Below are positions 1 to 64,000 of a stretch of DNA of 64,000 nt, in pieces (the first letter of the stretch is position 1; each line of letters opens with the position of its first letter). The position numbers were made by a program, and so were the translations under genes. Where the stretch lies: NCBI RefSeq assembly GCF_012516395.1, contig NZ_CP051206.1, positions 4,407,334 through 4,471,333 of the forward strand. The letters run 5' to 3'. The notes under the pieces are model-generated. The model was not told the origin of the DNA and searched no databases. It saw nothing but the letters and a program-made list of their open reading frames with translations. Origin of the DNA: Dolichospermum flos-aquae CCAP 1403/13F. GTDB lineage: Bacteria > Cyanobacteriota > Cyanobacteriia > Cyanobacteriales > Nostocaceae.

Positions 1-996
<996 letters not shown>

Positions 997-1033
997 TTTT
1001 AATGGGGGCGGTTTGTCCGCCCCTGGATTATGA

Positions 1034-1070
1034 AGGTTTCGCGCAAAGACGCTAAGGAGCAAAGGCGCAG
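1034..1070 (-). repeat. Dispersed CTTTGCGTC-type repeat
   Basis: This is a reverse-orientation copy of a repeat rich in CTTTGCGTCTTTGCTCC and ending in TTTGCGCGAAA. Other copies lie at 11404-11440, 17914-17974, 33170-33205 and 36721-36870. It sits in the ndhF-kinase spacer and is followed by a CACGAAGG-type purine-rich repeat up to about 1130. Confidence 0.7.
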
Positions 1071-1207
1071 GGTTAATGAACCACGAAGGGACGAAGGACA
1101 CGAAGGAAGAAGGAAGGAAGAAGGAAGGAATATAGATAATGTTGCATATAGGTTTATTTGAGTTAAGATTGCTAAATAAGGTATAAAAACATCTATTTTC
1201 ATCTACC

Positions 1208-3721
1208 ATGTGGACACCCCATCAATCTATTAATGACGGTAAATATATTATTCAAAATGTTTTGGGTGAAGGTGGTTTTGGGATTACCTATAGCGCCAGA
1301 GAAACAAGTACCGGGGAAATAGTCGCTATCAAAACTTTGAACGGGAAGCGACAAAGGGCTAAGGATTTTCCTAAGCAACAAGAAAGATTTGTTAATGAGG
1401 CTTTTAATCTCCGCGCTTTTTCTCATCCCCATATTGTCAAAGTCTATAAGATGATTCAGGAAGATGGACTTTGGGGAATGGTGATGGAATTTATTGATGG
1501 TGTAGATTTGAATGATTATGTGGATGAAAATGGTCAATTATCGGAAGATGATGCACTATTATATATTGACCAAATCGGACAAGCTTTGGAATATATTCAC
1601 CAACAAGATGGGATGATTCATCGGGATATCAAACCCCATAATATGGTCTTACGTCGCGGCAAAAAGGAAGCGGTTTTAGTTGATTTTGGTTTAGCTTGTA
1701 ATATTGATAAATTCACAACTAGGGATGGACGCACCCCTGGTTATGCACCACCAGAACAGTATACTCCTGGTGAACAGTTAGGTTTTTATACGGATGTTTA
1801 TGCTTTAGCGACAACACTTTATTATTTATTGACTGCGGATGGAATGAAAGATAAGGATGAATATATACATGAGTCCATTATTCGCAAGTATAGTTCTTTA
1901 GCTTTAAAGCCACCACAATATTATAATTCTCGCATTAGTGACAGAGTGAATGATGCGATTATTAAGGGTATGGAGTTGGAAGTAGAAAACCGTCCTCAAA
2001 CGGTGGGAGAGTTTCGGGAATTATTGGGTTTGCTTATTCCACCCATTCTAGAGGTGTTGGATGAAATGTCTCTAGATCAAGCAGTAGAATTAAAATCAGC
2101 CGTAGGCATAGACTATACTCAACTGCGTAACTTATTAGCAGCAAGGAAATGGAAAGAAGCTGATGAAGAAACAGCACGGATAATGTTATCCGTTGCGAAA
2201 AGAGAAGAGGAAGATTGGTTAGATGCTGAAGACATTCATAATTTCCCTTGTGAAGACCTCCACACCATTGACCAATTGTGGGTGAAATACAGCAATGGAC
2301 GCTTTGGTTTTTCTGTCCAGCAGCGCATTTATCAAAGTATGGGGGGTACTAGGAAGTTCAACCCAAGTGTTTTGGACGCGTTTGGCGACACAGTAGGATG
2401 GAGAAAAGAAGGAAACTGGTTGTATTACAAAAATATTACTTTTGATGAAACAGCACCAGAAGCCTTCCTCCCAACATTGGGAAAAGGTAGGGAGTATAGA
2501 GGTATACTAGGAGTCCAAGAGGCTGTAGTTAGAATATTAGCTATGGTAATTGCTGGCTTCTACTCTCGCGTCGAGACTTGTTATCTTCCCGATTCAAAGT
2601 CTGATATTCAAAATCCCAAATTAGCTTCTGTAGTTTCTTTAGAATCGCTTGAAATATCAGCAGTAGGAATGGACTACAGGAAACTGCGTAACTTACTTGC
2701 TGCCAGGAAGTGGGAAGAAGCTGATGAAGAAACAGCACGGGTAATGTTGTCCGTTGCAAAACAGCAAGAATCGTTGCGTGTTAAAGAAGATATTGACAAT
2801 TTCCCCTGTGAAGACCTTCGCACTATTGACTACTTGTGGGTTAAGTACAGTAATGGTCGCTTTGGCTTTTCTGTCCAAAAACGGATTTATGAGAATTTGG
2901 GTGGAACGAGGAAGTACGACGAAAAAATTAAGGACGCGTTTGGCGACACAGTAGGGTGGAGAAAAGGAGGAAGTTGGTTAGATAGTAGTAGTGAAACTAT
3001 TTTTGATATAAAAGCACCGGAAGGCCACCTACCAGTGTTGGGAATGGTAGCTGGGGGTGGCAGTGGCGGTGTAGGTGAGGGGAGAAAATTAGATTGGTGG
3101 GGGTGTCTACTTTCTCGTTTCGACACTTGTGGTACTCCTAATACAAAATCTGAATCTGAAATTAAACATCTCAAGCTATCACAATTAGATGATGTTGAAC
3201 TCATATCAGATGTGGGCATGGACTACAGCAAACTGCGTGACTTCCTCGCAACTGGGAAATGGAAACAAGCTGATGAAGAAACAAAAAAGGTAATGTTAGC
3301 GGTTGCGAAACGCACAAAGGAAGGTTGGTTAGATGTTGAAAGTATTGATAAATTTCCCTGTCAAGACCTCCAAACTATAGACCAATTATGGTTAGAATAC
3401 AGCAATGGGCGTTTCGGCTTCTCTGTCCAAAACCGCATTTATGAAAATTTGGGGTCGAGATTGAATTTACAAGACTGGGATAAGTTCGGACAAACCGTAG
3501 GCTGGAAGAAAAACAAAGAAAAGGAAAGTAGCTGGTTGTTATACAAAGATATTACTTTTGATATAAAAGCACCAGAAGGTCACCTCCCCGTAGGTCATTT
3601 AAGTGAAATTAAAGTGCTGATGATGGGTAAATGGGAGGTAATATATGAGGCGGGCGGGTCTTCGTTTGGTATGGGTTTATGGGCTTGGTTCTTCTCTCGC
3701 GTCGAGACTTGTAACCTTTAA
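1208..3721 (+). CDS. Ser/Thr protein kinase with three tandem GUN4 domains
   Basis: The 837-residue protein opens with a complete Hanks-type kinase domain (about 12-280): glycine loop GEGGFG at 20-25, ATP-binding Lys42, catalytic HRDIKPHN from 138, DFG at 159-161 and APPEQ at 180-184. Three GUN4 domains follow at about 297-460, 484-640 and 664-837. Each has the family signature of a YxxLRNLL-like helix, KWKEADEET and WVKYSNGRFGFSVQ. GUN4 domains bind porphyrins and, in the stand-alone protein, activate Mg-chelatase. Kinase-GUN4 fusions are known in cyanobacteria, and the inferred role is tetrapyrrole-responsive phosphorylation. No transmembrane segment is evident. The ATG start is the first in frame and lies directly before the kinase domain. 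Three copies are more than the usual one, suggesting internal duplication. Confidence 0.88.
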   Translation: MWTPHQSINDGKYIIQNVLGEGGFGITYSARETSTGEIVAIKTLNGKRQRAKDFPKQQERFVNEAFNLRAFSHPHIVKVYKMIQEDGLWGMVMEFIDGVDLNDYVDENGQLSEDDALLYIDQIGQALEYIHQQDGMIHRDIKPHNMVLRRGKKEAVLVDFGLACNIDKFTTRDGRTPGYAPPEQYTPGEQLGFYTDVYALATTLYYLLTADGMKDKDEYIHESIIRKYSSLALKPPQYYNSRISDRVNDAIIKGMELEVENRPQTVGEFRELLGLLIPPILEVLDEMSLDQAVELKSAVGIDYTQLRNLLAARKWKEADEETARIMLSVAKREEEDWLDAEDIHNFPCEDLHTIDQLWVKYSNGRFGFSVQQRIYQSMGGTRKFNPSVLDAFGDTVGWRKEGNWLYYKNITFDETAPEAFLPTLGKGREYRGILGVQEAVVRILAMVIAGFYSRVETCYLPDSKSDIQNPKLASVVSLESLEISAVGMDYRKLRNLLAARKWEEADEETARVMLSVAKQQESLRVKEDIDNFPCEDLRTIDYLWVKYSNGRFGFSVQKRIYENLGGTRKYDEKIKDAFGDTVGWRKGGSWLDSSSETIFDIKAPEGHLPVLGMVAGGGSGGVGEGRKLDWWGCLLSRFDTCGTPNTKSESEIKHLKLSQLDDVELISDVGMDYSKLRDFLATGKWKQADEETKKVMLAVAKRTKEGWLDVESIDKFPCQDLQTIDQLWLEYSNGRFGFSVQNRIYENLGSRLNLQDWDKFGQTVGWKKNKEKESSWLLYKDITFDIKAPEGHLPVGHLSEIKVLMMGKWEVIYEAGGSSFGMGLWAWFFSRVETCNL

Positions 3722-3857
3722 CATATAACCTTCATAATCAGGATATAGTATTTTTAGGATGAAGAAAAACCACTAATCTTAAAAATTCCCAATCTGAAAA
3801 AATAAAATTACCACTCAAATCCTCTTAATCCTCTAATCCTGATCATGTTAATTCTGA

Positions 3858-4121
3858 CTATGAAAAGAAATTTTCATAATCGTCATGACTACCAATCCAG
3901 AACCATGTAACTGTATCACTATCCAAAACGCCAATTGCTCGATAATTGAGATTTATCCTCACAGACCAAATATTTTCCTGGTTATTTATACATTTGAAAT
4001 GCAAAGACGGATAAAAAGGATTTTCTCTCCATAAGCGGTAAGCTTTTCTCGCACTCTGTCTAACTTGCTTGTCAAGAGACTGATATTCATCCCAAAAAGA
4101 AGGAAGGGTTGCTGACTTCAT
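3858..4121 (-). CDS. ParE/RelE-fold toxin, type II TA
   Basis: This 87-residue protein resembles ParE/HigB-like toxins: an N-terminal helical stretch (FWDEYQSLDKQVRQSARKAY), then WSVRINLNYRAIGVLD and a C-terminal WFWIGSHDDYENFF. Toxins of this fold act as mRNA interferases or gyrase poisons; which applies is not visible. It lies 71 bp downstream of a small acidic-helical gene (4193-4423) on the same strand, the expected antitoxin position. Confidence 0.7.
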   Translation of the reverse strand: MKSATLPSFWDEYQSLDKQVRQSARKAYRLWRENPFYPSLHFKCINNQENIWSVRINLNYRAIGVLDSDTVTWFWIGSHDDYENFFS

Positions 4122-4192
4122 AGGTGTTTATAACCTCTAACTGTATATACACCAAATGTATATTTTTCTGAAGCCAGATCAAAATCCTGAAT

Positions 4193-4423
4193 TTATAATT
4201 TGTCATAGTCCATTGGTTTTGCAAGTCCTTCCGCAATCTCTCTTCTAGCACGTTGAGCAGATGCAATCAATTTATTTTGAGTTTTCTTAAATGAATTATC
4301 CCATTTAAGTTCATCTTGTAAATCTGCCAAATATTCTCTAAGATGTTCTGCAATTGTGTCTTGTAAATCTTGAGGTAAAGATTCCATCATTTTAACTACA
4401 GTAGTAATTGCTGGAGATGACAT
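4193..4423 (-). CDS. Probable antitoxin partner of the ParE-like toxin
   Basis: A 76-residue predicted helical protein containing MMESLPQDLQDTIAEHLREY and a basic segment, ending AEGLAKPMDYDKL. No DNA-binding motif is evident by eye. It is assigned as antitoxin mainly because it directly precedes the toxin gene on the same strand and has the size and charge of many cyanobacterial antitoxins. Confidence 0.55.
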   Translation of the reverse strand: MSSPAITTVVKMMESLPQDLQDTIAEHLREYLADLQDELKWDNSFKKTQNKLIASAQRARREIAEGLAKPMDYDKL

Positions 4424-4630
4424 AATCTAATTTCCTTTTGAACTTCACCAGTTTATTATACTAATAATAACTCAATCTTAAGTCCTTAGTGTGCATTAGG
4501 AGCGCGAAATTCTATAAAACATACATTAAATTATGAGCGCGACGTAACTCACATTAATTAATGAGATTAAAATTAATTATTTTTGGTGCGTTATACTTCA
4601 CGAACACACCCTACCGTCTGAATCAGGATA

Positions 4631-4674
4631 TCCAGGATTTAAGGATGTACAGGATGTAGAAAAAACTCATCTTT
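4631..4674. repeat. Dispersed repeat TCCAGGATTTAAGGATGTAC
   Basis: An AT-rich stretch containing CCAGGATTTAAGGATGTACA followed by GGATGTAGAAAAA. Closely matching sequence recurs at 5414-5460 between the next two genes, and a weaker relative is at 3741-3785. It is intergenic, with no coding potential seen. Confidence 0.6.
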
Positions 4675-4680
4675 AAAGTT

Positions 4681-5262
4681 TTATTTACTTAAATTTGGAG
4701 GAAAAGCAACATCCTCATAAACATCAGCGAGAGGACAATAAAAATTCACACTGGTTAATTCTAATTGTTGATTTCCTCTATAGCTATAAAGAACCCATCT
4801 TTCTTCGGAATTGCGCCGGAAACAATCAATTCGTTGCCGATTTTGACCAACTAAAACATATTCTTGTAAAGTGTCTAATTCTTGATAATCACTAAATTTA
4901 TCACCTCTATCTAAGGCTTCTGTAGAAGGTGATAAAACTTCAATAATTAAACTCGGATATCGTTTAAAATATTCAAATTGTGTATCTCTTGAATCGAAAG
5001 TTACCATAATATCAGGATAATAGAAAATATCTAGAGATTCAATTCTTGCTTTCATGTCAGCGACGTAAAGCCGACATCCTGTACCACGAATATGATTTCT
5101 TAAAAGGGCAACTAAGTTAGCGGTAATTGTTACATGGGCATCACTAGCACCAGCCATTGCGTAAATTTGCCCTTGGATATATTCATGTTTAATAGGGCTA
5201 GATTTTTCAGCTTGTAAGTATTCTTCTATGGAAATATAGGGTTGAAATTGGCTAAGAGTCAT
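4681..5262 (-). CDS. Uma2 family (DUF820) putative endonuclease
   Basis: The 193-residue protein has the Uma2/DUF820 pattern: ISIEEYLQAEKSSPIKHEYI near the N-terminus, then YAMAGASDAHVTITANL, the PD-(D/E)XK-like core YYPDIMVTFD, and PSLIIEVLSPSTEALDRGDK. The family has a restriction-endonuclease fold and is greatly expanded in cyanobacteria, but its cellular role is not established. It is flanked by two copies of the same dispersed repeat. A second Uma2 gene is at 43533-44150. Confidence 0.82.
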   Translation of the reverse strand: MTLSQFQPYISIEEYLQAEKSSPIKHEYIQGQIYAMAGASDAHVTITANLVALLRNHIRGTGCRLYVADMKARIESLDIFYYPDIMVTFDSRDTQFEYFKRYPSLIIEVLSPSTEALDRGDKFSDYQELDTLQEYVLVGQNRQRIDCFRRNSEERWVLYSYRGNQQLELTSVNFYCPLADVYEDVAFPPNLSK

Positions 5263-5569
5263 ATATTTTTACGGTTACTATGAGATAATTGTAATTTTTC
5301 TAGTATAGCAATTATTAATATTTTTTATTTCTTGCAAAGGCGCAAAGGGGCAAACTAAAAATCAAACCCGAAACAAAGGTGTTTTTGTCATTTACCTATT
5401 GACAAATGATAGATTTCCAGGATTTAAGGATGTACAGGATGAAGAAAAAAAACTAACCTTAAAAATCTGGAATATTCCCAGATTCATAAAAAAATCCTGA
5501 TGTCTATTTATGCCAAGTGTACAGACTGAAACATCTGAAACACCTACCTCATTGTCAGTTTATTTGTAA
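5263..5569. other. Intergenic region with dispersed repeat, no gene seen
   Basis: This 307-bp spacer holds the second copy of the GGATTTAAGGATGTACAGGA repeat (about 5414-5460), a short purine run and AT-rich sequence. No convincing ORF, RNA gene or terminator was seen. Confidence 0.6.
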
Positions 5570-6838
5570 TTACACTTTCTCTTTTGCTGGTGGCACAATA
5601 CCCAACTTATTTAACCCTGAATCAATATCTCTCAATAACTTAAAATCATCCTCCGGCAAAGAATAGCTATTACTACTAACTAAACCCCCAACAGGCTGTT
5701 TTTCTAAAAACGCAAATGCTTGACGAAATTGTTGCGGTTCGACTTTAATCGGGGCATTAAAATGACAGGGAATAATCCATTGAAAATCCCAACTAGCAAC
5801 TTTATTAGCCCAATTTATTGTTTCTGTGGGTGCGCGATTTAAAATCAAACTTTGTAAAATTGGGGCAACAAATATCCGCCCATTTCCTTGTAAAATATCA
5901 AATGAATCTTGCCAATTTTCCCGCCATTGGAAGGGGAAAAACCCGAAATAGGCTTTTCTCGAACGTTCTGGAGCTTTTTCGGCATCACGCCATACTTCAC
6001 CCCATGTAGGTACTTCTAACACACTGGGACTGAAATACAAGGCAAATAATGTGATTCGCTGCCACCCTTTACGGCGGTTTGCTGAGGTATCTGCAACGAT
6101 GTCAAAGGCTTTATCCTTCGCGTGGTAGAGTAAGGGATAGGGGTCAAGTTGGACAATTGCAGGTGGCTCTGCTGGTACTGAAACTATGGTATCTGTAACT
6201 AAGAGAATGTGCGATCGCTTGTGGAAAAAAACCACCTCTGCAAACTTACCCAAACCCAAATCAATCAGTCCCAAGATTGCATAATCAAAATCTTCAGCAA
6301 AAGGGGCTTCCTGGCTATTTTCAGGCAGTATGTGAGTACGTTTACCGGGTAAACCCAACCAACTTAAAGGCAGATTGATCGGAAAACTCCATTGTCCGGG
6401 AGCGACAAATACCTGTGCAGCGGGAAAGCGTCGTGCAAAGGGACCAACGAATACTTTATGTTCTATTCCCGATATCGTAGGCAAAATAATATACTTAACA
6501 TCACCGTGTTCTGCCACCAACTCATTCAGCAACCGGACACATTCTCCTGTGGGTGCGACAGGTGCATAAACCAGCAAACCGCCTTTTTCTAGCTTAACTA
6601 CAGTCATGCGAATTGGCACAACTACATAGAAAATTCCCTGCAATTGGTCAAAGGTCCAGATAGTATCTTTGACAACTTCTTTACGGATAGTGCGACGTTT
6701 ACCGTAAGGGTAAATTGGCACAACAGGCCAAAACCGCCATGCAAAATCCTGGGGATAAATTTGTTCTGTGTCTTCACTTTCCACCACTTTGCGAACCTCT
6801 CTCAATTCCCAATACTCAGATTTTTGTTGCCTTGACAA
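5570..6838 (-). CDS. DUF4336 domain-containing protein
   Basis: The 422-residue protein matches the DUF4336 pattern seen in cyanobacteria and plants: DFAWRFWPVVPIYPYGKRRT near the N-terminus, TIWTFDQLQGIFYVVVPIRM, then GGLLVYAPVAPTGECVRLLNE and ILPTISGIEHKVFVGPFARR. The last stretches resemble the beta-lactamase-fold segments seen in DUF4336 proteins, and HCHFNAPI-like residues near the end could bind metal. No signal peptide is seen. The function is unknown and no operon partner is visible. Confidence 0.75.
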   Translation of the reverse strand: MSRQQKSEYWELREVRKVVESEDTEQIYPQDFAWRFWPVVPIYPYGKRRTIRKEVVKDTIWTFDQLQGIFYVVVPIRMTVVKLEKGGLLVYAPVAPTGECVRLLNELVAEHGDVKYIILPTISGIEHKVFVGPFARRFPAAQVFVAPGQWSFPINLPLSWLGLPGKRTHILPENSQEAPFAEDFDYAILGLIDLGLGKFAEVVFFHKRSHILLVTDTIVSVPAEPPAIVQLDPYPLLYHAKDKAFDIVADTSANRRKGWQRITLFALYFSPSVLEVPTWGEVWRDAEKAPERSRKAYFGFFPFQWRENWQDSFDILQGNGRIFVAPILQSLILNRAPTETINWANKVASWDFQWIIPCHFNAPIKVEPQQFRQAFAFLEKQPVGGLVSSNSYSLPEDDFKLLRDIDSGLNKLGIVPPAKEKV

Positions 6839-6934
6839 AATTGGAGTTTAGCAAATTATGGGAGTGATCAACATAAGATTTCTGACTTCTTAGAGAAGTT
6901 GGGTTTCTAAGCATGAGAGATTTTTATATTTATT

Positions 6935-7810
6935 TCATATCCCAGCTTGAGTTAATACCTCACTTAAATCAGCAACTAAATCTAAATTTTCTGCCCATTC
7001 GGCTAAATAAGCATAATCCAAATTATCTGCTTGTAACTTAATTATCCCCAAAACATCACGCCATTGTTTTTCTGATTTACTTCCCTTTCCCCAGCGCAGT
7101 TTTTGTAAAATAATATCTTCTGCTGAAGCTATCCAAAAAGCAGGTATTCCACCTAAATCAATTAATACTCTCCGATTCATTTGTGATATAGCAAAAGGTG
7201 AATTATCAGTAATATATATATCAGCATTAGCAATAGTTTCTGTATGGGTAATATTCAACATATTTCCCAAACCTTGTTGCAAATCTTCTACCGCACCTGC
7301 TGGACAATAATATCCAGATGCTTCTAAAGTTTTTACCAGTAAATCTATTTGATTTGGTTTAACTTCTATCACCAAATCTAAATCACGAGTAGAACGTGGT
7401 TCTCCATGAATAGAACTAGCAACACCTCGATTAACATAGTAATCAATATTAATTGATTCAAAAAGTTGATGTAATTCTCCTGCTAAAGAAATTGAATCTT
7501 GAATCCACATATTTTCATTAATACCTTTTGGTTGAAAATCAGGAGTAAATTTTTCTCCTAATACAGCACGGGTAAATAAATTACGAATTTCCTGTATAGT
7601 TGAATTGCGATTTCGAGATTTAATTCCTATCAGACATAGTTTTTTAACTCCTCGTTCATGGCTAATAAATCTTTCTATGCGTTGTTTTAATGATAATTGT
7701 CGCCATTTTTGAAAGAAATAAATATCAGCTTCTATTGCTGTATCTTGGCTTTGGGGTTGATAATTAGATTTGGGAATTTTTGGGAAAGATAATCTTGATT
7801 TTTCTAGCAT
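6935..7810 (-). CDS. Nucleotidyltransferase-fold protein
   Basis: A 291-residue protein whose central part reads VNRGVASSIHGEPRSTRDLD, the G-x-A-S ... G-x-x-R-x-T-x-D-x-D signature of the polymerase-beta-like nucleotidyltransferase fold. A downstream SAEDIILQKLRWG and KQWRDVLGII agree with AbiEii/DUF6036-type or MNT-like proteins. The N-terminal ~110 residues do not match a family I recognise. Members act as antitoxins, abortive-infection components or uncharacterised transferases. It is divergently placed from the restriction-modification pair that begins at 8027, which suggests a defence context but does not prove one. Confidence 0.65.
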   Translation of the reverse strand: MLEKSRLSFPKIPKSNYQPQSQDTAIEADIYFFQKWRQLSLKQRIERFISHERGVKKLCLIGIKSRNRNSTIQEIRNLFTRAVLGEKFTPDFQPKGINENMWIQDSISLAGELHQLFESINIDYYVNRGVASSIHGEPRSTRDLDLVIEVKPNQIDLLVKTLEASGYYCPAGAVEDLQQGLGNMLNITHTETIANADIYITDNSPFAISQMNRRVLIDLGGIPAFWIASAEDIILQKLRWGKGSKSEKQWRDVLGIIKLQADNLDYAYLAEWAENLDLVADLSEVLTQAGI

Positions 7811-8026
7811 TGCTAATTTTATAGTATTCTTGAATATTGAGTATTTAACCTGTAACTTACATTATACTCAAAATATCACGTTTTTCTGATGTAGTGCTTA
7901 TGTGCGTGTGATTGATGCTTGAAAAGTTAAATTATTAAATTTTATTGAGAGAATGTTTTAAAAAATACAAAACCTGTTACACTGAAATACATAATTAGAG
8001 ATTAAATTTAAATTGCATAAAGTCAC

Positions 8027-9061
8027 ATGAAATTACGAGCAATATCAGACCTCAAAAATAAAATTATTCTTGGGGATAATTTATCTGTACTCAAACAAAT
8101 AGAAAATGATACTTTTGATTTAATCATTACTTCACCACCATATTTTCAGCAACGTAATTATGGAAATGGTGATTTAGGTATTGGTAATGAAACAACTGAA
8201 TCAGAATATTTAAAAAATATCCTCACAGTTTTTGGGGAATGTGTGCGCGTTTTAAAAAAAACTGGAGTAATAGTTTTTAATTTAGGAGATAAATATATCA
8301 ACGGAAGTTTATCTCTAATTCCTTATAAATTTGCAATTCAAGCCACCCAAAATCAAAATATTTTTCTTATTAATCAAATTACATGGTCAAAACTCAATCC
8401 TACACCACGTCAAGATAAAAGAAAATTAATACAAGCTACAGAACCTTTTTTCATATTTGCTAAATCAAAAGATTATTATTTTAATTTGGATAACTATTTA
8501 CAACACTTGGATAGTTTTAACAAAAGCGTTAAAAGTAAACCCTCTGATAAATTAGGTAAAAAATATGTGGAATTAATCAAAAATTCTGATTTAAGTGAAG
8601 AACAAAAAAATAATGCTATTAAAGCATTAAATCAAGCTATTTCAGCAGTACACAATAGAGAAATTGAAGGATTTAGAATGAAAATTCATGGTATACATAA
8701 ATTAGCTTATGGTGGACAAGATGGAGGAAGAAATAACCAAATCAAGAATAATGGTTTTACTATTATTAGAATTTTAGGAAACACGATGAAAAAAGACATT
8801 ATTGAAAGTCCGGTGGAAATTACTAAAAATAATCATCATCCAGCAGTTTATCCGATGTATATTATTCAAGAACTGATTAAATTATTAACTCAACAAGGTG
8901 ATTTTGTCCTTGATCCTTTTTGTGGTAGTGGTACAACTTGTATCGCAGCTAGAAATTTAAATAGAAATTATTTAGGAATTGAAATCAATCCTGATTATGT
9001 AAACTTAGCTAATAACCGTATGGAAGAATCTGATTCTCAACAACAGGAATTATTTATATGA
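8027..9061 (+). CDS. Type II DNA methyltransferase (N4-cytosine or N6-adenine, beta class)
   Basis: A 344-residue methyltransferase with motif order IV...I typical of the beta class. Catalytic motif IV is TSPPYF near residue 35, and the SAM-binding motif I, DPFCGSGTT, is near residue 300, followed by NYLGIEINPDYVNLA. An SPPY motif fits N4-cytosine or beta-class N6-adenine enzymes. Its stop overlaps the start of the next gene by ATGA, the usual coupling of a modification gene with its restriction partner. Codon use is AT-rich compared with the housekeeping genes, suggesting recent acquisition. Confidence 0.85.
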   Translation: MKLRAISDLKNKIILGDNLSVLKQIENDTFDLIITSPPYFQQRNYGNGDLGIGNETTESEYLKNILTVFGECVRVLKKTGVIVFNLGDKYINGSLSLIPYKFAIQATQNQNIFLINQITWSKLNPTPRQDKRKLIQATEPFFIFAKSKDYYFNLDNYLQHLDSFNKSVKSKPSDKLGKKYVELIKNSDLSEEQKNNAIKALNQAISAVHNREIEGFRMKIHGIHKLAYGGQDGGRNNQIKNNGFTIIRILGNTMKKDIIESPVEITKNNHHPAVYPMYIIQELIKLLTQQGDFVLDPFCGSGTTCIAARNLNRNYLGIEINPDYVNLANNRMEESDSQQQELFI

Positions 9062-10206
9062 AATATGATTATAATCAAGAAATAGAAAGACTAGAAAAAT
9101 CCTATCAGCAATCACTTGAATTAGTTAAAAATCAATCATTCACAGAATTTGATCAAGAAATAAAAAACTTTGTAGATATTTTTATTCAAAAAATAGAAAC
9201 CGATAAATCTTTAATTCAAGTAATTATTACCACCCTACTCAAGAAAATAATTAAACCTGAACAAGATATCAGGTTACACATGGCTAAGTTTATCAATGGA
9301 TATTCCGCAAGAGTTCTTGATACTAAGGTAACTACACCCTTTTTTAAAAGTAAATTTCCTAAATATGCTAATAAAGAAACTGCATTTTTAACTAAAGCAA
9401 CACGCGCAGAAATTATCTGGAATTTTGAGGAGGGATTTAAATTACCATTAAGGAGTAAAAGCTTAGTTACACCTTTTTTACAACTAATTGATAAAATTGA
9501 AAATCAAACAATTGATATTGAAAATTGTTTAGTTTATATCTTAGCACAATTATATCTTATTTCCCAATCTCAAGAAATAGTTTTTACAGAAACTTTAGAA
9601 ATTGTTAATTCTGTAAATATTATCAATATTAATACAGTGATGAAAATGGTGGAAAGACATTTTGCAGAACCATCAAGTTCTCGACTACCAGTTATTGTAA
9701 TTTTTGCTATCTATGAACAACTATTGAAAACTGTCCGCAGATTTGAAAATAAAATATTACTACCTTTAAATGTTCATACTTCTGCGGATAAACATGGTTA
9801 TGGTGATATAGAAATAAGAGATAACTATAACAATCCGTTTGAAATATTAGAAATAAAACACAATATTCCTATTGATAGAAATATGATATTAGATATAGTC
9901 AAAAAATCTGCTAATACAACAATAAAAAGGTATTATATTCTAACGACATACAAAACCTGTTTTATTAATAAAGATGAGGAGGAGTATATTAATGAATTGA
10001 TTTTGAATATTAAAAGAGAATGTGATTTAGAAATTATTGCTAATGGCATTGTGAATACTTTAAAATATTACTTACGTTTTATAGAAGATTATCATGAATT
10101 CATTAACACATATACCGAAGAATTAGTAAAAGATGCTAAAAATTCAACAGAAGTTAAAGATTCTCATATTCAAGCTTGGCAAATAATTTTACAAAAATAT
10201 ATATAG
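9058..10206 (+). CDS. Type II restriction endonuclease (possibly SacI-like family)
   Basis: This 382-residue protein is translationally coupled (ATGA overlap) to the methyltransferase. The stretch YSARVLDTKVTTPFFKSKFP is reminiscent, from memory, of the SacI restriction family. Near residue 245 the pattern GYGDIEI ... PFEILEIKH provides a D...E-x-K arrangement compatible with a PD-(D/E)XK nuclease core. AT-rich codons match its partner. The recognition site cannot be read from sequence, and the family name is tentative, but position and core motif together make an endonuclease role likely. Confidence 0.68.
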   Translation: MKYDYNQEIERLEKSYQQSLELVKNQSFTEFDQEIKNFVDIFIQKIETDKSLIQVIITTLLKKIIKPEQDIRLHMAKFINGYSARVLDTKVTTPFFKSKFPKYANKETAFLTKATRAEIIWNFEEGFKLPLRSKSLVTPFLQLIDKIENQTIDIENCLVYILAQLYLISQSQEIVFTETLEIVNSVNIININTVMKMVERHFAEPSSSRLPVIVIFAIYEQLLKTVRRFENKILLPLNVHTSADKHGYGDIEIRDNYNNPFEILEIKHNIPIDRNMILDIVKKSANTTIKRYYILTTYKTCFINKDEEEYINELILNIKRECDLEIIANGIVNTLKYYLRFIEDYHEFINTYTEELVKDAKNSTEVKDSHIQAWQIILQKYI

Positions 10207-10292
10207 TAGTGTGACCCACAATCAGTATTACTAATAAATAGTGGATTAGGACGCATTAACATTATTCTATTTTTTAGATATTTGTTTTTATC

Positions 10293-11315
10293 TCACCTTG
10301 TCTGAAAAATATTCTGCACCATTTTCTTCTCTACCCTATCAGCAGCATTATCCAACTCTACCACCTCACCATCACTCAAAACCCACCCCAAAGCCCCAAT
10401 ATTCTCCTTTGCTTGTTTCAAACTTTTAGCCCCAGGAATGGGAATTGTGCCTTTACTAATGCACCAATTAATAGCCACTTGAGACATAGTTTTATTTCTC
10501 GTATTTGCTATTTCTCCCAAACAGCCTAAAAGCGGCTTCATTCCTGGTAATAGCTGCTTACATAAAAAACCGCGAATACCTTTAGGAAAACTGCCATTTT
10601 CCGAAAACTTTCCTGTTAATAAACCCAACCCTAAAGGACTATAAGCAATTAATGCAATTCCCAAATTATCACAAACATCCTTTAAACCTAATTCCGTCAC
10701 CGGATAAGTAGATAAAAGTGAATATTGCACCTGCAAAGTTTTAATCGGTATACCTCTTTCCTGAAATCTTTTATGTACCCATAAAAGTCGTTTTGTACCA
10801 TAATTAGATAAACCCACACCTTTAACTAAACCTTGCTCATATAAATCACCTAAACCATCTAATAAACCCACCTCTTGCCAAGGTGCATAATTAGCAGTAG
10901 ACCAGTGCATTTGCACCAAATCAACATTGCGTCCTAATCTTTTTGCCGAAGCATGACAAGCTGATATAATTGAATTTCTAGTCCATCTCCAAGGGTATGC
11001 AGCTAACTTAGTAGCAATGCAAATATGCTCTTGATTTAAGCCTTGATATGCTTGGGCAAATTTTCCTAAAAGTAACTCACTGCGTCCCTTTAACTTGCCA
11101 GTACCGTAGGAATCACCCGTATCAAATAATGTAATACCATTGCCAACACAGAGATTAAAAACCTCTTGTAATTGGTTATCCATACTTTCATCGTACCCCC
11201 AGAGTAGTTGATTCCCCCAAGCCCAAGTACCGCAACCCATGAGAGGGAGATTTAATAAATTGTTAGTTAGCATATTTAGGCAGTTGTTTAAAGTTGTCCC
11301 AAAACTCATTATCAA
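10293..11315 (-). CDS. Aldo/keto reductase
   Basis: A 340-residue NADPH-dependent oxidoreductase of the AKR superfamily. Visible catalytic tetrad elements are FDTGDSYGTG (Asp and Tyr), CIATKLA (Lys) and LVQMHWS (His). The C-terminal GTIPIPGAKSLKQAKENIGA is the NADPH-phosphate-binding end of the barrel. The substrate is unknown. The ORF opens MIMSFGTTL, so the true start may be 6 bp further in. It converges with the restriction gene and is divergent from the gene at 11483. Confidence 0.86.
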   Translation of the reverse strand: MIMSFGTTLNNCLNMLTNNLLNLPLMGCGTWAWGNQLLWGYDESMDNQLQEVFNLCVGNGITLFDTGDSYGTGKLKGRSELLLGKFAQAYQGLNQEHICIATKLAAYPWRWTRNSIISACHASAKRLGRNVDLVQMHWSTANYAPWQEVGLLDGLGDLYEQGLVKGVGLSNYGTKRLLWVHKRFQERGIPIKTLQVQYSLLSTYPVTELGLKDVCDNLGIALIAYSPLGLGLLTGKFSENGSFPKGIRGFLCKQLLPGMKPLLGCLGEIANTRNKTMSQVAINWCISKGTIPIPGAKSLKQAKENIGALGWVLSDGEVVELDNAADRVEKKMVQNIFQTR

Positions 11316-11403
11316 GGAATAAATAGGTCAATACTATACCACTCATGTAATATATTCTTACAGCAGTTTTCATGTATTAGACCACAATCTGAGTTAATCT
11401 CTT

Positions 11404-11440
11404 TCTTTGCGTCTTTGCTCCTTTGCGTCTTTGCGCGAAA
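11404..11440 (+). repeat. Dispersed CTTTGCGTC-type repeat
   Basis: A forward copy of CTTTGCGTCTTTGCTCC...TTTGCGCGAAAA, ending about 40 bp before the start of the gene at 11483. Its sister copies at 17914 and 33170 also sit just before start codons. Confidence 0.7.
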
Positions 11441-11482
11441 ATACCTTTAATTTTTTGCAGACTTTTCAAAGATAAAAAATAA

Positions 11483-12043
11483 ATGCCCATTATTATTTGT
11501 CCGGGAATTCACGAACCAGAATTAACTAAAAGCTTTATCCAAGGGTGCTTGAATCAAAGTAATCAAAACTCCGTAGATATACTGATTTTTCCGGAACAGG
11601 GTTATTTAACTTTATCAACATTTCATATTTTACATTTTTTGCACAATCGCCTTGGTAATAAGCTAGAATCGCCTGTTATATTCTTATGCTTTAGTGCTGG
11701 TGTAATTGGCGGTATAGGTGCAGCCACAGCGTGGCAACTTTTGGGCGGTCATGTGCAAGCCTTCATTGCTATTGATGGTTGGGGAGTCCCTCTAGCTGGC
11801 AATTTCCCGATTCATCGTTTAAGTCATGATTATTACACCCATTGGACTTCAGCTTATCTCGGTATGGGAGAAAACAACTTTTATGCCGAGCCAGCAGTTG
11901 ACCATTTATCAATGTGGCACTCCCCCCAATCTGTCCCAGGCCAATGGGTAAATCCATCATTGGGGTTCTCTCCCACCAAAAACTACCTCAGTGCATCTGA
12001 ATTTCTCAATTTCCTCTTAGAACGTTATAACAAGAAATATTGA
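11483..12043 (+). CDS. Unknown protein, possible alpha/beta-hydrolase-like fold
   Basis: A 186-residue soluble protein I cannot assign to a named family. It begins PIIICPGIHEPELT and contains VIFLCFSAGVIGG, where the strand-Ser-x-Gly pattern resembles a nucleophile elbow. It then has FIAIDGWGVPLAGNFPIHRL and a conserved-looking HLSMWHSPQSVPGQWV. These suggest, but do not prove, a hydrolase-like protein. It lies 28 bp upstream of the MFS transporter on the same strand, so the two may be co-transcribed. Confidence 0.6.
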   Translation: MPIIICPGIHEPELTKSFIQGCLNQSNQNSVDILIFPEQGYLTLSTFHILHFLHNRLGNKLESPVIFLCFSAGVIGGIGAATAWQLLGGHVQAFIAIDGWGVPLAGNFPIHRLSHDYYTHWTSAYLGMGENNFYAEPAVDHLSMWHSPQSVPGQWVNPSLGFSPTKNYLSASEFLNFLLERYNKKY

Positions 12044-12071
12044 CTATTTATTCCCCATTCCCAAGTATCTG

Positions 12072-13328
12072 ATGTTTCCCACTGAACCTACTGCTGTTAA
12101 TAACGGTTTTACCGGACTGCTGAAAAACCGGGGTTTTATGCTCCTGTGGATTGGTCAACTAATTTCCCAATTAGCTGATAAGGTATTCTTTGTCTTAATG
12201 ATTGCCTTACTGCAACTCTATTTACCCCCGAATCAGATAGGCGGTGATGCACGCTTCTATTTGTATATGGCATTTACCGTACCCGCAATATTGTTTGGCT
12301 CTGCCGGTGGTGTGATCGTTGACCGTGTGCCAAAAAAACTGATTATGGTGGGTTCAGATCTGGTACGGGGGATATTCATGCTGCTAATTCCCTTCCTGCC
12401 ACGAGAATTTGGGATACTTTTATTCTTCACCTTTTCTATCTCTACCGTTACCCAGTTTTTTGCCCCAGCAGAACAGGCTTCAATTCCCCTGTTGGTAAGA
12501 AAAGAAGGTTTAATGGCTGCCAATGCCTTATTTAGCAGCACAATGATGGCTGCATTAATTATTGGTAATGCGGTGGCTACTCCGATGTTGAATTGGTTTG
12601 AAACCTTTAATAAGGGCTTTGGTAAAGAATTGGTCGTTGGCTGCTTATATCTAATTTCTGCCGTGATTATGATGCCGATTCAGTTTCAAGAACCCAAACG
12701 GATTCACGAAGAAACAGCCGCAATTAATCCCTGGGCTGAATTTTTGTTAGGACTACGCTATCTCAAACAAAATCGGCTGGTATGGAATGCCATGCTACAA
12801 ATAGTTACATTATACTGCGTATTTGCCGCCCTGATAGAATTAGCCATTGGTATGGCGGCTAGGTTACATTTAGCACCAGAAGAATTTAGCTCTTTCGTAG
12901 CTGCGGCTGGGGTGGGTATGGTAATAGGTGCGGCTATTTTGGGGAATTTTGGACATAGACTATACAATAAACCCTTGCCTTTAATCGGATTTTTGATGAT
13001 GGCGGTTTCATTAGGTTTATTCATTTTCATTGATAACCAACCCCTAGCATTAGGACTTTGTATTTTCTTAGGCGTGGGTGCAGCTTTTGTCAACGTGCCA
13101 ATGCAAACTTTAATTCAGCAACAAACACCATCAGAAATGCACGGTAAAGTCTTTGGTTTTCAAAATCATGCCATTAATATCGCTCTGACAGCACCTCTAT
13201 TAATTACGACAAAGCTAGTCAATGCCTTTGGATTGTCGGCGGTGTTATTCGGAATGAGTATAGTTGTCGGGGCTGTTGGTGTCTGGACTTGGCAAAATAC
13301 TCGGCGGGTATTGCAAGATGTGATCTAA
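12072..13328 (+). CDS. MFS transporter
   Basis: A 418-residue integral membrane protein with about twelve hydrophobic segments. The segment-2/3 loop has the sequence GGVIVDRVPKKLIMVGSDLV, a version of the MFS GxxxDRxxR/K motif. The FFAPAEQASIPLLV and VPMQTLIQQQTPSEMHGKVF stretches resemble the MFS-3 (enterobactin-exporter-like) branch. It is probably an exporter in the plasma membrane with unknown substrate. It follows the unknown gene at 11483 closely. Confidence 0.82.
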   Translation: MFPTEPTAVNNGFTGLLKNRGFMLLWIGQLISQLADKVFFVLMIALLQLYLPPNQIGGDARFYLYMAFTVPAILFGSAGGVIVDRVPKKLIMVGSDLVRGIFMLLIPFLPREFGILLFFTFSISTVTQFFAPAEQASIPLLVRKEGLMAANALFSSTMMAALIIGNAVATPMLNWFETFNKGFGKELVVGCLYLISAVIMMPIQFQEPKRIHEETAAINPWAEFLLGLRYLKQNRLVWNAMLQIVTLYCVFAALIELAIGMAARLHLAPEEFSSFVAAAGVGMVIGAAILGNFGHRLYNKPLPLIGFLMMAVSLGLFIFIDNQPLALGLCIFLGVGAAFVNVPMQTLIQQQTPSEMHGKVFGFQNHAINIALTAPLLITTKLVNAFGLSAVLFGMSIVVGAVGVWTWQNTRRVLQDVI

Positions 13329-13462
13329 AAATTGTACAATCATAATCCATTCTTAACGCTAATAAATCCGGCTTTCTCTGCTATTGTGAGAATTTTTACA
13401 TTAAAATGAAGTTTTAAATACAGAATCTAAGCGTTAATTTTAGCTATACTTTGAGGTTAACT

Positions 13463-15355
13463 GTGGTTTCGTCTTCTCAAATCAGTCTCCCAAAATCTGA
13501 AAATAATCAGCAGTCTCCCGTATCTAATTCGTCAGTTCCCTCACCAAAACGGGCATCTGGCGGTTTCGCGTTGATAGATAGTCTCATCCGTCATGGTGTT
13601 GAGCATATTTTTGGTTATCCCGGTGGCGCGATTCTACCGATTTATGATGACCTCTATAAAATAGAAGCTGGGGGTACGGTCAAACATATCTTAGTTAGAC
13701 ATGAACAAGGTGCTTCCCACGCCGCCGACGGTTACGCCCGTGCTACTGGTAAAGTAGGAGTATGCTTTGGTACTTCCGGTCCTGGGGCAACCAACTTAGT
13801 TACGGGTATTGCTACGGCTTACATGGATTCTATCCCCATGATTGTGGTTACGGGACAAGTACCAAGAGCTTCCATTGGTACAGATGCTTTTCAGGAAACA
13901 GATATTTATGGAATTACCTTACCCATTGTTAAGCATTCTTATGTAGTCCGTGATGCCAAAGATATGGCGCGGATTGTGGCTGAAGCTTTTCACATTGCCA
14001 GCACTGGTAGACCTGGACCTGTTTTAATTGATGTTCCCAAAGATGTAGCGTTAGAAGAATTTGATTATGTGCCTGTGGCACCGGGTTCAATTAAGTTACC
14101 TGGCTACCGTCCCACAGTCAAGGGAAATCCGCGCCAAATTAATGCGGCAATTCAATTAATTAGAGAAAGTCGTCGCCCATTGTTGTATGTTGGGGGAGGA
14201 GCGATCGCCGCTAATGCCCACGAAGAAGTCAAACAACTGGCAGAATTATTTAATCTCCCCGTCACTACTACCTTAATGGGTATCGGTGCATTTGATGAAC
14301 ATCATCCCCTGTCCTTGGGAATGTTGGGAATGCACGGCACAGCCTACGCTAACTTTGCCGTTACAGATTGCGATTTATTAATTTGTGTTGGTGCAAGATT
14401 TGATGACCGAGTGACAGGTAAATTAGATGAATTTGCCTCTTTAGCCAAAGTCATTCACATTGATATTGACCCCGCAGAAGTCGGTAAAAACCGCGTTCCC
14501 CAAGTTCCCATTGTGGGGGATGTCAAAAACGTCTTAAAAGACCTGTTACGGCGATGTCAAGAGGCAAATACCAAAGCCACACCTAACCAAAACCAAGAAT
14601 GGTTAAACTTAATTAACAGTTGGAAACAAGATTATCCTCTGATTGTCCCCCATCATGCCGACAGCATTTCTCCTCAAGAGGTAATTGTTGAAGTTGGTAG
14701 TCAAGCCCCCCACGCATTTTATACTACAGATGTTGGTCAACATCAAATGTGGGCAGCCCAATTCCTCAAAAATGGTCCAAGACGCTGGATTTCTAGTGCG
14801 GGTTTAGGAACAATGGGTTTTGGTGTTCCTGCGGCTATGGGTGCAAAGGTGGCATTCCCGGACGAAGAAGTAATCTGTATCAGCGGTGATGCCAGTTTCC
14901 AAATGTGTTTGCAGGAGTTGGGAACGTTAGCACAATATGGCATTAATGTCAAGACTTTGATCTTAAATAACGGTTGGCAGGGCATGGTGCGGCAGTGGCA
15001 GGAAGCCTTCTATGGACAGCGTTATTCATCTTCTAACATGGAAGTCGGAATGCCTGATATTGAGCTTTTAGCACAGGCTTATGGCATCAAGGGGATGGTA
15101 ATTACTAAGCGGGAAGAATTGGCAGATAAAATTGCCGAAATGCTGGCACACAATGGCCCTGTAATTGTGAATGTCCACATTACCAGAGATGAAAATTGCT
15201 ATCCCATGGTAGCGCCTGGTAAGAATAACTCGCAAATGGTTGGTTTACCTAAGCCAACACCAAGAACCGCAGTTGAATCAATTTCTTGCAGCAATTGTGG
15301 GACTCAAAACCAACCTAACCATAATTTCTGTTCTGATTGTGGAACAAAGTTGTAG
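13463..15355 (+). CDS. ilvB: Acetolactate synthase large subunit with C-terminal zinc ribbon
   Basis: This ThDP-dependent enzyme catalyses the first common step of branched-chain amino-acid synthesis (acetolactate or acetohydroxybutyrate). Family features are [52 protein letters not shown] and the ThDP/Mg site GDASFQMC...NNGWQGM. I chose the GTG at 13463, because GAGG at 13453-13456 makes a Shine-Dalgarno 6 nt upstream. A TTG at 13451 would add four residues. The last ~25 residues carry two CxxC pairs (CSNCG and CSDCGTKL), a zinc ribbon not needed for catalysis and unusual for this enzyme. Confidence 0.92.
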
Positions 15356-15408
15356 TTAGATTTTGTAGAGACTTCCAATTTAAAAAATATCCCAAAATTT
15401 CTTGTAGT

Positions 15409-15449
15409 GCGGGCATCTTGCCCGCTAATAATACAAGGACGGGCAAGAT
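15409..15449. repeat. GGGC...GCCC palindromic repeat downstream of ilvB
   Basis: GCGGGC-atctt-GCCCGC forms a hairpin at 15409-15425, and ATCTTGCCCG (15415-15424) is repeated inverted as CGGGCAAGAT at 15440-15449. The sequence may act as a terminator or be a dispersed palindrome. There is no U-tract directly after it. Confidence 0.55.
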
Positions 15450-15576
15450 ACCATTGGATCATTTTTTTTGTGGAGTTCTCCAAGGGAAAAAACTAACACC
15501 TCAATTAACGAAGGCATCACAATTTTCCCATAAATAATGTATAATGTAATGTATACACTAAATATACTTCTAAATT

Positions 15577-15834
15577 GTGTCAACCAAAATTCGCAAGCAG
15601 ATTTATATCCAACCACGTCAAGAACATCTACTCAAAGAGATTGCACAACAAACAGGTATAAGTGAAGCCGAGATTATCCGTCAAGCCATTGACCTTCATC
15701 TTGGTGAAATCACTGTCCCCCAAACCGATATCTCACTGTGGGAAGCCGAAAGAGAATTTATTGCACAAATCAAAACTCGACCTGTTCAAGCTGGAGGTAG
15801 AGACTGGAAGCGGGAAGACCTTTATGAACGGTAG
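15577..15834 (+). CDS. Ribbon-helix-helix antitoxin (VapB-type)
   Basis: An 85-residue protein starting at GTG. KIRKQIYIQPRQEHLLKEIA followed by GISEAEIIRQAIDLH is a ribbon-helix-helix DNA-binding domain. The C-terminal part (WEAEREFIAQIKTR) would wrap the toxin. The stop overlaps the start of the PIN-domain gene by 11 bp, the usual vapBC arrangement, and autoregulation by the complex is expected from the family. Confidence 0.8.
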   Translation: MSTKIRKQIYIQPRQEHLLKEIAQQTGISEAEIIRQAIDLHLGEITVPQTDISLWEAEREFIAQIKTRPVQAGGRDWKREDLYER

Positions 15835-16255
15835 AGTTTTTATTGATACTAATATTCTAGTGTACATCTACGATCCATTAGATACCACAAAACAGGAACA
15901 AGCGATCGCAGTTGTTGATAGGTTAATTCGTTCGGGGAAAGCAGTAATTAGTACCCAGGTGATAGGGGAGTTTTTTATGGCTACAACCCGCACTAGACGC
16001 TCGCTTTTAACTCCTGCTGAGGCATTGGTGCGAATGCGTAACTACTTAGCTATTTGCCATATTGTTGATATGACAAAATTAATCTCCCTAGAAGCGATTC
16101 GTGGACTAGAAACCCATAACTTTAGTTTTTGGGACGCGCAAATTTGGGCAACAGCAAGACTCAATCAAATTGAAGAAATTTACAGTGAAGATTTTCCATC
16201 AGGTGCAACTGTTGAGGGTGTAAAGTTTACAAATCCTTTTAAACTGAGTCAGTAA
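15824..16255 (+). CDS. vapC: PIN-domain ribonuclease toxin (VapC)
   Basis: A 143-residue PIN-domain RNase. Acidic residues are visible in VFIDTNILVYIYD, in GEF near residue 46 and in FSFWDAQIWATA. I use the ATG at 15824 inside the antitoxin end; an upstream extension in the same frame lacks PIN homology. The final residues (KLSQ) and the stop TAA at 16253-16255 fall on the first bases of the omega RNA (starting GTCAGTAA at 16248), so the IscB element appears to have inserted at the very end of this gene and to supply its stop codon. Confidence 0.85.
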   Translation: MNGRVFIDTNILVYIYDPLDTTKQEQAIAVVDRLIRSGKAVISTQVIGEFFMATTRTRRSLLTPAEALVRMRNYLAICHIVDMTKLISLEAIRGLETHNFSFWDAQIWATARLNQIEEIYSEDFPSGATVEGVKFTNPFKLSQ

Positions 16256-16484
16256 CTCAGGGCTAAAGCCACTGAGCTTGTAAGAAATTGCAAGCTGTAC
16301 TGACCAGACCACCCTGAGCGTAGTCGAAGGGTAGCCGTTATTTGAGTCACGACACCTCGGAATGCGTTGCTAGTTCCCCGCTCTGTCGCTGTAAGCTAAA
16401 CAGTTTTAAAGTCACTGAAACAGTGCTTACAGCCTAACAAGCTCTTATAACAGGTCGAAGCTAACATTACCCAGAAATGGAGGG
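16248..16484 (+). ncRNA. Omega RNA (HEARO RNA) of the IscB element
   Basis: About 237 nt between vapC and iscB fold into clear helices. An outer stem GTCAGTA (16248-16254) pairs with TACTGAC (16298-16304). It encloses CTCAG/CTGAG capped by GGC-taaa-GCC (16261-16270), and GCTTGT/GCAAGC. A 9-bp stem joins GCTGTAAGC (16388-16396) to GCTTACAGC (16425-16433), with a CACTG-aaa-CAGTG hairpin inside. A final small CCA-gaaa-TGG hairpin ends at the iscB ribosome-binding site. A second copy at 49279-49515 supports these helices by compensatory changes. IscB omega RNAs, first described as HEARO RNAs, lie upstream of iscB and carry the guide at their 5' end. The guide here would be the ~16 nt before 16248, which is the vapC 3' end. 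Confidence 0.85.
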
Positions 16485-16488
16485 ACTT

Positions 16489-17772
16489 ATGTCCAAAACA
16501 TTAGTATTAGACACAAACAAAAGACCATTAGATCCAATTCATCCAGCGCAAGCTAGACAACTATTAAGAAACAAAAAAGCAGCCGTATTCAGACAATTCC
16601 CATTCACAATTATCCTCAAAGAATCACGTCCAGATTCACCAGTATCACCTCTAAGATTAAAGATTGACCCTGGTGCAAAATTCACAGGAATGGCATTAGT
16701 TAACGACTCGACTGGAGAGGTTGTATTTGCAGCCGAATTAAAGCATAGAGGTTTTGTAATTCGAGATGCTTTAACTTCTAGACGACAACTAAGACGTTCT
16801 AGACGTGCCAGGAAAACCCGTTATAGACAACCAAGATTCTTGAATAGAACCCGTCCAAATGGATGGTTAGCACCAAGTTTACAAAGTCGAGTTGAGAACA
16901 TCAAAACTTGGGTTAAGAAGTTACGGAAATTCGCACCAATTGAAGCTATTAGTCAAGAATTGGTACGGTTTGATATGCAGTTAATGGCTAATCCTGATAT
17001 TCAAGGTAAGGAGTATCAGCAAGGTACTCTTGCTGGTTACGAAACTAAAGAATACTTACTAGAAAAGTGGAATAGACAATGTGCCTACTGTGGAGTGAAA
17101 GACGTTCCCTTCCAAGTAGAACACATTCATCCTCGTGCAAAAGGAGGTAGTAATTCAATTACAAATCTGACATTGAGTTGCGAGAAATGTAATACCAAAA
17201 AAGGAACTAAGGATATTAAAGACTTCCTCAAAAAAGACCCAACAAGATTACAGAAAATCTTGAAACAAGCTAAACGTCCTTTGGCTGATGCAGCCGCAGT
17301 AAACGCGACTAGATGGGCATTATTTAGAGTTTTGAAAGATACAGGACTACCAGTAGAAACAGGTTCAGGAGGTTTAACAAAGTTTAATCGTAGTCAACAA
17401 AATCTAGCAAAAACTCACTGGATTAATGCGGCTTGTGTTGGTCAATCAACCCCAATTCTAACCATCAAGGGGATTAAACCATTGTTGATTGCTGCTAATG
17501 GTCACGGTTCTAGACAATCTTGTAGAACAGACAAGTTTGGTTTTCCTTCTAGATACGTTCCACGGTTTAAGTTTGTTAAAGGTTTTCAAACTGGCGACAT
17601 TGTAAAAGCAGTAGTAACAGCGGGCAAGAAAGTAGGTGAATATTTTGGGAGAGTTGCTATTAGAACTAGTGGAACTTTTAATATCTCGACCAATAGCGGA
17701 TTAGTTCAAGGAATTAGTCACAAATATTGTTTAGCAACTCATAAAAAGGATGGATATAGTTATGCCAATTAA
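16489..17772 (+). CDS. iscB: IscB RNA-guided nuclease (RRXRR/RuvC-HNH)
   Basis: A 427-residue IscB, the transposon-encoded relative of Cas9. In order: an N-terminal PLMP-type domain (LDTNKRPLDPIHPAQARQLL), RuvC-I KIDPGAKFTG (Asp60), the Arg-rich bridge helix RRQLRRSRRARKTRY, RuvC-II AISQELVRFD (Glu157), HNH domain CAYCG...FQVEHIHPRAKGG...CEKC (His212), then RuvC-III KTHWINAACVG and a C-terminal target-recognition part. The expected RuvC-III Asp is Asn313 here (codon AAT at 17425-17427). I chose the ATG at 16489, preceded by GGAGGG at 16478-16483. The ATG at 16477 lies inside the omega RNA terminal hairpin. No transposase gene is present, so the element would need one in trans. Confidence 0.9.
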   Translation: MSKTLVLDTNKRPLDPIHPAQARQLLRNKKAAVFRQFPFTIILKESRPDSPVSPLRLKIDPGAKFTGMALVNDSTGEVVFAAELKHRGFVIRDALTSRRQLRRSRRARKTRYRQPRFLNRTRPNGWLAPSLQSRVENIKTWVKKLRKFAPIEAISQELVRFDMQLMANPDIQGKEYQQGTLAGYETKEYLLEKWNRQCAYCGVKDVPFQVEHIHPRAKGGSNSITNLTLSCEKCNTKKGTKDIKDFLKKDPTRLQKILKQAKRPLADAAAVNATRWALFRVLKDTGLPVETGSGGLTKFNRSQQNLAKTHWINAACVGQSTPILTIKGIKPLLIAANGHGSRQSCRTDKFGFPSRYVPRFKFVKGFQTGDIVKAVVTAGKKVGEYFGRVAIRTSGTFNISTNSGLVQGISHKYCLATHKKDGYSYAN

Positions 17773-17905
17773 AAAGACCACGGCGATTAAAATCGCTCGT
17801 GTCGCTTCCCTCTCAGGTCTAAAGACGCGCTCGTTTCCCACTTACCGCGAGGTCTTATGATTAATTATCGAAAGTCCAAGTTTACCAGAACAACATTGAT
17901 TTTTC
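17773..17905. mobile_element. Probable right end of the IscB element
   Basis: After the iscB stop there is a non-coding stretch with short inverted segments such as GCGATTAAAATCGC and GAGGTCTTATGA, a layout compatible with the hairpin-bearing right end of an IS200/IS605-like element. The exact boundary cannot be placed without an empty-site comparison. Confidence 0.35.
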
Positions 17906-17913
17906 CTGATCTT

Positions 17914-17974
17914 CCTTTGCGTCTTTGCTCCTTTGTGCCTACCCTGCGGGATCTCTAAGAGAGATTGCGCGAAA
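17914..17974 (+). repeat. CTTTGCGTC-type repeat interrupted by a second small repeat
   Basis: The repeat CTTTGCGTCTTTGCTCCTTTG begins normally but is split before its TTGCGCGAAA end by about 27 bp (CCTACCCTGCGGGATCTCTA and on), which is a different small palindromic module. The composite ends 7 bp before the start codon of the TPR gene and forms its leader. Confidence 0.65.
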
Positions 17975-17981
17975 TAAATCC

Positions 17982-18893
17982 ATGAAATTACCATTAATTA
18001 AATATCCCATCTTGGGGATAATCAGTCTGTTATTATTAAGTATTAATATTCAACCCGTATTTTCCAGTTATTACCCTACTCTAATACTGGCACAAAACTC
18101 AAATAGCAAAGCAGCTACAGAATCTTTAAATCAAGGACTACAAGCAATTCAACTAGGACAATTAGAAGCAGCAATTACCGCTTTTCGTCAAGCTATTAAA
18201 CTAGAGCCTAAATTAGCAGCAGCGCACTATAATTTGGGTTTAGCACTACGACAATCGGGACAGTTACAACCTGCGGCAGATGCTTTTTATCAAGCTACTC
18301 AAGCTGACCCTCAATTTGCGTTAGCCTTTGCAAATTTAGGAGGGGCGTTATTAGAAGGAAATAATTTAAAATTGGCGCAAGATTATTTAAATCAGGCTTT
18401 GAAGTTAAATCCCAATCTAGGTTTTGCCCATTATAACATGGGGTTGTTGAAGCAACAGGAGAAAAATTGGCAAAGTGCGATCGCCTCTTTTCAAAAAGCC
18501 AGAACAATGAGTCAAAATGCTCCTGAACCAGCCTATCATTTAGGGATCTGTTATTTGCAGCTAGGGAAAACTGAGCAAGCAAAAGCAGCTTTTAATCAAG
18601 CAATTAAAATCAATCCTAAATACGCAGAAGCACACTATAATCTTGGTTCAATTTTATTTAACCAGGGTAAATTAACCGAAGCTTTAGCAGCTTTCAGAAA
18701 ATCAGCCGCAGCTAACCCTAATTATGCTAATGCTTATTATGGTGCAGGGTTAGTTTTTATGCAGTTGAAGCAGTATAAACAAGCTGTGCAAGTTTTCCAA
18801 TATTCTAAAGATTTATATAATATTCAAGGTAATTTGCAGTGGCTGAAAAATTCCCAGCAGTTATTACAAGAAGCGCGAAAATTAAATAAGTAG
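17982..18893 (+). CDS. Secreted or periplasmic TPR-repeat protein
   Basis: A 303-residue protein with an N-terminal hydrophobic signal segment (LGIISLLLLSINIQPVFS) and at least six tetratricopeptide repeats from residue ~50, for example LEAAITAFRQAIKLEPKLAA and AEAHYNLGSILFNQGKLTEA. TPR arrays mediate protein-protein contacts; the partner is unknown. I use the ATG at 17982, since the in-frame sequence upstream is repeat-derived. The gene stands alone downstream of the IscB element. Confidence 0.8.
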   Translation: MKLPLIKYPILGIISLLLLSINIQPVFSSYYPTLILAQNSNSKAATESLNQGLQAIQLGQLEAAITAFRQAIKLEPKLAAAHYNLGLALRQSGQLQPAADAFYQATQADPQFALAFANLGGALLEGNNLKLAQDYLNQALKLNPNLGFAHYNMGLLKQQEKNWQSAIASFQKARTMSQNAPEPAYHLGICYLQLGKTEQAKAAFNQAIKINPKYAEAHYNLGSILFNQGKLTEALAAFRKSAAANPNYANAYYGAGLVFMQLKQYKQAVQVFQYSKDLYNIQGNLQWLKNSQQLLQEARKLNK

Positions 18894-19008
18894 CGACATT
18901 TTGACAAAACGTCTCTACTCACAACAGAGGATTTTATCAGCTTTTAGACAGATGAATAAATCTCAGGGAATAAGTAGAAATTAATTAAATAACCAACAGA
19001 GTCGAAAA

Positions 19009-19242
19009 ATGACTAAAACCAAAACTCAAGAACCCATTAGTAACTTAGAGTTTGATTTCATTAGTGTGCTGCATACCAAATCGGTAGCAGTTCAAGCTTA
19101 TGAAAATTATATCAAAGATGCCAAGGAAGCTAATTCTCAACCCTGTGTAGAACTGTTCCAAAAATTACGGCAATCAGAAATTGAACAAGCACACGAAATT
19201 CGTCATCATCTGCAAGAAGTTATGCAGCAAGGCAAGATGTAG
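19009..19242 (+). CDS. Small hypothetical protein
   Basis: A 77-residue, mostly helical protein (FDFISVLHTKSVAVQAYENY, then LRQSEIEQAHEIRHHLQEVM). The paired E...H residues in the helices recall small ferritin-like or helical-bundle proteins, but this is not a firm match. It has its own ATG and sits between the TPR gene and convergent sigA. Function not recognised. Confidence 0.6.
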   Translation: MTKTKTQEPISNLEFDFISVLHTKSVAVQAYENYIKDAKEANSQPCVELFQKLRQSEIEQAHEIRHHLQEVMQQGKM

Positions 19243-19279
19243 TTAATGCTGGGGGCAGGTTTAAACCCACCCCTAACAA

Positions 19280-20455
19280 TTAACGAATATACTCTTTCAG
19301 TACACTATTCCGATTAGGATGGCGTAGTTTACGGAGTGCTTTAGCTTCGATTTGGCGAATGCGTTCGCGGGTAACATTGAAAATCTGGCCGATTTCTTCC
19401 AGAGTTTTCATGCGACCATCATCTAAACCATAGCGAAGTCGGAGAACGTCTCTTTCACGGGGACTGAGACTATCTAGGACTTTTTCTAGGTCTTCCCGCA
19501 GCAGGTTCTTAGAAACTTGATCTTCTGGTGTTTCGCCATCAGATTCGATAAAATCACCTAAACGGGAATCTTCTTCTTTACCGATAGGTGTTTCTAAGGA
19601 AATTGGCAACTGGGCAGATTTAGCAATAAACCGCAGTTTCTCGATGGTCATTTCCATGCGAGTCGCAATTTCTTCTTCTGTGGGTTTGCGTCCCATTTCT
19701 TGGGAGAGGAGTTTGGTGGTTTTCTTAATCCGAGAAATGGTTTCGTAGAGATGAACTGGTAACCGGATAGTGCGGGACTGATCAGCGATCGCTCTTGTAA
19801 TTGCTTGACGTATCCACCATGTAGCGTAGGTAGAAAACTTATAGCCTTTTTCGTGATCAAACTTTTCAGCGGCACGAATCAAACCCAAACTACCCTCTTG
19901 AATCAAGTCTTGGAAGGACAAGCCCCGATTCATGTATTTTTTGGCAATGGAAACTACAAGCCGCAGGTTAGATTGTACCATTTTGTCCTTCGCTCTGCGG
20001 CCAACGTGCAGCCGATAACGAAAGGTCGGTAATGGTAACGATACTTCTGCTGCCCATTCACTGTCTCTAGGATCGCGTTCTAGGCGTTCACAAAGCCTTT
20101 CCCTCGCTCGTTCTAGTTCCAGTAATTCAGCAATTTTCCGCGCTAATTCAATTTCTTCGTCTGCGCGTAACAAACGAATCCGCCCAATTTCTTGCAAATA
20201 CAAACGAATGGAATCTTCGGTGTAGTGCTTTTTCTTGGCAATTGGTGTCCGACGACGCGATTTAGCGGCTTTTCCAGACTTTGCGTCGTCCTCATCAGAC
20301 TGAGGCTCTAAAAAATCATCAATTTCGCCGTCATCAGTCAGCAATAAGTCCTCTTGTTCTTCTATTAAGAGTGCTTGTAATTCGATCTCAGGCGGATTTA
20401 TCATTTCTAGGTCAGGCTGATAAATATTATCGAGTACGTTGTTAGCCTGGTTCAT
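19280..20455 (-). CDS. sigA: Principal RNA polymerase sigma factor (RpoD/SigA)
   Basis: A 391-residue group 1 sigma-70 factor. An acidic N-terminal segment is followed by region 1.2 ([20 protein letters not shown]), region 2 with [20 protein letters not shown] and [14 protein letters not shown], region 3 ([14 protein letters not shown]), and region 4.2 [20 protein letters not shown]. Length and motifs are those of the cyanobacterial primary sigma. It is preceded by an unusually long non-coding stretch of about 1.2 kb. Confidence 0.95.
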
Positions 20456-21624
20456 GCCGCGTTCCTCATGCTCCTTGCAGAATCAGTTACTCAAGACATT
20501 TTGATTACTTTTGGCATTAAGTAATCTCTAAAACCGAAAATTAGGGTTTGGCTGATTACCCTCAAAATATTTTCGGTGATTTTTTTCCTGTTTTATGCAG
20601 GATGGTTTAGTAAAAGTGGCAAATATCACTTTTTAGTGAATTGCTCGCTTTTTAAATTGTCATTCTTGGTAATTCCCCATGTCACTTTTGATTGAGCAAA
20701 TCTATAGCCTAGATCCATTTTTTTTCAAAAAGTTTCCTGATGGAGATACAAGTATATGACATTTGGCAAATTTAACTGTAAATACTGTTCCGATTGTAGC
20801 CTGTTTCACAAAAATTGCCCTCTTTTTGTGCATTATCTATGAACTCATTTACTAAGATTAAGCCACCTTTATCAAAAAGACATTAAAAATGGTGGTGATA
20901 CCATTAAATCTTGTTGAAAACTTTTTGGTTTGACAGTGGCATTCTCATTAAATTAAAAGGTAGGCACACTTTTATAAAACTTACACAAATTGTTCCCAAC
21001 TGCACAAATAGTATTTATGTTCTGTTGTAACTTCACCCGAGGACGGGTAATTGTTTACAGAAATTAGTTCTGGTTGAACTAATTGGACATATTCACTTTG
21101 GCGCTAGTGATTGGTTTTTGTTTCCAGGAACTAACCCTTGTATATGCTATACCAAGAACCTGAACTAAGGAGTTAAAGTTATGGCATATTTTTAGCTGGG
21201 TAAAAGATGAATTGAGAGAAATCTCAATTTAGCCTTATTCACACATTAGCGCAGAGTTGAGATTTCTACCCTGTGCAACTTGACAAACTGTTCCTATTGT
21301 ATACAACGATATTTTAATCAGGTGATAAATAATATTGTTGCTAAAGTTACCTAATGATCTGTTTAAGTAATTTTACGTATGTCAACTGTGATTTTGAATA
21401 CTTCTGATTTTAAGAAAGCGGCTGTCATCTGGTTATGAAAAGTTTTGTGTATGCTTACCAATCTTTGCTTTGTAGATAATATCTAGTTGCGCTTTCTAAG
21501 CATAGCAAATGCTTTCCCTATTTGTGGAGAAAATTTGTGATTTTTAGCGAAAAAGTTATGGGAACAGGGAACGGGGAACGGGGGAGGTAGAAACTTAATT
21601 ACCAATTCCCCATTACCCATTACC
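20456..21624. other. Long non-coding region upstream of sigA
   Basis: About 1.17 kb separates sigA from the 3' end of gyrB, both transcribed leftward, so it contains the gyrB terminator region and the sigA promoters and leader. It is AT-rich, with a short GGGAACGGGGAACGGGG repeat near 21565. I find no convincing ORF, tRNA or structured RNA. Confidence 0.5.
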
Positions 21625-24600
21625 TTAGATATCTAAATCTGTCATATTCAGTTTAGAACCATAAGTTTCAATGAATTCCCGTCTTGGTGCGACGCGATCG
21701 CCCATTAAGATGGTAAAAATCCGATCAGCTTCGGCTGCGTCTTCAATTTCCACTCGTTTGAGGGTACGGGTTTCTGGATTCATGGTGGTTGTCCACAGTT
21801 GTTCTGGCATCATTTCTCCCAAACCTTTAAAACGTTGAATGGTATAGTTAGCATTGCTGGGAAGAGTACCTAGATGCTGTTGCAATTCCCGTTCGCTGTA
21901 ACAATACTGATAATTTTTTCCTCGTTCTACTTTGTACAGTGGAGGACAAGCAATATAGATGAAACCTTGTTCAATCAATGCCCGTTGATAGCGATAGAAG
22001 AAAGTTAGCAACAGCGTGCGGATGTGCGCCCCATCTACGTCAGCATCGGTCATCAAGACTATGTGATGATATCGTAATTGTGCAGCATTAAATTCTTCAC
22101 CTTTGACACCTAAACCGAGTGCAGTAATTAACGATTGAATTTCGTTATTTTTATAGATTTTAGAGTCGTCGGTTTTTTCGATGTTGAGGATTTTACCACG
22201 CAAGGGCAGAATTGCTTGGGTGCGGCGATCGCGTCCTTGTTTGGCGCTATTGTGAACAAAAACACCACTGGCTAAAGCGAAGTTATGTGTTTGCGGAACT
22301 TCGATATCGTAAACGTCTACCTGTTCTGCTAAACGTTCAATACTGACAATGCGGTGATTGTAATTAGCAACAGCTTCATAAGCTAATGCTGGATTACCAT
22401 CAAAGTAACGTTGACAAAAACTATCAAACCGTAATAAAGACTTGTCTTTTGTCTGTTGACGGTAAGTATTATAAGCTTCTAAATCAAGCTTACCTTGCTC
22501 AACTTCAATCTGCTTGAGGACAGTAATAGTTTTGCGATAGTAGGTTTGCTGCAAAGTAGCATGACGTTGGGCGCGAAATTCAGGTGTCCATTGTTGCTGT
22601 GTTTTTTCTCGCCGCCATGTCAATAAAGCTTCATTTTCCCATTGTTCCTTAGCCAAAACTGATTGAGTTTCACGGGCTTGGGGATTATTCGCAAAATAGG
22701 TGCTAACTCTTTGGGATTGGGCTAAACGGTTGGCTTCATCACTCCAATAGTCTTGCTGTGCTTGATTGAGGCGTTCATGGTTTTCCTGACGATAAGTTTC
22801 GTTATTGTCATAAAACTCTCTCCATTTGCCCAGCATATAGCTTTGATAAGCTTCATCTTGCCATTGTTCCTTAGCTTGTGCTGACAAAATTTGCTGCGTT
22901 TCCGGCTGCTGCATTCTTTGACTCATCTTGGCACGAAATTCTTTACCTTGACGAGTTTTCCGGCTCTTTTCAATTACATCTTGACGATGTAATGTTTTTT
23001 CAATATGAGCGCGATGCAAAGCTAAGTGGGACTCAACCGATAATCGCTGTAAATTGGTAGGATTGTTATTGCGTTTGTTGAAATCAATATGATGGCAATG
23101 TTCTCCGTCTGTTAGCTGATAAACACCTAAATAACGGTTATACCAATCCGCTAAGGTATGGGTGAACAACCAAGAATCAGAACGGGGATTCCAAACCATT
23201 TCATAACCATTAATGGTAATCCCTAGATTGTTTATATCAGATATTTGCTGATATAGGGGCATGAGGGAATCATCAGGGGTTAAAAATGCAGCTTGCTTGT
23301 AGCTGCCATCGCGTAACATGAAGCGATGAGCCGGTGTGCAAACAATTGTTTCGCCATTATCTAATGTTACCTTAATGACTTCAGCATTGGCTTTAGTCAT
23401 GCGGGGGTTAATAATCCGTTCTACCCCAATAGTGCCATCATTACGAATGGTGTAGCAAAAATGCTCTTTGCCGATTGCTTGTTCGGCGACGATTTCTTTA
23501 AAACTGAGCGATCGCCCATCAACTAATGCTACTAATGTATCACCATGAAAACAGCCACCCGCAGAATCGCCTTCCACGATGTATATTTCCGACTCAGCAG
23601 GGTCGCGGGAACTACAATCTGCTAATTTACCCGGAAGAGGAGAAGATTCTAATACTGATTTCCGACGGACTAATTCCCGCGCATGACGGGCAGCTTCAGC
23701 AGCTTTAAACGCTTGGATAGCTTTATCTAAAATAGCATCAGCGATCGCCGGATGGAAGTCCAAATACTCTGTAAGAACTTCACCCACAAAAGAATCAACA
23801 ATCCCGCGAACCTCTGTATTTCCCAGTTTAGTTTTAGTTTGTCCTTCAAATTCAGGATCAGGGACTTTAACAGAAATTACAGCCGTTAAACCTTCACGGA
23901 CGTGTTCACCACTGAGGTTAGATTCACCTTCTTTAATTTTATTCCGTTTACGAGCGGTGGCATTTAATGTCCGAGTTAAAACTGCCTTTAAACCTTCTAA
24001 GTGCGTACCACCATCAATAGTCCGAATATTATTAGCAAAGCCGAGGACATTATCTGTGTAAGCATCCGTACACCACTGCAAAGAAACTTCTACCTGGACG
24101 TTGTTACGTTCCCCTTGCACATAGATAATTTCTTCATGAAGTGGTTGCTTTTCACGATTCATGTAGGCGATATATTCCTTAATACCGCCTTTATATTCGT
24201 AAGTTTCTATTCTCGGTGTGTCGCTTTTCAGGATTTCTAAACGATGATCCGTAAAAATAATTCTGACACCTGCATTCAAATACGCCAACTCGCGCAAACG
24301 ACCTGATAAAGTAATGTAATCAAATTCTATGCTAGTGGTAAAAATTTGTGTATCTGGCTTGAAGGTAATAGAAGTACCCGTTCTATCTTCTTCATAAGGC
24401 GTTGCGACCAATTCCGTAACGGCGAAACTGCGTTCATATCGCTGGTTATGTACCTTGTGATCACGCCAAACCGTAACTTCTACAAACTCAGACAGGGCGT
24501 TAACAACGGAAATACCCACCCCGTGTAAACCACCGGAAACTTTGTAGCCACCACCACCAAACTTACCACCAGCGTGGAGAACAGTTAACACTGTTTCTAA

Positions 24601-24867
24601 AGCTGATTTCCCGGTTTTTGGGTGGATGTCTACGGGAATACCCCGACCATCATCTGTTACTGTCACAGAACCATCAGCATTGATATCCACTTCAACATGG
24701 GTACAGTGACCAGCTAAAGCTTCATCAACAGAGTTGTCCACTACCTCGTAAACTAAATGGTGGAGTCCTCGCGGACCTGTAGTACCAATGTACATCCCTG
24801 GTCGTTTGCGGACGGCTTCCAGACCTTCCAGAACTTGAATCTGATCGGCACTGTAACTGCTCGTCAT
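21625..24867 (-). CDS. gyrB: DNA gyrase subunit B containing an intein
   Basis: The precursor has 1080 residues: a ~645-residue GyrB host plus a 435-residue intein. GyrB provides the ATPase and TOPRIM parts of gyrase. Seen are the GHKL ATPase motifs VDNSVDEALAG and DDGRGIPVDIHPKTGKSALE, HAGGKFGGGGYKVSGGLHGV, the TOPRIM EIYIVEGDSAGG, and after the intein SAKQGRDRRTQAILPLRGKI and DADVDGAHIRTLL. The start at 24867 is chosen because AGGAG lies 6 nt upstream; the frame extends 12 codons further without homology. The intein splits the TOPRIM EGDSAGG|SAKQGRDR motif, a classic insertion site. Confidence 0.95.
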   Translation of the reverse strand: MTSSYSADQIQVLEGLEAVRKRPGMYIGTTGPRGLHHLVYEVVDNSVDEALAGHCTHVEVDINADGSVTVTDDGRGIPVDIHPKTGKSALETVLTVLHAGGKFGGGGYKVSGGLHGVGISVVNALSEFVEVTVWRDHKVHNQRYERSFAVTELVATPYEEDRTGTSITFKPDTQIFTTSIEFDYITLSGRLRELAYLNAGVRIIFTDHRLEILKSDTPRIETYEYKGGIKEYIAYMNREKQPLHEEIIYVQGERNNVQVEVSLQWCTDAYTDNVLGFANNIRTIDGGTHLEGLKAVLTRTLNATARKRNKIKEGESNLSGEHVREGLTAVISVKVPDPEFEGQTKTKLGNTEVRGIVDSFVGEVLTEYLDFHPAIADAILDKAIQAFKAAEAARHARELVRRKSVLESSPLPGKLADCSSRDPAESEIYIVEGDSAGGCFHGDTLVALVDGRSLSFKEIVAEQAIGKEHFCYTIRNDGTIGVERIINPRMTKANAEVIKVTLDNGETIVCTPAHRFMLRDGSYKQAAFLTPDDSLMPLYQQISDINNLGITINGYEMVWNPRSDSWLFTHTLADWYNRYLGVYQLTDGEHCHHIDFNKRNNNPTNLQRLSVESHLALHRAHIEKTLHRQDVIEKSRKTRQGKEFRAKMSQRMQQPETQQILSAQAKEQWQDEAYQSYMLGKWREFYDNNETYRQENHERLNQAQQDYWSDEANRLAQSQRVSTYFANNPQARETQSVLAKEQWENEALLTWRREKTQQQWTPEFRAQRHATLQQTYYRKTITVLKQIEVEQGKLDLEAYNTYRQQTKDKSLLRFDSFCQRYFDGNPALAYEAVANYNHRIVSIERLAEQVDVYDIEVPQTHNFALASGVFVHNSAKQGRDRRTQAILPLRGKILNIEKTDDSKIYKNNEIQSLITALGLGVKGEEFNAAQLRYHHIVLMTDADVDGAHIRTLLLTFFYRYQRALIEQGFIYIACPPLYKVERGKNYQYCYSERELQQHLGTLPSNANYTIQRFKGLGEMMPEQLWTTTMNPETRTLKRVEIEDAAEADRIFTILMGDRVAPRREFIETYGSKLNMTDLDI
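22249..23553 (-). mobile_element. GyrB intein with HNH homing endonuclease
   Basis: This 435-codon intein is in frame within gyrB. It starts with Cys (block A CFHGDTLVALVDG) after host Gly-Gly. Block B is ETIVCTPAHRFML, and it ends VYDIEVPQTHNFALASGVFV-His-Asn (blocks F and G), followed by host Ser as the +1 nucleophile. The core contains an HNH endonuclease (HCHHIDFNKRNNNPTNL) and Trp/Gln-rich helical repeats (AKEQWQDEAYQ, AKEQWENEALL). All residues needed for splicing are present, and the endonuclease looks intact. Length and insertion site match the known Synechocystis GyrB intein. Confidence 0.93.
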
Positions 24868-25293
24868 GAAAATTCTCCTGATGCTTGGGGTTAATATCGC
24901 CAAAAGGCGAAAAAAGTTAAATCACCCCAATAGTATATCACAAAAGCCTTCCTGCCGTCTGTAGCGCAATTTAATGAGAAGTTTATATAGGGGTTATCAC
25001 CCTAGTACCGCAGGGCGGAAGTCAAAAGTCAAAAGTCAAAAATCAAAAGTCAAAACTAATATACAGTAGGCTTTTTGGCGATTGAATATGGTTGCTTTAT
25101 TTACGCCGTGATGTACTAGTGATAATTGGCAAGAAAATTCCCTATTTTTCGTTCTTTTCCCCACTGACAACGAACAACTGACAACTGTACGGGCGAAGCA
25201 TTTGGAGAACTATTTTTGGCAATGACCGATAATTTATCTTCCAAATGCTTCGCCCCTACTAACAACTGACAACGAACAACTGACAACTGACTA
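24868..25293. other. gyrB-miaA divergent intergenic region with repeats
   Basis: This 426-bp spacer lies between divergent genes and should contain both promoters. It also holds a heptamer run of GTCAAAA units (about 25020-25057), ACAACTGACAACGA heptamers on both sides of a foldback unit, and that unit itself (25191-25255). Confidence 0.7.
25191..25255 (-). repeat. 65-bp foldback repeat, inverted copy of the 61-kb array unit
   Basis: GGGCGAAGCATTTGG and its perfect inverse CCAAATGCTTCGCCC bound a 35-bp centre. The whole unit is the reverse complement of the first copy of the tandem array at 60961-61271. It is flanked on both sides by ACAACTGAC heptamers. Confidence 0.85.
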
Positions 25294-26190
25294 ATGACTA
25301 AATTAATTGTAATTTGTGGGGCAACAGCGACGGGTAAATCTGGTTTGGCTTTGAGTTTAGCGAGGAGATTAAATACTGTAATTCTTAGTGCGGATTCTCG
25401 TCAAGTGTATCGTGAGTTTGATATTGGTACAGCTAAACCAAATGTGATTGAACAAAAATCAGTTCCCCATTATTTGATAGATATCTGTGAACCAACTGAA
25501 ATAATGACATTAGCAGATTATCAGGAACAAGCACAAGCTTTAATTGCTAGTTTGGGAGTTGAAACACTGTTGTTAGTTGGAGGGACTGGTTTATATATTC
25601 GTTCCATTGTGCAAGGAATGAAGATTCCCCGAGTTGCACCACAGCCAGAATTGCGATCGCAATTAGAATCTCTTGGGCAAATTCAACTTTACCAGATATT
25701 GCGACAAGTTGATGCGATCGCTGCTCAAAAAATTCATGCTCACGATTTGGTGCGAACTTTAAGAGCTTTGGAGGTTTACTATACAACTGGTATTCCCATT
25801 TCTGAGCAGCAAGGAGAAAATCCTCCGAATTATCCAATTTTACAAATTTGTTTAGATTCTGATGCCGAACATTTAGATGTGAGAATTCGCAACCGGACTG
25901 AGCAAATGATAGCTGATGGTTTAGTTGGTGAAGTTGAATATCTTTGTCAAAAATATGGTACTGATTTATCTTTATTAAATACATTAGGATATCAAGAAAT
26001 CAAGCAATATTTAACTGGTGAACTTTCTTTAGAAGAAGCTAAAGAATTAATTTTTTTACATACCAGACAATTCGCCAAACGTCAACGAACTTGGTTTAGA
26101 CAATCTCCTAATCTTGAATATGTTGACATGAATAATCCTGATTTATTAGAAACTGTTTGGAGACGAATAAATAGATCCCCGACTTCTTGA
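25294..26190 (+). CDS. miaA: tRNA dimethylallyltransferase
   Basis: A 298-residue enzyme that prenylates A37 of tRNAs reading UNN codons. It has the P-loop ICGATATGKSGLALSLARRL, SADSRQVYREFDIGTAKP, the DxQ-like VGGTGLYIRSIVQG and the C-terminal RQFAKRQRTWFRQ. Its last five codons (RSPTS) and stop lie inside a 33-bp palindrome, so the C-terminus is partly repeat-derived. It is transcribed divergently from gyrB. Confidence 0.93.
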   Translation: MTKLIVICGATATGKSGLALSLARRLNTVILSADSRQVYREFDIGTAKPNVIEQKSVPHYLIDICEPTEIMTLADYQEQAQALIASLGVETLLLVGGTGLYIRSIVQGMKIPRVAPQPELRSQLESLGQIQLYQILRQVDAIAAQKIHAHDLVRTLRALEVYYTTGIPISEQQGENPPNYPILQICLDSDAEHLDVRIRNRTEQMIADGLVGEVEYLCQKYGTDLSLLNTLGYQEIKQYLTGELSLEEAKELIFLHTRQFAKRQRTWFRQSPNLEYVDMNNPDLLETVWRRINRSPTS

Positions 26191-26205
26191 AGAAGTCGGG
26201 GATCT
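26173..26205. repeat. 33-bp perfect palindrome at the miaA stop codon
   Basis: Two 16-bp arms, AGATCCCCGACTTCTT and its inverse, flank a single base. The TGA of miaA is formed at the centre. The same palindrome with a different central base is at 53104-53136. A strong hairpin here would also act as a terminator-like structure between convergent miaA and higA. Confidence 0.88.
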
Positions 26206-26219
26206 GGTAAAACCGAACT

Positions 26220-26621
26220 CTAAATAAATAAACTAGGAGAAACCTTAAAATATTCTCCCAAGGCTTTTGCTTGTGCTTTGCTAATTGAACGTTTACCGTT
26301 GACAACTTCTGAAACTACACCACTGCTAGAACCAAGAATACGTACTAAGTCAGCTTGACGAATTCCGCTAGATTCCATGATATGTAGCAATATTTCATGA
26401 GGTGTAGATTCATCCATTGGATAATTTTCTTCCTCATAATCTTCAATTAGTCTGACAAGCAATTTGTGTAAAGCTCGCTCCTCTGGACTACGATTTTTTT
26501 TAAAAGTTAGATATTCTGCAACTTTTAGAAACCGTTCATAGTCTTCCTCTGTTTCAATTACTTGAGGAGCGATTTCAGCTAGTAATTGACTATAAGTATT
26601 TCGGTCAAAAGTAAGGGTCAT
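26220..26621 (-). CDS. higA: HigA-type antitoxin with HTH domain
   Basis: A 133-residue protein. The C-terminal half is an XRE-type helix-turn-helix (GIRQADLVRILGSSSGVVSE, VNGKRSISKAQAKALGEYF); the N-terminal half is the acidic helical toxin-neutralising part. The start overlaps the end of the toxin gene by 17 bp. Order toxin-then-antitoxin is characteristic of higBA. Confidence 0.85.
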   Translation of the reverse strand: MTLTFDRNTYSQLLAEIAPQVIETEEDYERFLKVAEYLTFKKNRSPEERALHKLLVRLIEDYEEENYPMDESTPHEILLHIMESSGIRQADLVRILGSSSGVVSEVVNGKRSISKAQAKALGEYFKVSPSLFI

Positions 26622-26904
26622 TTTTCCATTTATTTTTACTATATTCGGCGTGAGTTAGCAAGTATTTGTAGTACACCGTTTGATCTTCATAATCCATTCC
26701 TACAATTAAACGATAATCATTACCTTTGATATTAAAAACAGTAAAATTACCAACAGCTTCAGCATCTCGGTGAAATTTTTGAACATCATTTAAACTTTGC
26801 CATTCGGATTTTTTAACTGTTTTATACCAATCTTCAATTTGTTTTTTGATATCAGGGTACTTTGCTGCTTCTTCGCGGAGGGTGCGAATGTGAATTAAGT
26901 GCAT
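26605..26904 (-). CDS. higB: HigB-type mRNA interferase toxin
   Basis: A 99-residue HigB toxin. Family features are LREEAAKYPDIKKQIEDWYK, WQSLNDVQKFHRDAEAV, the strand pair FTVFNIKGNDYRLIVGMDY and the C-terminal THAEYSKNKWKND. HigB cleaves mRNA on the ribosome. It is encoded directly upstream of, and overlapping, its antitoxin. Confidence 0.87.
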   Translation of the reverse strand: MHLIHIRTLREEAAKYPDIKKQIEDWYKTVKKSEWQSLNDVQKFHRDAEAVGNFTVFNIKGNDYRLIVGMDYEDQTVYYKYLLTHAEYSKNKWKNDPYF

Positions 26905-27231
26905 AATATATTTTGGGTTTATTTTTTAACTTTTTTGTTAGAGTCATCGTTCTGCTTCCTCTTACCTTTTAACTCTTTTAACTATTTATATTCTCTCAAA
27001 ATGAGAGTGAATTGTCAAGCCCTTATTAAGGCTTATGCAAAATCTCTCTAAAACCCTCTTCCCTTCGTGTCCTTCGCTTCTATCCCTTCGGGACGCTCCG
27101 CGAACGTGGTTCATTTCTCTGTAATTAAAAACTCCACAAAGATAAAAAATCCTTGAGGAGCTTGAGAGAGTATTAACAGCTTTTACCGAGCCATAAAGAA
27201 TTAAGCCATAACACACCAAATAGTAAATTTA
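26905..27231. other. Intergenic region with small dispersed repeat, no gene
   Basis: A 327-bp spacer. Near 27055-27110 it holds CCCTTCGTGTCCTTCGC followed by TCCCTTCGGGACGCTCCGCG, the inverse of the repeat module found at 42187 and, inside a gene, at 46379. No supported ORF. Confidence 0.6.
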
Positions 27232-27735
27232 CTAATTATCTGGGAGTTGTTTTTTCAAAGCATCTAATAAAGCCCAACGGCTATCCGTAGGTGGTTCAGA
27301 AACAGCAGCATCTAAAATACCTGGACAATTAACATTGCATAATTGACGCTGAGGTAATGCTAAACACATCTGCTGATAGAGCCATTCACTGGGATCAAAA
27401 TGACCATCAGGTGCTAAAGTTTCCAGTAAATCTTCGATAGCGACTTCCATTTCTAAAGGCAAATCTTCCGTTTGATTAGCGGTTTCGTCTAACCAAATAA
27501 CTTCCTGAGTATTCAGAACCAAACGATGGTTATACTGCTGCAAACAGCGGTTGCAAGTACAGGTAACAATTGTTTCTGCCTGAGATGAAACTTCTAAATA
27601 ATTACCCTGATGTTTAACCTGGATAACTCCGCGAACTGGTGTCAATGTTTCTAGTCCAGGCAGAAACTCTTGAACTTGAATTTCCTCTGTCCGCTCCGGG
27701 GCTTTGGTTAGCTGCGGAATAAAAATAGCGTCCAT
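27232..27735 (-). CDS. yceD: YceD family protein (DUF177)
   Basis: A 167-residue DUF177/YceD protein. A cysteine pair in TCTCNRCLQQY and a second Cys group (CNVNCPG) look like a metal site. The family is linked to 23S rRNA accumulation in bacteria and plastids, often next to rpmF; here it ends the rpmH-rnpA-yidC-khpB cluster, which keeps the ribosome-related context. It starts 86 bp after khpB. Confidence 0.8.
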   Translation of the reverse strand: MDAIFIPQLTKAPERTEEIQVQEFLPGLETLTPVRGVIQVKHQGNYLEVSSQAETIVTCTCNRCLQQYNHRLVLNTQEVIWLDETANQTEDLPLEMEVAIEDLLETLAPDGHFDPSEWLYQQMCLALPQRQLCNVNCPGILDAAVSEPPTDSRWALLDALKKQLPDN

Positions 27736-27821
27736 AGGATTTGTGAAATACCCTTAAAATTGAGCATGGGTAATGGGTAAATGGTGATTGATAAAATCAT
27801 CACCTATTCCCTATTCCCTAA

Positions 27822-28337
27822 TTATGGTGTAACTGCCTGACGAACAACTAAATAACGATAAGGTTCTTTACCACGACTGAAGGTTTCTAAATCAGAAAAT
27901 TCCTGCAATAACGTGTGGATTTGGCGACGTTCTGAAGAACTAAGAGATTGAAGTTCTACCTCTCTGCCCGAAAAGCGAACTTCTGCGGCAGCATTTTCGG
28001 CTAAAGTGCGGATTTCGCCTTGTCGTCTCACCCGATAACCACTCAATTCAACCGTGTAAGCCGTTTGATTGTCTTCTGGTTGGTTTAAGTTGAGAACGGA
28101 ATTTGCTAGATACTGAATTCCGTCTAGCACCGAACCACCAGCACCAATTAAAATCCTAATTTGTTCTGATGTTAAATTAGTTTGATCTATTGTCAACCAG
28201 TAGCTTGCTCCTGCTGGGACATCTTGCTCAGAAGATGGGGTAGTTTCTAAATTAGCCCGTACTTGGGTAGATACACCAGTCAGAAGTAGCAAATTCTGTA
28301 ACCATTGTTCACTACTTTGCATAGAAATGTCGCTCAT
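27822..28337 (-). CDS. khpB: KhpB/Jag RNA-binding protein (KH and R3H domains)
   Basis: A 171-residue protein. The central KH domain includes RILIGAGGSVLDGIQYLANS and the C-terminal R3H domain includes SSSERRQIHTLLQEFSDLET followed by SRGKEPYRYLVV. It binds RNA and is commonly coupled to yidC. I start at the ATG at 28337, 2 nt after the yidC stop, giving probable translational coupling. A TTG two codons upstream would overlap yidC. Confidence 0.85.
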   Translation of the reverse strand: MSDISMQSSEQWLQNLLLLTGVSTQVRANLETTPSSEQDVPAGASYWLTIDQTNLTSEQIRILIGAGGSVLDGIQYLANSVLNLNQPEDNQTAYTVELSGYRVRRQGEIRTLAENAAAEVRFSGREVELQSLSSSERRQIHTLLQEFSDLETFSRGKEPYRYLVVRQAVTP

Positions 28338-28339
28338 AA

Positions 28340-29485
28340 TCAACCATTAGCCTTTTTCTTAGAACTTTTGGGTTCAAATGGCAACGCTTTTACTTCGATA
28401 GTTTGGGCTTCTTTCTCTTGTAAATCTACGATTTTTTGAATTTCTTCTGGTAGAGGTTCACGGGAGAGAATATAGGTTTGGACGGTTTGGAAAACGTTAC
28501 CAATTACCATATACATGAGTACCCCAGCCGGTAGGGGAAAGAATAAAAACATCCCAGAAAAGATGACAGGGGTAATTTTATTTACTGTATCTTGCTGAGG
28601 GTTGCCACCGCTGGAATTTTGTCCAGAAAGCATTTGGCTCACATAAAGGCTGATACCAAAGAAGACAATCATCCCCACAATATCCCAGTGGACTGTGTTA
28701 TCGGCATCAATAGCTCCGACTCGACCCAAAGCATCAATAAAGAGAAATCCTTTCTCTGCTGCTAGTCCGGGAATTGTGCCTTGAATGGTCACGTCTCCGG
28801 GTTCTAGAGCCTCTATATTGCCTTGGGCATCAATTTTAACCCTTTCTTCACCTTTAGTGATTTTCCAGTCAGGTGTTAATTTAGTTTCTGGGTGTTCTGC
28901 TAAGAGCAAATCAAATGGTTTCCCTTCTACGGTTTGATATTGAATCTTAGTCTTTTCTCCCACTGTTAACTTATTACCGCCTGGTAAAATGGCAGAAATG
29001 GGAGTATGTTCTCCATCAGCAATATAAATATTTTGCGGAGAAGTGGCAAAGGCTTGGGGTTGAATGCGCTCAATTTGTTCTTGAGGGAAGATTTGCAGAT
29101 TAACGGAATAGTTAACGCCGGAAAAAGGCGACCCCCGCAAAGTGGCAAACAGTGCTAGTAATACTGGCATCTGCAAAAGTAGAGGGAGACATCCTGCTAA
29201 GGGATTACCAAATTCATTTTGGACCTTGAGCATTTCCTCTTGTTGCTTTTGCTGATCGTCTTTATAGCGTTCTTTGATTTCTGCCATGCGCTTTTGCATC
29301 AGCGGTTGCACAACTTTCATCCGTCGCATACTACGGATAGAACCGGCACTCAGGGGATAGAGTGCAAAGCGGATAATCAATGTTAAAGCTACTATCGCCA
29401 ACCCATAGCTAGGGACAAAACCATAGAAAAGGTCTATGATTGGCAACATCACGTTGTTCGAGAGAAACCCGATACCAAAATCCAT
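28340..29485 (-). CDS. yidC: Membrane protein insertase YidC/Oxa1
   Basis: A 381-residue insertase for the plasma and thylakoid membranes. Hydrophobic segments are [56 protein letters not shown] and [18 protein letters not shown]. The groove Arg ([12 protein letters not shown]) and the cytoplasmic coiled region [19 protein letters not shown] are typical. A periplasmic domain of about 120 residues sits between segments 2 and 3, as in cyanobacterial homologues. Confidence 0.93.
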
Positions 29486-29716
29486 TATTCTGAATTCAAC
29501 CTGCGGTACTTTGACACTCCCACCCCGGTGAGGAATGGGATGCTTAGTTGAGCCTATCCTCTGACTAGAGGGGGTTCTCTCCCAAGCTTTTGCTCTATAT
29601 TGTAGAGGTTTTTGTTAAGCATTGCTGTGACTATCCACAAGCTACCCCAGCGAGGGAAGCTACGGATAGCCGCACATTATCTAAAAATCTGAATGTTGAC
29701 GCTTTGGACAAAGGAC

Positions 29717-30103
29717 TTATTTAAGACTGCTATATTGGGGATTTTTAGCAGCAACTTTTTCATTAATGTAGTCATAGACTTCCCGAAAGTTAGGAACAGC
29801 CCGCATTTCTATGAGAGTACCATTTTTGAGAGTGATTGCCATATCTCCCCATAGGCCGATGGCACGGGGAACTTTGACAACTTTTACCACTTCTGAATAA
29901 ATTACATCAAAGCGATCGCGTCCCATCCAACCGCCAGTTACACATATCCTTCGATCTGTGATCCGGAAGCGCAGCCATATAGCCCTGACTATTGCCCCCA
30001 CAGCTAAGGGGATACCCACCACTGTCAGTCCAATTAGCAGGTTGAAAATCAAATCCCCAATGTGGGGACCACCCTCATAAAAAACTTCTTCACGAATGCC
30101 CAT
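29717..30103 (-). CDS. PH domain-containing membrane protein
   Basis: A 128-residue protein with two adjacent hydrophobic segments (LIFNLLIGLTVVGIPLAVGA) followed by a bacterial PH-like domain (RFRITDRRICVTGGWMGRDR and IYSEVVKVVKVPRAIGLWGD). It is a conserved resident between rnpA and yidC in cyanobacteria. Its start overlaps the end of rnpA by 14 bp, indicating an operon. Function unknown; a membrane-linked role alongside YidC is inference. Confidence 0.75.
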   Translation of the reverse strand: MGIREEVFYEGGPHIGDLIFNLLIGLTVVGIPLAVGAIVRAIWLRFRITDRRICVTGGWMGRDRFDVIYSEVVKVVKVPRAIGLWGDMAITLKNGTLIEMRAVPNFREVYDYINEKVAAKNPQYSSLK

Positions 30104-30479
30104 TTAATACCTCAGTTTGTGCCAACAACTGCTCTAATTCTTGCAGAAATTTCTGAGTTTCGCACTCAGATTTTGTTGTTGTTGGTTTCACAATTAATAC
30201 TAGCCGCCATCCTGGGAGTAATTTAGGCAATAGTTGATGTAATGCTGCTGTTATTTGCCTTTTGATTTTGTTGCGAACAACGGCGCGTTTACTGACTTTT
30301 GTACTAATGGCAATACCAATTTTTGTGCTAGGGGGGGCAGTATCCAAAGAAGGTTCTGTCAAAAGAGTAGGTTTTAAAGCTCTCAAAGTGAAATGAGAAC
30401 TATGTCGCCGAATTCCTTCCCGGAAAACTGCCTGAAAATCCTGACGGGATTTGAGACGATATGCTTTGGGCAAAGCCAC
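30090..30479 (-). CDS. rnpA: Ribonuclease P protein component
   Basis: A 129-residue basic protein. The family signature appears as LPKAYRLKSRQDFQAVFREG and, later, VSKRAVVRNKIKRQITAALH (the RNR motif). It binds RNase P RNA for 5' maturation of tRNA. It follows rpmH by 27 bp, the near-universal bacterial order. Confidence 0.93.
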   Translation of the reverse strand: MALPKAYRLKSRQDFQAVFREGIRRHSSHFTLRALKPTLLTEPSLDTAPPSTKIGIAISTKVSKRAVVRNKIKRQITAALHQLLPKLLPGWRLVLIVKPTTTKSECETQKFLQELEQLLAQTEVLNGHS

Positions 30480-30506
30480 AACAGTTATTAATTGCTGAAT
30501 TTTACC

Positions 30507-30641
30507 CTAAACACTCAAACGATGCCGTCCTTTTTTTCTTCTAGCGCTAATCACGTTTCTGCCGTCTGGTGTCCGCATTCTGGCGCGAAATCCAGATGTT
30601 CTTTTTCTCTTACGGCAAGTGCCGCCCAGGGTTCTTTGCAT
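30507..30641 (-). CDS. rpmH: 50S ribosomal protein L34
   Basis: A 44-residue, very basic protein read on the reverse strand: [20 protein letters not shown] continues to [11 protein letters not shown]. Length and sequence are those of L34. It leads the leftward rpmH-rnpA-PH-yidC-khpB-yceD cluster. The ATG at 30641 is preceded by GGAGAA. Confidence 0.95.
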
Positions 30642-30730
30642 ACTGTTCTCCTTTTAGGCGATTTTCATAAAAAGTCACAATCTGATATTTTACCACTTTA
30701 CAGGCAACAAAAACATATTTCTGGATGGAG

Positions 30731-30790
30731 TTGTCAGTTGTCAGTTGTTCGTTGTCCGTTGTCCGTTGTCCGTTGTCCGTTGTCTGTTCC
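30731..30790. repeat. Heptameric repeats (TTGTCAG/TTGTCCG)
   Basis: About eight tandem 7-bp units, first GTTGTCA then GTTGTCC, between rpmH and the DUF2808 gene. These match the short tandem heptamers (STRR) known from heterocystous cyanobacteria. Related runs are at 25163-25290, 52349-52390 and 61275-61300. Confidence 0.85.
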
Positions 30791-30794
30791 CTTT

Positions 30795-31307
30795 TTAAGT
30801 AATACTGATAATCCATGTACCAATATAACGCAGTAATGGTACATCACCAGGGGAAAGAACTTGACATCTGAAATAATAAACTCCCCCGAAGGGCGGATTT
30901 TCAACGTTGGAGAAGACTAACTCCACTTTTTGACCAGCGGGAACTGGTTCTTGGGGAAATATTTGAATCACCCCACCTGCCTTATCCCATTTGACTTCAG
31001 ACAGGGCAACTTTTTTACCTTTAACTAGAACCTCAACACTTTTGGTATCAAAACGTCCCTTGTAATAATCAGGATAGGTAATGGCAAATTGAGCTACTGC
31101 CAGTTTCATTTTTTGGGCTGGAAGTCTTAGTATATAACGATCCGTGCTATGGGTTTGTCCGCCAAAATCCAAACGGTAGGGCAGTTGATTATCAGCTTTG
31201 ACACCGCTAAAAAGTGTCAAACCGGGTAAGCTTTGCGCCCAAGTTGTAGCCGAAAAACTTGTTAATAAACAGCTAGTAACAGCTAAGGCAGAAAGTAAGC
31301 ATTTCAT
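30795..31307 (-). CDS. DUF2808 exported protein
   Basis: A 170-residue protein with a Sec signal peptide (CLLSALAVTSCLLTSFSATT, cleavage likely after WAQ). The mature part (RYILRLPAQKMKLAVAQFAI, YPDYYKGRFDTKSVEVLV, VELVFSNVENPPFGGVYYFR) matches the cyanobacterial DUF2808 family of periplasmic, beta-rich proteins. Function unknown. It stands alone downstream of heptamer repeats. Confidence 0.82.
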   Translation of the reverse strand: MKCLLSALAVTSCLLTSFSATTWAQSLPGLTLFSGVKADNQLPYRLDFGGQTHSTDRYILRLPAQKMKLAVAQFAITYPDYYKGRFDTKSVEVLVKGKKVALSEVKWDKAGGVIQIFPQEPVPAGQKVELVFSNVENPPFGGVYYFRCQVLSPGDVPLLRYIGTWIISIT

Positions 31308-31870
31308 AAATTAGGTTTCCTCTAGTGGATAGTTTTTAACTAAGCGTTAGTATTTGTAACTAAACTTTACTACTATATGCTTGACAATAGACGTTAGTTA
31401 AAGGTAAAAGTGCCATTCTTGTGAAAAATTCCATCTATAAAGCAAAATTACTGTTATTTAGCATTTAGTGTAAACATTCTTAATTTTATTATCTAAAAGA
31501 ATAATTTTTGTTGCTAATTATGAATACTCAGATATATCACAAATGATTAAAAATTCCATAATGAATCAAAAAAAAGAGTGCGAATTTTCCAAAATATAAA
31601 ATAATCTAAAGAACAATATCCAAAATGTGGAAATCGGCAGAGGATGTGCGATAACTAATTCTACTTATAGCTGTTTTGTAAGGATGATATCTGCATACTG
31701 TCAAGTTGAGGTTGTGACTAGATAAGGAAGATAGCAAAAGCAAAATTTGGAAATTCTATCTACAAAGGTAATTCATGGTTAATCATCCCATCAGCTTAAT
31801 GATACTAATTTGACACAAGAAGTATTAAAAGTTAACGGGTGATGTTAAGTATTTATATCCAGGAGATTGC
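31308..31870. other. Divergent promoter region DUF2808 / pntA
   Basis: A 563-bp AT-rich spacer between divergent genes with no ORF or obvious RNA. It should contain both promoters. TTGACA occurs at 31390-31395 and 31810-31815, but neither has a good -10 at 17 bp. AGGAG precedes the pntA start. Confidence 0.45.
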
Positions 31871-33025
31871 ATGAAAATAGCAGTTGCGAAAGAAATAGAA
31901 GTTTGTGAACGGCGTGTAGCTTTAATTCCCGACACCGTAGGCAAATTAGTCAAACAAGGTTTAGACGTTTGGGTAGAAGCTGGTGCGGGAGAAAAAGCAT
32001 TTTTCAGTGATGCTGACTATGAAGCAGCAGGGGCAAAGATTAGCCATGATTCTGCCCAATTATGGAGTGAAGCAGATATTTTACTCAAAGTTAGCCCACC
32101 GCAAACCAGAGAAGACGGCCGAACAGAAATTGAATTACTTAAATCTGGCTCTGTATTAATTAGCTTCCTTAATCCCCTGGGAAATCCCGTAATTGCTCAA
32201 CAATTAGCAAATCGGCAAATTACCGCTTTGAGCATGGAATTAATCCCCCGTACCACCAGGGCGCAAAGCATGGATGCCTTGTCTTCCCAGGCTTCACTGG
32301 CGGGCTATAAAGCCGTATTGATTGCGGCGGCGGCATTACCGAAATACTTCCCCATGTTAACCACCGCTGCGGGGACAATTGCTCCCGCCAAAGTATTTAT
32401 TATGGGTGCAGGTGTGGCAGGATTGCAAGCGATCGCCACCGCACGTAGACTAGGAGCAGTAGTAGAAGCCTTTGACATCCGCCCAGCCGTTAAAGAAGAA
32501 GTCCAAAGCTTAGGGGCGAAATTCGTCGAAGTCAAACTCGAAGAAGAAACCGTTGCAGCGGGTGGTTACGCTAAAGAAATTTCCGAAGACAGTAAAAAGC
32601 GTACCCAAGAACTAGTAGCCAGCCACGTCAAAAACTCCGATATCGTTATTACCACCGCCCAAGTACCAGGAAGACAAGCCCCCAGACTGGTGACAGAGGA
32701 AATGGTAGCACAAATGAAACCCGGTTCAGTAATTGTGGATTTAGCCGCAGAACAGGGTGGAAACTGCGCTTGTACAGAAGCGGGTAAAGATATAATTTGG
32801 AACGGAGTAACAATTATCGGACCAATTAATTTACCCTCATCCATGCCAGTACACGCCAGCCAACTATATGCAAAAAACGTTACTTCATTAATGCAACTGT
32901 TGATTAAAGACAAAGCCTTAGAAATCAACTTTAGTGATGATATCGTTGACGCTGCTTGTGTTACTCATGGTGGAGAAATTAGAAACCAACGAGTAAAGGA
33001 CGCTTTGCAAGCGGTAGCGGTTTAA
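31871..33025 (+). CDS. pntA: NAD(P) transhydrogenase subunit alpha part 1 (NAD-binding)
   Basis: A 384-residue domain I subunit that binds NAD(H) in proton-driven hydride transfer to NADP. It includes KEIEVCERRVALIPDTVGKL, RAQSMDALSSQASLAGYKAV and the Rossmann motif IMGAGVAGLQAIATARRLGA. AGGAG lies 7 nt before ATG. As in many cyanobacteria, the alpha chain is split, with the membrane part encoded by the next gene. Confidence 0.94.
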   Translation: MKIAVAKEIEVCERRVALIPDTVGKLVKQGLDVWVEAGAGEKAFFSDADYEAAGAKISHDSAQLWSEADILLKVSPPQTREDGRTEIELLKSGSVLISFLNPLGNPVIAQQLANRQITALSMELIPRTTRAQSMDALSSQASLAGYKAVLIAAAALPKYFPMLTTAAGTIAPAKVFIMGAGVAGLQAIATARRLGAVVEAFDIRPAVKEEVQSLGAKFVEVKLEEETVAAGGYAKEISEDSKKRTQELVASHVKNSDIVITTAQVPGRQAPRLVTEEMVAQMKPGSVIVDLAAEQGGNCACTEAGKDIIWNGVTIIGPINLPSSMPVHASQLYAKNVTSLMQLLIKDKALEINFSDDIVDAACVTHGGEIRNQRVKDALQAVAV

Positions 33026-33169
33026 AAAGCCCAGGCGAATAGAATTCGCGGCTACACAGGCGAAGTCCGCCTGCGCGGACTAATTATGGAATAACGAACC
33101 ACAGAGGCACAGAGTTCACAGAGAAATGAGTGTTTAAGGGATATTTTCCATGATTGTTGTAAATCTTCT

Positions 33170-33205
33170 CTTTGCGTCTTTGCTCCTTTGTATCTTTGCG
33201 CGAAA
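33170..33205 (+). repeat. Dispersed CTTTGCGTC-type repeat in the pntA1-pntA2 gap
   Basis: A forward copy of CTTTGCGTCTTTGCTCC...TTTGCGCGAAA, ending 21 bp before the pntA2 start. It lies inside what should be one transcript, so the repeat sits in operon mRNA. Confidence 0.7.
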
Positions 33206-33226
33206 CCTCTTAAATCCAAAAATCAC

Positions 33227-33520
33227 ATGACACAAGCATTACTTCCGGCTTTATTTGTACTGGTCTTAGCCTCTTTTATCGGCTTTGAAGTCATCAACAA
33301 AATTCCCCCCACATTACATACCCCGTTAATGTCTGGTTCAAATGCCATTTCTGGGATTTCCGTAATTGGTGCAATTCTGGCTGCGGGGGAGAAAAACACG
33401 AATTTATCGGTAATTCTCGGTTTAATTGCCGTAATTTTGGCAATGGTGAATGTTGTCGGTGGTTTTTTAGTCACTGACAGAATGCTGCAAATGTTTAAAA
33501 AAAAGGAAGTTAAAGCATGA
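33227..33520 (+). CDS. pntA2: NAD(P) transhydrogenase subunit alpha part 2 (membrane)
   Basis: A 97-residue membrane protein with three hydrophobic segments, beginning MTQALLPALFVLVLASFIGF and continuing VIGAILAAGEKNTNLSVILG and VILAMVNVVGGFLVTDRML. I take the ATG at 33227; in-frame codons upstream are repeat-derived. It overlaps pntB by 4 bp (ATGA). Confidence 0.92.
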   Translation: MTQALLPALFVLVLASFIGFEVINKIPPTLHTPLMSGSNAISGISVIGAILAAGEKNTNLSVILGLIAVILAMVNVVGGFLVTDRMLQMFKKKEVKA

Positions 33521-34920
33521 GCGATTTTTTACCAACTGGGATTCAGCTAACTTATTTAGTCGCTGCGTCATTATTTATCTTAGGTTTGAAAAAGCTGGGT
33601 TCTCCCGCTAGTGCAAGAAACGGTAATCTTATCGCTGCGGTGGGAATGTTATTGGCTATTGTTGCCACGTTGCTAGATCAACAAGTATTAAATTATGAGA
33701 TGATTTTGGTAGGCTTGGCAATTGGTTCGGTAATTGGTGCTGTTATTGCTTACAAAGTGCAAATGACGGAAATGCCCCAAATGGTGGGTTTACTAAATGG
33801 TTTAGGCGGCGCTTCTTCCGCATTAATTGCCGTTGCTGAATTTTGGCGGTTATTAGATAGTTCACAGCCTATCCCCCTCGATGTCAACATTTCTATGTTG
33901 TTAGATGTGTTAATCGGTGGTGTGACATTAACAGGTAGTTTTCTCGCTTTTGCCAAATTACAGGGATTAATTAGCGGTACACCGATTACATTCCCGTTAC
34001 AGCAACCTTTTAACCTGTTGCTGTTGGGTTCTTATCTGGCTGGAAGTGCCTATTTAATCATAACACCCGATAGCCTCCCCGTATTTTTAGGGGTGGTGGC
34101 TGTTTCCTTGGTCTTAGGTGTGATGTTTGTACTGCCTATTGGTGGCGGTGATATGCCCGTTGTCATTTCGCTGTTAAACTCTTTATCAGGTGTAGCGGCT
34201 GCTGCTGCGGGTTTTGTGGTGATGAACAATATGTTAATCATCGCTGGTGCTTTGGTGGGGGCTTCTGGTTTAATCCTGACCGAAATTATGTGTAAGGCTA
34301 TGAACCGTTCTTTGTTCAGTGTCTTATTTAGTGCTTTTGGTTCTGTCTCTACTGCTAGTGGTGGTGCTGCTGCTGGTGCGAGTAATCAAACTGTCCGCAG
34401 TATAGATCCTGAAGAAGGGGCGATGATGTTGGGTTATGCGCGTTCTGTGGTGATTGTCCCAGGATACGGTATGGCGGTTGCTCAAGCCCAGCATAGCGTC
34501 CGGGAGTTGGCTGATCAATTAGAGCGCATGGGTGTAGATGTGAAATATGCGATACATCCGGTGGCGGGGAGAATGCCGGGACACATGAATGTATTATTGG
34601 CGGAGGCTAATGTGGCTTATACGCAGTTGTATGACATGGATGATATTAATCCCCAGTTTGAACAGGCTGATGTGGCGTTGGTGATTGGTGCTAATGATGT
34701 GGTCAATCCGGCGGCGCGTAGTGATAAGAATAGTCCTATTTATGGGATGCCGATTTTAGAGGTTGATCGCGCAAAGCAAACTATTGTGATTAAGCGCGGT
34801 ATGAGTGCTGGTTTTGCCGGTGTGGATAATGAGTTGTTTTACAAGGATAAGACGACGATGTTGTTTGGTAGCGCTAAGGATATGGTGGCTAAGTTGGTTA
34901 GTGAGGTCAAGCAACTTTAA
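33517..34920 (+). CDS. pntB: NAD(P) transhydrogenase subunit beta
   Basis: A 467-residue subunit containing about eight membrane segments of the proton channel and a C-terminal NADP-binding domain III with VIVPGYGMAVAQAQHSVREL and VALVIGANDVVNPAARSDKN. Together with the two alpha parts it forms the energy-linked transhydrogenase. The start overlaps pntA2. Confidence 0.94.
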   Translation: MSDFLPTGIQLTYLVAASLFILGLKKLGSPASARNGNLIAAVGMLLAIVATLLDQQVLNYEMILVGLAIGSVIGAVIAYKVQMTEMPQMVGLLNGLGGASSALIAVAEFWRLLDSSQPIPLDVNISMLLDVLIGGVTLTGSFLAFAKLQGLISGTPITFPLQQPFNLLLLGSYLAGSAYLIITPDSLPVFLGVVAVSLVLGVMFVLPIGGGDMPVVISLLNSLSGVAAAAAGFVVMNNMLIIAGALVGASGLILTEIMCKAMNRSLFSVLFSAFGSVSTASGGAAAGASNQTVRSIDPEEGAMMLGYARSVVIVPGYGMAVAQAQHSVRELADQLERMGVDVKYAIHPVAGRMPGHMNVLLAEANVAYTQLYDMDDINPQFEQADVALVIGANDVVNPAARSDKNSPIYGMPILEVDRAKQTIVIKRGMSAGFAGVDNELFYKDKTTMLFGSAKDMVAKLVSEVKQL

Positions 34921-35050
34921 GACAATCCGAATTGTTTAATATTGTCAACTTACTTGGGAGGTGTAATACTTCTCAAGTAATTTTTTTATGCCAAAAATCT
35001 GATTTAATTATAATAGGTTACTTACATAGTAGTTAAAGGTTCTATTGATT

Positions 35051-35569
35051 ATGACTTTAGCAATGGATAGAAATACGCAGAAGGAGGAATTTAGTTATGC
35101 GTATATTCGAGCAGTTAGTTCAGTGGCAGGGTTGTCAGTTACCAAGCCAGAAAGACCTATGGATAATGCTGGAGTAGATATAACTATTACAGTACCAGGA
35201 GAACTAGGTGAAGTATTATTTCCTAAATTTGATGCTCAGGTAAAATGTACTTCTTCAGAAGCTATTATTGAGGAAGATTTCATTAAATTTCCCTTACCAG
35301 TCAAAAATTACAATAGACTGCGCCATGAAAATCCTATATCTCCTCAAATTTTAATCGTTGTATTAGTTCCTAATGATATTACTGGGTGGCTTAATATTTC
35401 TGAAAATGAAACATTACTAAAAAAATGTGGATACTGGCTTTCACTTAAAGGAAAATCAAAAACTAGCAATACAACTACAATTACGGTAGATATACCTCGT
35501 AAAAATATCCTAACTCCATCATCCATAACATCAATAATGGAAAAAATAGCAAAGAAAGAGGATTTATGA
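35051..35569 (+). CDS. DUF4365 domain protein
   Basis: A 172-residue protein. KEEFSYAYIRAVSSVAGLSV, then DNAGVDITITVPGELGEVLF and FDAQVKCTSSEAIIE, match DUF4365, whose D...QxK arrangement resembles a PD-(D/E)XK nuclease core. DUF4365 proteins recur in defence-like contexts. I use ATG 35051; a TTG two codons upstream is the alternative. It ends ATGA-overlapped with the next gene, so the two form an operon. Confidence 0.7.
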   Translation: MTLAMDRNTQKEEFSYAYIRAVSSVAGLSVTKPERPMDNAGVDITITVPGELGEVLFPKFDAQVKCTSSEAIIEEDFIKFPLPVKNYNRLRHENPISPQILIVVLVPNDITGWLNISENETLLKKCGYWLSLKGKSKTSNTTTITVDIPRKNILTPSSITSIMEKIAKKEDL

Positions 35570-36660
35570 ACTCATCTATATCATACTTAAATATATTAGA
35601 ATATATAGATCCAATTACTGTTATTGAATATCTTGAAACTAATAATTGGATCGAGGAAGAAAGAATTGATACTAGAGCTATGATTTTAGCACAAAGAAAA
35701 AATAATAGGAACTTCTCAATTTTATTACCTCTAGATCCAGAAATACCTGATTTTTCTGATCGTATGTATGAAGTTTTTAAAACTCTAGAATTTTTTGAGC
35801 AAAGACCAATATCAGAAATAGTTAATGCTGTTATAAGTGTTAAGCAAATCGCTATAGAGAAGCAAAGAGAAATCTTGACCTTAAAATTTAAGTTCATAGA
35901 CGAAATTAGTAGAAGGCAAGTTCCAGCTAAAAAGTTAGGTGGTGTTTTAACATCTATTCAAGAATTGTTTGATGCTGTTGGTCAATCTGAATCAGGTAAA
36001 ATTTCAGATACTGGAAAGATTCAAAAAGAAATTCTTGAAAGAACAGAGCTATCTTTATTTGAGACTTTTCAAGGTTCTTTTGGTATGAAATTAGCTTTAG
36101 CTCCACATCCACAACAGTTAAATTTCCTAGAAAGTCCACTAGCTGAAAAAGTTACTGAAAGTTTTATCAGACTTATTAATCTTAGCAATAATCCTGATAA
36201 AGCAATATTGAAAGAATATTTACTCAAGCTTAGGAAAAGATCAGCATCTAGATATCGCAAATTTTTACAGTCGTTACTAAATTCAAACGCAAACTTTTAC
36301 TTTGATTGGGGTTCAGTCAATCCTGAAAAGGGAGGTAAGGCAGTATTGAGTTTTGACAATGTAATTAATACTATAGAATTTATCAATAAAATGGAGGTTG
36401 AAGCTCCAGAAGAATATACAGTAAATGGAAAGCTGATTGCTGCTAATGAAAATACAAAGAAATTGGAAATAATAGATTTTGAAGATAATAAAGTATATAT
36501 AGGCAAAGCTACTGATTATGTAATGAACAAAAAAGATATAGAGTTAACTATAGGAAGATTATACACTACAACTATTCAAGAAGTATCTTCTATCAATCCT
36601 GCAACTGGAGAGGAGAAAACTGAATATACAATTATTAACTTGTCATATCTCGATCAATAA
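35566..36660 (+). CDS. Unknown protein coupled to the DUF4365 gene
   Basis: A 364-residue protein I do not recognise. The N-terminal part (LEYIDPITVIEYLETNNWIE, RNFSILLPLDPEIPDFSDRM) is predicted mixed alpha/beta. A middle helical part (SVKQIAIEKQREILTLKFKF) is followed by a C-terminal beta-rich segment (EYTVNGKLIAANENTKKLEI, GRLYTTTIQEVSSINPATGE). No catalytic motif or membrane segment is evident. AT-rich composition and translational coupling to DUF4365 suggest a mobile two-gene module. Confidence 0.65.
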   Translation: MNSSISYLNILEYIDPITVIEYLETNNWIEEERIDTRAMILAQRKNNRNFSILLPLDPEIPDFSDRMYEVFKTLEFFEQRPISEIVNAVISVKQIAIEKQREILTLKFKFIDEISRRQVPAKKLGGVLTSIQELFDAVGQSESGKISDTGKIQKEILERTELSLFETFQGSFGMKLALAPHPQQLNFLESPLAEKVTESFIRLINLSNNPDKAILKEYLLKLRKRSASRYRKFLQSLLNSNANFYFDWGSVNPEKGGKAVLSFDNVINTIEFINKMEVEAPEEYTVNGKLIAANENTKKLEIIDFEDNKVYIGKATDYVMNKKDIELTIGRLYTTTIQEVSSINPATGEEKTEYTIINLSYLDQ

Positions 36661-36720
36661 TTGATATTCAATATAATTTAACTATTATAAATACTTAATA
36701 ATTTATCGCTCTATCTTCTC

Positions 36721-36915
36721 TTCTTCCTTCGTGTTCTTTGCGTCTTCGTGGTTTGTTAAAAAAGGATATTGGGGAAAAGTGCGATTCTTTGCGTCTTTGC
36801 TCCTTTGCGACTTTGCGCGAAACTCTCTGTGTCCTCTGTGTCTGGAGTGGTTCGTTAAAAAAGGATGTTGGGGGGTTGAGGGGGTGCGATAGCGAAGCGC
36901 GACCTAGGAATCGCT
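36721..36915. repeat. Composite repeat block before the TA island
   Basis: Successive modules: CTTCGTGTTCTTTGCGTCTT, GTGGTTTGTTAAAAAAGGAT, a CTTTGCGTC-type copy with CTTTGCGCGAAA, GTGGTTCGTTAAAAAAGGAT, and a GGGGGGTTGAGGGGGTGCGA unit with the module GCGATAGCGAAGCGCGACCT ending at AATCGCT. Equivalent modules recur through the island to 42260. Confidence 0.75.
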
Positions 36916-36934
36916 GTATATGAAGATACTATTT

Positions 36935-37165
36935 CTATAAACTATTCCATTCTTCTAAAGTTATTTCCCGTTCTAAAATAACCTCTACTTCTCGAATCAT
37001 CATTCGCAGTTGAGGTATAGAATACTCATCATTAGAAGGAATAGTGAGACGATTTTGAGCATAAACCATAAATTGGTGTCTTGTACCGGAAAAAGCACCC
37101 TCAAAACCTAACCTTCTTAACTTGCTAATAAAGTCTCGACGTTTACACGGTATCCAACGGCTCAA
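36935..37165 (-). CDS. hicA: HicA-type mRNA interferase toxin
   Basis: A toxin of about 76 residues, beginning at TTG 37165 (SRWIPCKRRDFISKLRRLGF). The key catalytic His lies in SGTRHQFMVYAQNRL, followed by TIPSNDEYSIPQLRMMIREV. The frame continues 11 codons upstream to 37198, but homology begins at the TTG. It overlaps hicB by 23 bp. Fold: double-stranded RNA-binding-like. Confidence 0.78.
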   Translation of the reverse strand: MSRWIPCKRRDFISKLRRLGFEGAFSGTRHQFMVYAQNRLTIPSNDEYSIPQLRMMIREVEVILEREITLEEWNSL

Positions 37166-37415
37166 GAATCGGCTCCTGATTAAGATTAATATTATCAATT
37201 ACTGGTAAGCTATGTCCAAGTTTTAAACCTAGTAAAATCCAATCTTCTAAAGTCGAGCGTAATTCATTTTGGCACTCACGTAAACTAGCACCAAAAGCAA
37301 CAACACCTTGACAAACAGGAATTTTACCGAAAAATGTACCATCTTCCAACTTGTCATATATGGCTTGAGAAACTGCTCCCTCAACATAATCACTAAGAAT
37401 AAATGCTGTAGTCAT
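37143..37415 (-). CDS. hicB: HicB-type antitoxin
   Basis: A 90-residue RNase-H-like antitoxin with the HicB layout: DGTFFGKIPVCQGVVAFGAS followed by LRECQNELRSTLEDWILLGL. It encodes upstream of and overlaps hicA. No separate DNA-binding tail is evident. Confidence 0.8.
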   Translation of the reverse strand: MTTAFILSDYVEGAVSQAIYDKLEDGTFFGKIPVCQGVVAFGASLRECQNELRSTLEDWILLGLKLGHSLPVIDNINLNQEPILEPLDTV

Positions 37416-37451
37416 GGAAACCTATACTTTATTCTATTGATAAATTATATA

Positions 37452-37550
37452 TTACAAAAATGCTGCATCAAAATTACTGTCAGCAATATAAGCAAACTGT
37501 TCATCAAGGTCAACACTAGCCTTTGGTCTAATTACAATTCGTCTAGTCAT
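37452..37550 (-). pseudogene. Truncated ParE toxin
   Basis: Only the first 32 residues of a ParE toxin remain: MTRRIVIRPKASVDLDEQFA then YIADSNFDAAFL and TAA. ParE is normally 95-100 residues. It starts 5 bp after the parD stop, so it is the former toxin of that module. Downstream sequence goes straight into the hicB upstream region, so the rest was probably deleted. Confidence 0.82.
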
Positions 37551-37555
37551 TGCTA

Positions 37556-37804
37556 TTACTTGCGGAGTCTCTCAAGAAGCTGAGTGCGTTTTTGTTGCCA
37601 CCACTCATCCGTAATTTCAATCGCTTCACCACTATCTAAGCCTTCTAATAGCAATGTTTCTATTCGGGATTGTGCCACTTTTTCTAAATCTTGACGAATC
37701 AAATGTCGAATATATTCGCTTGTGGTACTGTAGCCACATTTTGCAACCTGTTCATTGATAAAGTCCCGCATGGAATCGGGAAGAGAAATATTTACTGTAG
37801 TCAT
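37556..37804 (-). CDS. ParD-type antitoxin, toxin truncated
   Basis: An 82-residue ribbon-helix-helix protein of the CC2985/ParD family: TVNISLPDSMRDFINEQVAK, GYSTTSEYIRHLIRQDLEKV, then the toxin-binding tail ending EWWQQKRTQLLERLRK. It looks intact although its toxin is reduced to 32 codons. Confidence 0.85.
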   Translation of the reverse strand: MTTVNISLPDSMRDFINEQVAKCGYSTTSEYIRHLIRQDLEKVAQSRIETLLLEGLDSGEAIEITDEWWQQKRTQLLERLRK

Positions 37805-37869
37805 AGCTAATAAGTCTTTATATTTCTGATTCTTTAATTATGGCAAATATTGTCAATTTTTGTCAAATG

Positions 37870-37972
37870 TTTTGTAGGGATGTGGGTGCGTAAGCGTTGC
37901 GCTGCTGCAAGCAGTTCGCTGTTTGGGAAGTTGAGGAGGTGCGTAAGCGTTGCGCTGCTGCAAGCAGTTCGC
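37870..37972. repeat. Two GTGCGTAAGCGTTGCGCTGC repeat units
   Basis: Two near-identical copies of GGTGCGTAAGCGTTGCGCTG...GCAAGCAGTTCGCT, the second preceded by GTTTGGGAAGTTGAGGAG. They belong to the island-wide repeat family. Confidence 0.8.
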
Positions 37973-37985
37973 TCTTCCAATATGA

Positions 37986-38434
37986 TTAAACAATACTACG
38001 TGGATCAACAACTACAATATCCGAAAAACGCTTAAAATCATCAACATTAAATGTTAATATGTTAATAAATGTGTAATATTATGAACTACCATAGCCGCAG
38101 CTAAACGTGCATCATGCACCTGTTTTCCCATCACTTGATATTTAATCACCAGAGATTCCCACTTAGTAAAAATTTGTGGTGTATCCAATTCCAATATAAA
38201 TATCTTTTTAAGTTTTTCGCTTTCTTCTTCAGCTTGAGTGATAGATAAACCTAATCCATTTTTATCAAGAGGTCTTGTAGCAACAGCCCAAAATTCAATT
38301 ATATTTTGTGGAATAATACATAAAAATTCACCTTGCTTTTTGAGCTTCAAAATTGCCCTTTGAGTATCAAGGTGTATGGGACTATTTTTTTGTACCAAAC
38401 GCAGTAAAATATTAGTATCTACCAGATATTTCAT
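37986..38434 (-). pseudogene. vapC: VapC (PIN-domain) toxin broken by an 8-bp tandem duplication
   Basis: The frame from 38434 encodes 126 residues of a PIN RNase (MKYLVDTNILLRLVQKNSPI, IPQNIIEFWAVATRP, VHDARLAAAMVVHNITHLLT) and stops at 38054. Directly downstream, in another frame, the missing C-terminus TFNVDDFKRFSDIVVVDPRS reads on to a TAA at 37986. The shift is explained by two adjacent perfect copies of ATGTTAAT (38051-38066). Removing one copy gives an uninterrupted 146-residue PIN protein. The acidic residues visible upstream (Asp6 and others) are retained, so the shortened form may have residual activity. Confidence 0.85.
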
Positions 38435-38721
38435 AACATTTCATCTTCTCTGGTATAAATACTATCTCGACTAATAGCCGCATCTGAAAGTGGTGGTGCT
38501 AGAGTAAAAGCAGGACTATTGATTAAATTCATTAGTGCTGTTTCCCAATCTTCCTCTGTTGTTACTTGAGAAAAAGATTTTTCATCTTGATTTTTCAAAC
38601 TATCTTCAATCAAAGATTCAAGATAAGATTCAATTGATAAACCTTGTTTAGTAGCTTGGGTAATCAGACGAGCTTCTATTTCTGGTTTCAATTGTAGCTG
38701 TATAGTTTTATATTGTTTCAT
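38431..38721 (-). CDS. Antitoxin of the frameshifted VapC
   Basis: A 96-residue protein with an N-terminal ribbon-helix-helix-like part (YKTIQLQLKPEIEARLITQA, GLSIESYLESLIEDSL) and an acidic tail typical of VapB. It overlaps the PIN gene by ATGA, so it is its cognate antitoxin. Confidence 0.78.
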   Translation of the reverse strand: MKQYKTIQLQLKPEIEARLITQATKQGLSIESYLESLIEDSLKNQDEKSFSQVTTEEDWETALMNLINSPAFTLAPPLSDAAISRDSIYTREDEML

Positions 38722-38845
38722 ATTCTTCGATGCTAGTTAATTAATATCAAGTAAAACTTATGATTAACTTGATATATTAAAAGTATATCAGATTTAAACA
38801 CCGAAGGTATCGCTTTTGGGGAGTTCAGGGGATGCGATAACGAAA

Positions 38846-39055
38846 TTAATCTAAATCTTCTTCAGTTAAACCAGCATCTTTCAAAATACTTTTCAGTGTA
38901 CCCATAGGTAGATCACGATTTCCATGAACAGGTATAGAAAGAATCACACTCATATCTTCCTTAACATAGATATGATGACTACCTGTAATCCTTTTTAGAT
39001 TCCATCCATAGCGTTCCACAATCTTACACAGAGATTTACCAGAAACGGATTTCAT
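38846..39055 (-). CDS. hicA: HicA toxin, duplicated module copy 1
   Basis: A 69-residue HicA/YcfA toxin: SVSGKSLCKIVERYGWNLKR, then the active-site region GSHHIYVKE and IPVHGNRDLPMGTLKSILKD. It overlaps hicB by 4 bp. The copy at 40781-40990 differs at only three residues. Confidence 0.88.
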   Translation of the reverse strand: MKSVSGKSLCKIVERYGWNLKRITGSHHIYVKEDMSVILSIPVHGNRDLPMGTLKSILKDAGLTEEDLD

Positions 39056-39258
39056 AAAGATAACTCAATTAACTGTTTTTCTGGTTCAACTTCTTCTTGC
39101 TGACTAGCAACTTCTAACCAACCTTGAACAGCATCTTTCAACATTTCTAATAAATGTTCATAACTTTCACCCCAGGTATGACACCCTGGTAAAGCTGGTA
39201 CAGAACCACACCATACACCGTCTTCTTCCCAAATAATTGCTTTTATTTTCATAGTCAA
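39052..39258 (-). CDS. hicB: HicB antitoxin, duplicated module copy 1
   Basis: A 68-residue partial-RNase-H-like antitoxin: MKIKAIIWEEDGVWCGSVPA, LPGCHTWGESYEHLLEMLKD. It differs by one residue from the copy at 40987-41193. It precedes and overlaps hicA, the usual HicB-first order of this subtype. Confidence 0.88.
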   Translation of the reverse strand: MTMKIKAIIWEEDGVWCGSVPALPGCHTWGESYEHLLEMLKDAVQGWLEVASQQEEVEPEKQLIELSL

Positions 39259-39323
39259 TTCCTTGAACTAAGGATATTTTACCGCAGGGGGAGTCAGACG
39301 TATCAGTTTAATGAAGATGAATA

Positions 39324-39500
39324 ATCGCTATTTGGGGGGTTGAAGGGATGCGATCGCTTTTGGGAAGTTGAGGGGATGCTATCGCTATTTGGGGGGTTGA
39401 AGGGATGCGATCGCTGTTTGGGGAGTTGAGGGGATGCGATCGCTGTTTGGGGGGTTGAAGGGTGCGATCGCTGTTTGGGGAGTTGAGGGAGTGCGATAGC
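39324..39500. repeat. 28-29-bp tandem repeat with a HIP1 site in each unit
   Basis: About six units of TGTTTGGGGAGTTGAGGGGA joined by GCGATCGC. HIP1 octamers are at 39350, 39407, 39436 and 39464, with a one-base variant at 39378, so spacing is 28, 29, 29 and 28. The units are contiguous with no unique spacers, so this is not a CRISPR array. It lies next to hicAB copy 1. Confidence 0.88.
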
Positions 39501-39622
39501 GAAGCGCTGCTGCAAGCAGTTCGCTGTTTCTCTGTGTTCTCTGTGTCTCTGTGGTTCGTTAAAAAAAGGTGTTTGGGGAGTTGAGGGAGTGCGATAGCGA
39601 AGCGCGACCTAGGAATCGCTAT
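39495..39622. repeat. Module insertions within the HIP1 repeat
   Basis: Here the unit junction GCGAT|CGCT is split by AGCGAAGCGCTGCTGCAAGC (39497 on) and, after a CTCTGTGTTCTCTGTG and GTGGTTCGTTAAAAAAAGG stretch, by AGCGAAGCGCGACCTAGGAA. The flanking half-sites remain, as expected for insertion at HIP1 sites. Confidence 0.65.
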
Positions 39623-39627
39623 AACAT

Positions 39628-40072
39628 TTAAGCAGTAGCGAATGCAGTATATTTCCTTTCTTCAGGAGGATGAAAAGCTAAAACAATATCAAGATTAGAA
39701 ATACCTAACTTCATTAACTCATTAGCTATTCCTTCCTCAGTCCAATCTTCTTCAATCCAAATTTTATCATTTTTAATTCTGATATTAACTTGGATATTAT
39801 TTGTTCTTTTTTTGCCATACCAACCCAAAAACCCCCAAATATATAGGGCTACTATTTGATTTTTGAACAAGCTGTAAACCGTAAACCCCATCGAATCAAC
39901 GATTGAGTCTCAGTATAATGAACAACAATCAAACCGGATTCCTATAGTGATGATTATTATCATCAAAAATCAAACAACTTTCATCAGTTAAATTTGCCGC
40001 ACCAGAAACCCAATTATGATATTCTGCGAGAACTTGTTTAATTGCTATTTGATATTGCTCTAGTTTATCCAT
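39628..40072 (-). pseudogene. xisI: XisI (fdxN-element excision controlling factor) remnant
   Basis: The 5' part (40072-39929) gives MDKLEQYQIAIKQVLAEYHN...CLIFDDNNHHY before a premature TGA. The 3' part (to 39628) gives [20 protein letters not shown]...[20 protein letters not shown] and [15 protein letters not shown]. Together they cover most of XisI, interrupted by about 110 bp of unrelated sequence. XisI with XisH controls excision of the fdxN element during heterocyst differentiation, but many copies exist in genomes. Confidence 0.75.
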
Positions 40073-40275
40073 TGTAATATCTCCTCCTTTTCGACATTAA
40101 CTACAATCATCAAAATTTGATTTAATTCGACAATCTCTTTGATTGAATCTCTAGTAAAAAAGTTTTCGTATGTACTTTCTTTAATAGCCAAATAAATTAT
40201 ATATTCTGGTTCTGTGAGGTTAATTAAATTACGATATAAAATATATTGCCCTAAAGCTAGTTCAAAATCTCTCAT
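40060..40275 (-). pseudogene. xisH: XisH remnant (C-terminal part only)
   Basis: MRDFELALGQYILYRNLINL, EPEYIIYLAIKESTYENFFT and VVNVEKEEILQWIN match the C-terminal half of XisH, which normally has ~138 residues. The N-terminal nuclease-like half is missing. It overlaps xisI by 13 bp, the normal xisHI arrangement. Confidence 0.75.
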
Positions 40276-40329
40276 GGGAGAAGGACTAAGAAAACTCTTG
40301 AGCGAATTTCACCCCGTTTATAAGTTAAA

Positions 40330-40557
40330 TTACCCTCTGGCATTAATACCATCTGCAGCTACATTATCCCAATCAGAAATCTCATTTTGATATTCTAAAT
40401 CTTTGGCATCTTTTTGGAGAGCAGCTATTATTTCTGCTTCTAAAATTTTGCGTCTTTGTTCTGCTAATAGTGCATTGATATAGCCACTACGATTACCTTT
40501 TGCTTGTTGATCAATAAATCTCAGAATGTCTTCTTCTAAAGTAATTGTGACTTTCAT
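40330..40557 (-). CDS. Orphan ribbon-helix-helix antitoxin
   Basis: A 75-residue protein from the ATG at 40557: MKVTITLEEDILRFIDQQAK, RSGYINALLAEQRRKILEAE, and an acidic C-terminus. It resembles MazE/CcdA-type antitoxins. No toxin-like ORF follows within the 55 bp before the XisH remnant, so its toxin is absent here. The frame extends seven codons further upstream. Confidence 0.7.
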   Translation of the reverse strand: MKVTITLEEDILRFIDQQAKGNRSGYINALLAEQRRKILEAEIIAALQKDAKDLEYQNEISDWDNVAADGINARG

Positions 40558-40633
40558 CATTATGTATGACTCATTCATCTTACCAATTAATCATACCACT
40601 TTTTTGACATTGCGTGAGGTAAAAAGAGATTTT

Positions 40634-40780
40634 GAGGGGTTGAGATCGCTGTTTGGGAGTTGAAGGGTGCGTAAGCGTTGCGCGACCTAGGAATCGCTGT
40701 TTGGGGGGTTGAAGGAGTGCGTAAGCGTTGCGCGACCTAGGAATCGCTGTTTGGGGATTTGAAAGGATGCGATAGCGAAA
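40634..40780. repeat. HIP1-family repeat block upstream of hicAB copy 2
   Basis: Three units of AATCGCTGTTTGGGGGGTTG, two carrying the inserted module GTGCGTAAGCGTTGCGCGAC-CTAGGAATCGCT. It borders the duplicated hicAB segment. Confidence 0.8.
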
Positions 40781-40990
40781 TTAATCTAAATCTTCCTCAG
40801 TCAAACCAGCATCTTTCAAAATACTTCTGAGTGTACCAGTAGGTAAATCACGATTACCATGAACAGGTATAGAAAGAATCACACTCATACCTTCCTTAAC
40901 ATAGATATGATGACTACCTGTAATCCTTTTTAGATTCCATCCATAGCGTTCCACAATCTTACACAGAGATTTACCAGAAACGGATTTCAT
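40781..40990 (-). CDS. hicA: HicA toxin, duplicated module copy 2
   Basis: A 69-residue HicA identical to copy 1 except at three positions (KEGMSV, DLPTGTLRSIL). The active-site His region is unchanged. It overlaps hicB by 4 bp. Confidence 0.88.
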   Translation of the reverse strand: MKSVSGKSLCKIVERYGWNLKRITGSHHIYVKEGMSVILSIPVHGNRDLPTGTLRSILKDAGLTEEDLD

Positions 40991-41193
40991 AAAGATAACT
41001 CAATTAACTGTTTTTCTGGTTCAACTTCTTCTTGCTGACTAGCAACTTCTAACCAACCTTGAACAGCATCTTTCAACATTTCTAATAAATGTTCATAACT
41101 TTCACCCCAGGTATGACATCCTGGTAAAGCTGGTACAGAACCACACCAGACACCGTCTTCTTCCCAAATAATTGCTTTTATTTTCATAGCCAA
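40987..41193 (-). CDS. hicB: HicB antitoxin, duplicated module copy 2
   Basis: A 68-residue HicB that differs from copy 1 only at residue 2. The distance between equivalent bases of the two modules is 1935 throughout, so the copies are collinear without indels. Confidence 0.88.
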   Translation of the reverse strand: MAMKIKAIIWEEDGVWCGSVPALPGCHTWGESYEHLLEMLKDAVQGWLEVASQQEEVEPEKQLIELSL

Positions 41194-41254
41194 TTCCTTG
41201 AACTAAGGATATTTTACCGCAGAGGCAGTCAGATGTACCAGTTTAATAAAGATG

Positions 41255-41345
41255 AATAATCGCTTTTGGGGAGTTGAGGGAGTGCGTAAGCGTTGCGCGA
41301 CCTAGGAATCGCTATTTGGGGAGTTGAAGGGATGCGATCGCTCCA
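41255..41345. repeat. HIP1-family repeat block downstream of hicAB copy 2
   Basis: GCTTTTGGGGAGTTGAGGGA with module GTGCGTAAGCGTTGCGCGAC, then GCTATTTGGGGAGTTGAAGG ending in a perfect HIP1 (GCGATCGC). Same family as at 39324-39622. Confidence 0.8.
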
Positions 41346-41437
41346 CTATTGCTCAAAAACTTAAATTTTGTACAATTTGCAAGAAACAGACAAATAATCT
41401 ATAATGTTATGTAATCCTATAAATTTTGTGAGACGCT

Positions 41438-41689
41438 ATGTCTGTCATCAGTGCAAGTGAAGCGCGTGCTAATTTTCCTGATATTATGAACCGTGCAGAA
41501 TATCGTGGAGAAAGAATTTTAATTCAGCGTCATGGTAAAGCTGCGGTAGCGATAATTAGCATTGAAGATTTAAAACTATTAGAAGCAATAGAAGATGCAA
41601 TAGATTCGGCTAAATTGCGACGTGCAGTAGAAGAAAACGAAGGATTTACCACCATAGAAGAAATAATAGCTAAATATCCCAATGAGTGA
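41438..41689 (+). CDS. Phd/YefM-type antitoxin
   Basis: An 83-residue antitoxin. VISASEARANFPDIMNRAEY and RILIQRHGKAAVAIISIEDL are the Phd/YefM DNA-binding domain, followed by an acidic tail. It overlaps the toxin gene by 8 bp. It is the only island module on the plus strand. Confidence 0.87.
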   Translation: MSVISASEARANFPDIMNRAEYRGERILIQRHGKAAVAIISIEDLKLLEAIEDAIDSAKLRRAVEENEGFTTIEEIIAKYPNE

Positions 41690-41957
41690 ACGTTATACAT
41701 TGAGGATTGCGAAAACTGCGGAAAAAGATTTATTAGACTTACAACCAAAACAATATAAACAAGTTGTATCAAAAATTCTCTCCCTTCAAGGTAATCCTCG
41801 TCCTCAAGACTATGCAGCTTTAAAAGGTTATCAAGGTGGTTATCGTATTGATCAAGGTGAATATAGAATTTTGTACACCATTGATGATAATAATAAATTA
41901 GTTGATGTTTTTCGGGTTGGTAAACGTAATGATGATGAAGTTTATAAAAATTTGTAA
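41682..41957 (+). CDS. RelE/ParE-type toxin
   Basis: A 91-residue RelE-fold protein: YTLRIAKTAEKDLLDLQPKQ, then LKGYQGGYRIDQGEYRILYT and VFRVGKRNDDEVYKNL. The Arg residues of the YR(I/V)..GEYRI and VGKR segments are those implicated in ribosome-dependent mRNA cleavage in RelE. It is cognate to the overlapping Phd-type antitoxin. Confidence 0.87.
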   Translation: MSERYTLRIAKTAEKDLLDLQPKQYKQVVSKILSLQGNPRPQDYAALKGYQGGYRIDQGEYRILYTIDDNNKLVDVFRVGKRNDDEVYKNL

Positions 41958-43055
41958 CTTCGTTTAGTTACCTGTTAGCAAAGTTTACCAAAGGTATCGC
42001 TATTTGGGGAGTTTAAGAGGGTGTTTGAAAAGTTTTGAATGTATAGACTGACCCCTCTCCAAACCTCTCCCCTGCAAGGGGAGAGGCTTTAAAACCCCCA
42101 TTCCCTTGCAGGGAAGGGGGGTAGGGGGGTTAGGTTTTTGGAGATTACTGGTTTGATATAATACTTTTCAAACAACCTCTAAGGGGTGCGATACCGTTCG
42201 CATTGCGTCCCGGAGGGAACTAGCGCGACCTAGGAATCGCTGTTTGGGAAGTTAAGGGGATGCGATCTCAAGTTGACAGAGAAAGACTTAATATACTAAA
42301 CACGGGTGAGATTTAAACTTTTGCCAAATGACAAAGAACCCAGATGTGTAGGGGTTTAGCACTGCTAAACCCCTACGTTTAGAATCAAACAATCAAGCCG
42401 TTTTGAGTATACCACAGCTAATGCTTGAGAAATAAGCAGTTTGTTCTAACCACAAATTATGATCTTGTGCATAAAAATTACTGCTTTTAGTAACAGATTG
42501 ATAGATCATAATCTTCTTCTGATTTGATTGATTTGTACAGGTAAGGTTTGCCATTAACTACTAAATTAACTTCCTGATCGAAATAGCATCACAATTGTTA
42601 ATAATCCATATTAATTCATAATATCATTTTGAACTATCAGACAAGCACGGATTTTTTGTGCTTCTGCTCCCACAATTGAATCAAAATTTACCTACACCTA
42701 ATGAAACGAATAAAAACGAGTTGCAGGTCTAAAGGTAGATTCGTTCCCTAATTTAGGCTAGACTAGCAGCGCAACTCCTTCAATTCGGGGAAAACAATTA
42801 CCTATTTACTTCATCCCACAATTAAAATTGAGAAATTCGTGTCAATTGTCTCTACTTGCGTTATCATGGCGATGGCAAGCCTAGAAACCTTGTAAACTGG
42901 ATATTGCCACCACTGTTCAGCGTAAATAGCGGTTAGTAGTAGTGATTACCGGACAAAACCGAATTCCCAAGCAACTTACTCTTGTTAGTTATGGTATAGT
43001 GGAAAAGTTGGAACTAGCTTTGCCAAACTATAATTGCTCTACGCGCAGGTAATAA
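41958..43055. other. 1.1-kb repeat-rich intergenic region
   Basis: It holds a GGGGAGAGG...CCTCTCCCC palindrome with GGGAAGGGGGGTAGGGGGGT (about 42045-42140), a HIP1-family unit with the module GATACCGTTCGCATTGCGTC...GGAGGGAACTAGCGCGACCT (42187-42240), and a hairpin GTAGGGGTTTAGC-actG-CTAAACCCCTAC (about 42348-42376). From 42400 to 43055 it is AT-rich with no ORF or structured RNA I can support. Confidence 0.65.
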
Positions 43056-43337
43056 TTGCAACCGGAAAGCTGTTTTGATCAAGAATTTACACACAAAAAT
43101 CTGAAATACACCGAGTTTATGATTCAGCAAGTAATTCACCCAATGGTGAAATTGCAGCGCAACGTGCAATCACTCGTAGAATCCAATATTATCAAACCCA
43201 ATGATAGGATTTGGAAAATTGCCTTACTCTATGGCGATGAATGGCAACATTGGAAACAAGAATTGCTAGACTTTGGATTTAGCACTCAAGATCCAATTGG
43301 TGATTTATTAGCAGTAGAAAAGTGGGACGACGATTAA
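43056..43337 (+). CDS. Small hypothetical protein
   Basis: Up to 93 residues from a TTG start, or 72 from ATG 43119. The C-terminal part MVKLQRNVQSLVESNIIKPN, then RIWKIALLYGDEWQHWKQEL and ending DLLAVEKWDDD, looks like a compact helical domain. It loosely recalls DUF4327-like small cyanobacterial proteins, but I do not claim a match. A terminator-like hairpin follows at 43403. Confidence 0.5.
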   Translation: MQPESCFDQEFTHKNLKYTEFMIQQVIHPMVKLQRNVQSLVESNIIKPNDRIWKIALLYGDEWQHWKQELLDFGFSTQDPIGDLLAVEKWDDD

Positions 43338-43402
43338 ACATCTAAATTAGATCAGCTATATCTAGTTATAGCTTGACCGTAAATACGCCTACCTCTACCT
43401 AT

Positions 43403-43431
43403 AACAAGGATGGTACTTAATCCTTGTTTTT
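43403..43431 (+). terminator. Rho-independent terminator
   Basis: AACAAGGAT pairs with ATCCTTGTT around an 8-nt loop and is followed by a T-run; outer CTACC/GGTAG can extend the stem. It lies between the small hypothetical gene and the Uma2 gene. Confidence 0.7.
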
Positions 43432-43532
43432 ATGGTAGGTGTAATTCCGCCGAGATTCTCTTATAGATTTAGCACAATAGTGATCTGGGATTCAGTATCT
43501 TAACATAGCATTTTTATCAAGGTAGGTAAATT

Positions 43533-44150
43533 ATGGTTCAAACCTTACCTAAAACCCAGTTAGTAACCTTTGAGGAGTTTATTAAATGGAAACCAGAAGG
43601 CGGATTTTATGAACTGCATGACGGGGAAATTATTCAGATGAATCCGCCATTAGGAAAACACGAAAGCAGAACTGGATTTTTAACTATAGAATTAGCTATA
43701 GAGTGCCGCCGCTTAAATCTTCCCTATTTTATTCCCAAACAGGCATTAGTTAAACCGCAAACAAGGCAATCAGCCTATTGTCCAGATGTTTTGTTGATAA
43801 ATCCCACAAACCTAGTCAATGAAGCCCTGTGGGAAAAAACAGCAACGGTAACTCAAGGTGATTCTGTACCATTAATCATCGAAGTAGTGAGTAGCAATTG
43901 GCGAGTTGATTACTATAGAAAATATAGTGATTATGAAGAAATGGGAATTAAAGAATACTGGATTGTTGATTATCAACCTTTTGCTGCTGGTAAATTCGTT
44001 GGTGAACCAAAACAACCTACCATATCAGTTTGTTCTCTAATTGGTGATGAGTATGAAATTAACCAATTTAGAAACAATGAGCCAATAATTTCCCAGATTT
44101 TTCCTGAATTGAACTTAACCGCTCACCAGATTTTGCTAACTGCTGACTGA
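43533..44150 (+). CDS. Uma2 family (DUF820) putative endonuclease
   Basis: A 205-residue Uma2 protein: TFEEFIKWKPEGGFYELHDG, PDVLLINPTNL, VPLIIEVVSSNWRVDYYRKY, EMGIKEYWIVDY. The D ... E-x-V pattern of the PD-(D/E)XK-like core is present. It overlaps the 3' end of the convergent FHA-kinase gene by 15 bp. Confidence 0.82.
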   Translation: MVQTLPKTQLVTFEEFIKWKPEGGFYELHDGEIIQMNPPLGKHESRTGFLTIELAIECRRLNLPYFIPKQALVKPQTRQSAYCPDVLLINPTNLVNEALWEKTATVTQGDSVPLIIEVVSSNWRVDYYRKYSDYEEMGIKEYWIVDYQPFAAGKFVGEPKQPTISVCSLIGDEYEINQFRNNEPIISQIFPELNLTAHQILLTAD

Positions 44151-45392
44151 TCTTAATGCTTGAGCCAAATCCTTTGCAGTATGATAGCGATCGCGTGGTA
44201 AAGGTTCTGTCACACACTCAATTACCTGTCTTAATTGATCAGTGATTGTGGGAATACCTTTAACCTCAAAGCGAAAATTCCGTCCCCTTTGCCGATAAAA
44301 TTTTAAAGGATTTTCCCCGGTTAATAAAAAAATTAACGTCGGACCAATAGCATATAAATCAGATTGGGTAAGAGGTTGTCCCCGTTCCTGTTCAGGAGCG
44401 CAAAAGCCTTCAGCACCGATTCTGGTCCCTGGTTTTGTGCCAATTTCCTTAACAGCACCAAAATCCAACACCACAATACTATTATTGCCACTCCGCACCA
44501 TCAAATTAGCCGGCTTAATATCCCGGTGAATTAGTGGTGTTTGTTGGTGATGAAGATAATCTAGAATATCACAAGTTTGTACCATCCAAGCGATCGCCTG
44601 TTTCGGAGTTACAGGACCAGTTAAGCGAATTCGTTTGTCTAAATCTTGTCCATGAATTAACTCCATAGCCAAGTATTTTTTACCATCTTCCACAAAAAAG
44701 TCATAATATTTGGGAACTCCTGCATGATTAAGATGCTTGAGAATACTAGCTTCTCGCATGAATAACTCTTGAGCCTTGGGAATTTTCACCATATCAGCAT
44801 TCATCTGTTTGATTACCAGTAATTGTGGTACACCAGTAATTTCACCAACACTATCCCAAGCTAAATAGGTAGTACCCATGCCACCCTTGCCAATAGTGCG
44901 TAATACCTGATAATGACGAATAGTCTTTTGTACCAAAATTGGTTGACCACAGTGAACACAAAAGACATTCTGGGGATGATTCCCCTCATGAGTACAACCA
45001 GTGCTGGAGTATTCTGGGGTTATCTTCTGACTAATTTCCCCATCTCCTGACGGTGAAGGTTGGATAAGTAGAGAAGATAATTCCTGAATCTGTACCTTGA
45101 GTAGAGGACCACCTTGAGCTAATAGCAGTAAAGAATTATCAGGAACGATACATTTAGTCACCAAAGAGCCATTGAGGAAAGTGCCATTAGTCCCGTGACT
45201 AATTAATTCCCAATCATCTCCTCCGGCATTAGTAACTAATTTCAGTTCTAAATGATACCGAGAAACTAAATTTTCAGCCAAAATAACGTGATTATCTACC
45301 GCCCGACCGATGCGAACGACGGTAGAACCCTCAAAGCACCACTGTTTAAGCGGTGTTTGTGTGCTTTTTTCTAATAGGGTCAGAGTAATCAC
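44136..45392 (-). CDS. FHA-domain Ser/Thr protein kinase
   Basis: A 418-residue protein. The N-terminal FHA domain (about 20-100) shows VRIGRAVDNHVIL, SRYHLEL and HGTNGTFLNG, which bind phospho-Thr peptides. A short zinc-ribbon-like element (CTHEGN...FCVHCGQP) precedes a Hanks-type kinase domain with GKGGMGTTYLAW, HRDIKPANLM, DFGAVKEIG and APEQERGQPL. It lies 35 bp after a PP2C phosphatase gene on the same strand, suggesting a matched kinase/phosphatase signalling pair. Confidence 0.87.
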   Translation of the reverse strand: MITLTLLEKSTQTPLKQWCFEGSTVVRIGRAVDNHVILAENLVSRYHLELKLVTNAGGDDWELISHGTNGTFLNGSLVTKCIVPDNSLLLLAQGGPLLKVQIQELSSLLIQPSPSGDGEISQKITPEYSSTGCTHEGNHPQNVFCVHCGQPILVQKTIRHYQVLRTIGKGGMGTTYLAWDSVGEITGVPQLLVIKQMNADMVKIPKAQELFMREASILKHLNHAGVPKYYDFFVEDGKKYLAMELIHGQDLDKRIRLTGPVTPKQAIAWMVQTCDILDYLHHQQTPLIHRDIKPANLMVRSGNNSIVVLDFGAVKEIGTKPGTRIGAEGFCAPEQERGQPLTQSDLYAIGPTLIFLLTGENPLKFYRQRGRNFRFEVKGIPTITDQLRQVIECVTEPLPRDRYHTAKDLAQALRSVSS

Positions 45393-45427
45393 AATACAAC
45401 CTAAAATTTAAGATCAAAAAACTAATT

Positions 45428-47335
45428 TTATAAGCAACTTTGCTGAGATGGGCGGACTTTCACCCGTACCAGTATAGCTGTAATATTATCATGACCGTTA
45501 TGTTCATTGCCCAATTCAATTAAATTTTGAATACCCGTTTCTAAGTTACTAGCAGAACTTAATAAGGGTTGAAGATGAGTTTGCCAATGAGTTTCTAGAC
45601 AGTCATTATCTGATAAACCATCTGATACCAATACCAGAAGCATATCTTCATTGATCTCAAAGAACGTCACATCAGGATGGAGAGAATCTTCATTGCGTGG
45701 ACCCAGAGCTTGGGTAAGTTGGTAAGCATCTGCACGTCCATAAGCGACACTCGGTTCTATCCCCCTAGCAATTTCTCGTTGACCAACTTCATGATCTACA
45801 GTTATTTGTTCTAGTCCTTGCTTGCGGGTCAGGCAATAAACACGACTATCTCCCACATGAGCAATTGCGGCCTGATTATCCTGAAGTAACAGCATGACCA
45901 AAGTAGTACCCATGCGACCAATACCGGAACGGGCTTCTTTTTGATTAAGCTCATAAATAGCTTGATTAGCTAAATAAACCGCATGACGGATACATTCCCT
46001 CCGAGGTAATTCTGTATTTACCCAGGTTTCTTGGAAGTATTTACGGATAGTCTTCACCGCTAATTCACTGGCTACTTCACCTCCAGCATGACCACCCATA
46101 CCATCACAAAGAATATATAAACCCTGTGCTGTAATCGTGCTATTTCTTGGTAATTCTACCTTGTGAACCTGACTATCAACACAAAAATAGTCTTCATTGT
46201 GATTGCGTTGACGACCAACATCAGTAGATGCTGCATATTCCAAGCTACTTAGCTGCATGGATAGCACCACAGTTGGGGCATCATCAGTCTTGGTTTCCGT
46301 TTCATCACCTAGTTGCAAAATAGTTGAAGAAGCATTGAGTTTTTCCTGAGTAAATATTTCTGCTGTTTTTTCTAACTCCGATAGCGTTCGCGGAGCGTTC
46401 TGGAGGGAACTAGCTCTGCTACAAGCAGTTCGCAATTGTGTCAGAGTTTGAATATTCCCAGATTCTATATCCTCTAATATCTCTACCACACAGCCAAATT
46501 GAGTGCATTGGGATTCTCTAAACAAAATTTGCCACATCTGACCCAAACTTTTAATAGTTAAGAGCTTCTCATTATCAGGATATAACTTTTGTAATACCAA
46601 AGCTTGGTCTTCATCTAACCGCAAATTCGATAACTCCAACAAACTTTGGCGACAATTCACAGCTTCGAGTAACTCCCAAAGTTGAGTCATCTGATCAAAC
46701 CAATGTAAAATTTCCACCGGGCTGATTGTGTCTTTTTGCCAAACATCAAGCAACATAGGATAATTGGATCTATCTGCCAACAAGACTATTTGCAGATGAT
46801 CTTGCTGCCAAGCATCATGAATTTTGGGTATTCCTGGGTGCATCTTCATCTGCAATTCTAGATAAGCTGGCGCTAGATCCGGAATTGTCGTTGTATCGAT
46901 CTTAGTTTCATGCTGAAGCATGGCCCCAATCAGTGATATTTCGTAAGGTTGGCAATCTAGAACCTTGACTTCTCTATAATCCCCAATCACTTGTGGAGAT
47001 TCTAATAAGCGATAACGCTGCTGAGAATCTAAATAAGAATCTAAAACAAATTTGGAAAACGGACTAGAATCACCACTCTCTTCCGCTATATTTTCTAAAT
47101 TTTGGGTGAATTCCGCAGTTTTTGCCATAACAGAAACTACCTGATCTACTGCGTGAGTAATGAGCGCGTACCAAACTGTGCTAGATTCTGCACCACATTT
47201 ATAACAATACTGTGCATCTAAAGCTATATCGGCACTGCATTCAGAGCAGATTTTATGAGCTAAGGATGTACCACAGCTTTGACAAAACTTATTACTATCA
47301 GGGTTTTCAAATTTACACTGGGGGCAAATCAGCAT
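45428..47335 (-). CDS. PP2C-type protein phosphatase with zinc ribbons
   Basis: A 635-residue protein. Two zinc ribbons open it (CPQCKFENPDSNKFCQSCG and CSECSADIALDAQYCYKCG). A middle region of about 80-300 resembles a degenerate kinase-like domain (HPGIPKIHDAWQQD) without catalytic motifs. The PP2C domain from about 370 has TDVGRQRNHNEDYFCVD, LCDGMGGHAGGEVASELAV, VLVSDGLSDND and GHDNITAILVRV, covering the metal-binding Asp residues. Residues about 300-319 (CSRASSLQNAPRT) are encoded by a repeat element inserted in frame. It is encoded just before an FHA-kinase. Confidence 0.87.
   Translation of the reverse strand: MLICPQCKFENPDSNKFCQSCGTSLAHKICSECSADIALDAQYCYKCGAESSTVWYALITHAVDQVVSVMAKTAEFTQNLENIAEESGDSSPFSKFVLDSYLDSQQRYRLLESPQVIGDYREVKVLDCQPYEISLIGAMLQHETKIDTTTIPDLAPAYLELQMKMHPGIPKIHDAWQQDHLQIVLLADRSNYPMLLDVWQKDTISPVEILHWFDQMTQLWELLEAVNCRQSLLELSNLRLDEDQALVLQKLYPDNEKLLTIKSLGQMWQILFRESQCTQFGCVVEILEDIESGNIQTLTQLRTACSRASSLQNAPRTLSELEKTAEIFTQEKLNASSTILQLGDETETKTDDAPTVVLSMQLSSLEYAASTDVGRQRNHNEDYFCVDSQVHKVELPRNSTITAQGLYILCDGMGGHAGGEVASELAVKTIRKYFQETWVNTELPRRECIRHAVYLANQAIYELNQKEARSGIGRMGTTLVMLLLQDNQAAIAHVGDSRVYCLTRKQGLEQITVDHEVGQREIARGIEPSVAYGRADAYQLTQALGPRNEDSLHPDVTFFEINEDMLLVLVSDGLSDNDCLETHWQTHLQPLLSSASNLETGIQNLIELGNEHNGHDNITAILVRVKVRPSQQSCL
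46379..46435. repeat. Small dispersed repeat inside the PP2C gene
   Basis: GATAGCGTTCGCGGAGCGTT...GGAGGGAACTAGC matches the intergenic module at 42187, and the adjoining CTGCTACAAGCAGTTCGC matches modules at 37900 and 39504. It lies in frame within the linker before the PP2C domain. Confidence 0.8.
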
Positions 47336-47490
47336 AGTGGGAGTTCCTTGATTTTCCTGCTAAGGTGCTTTCAGTCTCTCTAGCCACGAACATTCCAACG
47401 GGACAGAATTAAATGACTAAAATTATGTAACTTGAGAATTAAGTGGTATTGTTAACACTCTTTTGTATACTGGTATTACAGTCCCTTAAT

Positions 47491-48075
47491 CTATCTTTCC
47501 GGTGAATGATTTAATCTTGTGACTTCTAAGGAAGTGAGTTCTCGCCATTGTCCTGGTGATAAATCATCTAATTGAATATTACCAATACTTATTCTGATTA
47601 ACCGCAAAGTCGGAAAACCCACAGCAGCCGTCATGCGACGGACTTGGCGGTTTTTACCTTCAGTTAGGGTCATTTCTAGCCAAGCAGTGGGAATACTTTT
47701 GCGAAATCTAATCGGTGGAATGCGTTGGACTACGGATGGTTCTTCTAACAATAACCTAACTTGAGCAGGACGAGTCCGGTAATCTTGAATTTCTACCCCA
47801 CTTTGTAGCTGATTAATTGCATTAATATCAGGAATAGGTTCCACCTGCGCCCAATAGGTACGTTGATGACAAAAACGCGGATGTGCTAGACGATGCTGTA
47901 ACTGTCCATCATTTGTTAACAACAGCAACCCCTCACTATCCCAATCTAAACGCCCCACAGCATAGACATCGGGAACATCTATATACTCTTTCAGAGTGAT
48001 ATGTTTGGGACTTTCTTGGGTAAATTGGCTCAAAACCCCATAGGGCTTGTGAAAAATAATATACCGATTATTCAT
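47491..48075 (-). CDS. rRNA pseudouridine synthase (RsuA/RluB/E/F family)
   Basis: A 194-residue enzyme lacking an S4 domain. It contains [20 protein letters not shown], the catalytic Asp in [20 protein letters not shown], and [20 protein letters not shown]. Length is closest to RluE. The exact rRNA position is not deducible. Confidence 0.87.
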
Positions 48076-48148
48076 AAAATAGGTAGGGGCAACCCCCTGT
48101 GGTTGCCCAAAGTCAGGAAGAAGAACAAAGAATTAATAAACATCAATT

Positions 48149-49012
48149 ATGACAATTAGCAAAATCAGCCGCAGATCCTTTTTATTCCTTGGTGGTGCAA
48201 CCTTAGCACAAGGATTAACCTTAACATTACCTAGTTATGCCCAAACTGTACAGGTAAACAAAAGTCAAATTAATGGTATTCCTTTTTATCAAACCATAGT
48301 TGACCTCACAGATCCAAAAACCTTTATCACCATGGGTTTAGCCAAAAATGCCGCTTTTGCGAATACCATTCAAAAAACCAGTGGTGATGAAGAATTTAGT
48401 AAATTAGTGGCGCGTTATAAGGCTGCCGTAGTTGCTAACGGCACATTTTTTGCCAAAAATCCCCAAAAAACGGTTATGGGTAACATGGTAGCCGGGGGAA
48501 AATTTGTGAAATACAGTCGTTGGGAAAACTTTGGGACTACTTTGGGATTAGGAGTCGGTAATAAACCAGAAATGGTGACAGCCAGAATAGACGGCAAACC
48601 AGAATGGAATAAACATTGGTTTTCCCTAACTTGTGGACCAAGATTATTGCGACAAGGGGAAATCCGGTTAAACCCCAGGATTGAAGGTTTTAAAGATCCT
48701 GCTGTTTTAGGTAATAGCGCCCGAACAGCAATTGGTTTTACCCAGGACGGCACAAAACTGATTTTAGCCAATTTTGAAATCAACCTCACTTTACAACAAG
48801 AAGCGGAGGCAATGAAAGCGATTGGTTGTTATGAAGCTATGAATTTAGATGGTGGAGCATCTAGAGCCTTAGCCAACAAGACTAATATTATAGTTCCTGC
48901 CGGTAGACCTTTGACTAATGTAATTGTCATTTATGATGTCACCAATCCTGCCCCAACGGCCTTGCAACAGGCATGGCTGAAGTTTCAACAAGGGGAACGT
49001 CCTGCTTCGTAA
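48149..49012 (+). CDS. Tat-exported phosphodiester glycosidase (NAGPA/DUF2233) family protein
   Basis: A 287-residue protein with a twin-arginine signal (SRRSFLFLGGATLAQGLTLT). The mature domain matches the NAGPA family: NGTFFAKNPQKTVMGNMVAG, RTAIGFTQDGTKLILANFEI and CYEAMNLDGGASRALANKTN. The NLDGGASR motif is the family hallmark. It probably acts on periplasmic glycans; the substrate is unknown. Confidence 0.85.
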   Translation: MTISKISRRSFLFLGGATLAQGLTLTLPSYAQTVQVNKSQINGIPFYQTIVDLTDPKTFITMGLAKNAAFANTIQKTSGDEEFSKLVARYKAAVVANGTFFAKNPQKTVMGNMVAGGKFVKYSRWENFGTTLGLGVGNKPEMVTARIDGKPEWNKHWFSLTCGPRLLRQGEIRLNPRIEGFKDPAVLGNSARTAIGFTQDGTKLILANFEINLTLQQEAEAMKAIGCYEAMNLDGGASRALANKTNIIVPAGRPLTNVIVIYDVTNPAPTALQQAWLKFQQGERPAS

Positions 49013-49278
49013 ATAATTGACAATTACCAAGCCCCTTATTACGGAGTAAGGGGTATCATTTTTAATTTTTAATTCTTAATTTTTAATTCCCGACAGGGTT
49101 TGACGGCAAATACGACTATAAAGTTACGGTTCACCCCAATTCCTGAAAGTATTAATTACCATACATTAGTCAATGTGAAAGCACATAAATCCATGAACCC
49201 ACTAGACATAATTTATAAAATTCACCGTTCCCTTAACGGTTCGGTAAACCACCCTTCATGGAATACCACTGAGTTTAT
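49013..49278. other. Spacer before the orphan omega RNA
   Basis: It starts with a likely hairpin, CAAGCCCCTTATTACGGAGT-AAGGGGT (about 49029-49055), then TTTTTAAT heptamers (49060-49090), then unassigned sequence. The last ~16 nt before 49279 would be the guide of the RNA that follows. Confidence 0.45.
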
Positions 49279-49515
49279 GTCAGTAACCCAGCCCTAAAGG
49301 GACTGAGCTTGCAAAAGTAATCAAGCAAGCTGTACTGACCAGTCTAAGTCTTCACTGACTACGTTTTTTGAGTCACGACACCGGGCGAATGCGTAGCTAG
49401 TTCCCTGCTCTGTCGCTTGTGATTAAACAGTTTCAAGGTCACTGAAACAGTGTTGCAAGCCTAACAAGCTCTTAAAACATTGACGAAGCTAACATTACCC
49501 CAGAAATGGGAGGCT
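49279..49515 (+). ncRNA. Orphan omega RNA (HEARO RNA) with no iscB
   Basis: This ~237-nt stretch matches the omega RNA at 16248-16484 along its length: outer stem GTCAGTA (49279-49285) with TACTGAC (49333-49339), shared blocks TTTGAGTCACGACACC, GCTAGTTCCC, CACTGAAACAGTG, CCTAACAAGCTCTTA and CGAAGCTAACATTACCC. Differences preserve pairing: the GGC/GCC hairpin stem becomes CCC/GGG, and the 9-bp stem becomes GCTTGTGAT/GTTGCAAGC. No iscB follows; only a 15-codon frame (49533-49580) lies before dnaK, whose start is 129 bp beyond the RNA end. It could be a trans-acting guide RNA or the trace of a deleted element. Confidence 0.82.
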
Positions 49516-49643
49516 CTTCGGAGCAATACGTTATGCGTACAGAGTTGGGAAATTTGAATCGGTTTGTTATTGACATTTAGTTAATGCAATTTTATATTCT
49601 CTCTGAGTTCATTTAGTAATTTTATACGGAGCAAACACCCAAA

Positions 49644-51551
49644 ATGGCAAAGGTAGTTGGAATTGATTTAGGTACGACAAACTCCTGCGTGGCAGTAATG
49701 GAAGGTGGTAAACCCACCGTTATCGCTAATGCAGAAGGTTTTCGGACAACACCCTCAGTAGTTGCGTTTGCCAAAAATGGCGACAATTTAGTTGGTCAAA
49801 TCGCTAAACGCCAAGCGGTAATGAACCCCGAAAATACTTTTTATTCTGTAAAACGCTTTATCGGTCGTCGTTTTGAAGAGATTACCAATGAAGCTACAGA
49901 AGTTTCTTATAAAGTTCTCAGTAGCGGCGGTAACGTTAAAGTAGATTCTCCCGGTGCTGGTAAACAATTTGCACCTGAAGAAATTTCTGCGAAGGTTCTT
50001 CGCAAATTAGTGGAAGATGCTAGTAAATACCTGGGTGAAACCGTTACCCAAGCTGTAATTACCGTTCCTGCTTACTTCAACGACTCCCAACGTCAAGCCA
50101 CAAAAGACGCGGGAAAAATCGCTGGTATTGACGTTCTCCGCATTATCAACGAACCTACCGCTGCTTCCTTAGCTTATGGTTTTGATAAAAAGAGCAATGA
50201 AACTATCCTCGTATTTGACTTGGGTGGTGGTACTTTCGACGTATCTGTTCTGGAAGTAGGTGATGGTGTATTTGAAGTATTATCAACATCTGGGGATACT
50301 CACCTGGGTGGTGACGACTTTGATAAAAAAATCGTTGATTTCTTGGCGGAAAAGTTCAAAAAAGACGAAGGGATTGACCTGCGTAAAGACAAACAAGCTT
50401 TACAACGTCTGACTGAAGCCGCTGAAAAAGCCAAAATTGAACTTTCTAGCGTTAGCCAGGCAGAAATTAACCTGCCATTTATTACCGCTACCCAGGACGG
50501 ACCAAAGCATTTAGATACAACTCTGACTCGCGCCACTTTTGAAGAACTCTGTTCTGATTTAATTGACCGTTGCCGCATTCCTGTGGAAGATGCGCTCAAA
50601 GGTGCGAAGTTAAATAAGACCAATATTGACGAAGTTGTTCTCGTTGGTGGTTCTACTCGGATTCCCGCTGTTCAAGATGTGGTTAAACGGGTGTTAGGTA
50701 AAGAACCTAACCAAACTGTTAACCCTGATGAAGTGGTAGCTGTTGGTGCTGCTATTCAAGCGGGTGTTTTAGCTGGTGATGTTACAGGTATCTTGTTGTT
50801 AGACGTAACACCATTATCCTTGGGTGTAGAAACCTTGGGTGGGGTAATGACTAAGATTATTCCTCGCAACACTACAATTCCTACCAAAAAATCAGAAGTG
50901 TTCTCTACTGCGGTGGACGGACAAGGTAATGTGGAAATTCACGTTCTCCAAGGTGAGAGAGAATTTGCCAATGATAATAAGAGTTTAGGAACTTTCCGTT
51001 TGGATGGTATTCCTCCTGCTCCCCGTGGTGTTCCCCAAATTGAAGTGACTTTTGATATTGACGCTAACGGTATTCTCAACGTTGCGGCTAAGGATAAGGG
51101 AACTGGTAAGGAACAATCTATTAGTATCACTGGTGCTTCTACTCTGGATAAGAATGATGTAGAACGCATGGTGAGAGAAGCTGAACAAAACGCTTCTTCT
51201 GATAAGGAACGTCGTGAGAAAATTGAACGCAAAAACCAAGCTGATTCTTTAGCTTATCAAGCTGAAAAGCAGTTGGAAGAGTTGGGTGATAAAGTCCCCG
51301 CTGCTGATAAGACTAAGGTTGAAGGTTTGGTCAAGGAAGTAAAAGAAGCAGTTGCGAAAGAAGATGATGCTCAAATCCAGAAGTTAATGCCAGAACTGCA
51401 ACAAGCTCTGTTTGCTATTGGTAGCAATATCTATCAACAAGCTGGTGATGCTGCTGGCGCTGCTGGTGCTGAACCTCATGCTGGTGGTTCTACTCCTCCT
51501 TCTGGCAGTGGTGATGATGTCATTGATGCTGATTTCACTGAAAGCAAGTAG
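49644..51551 (+). CDS. dnaK: Chaperone protein DnaK
   Basis: A 635-residue Hsp70: [20 protein letters not shown], the ATPase motif [36 protein letters not shown], the linker/substrate domain [20 protein letters not shown], and an acidic C-terminus ending [12 protein letters not shown]. Its upstream region contains the orphan omega RNA on the same strand; a shared transcript is possible. Cyanobacteria hold several dnaK genes; this length and tail fit the DnaK2 group, which I note without assigning. Confidence 0.95.
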
Positions 51552-51589
51552 TTTCACAAAGGGCGGGGAATTCCTGCCCTTATTTGATT

Positions 51590-51627
51590 AATACCCACCT
51601 AGCGCAATCACTGGATGGGTATTTTTT
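51590..51627 (+). terminator. Rho-independent terminator after dnaK
   Basis: AATACCCA and TGGGTATT form an 8-bp stem followed by a T-run. A second possible hairpin, GGGCGGGG...CCTGCCC, precedes it at about 51560-51580. Confidence 0.8.
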
Positions 51628-52054
51628 ATGGTAGTTAAATTATTTATGGCGAGAAAGTTCTTCCTTATCAATTTCATGATAACAAATTTAAAAGCAAATG
51701 TCAACCCTCTTGATCTCCATTTTTAGAGATTTTTCCACTCTTCTAAACTCGATTTAGCTTGATGAATTACAATAGTATACGGAAAATAAACTCCATCCAT
51801 CTTGAAAACTTGAGTTTGCGCCATAGAAAAACTATAGGTTTCAACTTGGACGGGGTTTAGTTGTCAAATACTTGGCAAATAGAAAATCATCTGCTATATT
51901 GAACTCATACCCAAAAACCTAATCCCCTAATCCCCTGTCCCTACGGGGATGTAGAGACGTTCCTCGGAGCGTCTCTACTCTTTTGTGTTGATATTGCAGT
52001 AGAAATTGAAGAGAAAGGAAAAGATTCTTTCCTATATCTTCAGTCAGTTCCTAA
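51628..52054. other. dnaK-gatC intergenic region
   Basis: About 430 bp with no supported gene. Near 51945-51985 a hairpin-forming repeat ACGGGGATGTAGAGACGTTC...GCGTCTCTAC occurs, a common cyanobacterial dispersed palindrome. Confidence 0.5.
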
Positions 52055-52345
52055 CTAATCAGCATTAAGAATTTTGGGAACTCGGAAAAAATCACCTTCC
52101 TGTTGAGGCGCACTGCTGAGGATTGCTTCTCTGTCAGGACAGGGTTGCAAAATATCTTCTCTAGTAATATTGCTAACATCAATAGCTCTGGTTGTCGGTA
52201 TTACATTGGTGACATCCAGTTGATTGAGTTGTTCTATATAATCCAGAATACTACCCAGTTGAGTAGTAAATTGTGCTTCTTCATCTGCTGTTAATTCTAA
52301 ACGAGCGAGATTAGCAACTTTACGAACTTGTTCACTATCAATCAT
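52055..52345 (-). CDS. gatC: Glutamyl-tRNA(Gln) amidotransferase subunit C
   Basis: A 96-residue protein: VRKVANLARLELTADEEAQF, TQLGSILDYIEQLNQLDVTN and DILQPCPDREAIL. It stabilises the GatCAB complex that makes Gln-tRNA by transamidation. Heptamer repeats lie just upstream. Confidence 0.93.
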   Translation of the reverse strand: MIDSEQVRKVANLARLELTADEEAQFTTQLGSILDYIEQLNQLDVTNVIPTTRAIDVSNITREDILQPCPDREAILSSAPQQEGDFFRVPKILNAD

Positions 52346-52348
52346 AAT

Positions 52349-52391
52349 TTGTCAGTTGTCAGTTGTCAGTTGTTAGTTGTTAGTTGTCAGG
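52349..52391. repeat. Heptameric repeats (TTGTCAG/TTGTTAG)
   Basis: Six tandem 7-bp units between gatC and ycf3, matching the runs at 25163 and 30731. Confidence 0.8.
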
Positions 52392-52420
52392 TAAAATTGT
52401 ATAACCGACTAATGGCTAAG

Positions 52421-52942
52421 TTAAAAGAATATGTCAATTTGCGATCGCCCGGTGGTTTTGATCCAGTTTTGAGCTTCAATATAGTTATTGGGAGCCATGC
52501 GAATTGCTCTAATCCAATAATCTGCCGCTTGATCAAACAATGCCTCTCCACCGTCATGATCTCCGGTTTCCTTAGCCCTTTCACCTTGAAAATGATAAAT
52601 CACCGCAATATTATTCAAGGCTTGGGGTAATTGTGGATTTAACTCAATGGCCTGATGATAATACTCTAAAGCCTTATCATGATCGCCGTTACTGGCATAA
52701 ATTAAGCCCGTATTATAGAGAATATAACTCCGATCATTGGAGTCTTCTTCCATTTCTAAGGCTTCTTTATAGTAGTCTAGAGCTTCAGCGTATTCGCCTT
52801 CTGCCTGTGCGGACATCCCATCTCGGTAATAAACAAAGGCCTCTTTAGCTTTTTTGTTGGTTGGCAATATCTTGAGGATGATATCTGCCATCACGGTAAA
52901 GGATTTGTCAACAAAGTTATCGTTTTTCTGTGTTCTTGGCAT
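52421..52942 (-). CDS. ycf3: Photosystem I assembly protein Ycf3
   Basis: A 173-residue TPR protein essential for photosystem I assembly in thylakoids. Seen are [80 protein letters not shown] and the C-terminal [20 protein letters not shown]. Length is the family norm. Confidence 0.95.
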
Positions 52943-53245
52943 ATTTGTCTCTATGGTTTCTTCATTGCAGCATACCGCTAATTTAACTAATTTTTGGGGG
53001 TTTGAGTTATTGCAAATTAATATGAAGCTGCATGAAGTAAGATTTCCAGAATTATTTATCGCAGATAAACGCAGATAAACGCAGATGAATTCATGGATTT
53101 ACAAGATCCCCGACTTCTTTAAGAAGTCGGGGATCTGAACTCTTACAATTTTGAATTGTTTTGTTTCCATTTCCGAAATGAAGGTAAATACTATTGTATA
53201 AACAAGTTAAGTTAACTATTGCACACAAGCCACACCCCAGCCGCG
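52943..53245. other. ycf3-ABC transporter intergenic region
   Basis: A ~300-bp spacer between divergent genes. It contains a 33-bp palindrome (53104-53136) and, before it, the CGCAGATAAACGCAGATAAA repeat (about 53065-53085). No ORF. Confidence 0.6.
53104..53136. repeat. 33-bp perfect palindrome
   Basis: Arms AGATCCCCGACTTCTT and AAGAAGTCGGGGATCT around one base; identical to the palindrome at 26173-26205 except for the centre (T here, G there). Confidence 0.9.
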
Positions 53246-54196
53246 ATGGTAAAAGAAATAGCAATTCGCACCACTGGACTAACGAAGCAATTTGAAAAAC
53301 ACATTGCTGTCAATGATGTTGACTTAGAAATCCAAGTGGGTGAAGTTTACGGATTAATTGGTCCCAATGGAGCGGGTAAAACCACCCTAATTCGGATGTT
53401 AGCTACTGCGGAAGAACCGACTACTGGTGAGATTTATATTAATGGAGATCGACTTCTGCGAGATCAAAGCAATCTCAAACTTAAACGTCGTCTTGGTTAT
53501 TTACCTGATGACTACCCACTTTATGAAGATTTGACAGTTTGGGATTATTTAGATTATTTTGCCCGACTGTATCGCTTGCAAGGAAAGCACCGTACCCAAC
53601 GTCTGCACGAAGTTTTAGAACTCATTCAACTGGGTAATAAACGTCATAGCATGATTTCTACCCTCTCACGGGGGATGAAACAGCGGTTAAGTTTAGCCCG
53701 CACCATTATCCATGAACCAATTTTACTGCTTTTAGATGAACCTGTTTCTGGACTTGATCCCATTGCGCGGATGCAGTTTCGGGAAATTATTAAAGCTTTG
53801 CAAGCAGCAGGAATGACAATTTTAATTTCTTCCCACGTTCTCAGCGATTTAGCCGAGTTATGTACATCTGTGGGAATTATGGAATTAGGTTTTTTGGTGG
53901 AAAGTTCTTCACTTAAACATCTTTATCAACGTCTTTCTCAACAGCAGATTTTTATCTCCACTTTGGGCAATATAGATATATTGGTGAGTGAACTAAAAAA
54001 TCATCCTTTAGTGGAAGAATGGGAGGTAATACCGAGTAAAAATGGCGTGCGAGTGAATTTTTTAGGTAAACCAGAAGATTCTGCCGATTTATTGCGATCG
54101 CTTGTGAATGCAAAAATTCCCATAACAGAATTTCATTGTACCCAAGAAGACCTAGAAACTATTTTCCTCAAATTAGGTCATAAACAAGCATCATAG
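53246..54196 (+). CDS. ABC transporter ATP-binding protein
   Basis: An ATPase of about 316 residues from ATG 53246 (325 from TTG 53219). Walker A GPNGAGKTT, signature LSRGMKQRLSLARTI, Walker B ILLLLDEPVSGLD and the switch His (ISSHVLSD) are present. The C-terminal ~90 residues follow the ABC-2 gliding/exporter pattern. It precedes the permease gene by 50 bp. Confidence 0.88.
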   Translation: MVKEIAIRTTGLTKQFEKHIAVNDVDLEIQVGEVYGLIGPNGAGKTTLIRMLATAEEPTTGEIYINGDRLLRDQSNLKLKRRLGYLPDDYPLYEDLTVWDYLDYFARLYRLQGKHRTQRLHEVLELIQLGNKRHSMISTLSRGMKQRLSLARTIIHEPILLLLDEPVSGLDPIARMQFREIIKALQAAGMTILISSHVLSDLAELCTSVGIMELGFLVESSSLKHLYQRLSQQQIFISTLGNIDILVSELKNHPLVEEWEVIPSKNGVRVNFLGKPEDSADLLRSLVNAKIPITEFHCTQEDLETIFLKLGHKQAS

Positions 54197-54246
54197 ACAA
54201 TTAAAAATTAAGAATTAAAAATTAAAAAACTTTGGAGGTATTGACG

Positions 54247-56064
54247 ATGTTACTAAATTTCATAGATAGAGTGGGAGAATTAAATCCCCAACTATTTCGA
54301 GAACTAAAAGGTAGATTAAAACCTTTTAATCTGATTATAGCTATGGGTTCTTCTTTACTACTCCAACTCATAGTTTTTCTCTTGCAATTACGAGAATTTC
54401 CCGATGAGAAATACTATCTCAGAGCAACTTACTGTACTTTGAAAGAAGTATACCAAAACCAAGAACAGGAACTTTATAAACAACAGAGTTTACTTACCCA
54501 AAAATTAGATAATTATCGGCAAATTCAACTATCAGATAATACCATAATCCCCAACTTAGAAGCCCAACTTCAGCAAGTTAGAACTGAACTATCTAGCTTA
54601 CAGAATTATTTATCTAAAAATATTTGTCCTTTAGATAAAATAGACTGGCAATTATGGTGGAGAGATCATTGGGAATATACATTTCTAACGTTAAGTGTAA
54701 TTTTCATTTTTACACTCTTAGTTGGGGGAACTTATTTATTAATCAGTGATTTAGCCAAAGAAGAACAACGAGGAACATTGAACTTTATTCGGCTTAGTCC
54801 TCAGTCAGAAACAAGCATTTTAACTGGAAAAATTCTCGGAGTTCCTAGTTTAATTTATCTCTTTGTCCTCACAGCAATTCCTTTACATTTCTGGGCTGGA
54901 CATTCTGCTAAAATTGCTTTAAGTTACATTTTCAGTTATTATGCTGTGATTGCAGCTAGTTGTGTTTTCTTCTACAGTGTAGCCCTAATTTTTGGTCTAG
55001 TTAGTCGTTGGTTTAGCAGCTTTCAACCTTGGTTGGGTAGCGGTGCTGTACTTGTGTTCTTGTTGATGACCATGACAATAATGGTATCGTCTTATGGAAA
55101 CTTTAATAATCCTCTGACTTGGATTAGATTCTTCAGTCCCTGGGATATTACCAATTATCTATTCCCTAATCTATTTCGTTCATATAAAGATTCGTCAATA
55201 CAGCAGCTACAATTCTTCTATTTACCAATAGGTGAAAATTTCATTACCTTAGTCGGCTTTCATTTAGTTAATTACGGAATTTCTTCCTACGGCATTTGGC
55301 AAGCCATGAAACGCTGCTTTCGGAATGCAGACAGTACAATATTGAGTAAAAAACAAAGTTATTTATTTGTAGCTTTTACTCAAGTAATGTTTTTAGGATT
55401 GACTATCCCCGTAGTTGATGATAAATACGATGCAGGGATGATATTCCTGATTGCTTTATTCAACTTTGCCTTAGTTTTGACTTTAACTATTGTCCTTTCA
55501 CCTCATCGTCAAATTATCCAAGATTGGGCAAGATATAGACACCAAAATCATCGAGATAAATCTGTATTCCAAGATTTAGTATTTGGTGAAAAAAGCCCAG
55601 CAATTGTTGCTATCGTCATTAATCTATTAATTGCTACTACCCCGATAATAATCTGGATTTTGTTCTCACCTACTAATTTTTATAATGGTAGTGTTGATAA
55701 GCATAAAGTCATATTAGCGATGGTTTTAGCCTTGAGTTTGATGCTGATGTATGCCACAATTGCTCAACTGATGCTACTGATGAAAAACCCCAAGCGTTAT
55801 GTGTGGACAGTGGGAACTATTGGTGTAGCTATGTTTTTACCATCAATTATTCTCTCAGTCTTGGGTATTAGTCCATCAGAAAATCCGACTTTGTGGTTAT
55901 TCTCCACCTTTCCTTGGGCGGCTATAGAATACACTCAGACGACAACAATTTTTCTGGCACTTTTAGCTGAGTTAACTGTTGTCGCTTTGTTAAATTTCCA
56001 ATTAAATCGCCAAGTTAGAGTTTTAGGCGAATCTGCAACCAAAACATTATTATCAGGAAGATAA
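54247..56064 (+). CDS. ABC transporter permease (ABC-2 type)
   Basis: A 605-residue membrane protein from ATG 54247, with GGAGGT 7 nt upstream. A first hydrophobic segment (LIIAMGSSLLLQLIVFLLQL) is followed by a ~100-residue soluble loop (about residues 50-145), then many membrane helices, for example HWEYTFLTLSVIFIFTLLVG and VIAASCVFFYSVALIFGLVS. It contains KEEQRGTLNFIRLSPQSETS, the ABC-2 coupling region. With the preceding ATPase it forms an exporter; the substrate is unknown. Confidence 0.82.
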   Translation: MLLNFIDRVGELNPQLFRELKGRLKPFNLIIAMGSSLLLQLIVFLLQLREFPDEKYYLRATYCTLKEVYQNQEQELYKQQSLLTQKLDNYRQIQLSDNTIIPNLEAQLQQVRTELSSLQNYLSKNICPLDKIDWQLWWRDHWEYTFLTLSVIFIFTLLVGGTYLLISDLAKEEQRGTLNFIRLSPQSETSILTGKILGVPSLIYLFVLTAIPLHFWAGHSAKIALSYIFSYYAVIAASCVFFYSVALIFGLVSRWFSSFQPWLGSGAVLVFLLMTMTIMVSSYGNFNNPLTWIRFFSPWDITNYLFPNLFRSYKDSSIQQLQFFYLPIGENFITLVGFHLVNYGISSYGIWQAMKRCFRNADSTILSKKQSYLFVAFTQVMFLGLTIPVVDDKYDAGMIFLIALFNFALVLTLTIVLSPHRQIIQDWARYRHQNHRDKSVFQDLVFGEKSPAIVAIVINLLIATTPIIIWILFSPTNFYNGSVDKHKVILAMVLALSLMLMYATIAQLMLLMKNPKRYVWTVGTIGVAMFLPSIILSVLGISPSENPTLWLFSTFPWAAIEYTQTTTIFLALLAELTVVALLNFQLNRQVRVLGESATKTLLSGR

Positions 56065-56070
56065 CGATGC

Positions 56071-56102
56071 AGATACCGGACTTTTAAAAAGGTCTGGTAT
56101 CT
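56071..56102. terminator. Bidirectional terminator-like hairpin
   Basis: AGATACCGGACTTTT pairs imperfectly with AAGGTCTGGTATCT, followed by a T-rich stretch, between the convergent permease and priA genes. It is also a diverged relative of the 33-bp palindrome family. Confidence 0.6.
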
Positions 56103-56124
56103 AAATTTTTAAATTTTGATTAGA

Positions 56125-58593
56125 CTACATAATATTAATCGGATCTACATCAATTGTTAAACTGACAGAAGCAGGAGAAAGCGATCGCACTTCTGGCCAA
56201 TCTGGTAAATTTGGTAAAGCGTCAGGATCAAACTTGAGTAATATTTGCCAACGATAACGGTTAGCTACTCGTAAAATACTAGCTGGTGCAGGTCCCAATA
56301 TCTCAAATCCTTCTTTATTGTTCAAAAATGTAGCAATGATTTGGGCTGTGTTTTGGACTTGAATGGGATCTAAACTACTTAATCGCAATAAAATTAATCT
56401 CCCATAGGGAGGATAATTCAGAGTTTGTCTTTGTGCTAACTCTGCATCAGCAAAAGATTGATAATCATGTTTTTGCACTGCTTCAATAATCGGATGTTCT
56501 GGAGTATAGGTTTGGACAATTACCCTCCCTGGATCATCCCCTCTTCCCGCCCTTCCCGCAACTTGGGTCAAAGTTTGAAATGTGCGTTCATTGGCGCGAT
56601 AATCAGATAAGTGCAATAATCCATCCGCAGCGACTACACCCACAAGGGTAACTTGGGGTAAATCTAACCCTTTTGTCAGCATTTGTGTCCCTACTAATAA
56701 ATGGGCTTCACCATTAGCAAACTGGGTAAGAAGTTTCCGGTGTGAACCTTTAGTGGTGGTGGTATCACTATCAAAGCGAATTATTTTCAAATTGGGAAAT
56801 TGCTTAGTTAATTCCTGCGCTACCCGTTGAGTACCGCTGCCAAAAAACTTTAAATAAGGGGAACTACATTCAGGACAATGGGGAGGATGTAAACGCCCAT
56901 AATTACAATAATGACAGCGCAATAATTCCGGCGCTCCCTCTTCCACATGATGATAAGCCAGGGATACATCACAATGGGGACATTCCAACACATAACCACA
57001 ACTGCGACAAGAAACAAAGGTACTATGTCCACGCCGATGAATAAATAATATTCCCTGTTGTTGTCTTTCTGCCAATTGTTGCAGCGCATTTTGCAGCTTT
57101 CTACTAAAAATAGACCGATTTCCCTCTTTTAACTCTTGACGCATATCCACGATTTCCACAGGTGGTAATGGGCGCGAGTTAATGCGTTCTGGTAATGATA
57201 AATATAGTTGATTTCCACTTACCCAACTTTCTAAAGAGGGAGTCGCAGAACCTAAAATTAGGGGACAATGTGCTAATTCGGCTCGCCATTGAGCGATGGT
57301 GCGGGCGTGGTAAGTGGGAATGGGAGAATCTTGTTTAAAGCTGCTATCGTGTTCTTCGTCCAGGATAATTAAGCCTAGATTGGGTAAAGGAGCGAAAATG
57401 GCGCTGCGAGTCCCGATGATGATTTGCGGCTCTCCTGTGAGCATTTGTCGCCAGGTGTCGTAACGTTCACCGTCAGAAAGGGCGCTGTGATAAACGTGGA
57501 CTTTGTGACCAAATCTAGCGCGGAATCTATCTGTAAGTTGAGGTGTGAGGCCGATTTCGGGAACTAAAACAAGGGCCGATTTTCCTTGTGCGAGTAATGG
57601 TGCTATGGCTTGTAAGTATACTTCTGTTTTTCCTGAACCTGTCACCCCATGTAGCAATACTTGAGCAAATCCGGTTAAGGAATTAATCGTTTCTAAGGCG
57701 TTATTTTGGGCTGGTGTTAAGGATTTTGCCCAATCTGCGGCTACTGTGGGGCCTTGTTCTCTGCGTAATATTTCCCTGTCTTCAATGACTATATAGCCTT
57801 TATCTACTAAGGCTTTTAGGGTGGAAGTGCTGGTATTGCAAAGTTGCAATAATTCACTTTGCCATATTTCTCCCCCTTGTCGTCGCAAAACTTCCACAAT
57901 TTCTTTTTGACGGGCTGTTAAATCGTCATGATTATTATCTAGAAGTGTGACAGCTTTTTGTAATTTAGGTTTGGTAAGTTGTGGCGGTTCTAAATAATTT
58001 TCGGCTAAACCTAAGCGGATTAATTCCCGAATTCCGCGATATGCAGCTTTAACTTTTTGTTGGATGTAGTGATAACTATAGTCTGCTGTTGGGGTTTTTT
58101 CTAAAAGTGTAATTACTTGCTGGGCTATAGGACTAATATAAATAGCAAGATTTTTTTTACCCAGAGAAGTCAACCGTAAACGACGTTGTGATCTTCCTAA
58201 TAATCCCGGTGGTAAAGCGACGCGAATTACTAAAATTAGAGGTGTATAGTAATAGGCTGCAACACGGTTGAGTAATGTCCAATAACCAGGAGGAAAAAAC
58301 CCTTCACTAACTACATCTTCTACTTCTCGAATTTTTTCTAAGGGAATATCTAGATTCGGTTCAGTTAATAAGCGGATAGCGATCGCTCCTACCTGTGTCG
58401 CACCAAAGGGAACGCTTAAAATATCTCCTGGTTTGATTGCTAACTGTGCTGGGATTTTATAGGTAAATAAATCTGAACATCCTGGACAGTCTACAAGCAC
58501 TTCCACCCATTCAGGTAATTTTGCTGGAGATTGATATGATCCTCCCGGTTCAGCTACAGCGATAACAGATGATTTTGCACCAATACTATACAT
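56125..58593 (-). CDS. priA: Primosomal protein N' (PriA helicase)
   Basis: An 822-residue replication-restart helicase. The N-terminal DNA-binding region contains VDCPGCSDLFTYKIPAQLAI. The helicase core has VLLHGVTGSGKTEVYLQAIA, LIILDEEHDSSFKQDSPIPT and VAGRAGRGDDPGRV. The zinc-binding insertion is CRSCGYVLECPHCDVSLAYH plus CHYCNYGRLHPPHCPECSS. I prefer the ATG at 58593 over the TTG at 58614. Length is slightly above the usual ~730-800. Confidence 0.94.
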   Translation of the reverse strand: MYSIGAKSSVIAVAEPGGSYQSPAKLPEWVEVLVDCPGCSDLFTYKIPAQLAIKPGDILSVPFGATQVGAIAIRLLTEPNLDIPLEKIREVEDVVSEGFFPPGYWTLLNRVAAYYYTPLILVIRVALPPGLLGRSQRRLRLTSLGKKNLAIYISPIAQQVITLLEKTPTADYSYHYIQQKVKAAYRGIRELIRLGLAENYLEPPQLTKPKLQKAVTLLDNNHDDLTARQKEIVEVLRRQGGEIWQSELLQLCNTSTSTLKALVDKGYIVIEDREILRREQGPTVAADWAKSLTPAQNNALETINSLTGFAQVLLHGVTGSGKTEVYLQAIAPLLAQGKSALVLVPEIGLTPQLTDRFRARFGHKVHVYHSALSDGERYDTWRQMLTGEPQIIIGTRSAIFAPLPNLGLIILDEEHDSSFKQDSPIPTYHARTIAQWRAELAHCPLILGSATPSLESWVSGNQLYLSLPERINSRPLPPVEIVDMRQELKEGNRSIFSRKLQNALQQLAERQQQGILFIHRRGHSTFVSCRSCGYVLECPHCDVSLAYHHVEEGAPELLRCHYCNYGRLHPPHCPECSSPYLKFFGSGTQRVAQELTKQFPNLKIIRFDSDTTTTKGSHRKLLTQFANGEAHLLVGTQMLTKGLDLPQVTLVGVVAADGLLHLSDYRANERTFQTLTQVAGRAGRGDDPGRVIVQTYTPEHPIIEAVQKHDYQSFADAELAQRQTLNYPPYGRLILLRLSSLDPIQVQNTAQIIATFLNNKEGFEILGPAPASILRVANRYRWQILLKFDPDALPNLPDWPEVRSLSPASVSLTIDVDPINIM

Positions 58594-59768
58594 AAATTTT
58601 CGATTTATAAACAAATATTGTATTCACCGACAAGGTTTAATTCTATCCTTTGGTTTTACTTTGTGTAAATAGTATTTTACAATACTTCAATTACCCATAA
58701 TCCTTGATAATCTCTAATTTATGTAATCTACTAGTACACAACGGCGTAAGTCAATCAACCATTAAAAATTTGACAAAAGCTTGTGTAATCTGCTTTTTTA
58801 ATTTTTAATTTTTAATTTTTAATTCCGCACTGCGGTACTAGACAAATTAGCTTCTACAATTTAGGCAATAAATAATTGAAGATTGAAATTTTAAATTTGA
58901 GCAAGTAGCTTACACAGTCTTGATCAGATTTTTTAATGCTTTGTTGACTTACCGACTGGGATACTCAAGCTGCAAAACCTATCTTGAGAAATATGCCGAA
59001 GTAATGAGTAATCATGAGTAAGTAGGTAATTAAGTGATTAAACTTCCAGATTTTTATGTGATTTGTAACATCTTGATTAACTAGTAAATTATGTTATTAA
59101 TCAATCATGAGATTGAGCTACGAAATAAGGCATAGAGTTTTTCAACCTATTGATAGATATTAAATATTTTTTGAATATGAGATGCTTTTAAACGATAAAT
59201 ATTATCCGGATTAGAAGTTACCATTTTTGTAATTTGGATCATTTAGTAAATTTTCGGAGAGATAAATAACTCTAGTACCAAAATGGCGATTTATTCAATT
59301 ACTCTGATGATTCCAGCCGGACAAACCTGAAAACTTTGCAAAAAATACACGAAAATTTAATATATATCATTTTTCGGTGATTTATCACCTTTACACGGAA
59401 GCTATGTACAAACTACAGGCAACAAGCAACTGATTTTTCCCCAGATCATTTAAGATAGATAGATAGGCTTCTTTCTCTATGTTTTTGATATTTGTTAAAG
59501 TTAGTCTTAGGGGGTTTGACCTATTTAGTAATCAAGAAAAGCATAGAGAATATGTCTATTGGGTTTCTGAAAAAAATAGTTTTTTGTGAGTGCTAAAGTC
59601 GTTAATGATTATAGGTCGTATCTAGCCAGAACTAAAAATAATGGACAAATACTGATTTCCATTCCAGACGAGGAATGATTAAAAAGAGAGGATTTTGCTA
59701 GAGAAGAAGGGTGTATTTGTCCTCAAGGGAAAACTACCAAGCCTGAAAGAGGCTGTTGTCATGAAATT
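58594..59768. other. 1.2-kb non-coding region upstream of the second sigma gene
   Basis: A divergent spacer between priA and the sigma gene. It contains a TTTTTAAT heptamer run (58796-58825) and is otherwise AT-rich. No ORF of note or structured RNA recognised. It parallels the long leader region of sigA. Confidence 0.5.
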
Positions 59769-60938
59769 ATGTACCAAACAAAGCAACCATCTCTAACGGA
59801 AACTATGAATCTTGCTGAATTGGGAACAATGGAAATACTAGAGAATATTACTGATCATGAAGAACCATCAATTGAGAGTTTAGATCAAGTAGTATATGAA
59901 GATGCTACAATTGTCGAAAACTTGGCATCAGAAGAGCGCAATGGCGATGACATGGCCGCAGCCCGTCCTTCGGGATATAATAAAACCGAAAATGATGATG
60001 CTGTTGGCGCATTTTTTAAGGAAATGGCGCGTTATCCCCTACTCAAACCTGATGAAGAAGTGGAATTAGCGCGACGGGTGAGATTTTTAGAAGAAGTCAA
60101 AGAATTGCAAGCAGCTTTAGAATTAGAACTAGGAGCGCAGCCTAGTAAGGTGCAGGTGGCTTCGCAATTAGAGATAACAGAAAAACAACTGGAAAGCCGC
60201 TTGTATCAAGGTAGAGTGGCCAAGCGAAAAATGATTCGCTCCAATCTCCGGTTAGTCGTATCTATTGCTAAACGATATTTAAATCGTGGTGTCCCTTTTC
60301 TCGATTTAATTCAAGAAGGAGCAATGGGTTTAAACCGCGCTTCTGAAAAATTTGATCCTGATAAAGGATATAAGTTTTCTACTTATGCTTATTGGTGGAT
60401 TAGACAAGCAATTACCAGAGCGATCGCTAATGATGCCCGAACTATTCGCTTACCAATCCATATTGTTGAGAAACTTAATAAACTAAAAAAAGCCCAACGG
60501 GAACTCAAACAAAAACTCGCTCGGAATCCCACAGAGGCCGAAATGGCCGAAGCTTTGGAAATTACAGTTCACCAACTGCGTCAACTTCAACAACTGCGTC
60601 GTCAAGCCCTGTCCCTTAACCACCGTGTCGGTAAAGAAGAAGACACAGAATTAATGGATTTGCTAGAAGATGAAGACAACCAGTCTCCCGAAGCCAAAAT
60701 GAACGAAAACATGATGCGTCAGGAGATTTGGGAAGTTCTCGGAGACGTACTCACCCCACGAGAGAAAGATGTCATTTCCCTGCGCTATGGACTCACCAGC
60801 AGTGAACCCTGCACCCTAGAAGAGGTGGGAAATATGTTTAACCTTTCCCGCGAACGAGTCCGTCAAATCCAAAGTAAAGCCATGCGGAAATTACGCCGTC
60901 CTCACATAGCCAAGCGGTTAAAAGGTTGGTTGGTATGA
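59769..60938 (+). CDS. RpoD-family sigma factor (group 2)
   Basis: A 389-residue sigma-70 factor. Region 1.2 is AVGAFFKEMARYPLLKPDEE, region 2 FLDLIQEGAMGLNRASEKFD and [14 protein letters not shown], region 4 CTLEEVGNMFNLSRERVRQI. The GAMGLNRASEKF core departs from the [12 protein letters not shown] of primary sigmas, which points to group 2 (stress or nitrogen-responsive SigB/C/D/E types). The N-terminal ~70 residues are acidic and unlike SigA. Alternative ATG at 59805. Which named sigma it is remains open. Confidence 0.88.
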   Translation: MYQTKQPSLTETMNLAELGTMEILENITDHEEPSIESLDQVVYEDATIVENLASEERNGDDMAAARPSGYNKTENDDAVGAFFKEMARYPLLKPDEEVELARRVRFLEEVKELQAALELELGAQPSKVQVASQLEITEKQLESRLYQGRVAKRKMIRSNLRLVVSIAKRYLNRGVPFLDLIQEGAMGLNRASEKFDPDKGYKFSTYAYWWIRQAITRAIANDARTIRLPIHIVEKLNKLKKAQRELKQKLARNPTEAEMAEALEITVHQLRQLQQLRRQALSLNHRVGKEEDTELMDLLEDEDNQSPEAKMNENMMRQEIWEVLGDVLTPREKDVISLRYGLTSSEPCTLEEVGNMFNLSRERVRQIQSKAMRKLRRPHIAKRLKGWLV

Positions 60939-60960
60939 GTCATTAGTCAGTTGTTAGTAG

Positions 60961-61271
60961 GGGCGAAGCATTTGGAAGATAAATTATCGGTCATTGCCAA
61001 AAATAGTTCTCCAAATGCTTCGCCCGTACAGTTGTTAGTAGGGGCGAAGCATTTGGAAGATAAATTATCGGACATTGCCAAAACATAGTTCTCCAAATGC
61101 TTCGCCCGTACAGTTGTCAGTAGGGGCGAAGCATTTGGAAGATAAATTATCGGACATTGCCAAAACATAGTTCTCCAAATGCTTCGCCCGTACAGTTGTT
61201 AGTAGGGGCGAAGCATTTGGAAGATAAATTATCGGACATTGCCAAAACATAGTTCTCCAAATGCTTCGCCC
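60961..61271. repeat. Four tandem foldback repeats, period 82 bp
   Basis: Units at 60961-61025, 61042-61107, 61124-61189 and 61206-61271. Each has perfect 15-bp arms GGGCGAAGCATTTGG/CCAAATGCTTCGCCC, so each can form a long hairpin. Copies 2-4 share two changes (GGACATT and AAACATAG) relative to copy 1. A reverse-complement copy identical in sequence to unit 1 is at 25191-25255. Units are separated by GTACAGTTGTTAGTAG, itself related to the heptamer family. Confidence 0.9.
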
Positions 61272-61359
61272 GTACAGTTGTCAGTTGTCAGTTGTCTGTG
61301 GTTAAAAAAAATTAGACACATTGAGTATAAAATGTGAACTAATGACCAATGACCAATGA

Positions 61360-61848
<489 letters not shown>

Positions 61849-62106
61849 AGTTTAAAGGATACAAGAGGAAATATAGCAAATCTCCCTTTTATCCTTCATT
61901 ATTAATTTCTTTTTGCTCTTCTTCAATTTAAATTCATATAAGTTTACATTTTGCCTAAACCCTGAAGCTATCAATCAATTAATCTGAAATTCTCAATTAT
62001 TTCAGCCAAGTTTGACAGCCTGTCGTTTGACTAATGCAACGAAATCAAATGAGAATTAGGGAGGATATTTGCACCGATTCAGACATTGTTGTCGAGAGAA
62101 CACCAG

Positions 62107-62445
62107 ATGAAAAAGATTGTCTCAGTATTATTATTAGGCATAGCTATCTTCAACTTTGCCTTCAGTAGTCCTGCTTTGGCCGCAGACGCAGCCAGTGGAG
62201 CTAAAATATTTAGTGCTAATTGTGCTTCTTGTCATGCGGGTGGCAGAAATTTAGTTAATGCTGCCAAAACCCTGAAAAAAGCAGATTTGGAAAAGTACGG
62301 TATGTACTCGGCTGAAGCAATTGTTTATCAAGTTACTAATGGTAAAGGTGCTATGCCAGCCTTTAAGGGTCGGTTAAAAGCAGAGCAAATAGAAAATGTA
62401 GCTGCTTATGTCCTACAACAAGCTGATAACGGCTGGAAGAAGTAA
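62107..62445 (+). CDS. petJ: Cytochrome c6
   Basis: A 112-residue precursor. Signal peptide [20 protein letters not shown] to SPALA, then the mature cytochrome with heme motif CASCH and axial Met in [12 protein letters not shown]. It carries electrons from cytochrome b6f to photosystem I or oxidase in the thylakoid lumen. The ATG at 62107 is chosen since the in-frame codons before it are not part of the signal peptide. Confidence 0.95.
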
Positions 62446-62476
62446 ATTTACATCTAATTTGATGGTTTAACAATGT

Positions 62477-62507
62477 GCGGGGCTTTTTGTCCCGCTCAGT
62501 CTTTTTA
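62477..62507 (+). terminator. Rho-independent terminator after petJ
   Basis: GCGGG and CCCGC form a short GC stem (62477-62481 and 62491-62495) with a T-run shortly after. Confidence 0.65.
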
Positions 62508-62733
62508 TTAGTAATTAGATTTAGTAACCACTGTACAACCAAAAATATCATCAGCATGGTAAATGGCTTTTCTTTAATATCTTAATATTTTCATAAATTC
62601 TCCATTCCATGAATAAAATAAATTAATTATTCCCTGCCTAAATAGAAAAATTCATCAAAGCATAGATGTTGTTGATATCATCTTTTAGTGGATTCTAAAT
62701 CAAGAAAATAATTATCATAAATAGCCAGAAAAT

Positions 62734-64000
62734 ATGGAATTTTCAAGTGTCACTATAGAACAGCGCGAAAAAGAAGCTGAAGCATTAAAGACTTTTCTTT
62801 TCTTTAGTCTAATTGGTTCATTGGTATTACATATTGGGATACTAGCTTTAGCTATTAACAAATTTTTTCTCAAATTCCCTGAAGTTAGAGAAGAACCCAT
62901 TGAAGTGACAATTCTGGAAACAATACCCCAGGAAGTAAACCAACTACCAGTAGAGATAAAATCCCTAGCAAAAACAAATTCCGGTGGTGGTGGAAATAAA
63001 GGTGGCGGAATTTCTACACCAACAAAAACAGCCCTGAATATGATTAAGTCTTCTGTCGCACCCATAACCAAACAGGCTCAACTAAAAATCACTACTAACC
63101 TTATCAGTAAACAATCCCAAACACTTACAAATCGTGAACCAGCGAAAATATTAACTCCTGTACAAACTAACCCAATAGAAAACACAACTCCTGAACCTGC
63201 GACAACACCACCCCCAGTAGAAACAAAACCAATACAAAAATTAGATGAAAACGCAAATACCCTAGCGTCTACTCAACCCCAAGTGCAGACAAAACCCACA
63301 AAAATCACACCATTAAAGTCAGAAACTCAACCTAATGCTAGTTCCAACAATATCCCTAGCAACTCCACCGCTTCCACACAGTTACCGCAGAATAAAAATA
63401 TTTTAGGCAATTTAGGCGATCGCTCAAGAAATAGTTTAGGTACTGGAAACGGTACTGGTGTTGGTAATGGAATTGGAAATAGTACAGGTAATGGTACTGG
63501 TTCAGGTACTGGTGTTGGTAATGGAATTGGAAATAGTACAGGTAATGAAAGTGGGAATAAACCAAAATCAGAAAATACACCAATAGCTACCGCACCGAAA
63601 CCTCCCATAGAAAACAGTTCTAAACTGAATCGTGCGGATTGTATCCAGTGTCAAATTAAGTACCCAGATAGAGCCAGACAGCGTGGCATAGAAGGAAATG
63701 CAGAAGTTGCTATTGATACTGATAGCCAGGGTAATGTTACGCGAGTTCGGTTAGTCCGTTCCAGTGGTGATAGCGAACTAGATCAAGCCGCTCAACAAGC
63801 TGCACAAGAGTGGAAATTAACACCCACAGCAGAGGGAAGAGAAGGGGTAAGAGCCTCAGTTAACTTTGCCATTAAAGGATCACAGCGTCACCGTAAACTT
63901 CAAGAACGGCAAATACAAAAACAAAGAGCAACCACCAAAAAAAACCCTGAAAAAGCGACTTCTACCTCTACTCCTATCGAATCTCCTCAATATAATCAAC
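62734..64000 (+). CDS. TonB-family protein (incomplete at window end)
   Basis: At least 422 codons from ATG 62734, open to the last base. The N-terminus has one membrane segment (FFSLIGSLVLHIGILALAIN) in the TonB topology. A long Pro/Thr/Gln-rich linker follows, then a Gly/Asn repeat (GTGVGNGIGNSTGN occurs twice). A C-terminal TonB domain shows YPDRARQRGIEGNAEVAIDT and VTRVRLVRSSGDSELDQAAQ. It transduces energy to outer-membrane transporters; the ExbBD partners are not in the window. Confidence 0.85.
   Translation, partial: MEFSSVTIEQREKEAEALKTFLFFSLIGSLVLHIGILALAINKFFLKFPEVREEPIEVTILETIPQEVNQLPVEIKSLAKTNSGGGGNKGGGISTPTKTALNMIKSSVAPITKQAQLKITTNLISKQSQTLTNREPAKILTPVQTNPIENTTPEPATTPPPVETKPIQKLDENANTLASTQPQVQTKPTKITPLKSETQPNASSNNIPSNSTASTQLPQNKNILGNLGDRSRNSLGTGNGTGVGNGIGNSTGNGTGSGTGVGNGIGNSTGNESGNKPKSENTPIATAPKPPIENSSKLNRADCIQCQIKYPDRARQRGIEGNAEVAIDTDSQGNVTRVRLVRSSGDSELDQAAQQAAQEWKLTPTAEGREGVRASVNFAIKGSQRHRKLQERQIQKQRATTKKNPEKATSTSTPIESPQYNQ

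Follow-up and report, generated by a model that had tools for sequence, protein, structure and literature searches.

A role in guarding transposons against loss is ascribed to omega (HEARO) RNAs. The founding papers are Weinberg 2009, Altae-Tran 2021 and Meers 2023, and HEARO elements reportedly insert 5' of ATGA or GTGA, a statement that probably goes back to the first of these; a literature search found no paper on such insertion. That omega RNAs occur on their own and can act in trans with IscB is already known; PMC9581776 reports that a stand-alone omega RNA is able to act with IscB. The same paper gives NTG as the motif of one IsrB protein from Dolichospermum, and TTGA and ATGA as motifs at which DtIsrB cuts. 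For OgeuIscB, PMC9640706 gives NNRR as the target-adjacent motif and describes cutting as still possible with mismatches at guide positions 15-16 and as abolished by mismatches at positions 1-14. PMC9755519 likewise deals with HEARO nucleases. For TnpB, a homing model has been proposed (PMC8612924), and a gene drive has been reported in plasmids (PMC11870625, a preprint).

The window analysed here is a stretch of 64,000 nucleotides from Dolichospermum flos-aquae CCAP 1403/13F, the genome of which is referred to as G000. A sequence-only reading of this stretch had described an omega RNA upstream of dnaK without a nuclease gene of its own, and a second one beside iscB, and both descriptions hold. 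The orphan matches RF02033 over the whole model (1-211 of 211) with 160 bits and an E-value of 6.1e-34, against a gathering score of 83, and the second RNA, also a full-length match, is found on the same strand next to iscB (Table 1). The element remnant reaches about 49562, past the end of the extent proposed for the orphan, 49279..49515. The iscB element itself was inserted at ATGA at the extreme end of a PIN-domain gene (window 15662-16255), the frame of which now stops inside the element; its empty site in G010 reads ...ttttaaaatga followed by ATGATTAATTATG. Both G000 and G010 have an intact iscB frame; in G007 only fragments of it are seen, some of them at contig edges. The window also holds a single match to the Rfam CRISPR-DR28 repeat at 33059-33082 (36.8 bits, cut-off 35).

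Table 1. Features of the dnaK and iscB loci, in window coordinates.
Feature	Position	Strand	Basis or remark
Presumed 16-nt guide, host DNA directly 5' of the element	49263..49278	+	Left half of the insertion site
Scaffold of the orphan omega (HEARO) RNA	49279..49498	+	Rfam RF02033, 160 bits
Remnant of the element's 3' region, without the right-end hairpin of full copies	49499..49562	+	Comparison with full copies L001, L002, L005
dnaK upstream region after the deletion, promoter-like TTGACA-17-TATATT at 49570-49598	49563..49643	+	Alignment, promoter scan
dnaK (HSP70)	49644..51551	+	PF00012, 882 bits
Omega RNA of the iscB element	16248..16470	+	RF02033, 137.6 bits
iscB, 431 aa, candidate nuclease acting in trans	16477..17772	+	PF14239 RRXRR, PF01844 HNH
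Right end of the iscB element, with ATGA directly after it at 17857-17860	17773..17856	+	Sequence

The changes claimed between the two omega RNAs of the window proved exact. In a comparison by eye, the 9-bp stem GCTGTAAGC/GCTTACAGC of the iscB copy becomes GCTTGTGAT/GTTGCAAGC in the orphan, with four positions differing on both strands, two on one, and pairing kept throughout; in the 5' hairpin, GGC/GCC becomes CCC/GGG. When the Rfam structure (66 pairs) was imposed on 44 non-redundant HEARO copies from the genus, two-sided changes were found in 18 of the 66 pairs, compared with a mean of 8.9 in shuffles (none of 500 as high) and 2-7 in slid controls. Paired cells made up 85.0% across the 44 copies and 82.1% in the shuffles. 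The 9-bp stem (helix 9) carries two-sided changes at seven of its nine pairs, with 98% of cells paired; helices 5 and 8 are weaker (48% and 73% of cells), and six of the 66 pairs are non-standard in the orphan itself. A separate count of this stem, covering only 53 of the 136 elements described below, gave 16 distinct stems, in which 141 of 144 positions were paired, against a mean of 125.4 and a maximum of 138 in shuffles. The secondary structure is upheld by compensatory change at the level of the HEARO family. The structural constraint that had been ascribed to the orphan is borne out for the family; the covariation is a property of that family, of which the window holds two diverged members, and is no proof of selection on the dnaK locus after insertion. 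A palindromic insert of about 25 nt (TTCGCGC...GTGCCG...GGCAT) occupies one or the other of two omega RNA loops, depending on the copy; it is seen in the alignment in L061:3743-3987 and other HEARO copies, and it is present in the dnaK orphan of G010 and absent from that of G000.

Orphans of this kind are not rare. The genome (5.22 Mb) contains 20 HEARO matches, 16 of them above the cut-off, and in three of the 20 the flanks, fetched to 1.5 kb, include an iscB-like frame (another such frame is found at G000:C1:422844), so that orphans are the rule in this genome, and the view that the dnaK copy is one of few is not supported. Nor is there support for the view that the position upstream of dnaK is special in itself, since the same elements insert 5' of ATGA, often at start codons, at many places. 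Among species of the genus, the number of HEARO matches per genome (E 0.001 or better, weak ones included) ranges from 1 to 70.

The ends of these copies were compared in 136 elements with a strict left end, taken from 142 regions and 20 own loci; the genus total is 232 matches in 16 genomes (20 own + 43 + 169), and those unfetched or without the strict left end lie outside the comparison. The copies have a common left end, GTCAGTAACYCAG, and complete copies finish in a right-end hairpin ending CTTACC...CTT, followed by ATGA. A loose right-end motif, defined by a pattern without ATGA, is present in 75 of the 136 copies and is followed by ATGA in 72, by ATAA in two and by TAAC in one (the last probably a false match), compared with a background of 2.5% for ATGA after TCTT in the same sequences. 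A stricter count (76 of 76 with ATGA) is uninformative, because its pattern itself contained ATGA and the result is circular. An open frame of at least 60 codons starts at the right-end ATGA in 35 of the 76 strict-end copies, compared with 14.8% of 2965 background ATGA; five of the 35 reach the end of the stretch without a stop. Three empty sites, at dnaK, at iscB (in G010) and at the start codon ATGAAAGTCCTGG, show clean insertion before ATGA with no target duplication. The HEARO copies belong to the IS200/IS605 type of element, and the ATGA before which they lie is often a start codon.

Transposase for these elements may come from a tnpA-bearing element at G000:C1 ~3616.3-3618.2 kb (L366). 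This element encodes a Y1 transposase (127 bits to PF01797) and has a candidate tnpB frame of 456 aa. Its left hairpin, CTCAGCCCTAAAGGGACTGAG, and its right end in front of ATGA are also those of HEARO/IscB elements, and because both ends are common to them, a single transposase may act on elements that carry two different RNA-guided nucleases.

The copy upstream of dnaK has the same left end as the intact copies (GTCAGTAACCCAG...), and differs from them on the right. Complete type-A copies continue to the right end, whereas this copy stops at GAATCGG (49562), and neither the right-end hairpin nor the ATGA that should follow it is present. The empty alleles read ccactgagtttat followed by ATGATAT, which places the insertion point between TAT and ATGATAT, without target duplication; in the filled allele the ATGA itself is deleted, together with the right end and about 53 bp of the right flank (in G015, the two matched pieces of the empty allele lie 53 bp apart). 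The resulting junction, GAATCGG joined to TTTGTTATT, is common to G000, G010 and G007. Because the right end is missing, this copy should not transpose or be a substrate of TnpA. Folding of the empty dnaK upstream region, carried out with no shuffle control, gave no convincing conserved RNA fold.

The 16 nt that precede the orphan, and would serve as its guide, had been taken to be aimed at a different target; they are the left half of the element's own insertion site. In the filled allele the guide sequence is followed by GTCA, and the target is interrupted. Of the 13 element-free genomes, eight have ATGA at the site after the guide match, four have TTTCTATTTC instead (G002, G004, G005, G008), and G003 is diverged. 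The guide matches the empty site at 15 of 16 positions in G015, G009 and G011, with the mismatch at position 16 and ATGA following, at 14 in G001, G006 and G014, at 13 in G012 and at 12 of the 15 compared in G013; at the eight ATGA-bearing sites the guide mismatches number 0-4. The insertion sites point to ATGA as the putative target-adjacent motif of IscB, whereas that of OgeuIscB is NNRR.

The truncated element, with its one junction, is present in three of the 16 genomes of the genus. A scan for the exact left-junction pattern in genome contigs of 84,980 species returned two records, Anabaena sp. CRKS33 (a metagenome-assembled genome, equal to G007) and Anabaena sp. UHCC 0187 (a record without a MAG label, equal to G010), in a search in which records near the own genome may be omitted. 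On none of four trees (ilvB, dnaK, left-flank and concatenated) do G000, G010 and G007 form a clade. G007 lies inside the otherwise empty clade G006/G014/G011/G001, with support of 1.0 on the ilvB and dnaK trees. G010 is sister to the empty G015 (0.976 on ilvB, 0.68 on dnaK, 0.997 concatenated). The placement of G000 conflicts, with the empty G002/4/5/8 on ilvB (0.991) and with G010 and G015 on dnaK (0.98), which indicates that recombination is common in the genus and could have moved this piece without a nuclease. Poor alignment gives G011 and G008 long branches on the left-flank and concatenated trees, and little weight is placed on these two trees. A repeat-protein gene tried as a species marker was useless.

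The empty alleles are ancestral, as they keep the ATGA and the 53 bp missing from the filled ones, and independent insertions at dnaK are rejected because one deletion junction is common to all three carriers. With three filled genomes that form no clade, vertical descent alone is rejected as well, provided that the G007 assembly is correct; G000 and G010, taken by themselves, could on the dnaK tree go back to a single gain with a later replacement in G015. G000 and G007 differ at four of 284 element positions and by 8-16% in dnaK, in the NAGPA gene and in the left intergenic stretch. Under the latter rates, this identity of the element has P below 1e-6; the 64-bp remnant taken separately gives P of 0.001 to 0.09. 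Part of the high identity could come from constraint on the RNA.

In G007, the diagnostic sites up to 49199 and those from 49636 onward agree with its own empty clade, with two exceptions further right (49757, neither clade, and 49772, the other clade), so that the foreign patch lies within 49200-49635 and is shorter than 440 bp. Foreign flank is found on the right side only, at 49567 and as a missing 35-column stretch at 49589, because the interval from 49199 to the element contains no diagnostic site; the right flank of the filled allele fits neither clade fully. In the guide region, G000 and G010 have a 4-nt deletion that is absent from G007.

The RNA's identity, the insertion between TAT and ATGA, the truncation, the guide match followed by ATGA in empty alleles, the patchy presence in 3 of 16 genomes and the short patch in G007 are established by sequence. 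From them we infer transcription, loading of IscB, cleavage, and spread driven by cleavage. With a probability of about one half, the dnaK copy is the left part of a short non-autonomous element of the IscB type (IS200/IS605) that can no longer transpose and is kept, and perhaps spread, through the cutting of empty alleles by IscB. The element inserted 5' of ATGA upstream of dnaK, after which the right end was lost along with the ATGA and about 53 bp of flank. The omega RNA, which is intact, would be made, with the left flank of its own insertion site as the 5' guide, and would load an IscB encoded at another locus of the genome. Action in trans with the IscB at 16.5 kb, as the sequence-only reading proposed, or with a different IscB of the genome is plausible. 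The complex would cut empty-site alleles, in which the guide match is followed by ATGA, and would spare its own allele, because there the guide sequence precedes GTCA. Repair from the filled copy would then restore or install the element, along with a short piece of flank, by recombination, allowing retention and possible spread without a transposase.

That the same broken piece is present in two other species, one of them distant, may thus reflect spread by means of a nuclease made elsewhere. A stronger form of this proposal, which can be put forward only tentatively, is that of a transposition-dead homing element consisting of RNA alone, an omega RNA of ~220 nt with a 16-nt guide, that would borrow IscB in trans, cleave the empty allele upstream of dnaK in cyanobacterial relatives and be copied across species by recombination. 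Under this RNA-only homing reading, G002, G004, G005 and G008, which have no ATGA at the site, would be immune. Arguments against homing are the status of G007 as a metagenome-assembled genome, in which no complete iscB is seen, the recombination evident among these genomes, possible constraint on the RNA, and the want of a second clear case.

Homing as a general process in the genus was considered and rejected: among 135 of the 136 elements (one has a left flank of less than 60 nt) there are five groups with a common left flank, of which one is a tandem within G012, two are found in the close species G012 and G013, one joins G009 and G013, and the last is dnaK. The G009/G013 site, the start codon ATGAAAGTCCTGG, is filled in these two genomes and empty in 13, with no proper match in G003, and as a second homing case it is no clear repeat of the dnaK signature. 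The HEARO elements at exactly this start codon (L168/L245) have omega RNAs that are only 92.1% identical, so that the site may have been hit twice; the 70 bases after the omega RNA are identical (70/70).

Several other explanations must be weighed. The truncated element may be without function and have been moved between species by ordinary homologous recombination, which is a real possibility, if one short of even odds: the right end is lost, the flanking trees conflict in a way that indicates frequent recombination at the locus, and the near identity of the element could simply reflect recent transfer. A functionless piece of DNA is less readily reconciled with a scaffold that scores far above the HEARO cut-off in all three genomes (160, 158.7 and 141.3 bits; in aligned positions it is 99.1% identical in G007 and 98.6% in G010, the latter with a 25-nt insert), with a G007 patch that is short and includes the target site of the guide, or with the persistence of target and ATGA in the eight empty genomes. 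The case of G007 could also be an artefact, its copy being an assembly mosaic of two strains and the true carriers being G000 and G010, by descent or one transfer. With ~1110 contigs, and a flank beside the element that has few or no differences between the clades, the assembler could have switched strains in short identical stretches. This is unlikely, as the G007 element differs from both others and its guide region lacks their 4-nt deletion, so that the source of the mosaic would have to be an unsampled third filled strain; in addition, G010 still pairs with the empty G015.

The remaining two alternatives concern what the RNA does. An insertion kept for expression of the heat-shock gene, with the RNA as a leader or regulator and not a guide, would account for the proximity to dnaK and for the promoter-like TTGACA-17-TATATT (11/12) just past the junction, and the empty G015 and G009 have TTAGC where the filled alleles have TTGAC. 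The latter is, however, also present in empty alleles of the other clade, one promoter-like site corresponds to the chance expectation (1.2), and copies of the same element are found upstream of many different genes, making a host function improbable. The proposal that the orphan guides IscB to a different target, be it phage, plasmid or chromosome, draws on the ability of stand-alone omega RNAs to act with IscB in trans (PMC9581776, in the available portion, citing earlier work), and partial matches can be found: 17 nt (15 of the guide and AT) in E. coli phage records, among the best five of eight matches (E ~4), and 18 nt in one Halopseudomonas plasmid (E ~3). Both matches are at chance level and lack the full ATGA. 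The own genome contains no perfect guide target with ATGA; the closest is the own site, with two mismatches, the other 16 sites have three, and the total of 17 compares with 21 in a reversed-pattern control. Viral contigs gave 0 exact matches to the 18-nt target, and 80% of the 34-nt empty site was covered by no plasmid record and by no phage record among the best five of eight matches. The one match found with the full ATGA is the empty allele in relatives; as no better target came up in the own genome, the viral contigs, the plasmids or the best five of eight phage matches, a different target is the least credible explanation, and of the sequence-only reading the observation stands, with its interpretation supported in part.

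If the homing proposal is true, a guide RNA of a mobile element can outlive its transposon, and homing function has been separated from transposition in a natural setting. The locus is a ready test system: it is small, its genome carries an intact nuclease gene, and relatives have both empty and apparently resistant alleles. Text searches of open-licence papers, worded somewhat differently, brought up no report of a truncated, homing omega RNA, nor of a truncated and presumably non-transposing one that is present in three genomes forming no clade.

Compared with described systems, the dnaK orphan resembles stand-alone omega RNAs in belonging to the same Rfam family, in having no adjoining nuclease gene and in having its 5' flank as guide. 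It differs from them in that empty alleles demonstrate the loss of its right end and ATGA, and yet it is found in three genomes that form no clade. It likewise has the left end of IscB-type IS200/IS605 elements and their non-autonomous derivatives; intact copies of these possess a common right end and lie 5' of ATGA without target duplication, whereas the dnaK copy has no right end. The closest parallel to the proposed behavior would be found in homing elements such as group I introns, and in the TnpB models, where the empty allele is cut by a nuclease and the element is copied in during repair. Unlike these, the dnaK case, in which cutting is proposed, would have its RNA and its nuclease at separate loci, the ~284-bp element carrying only the gene for the RNA.
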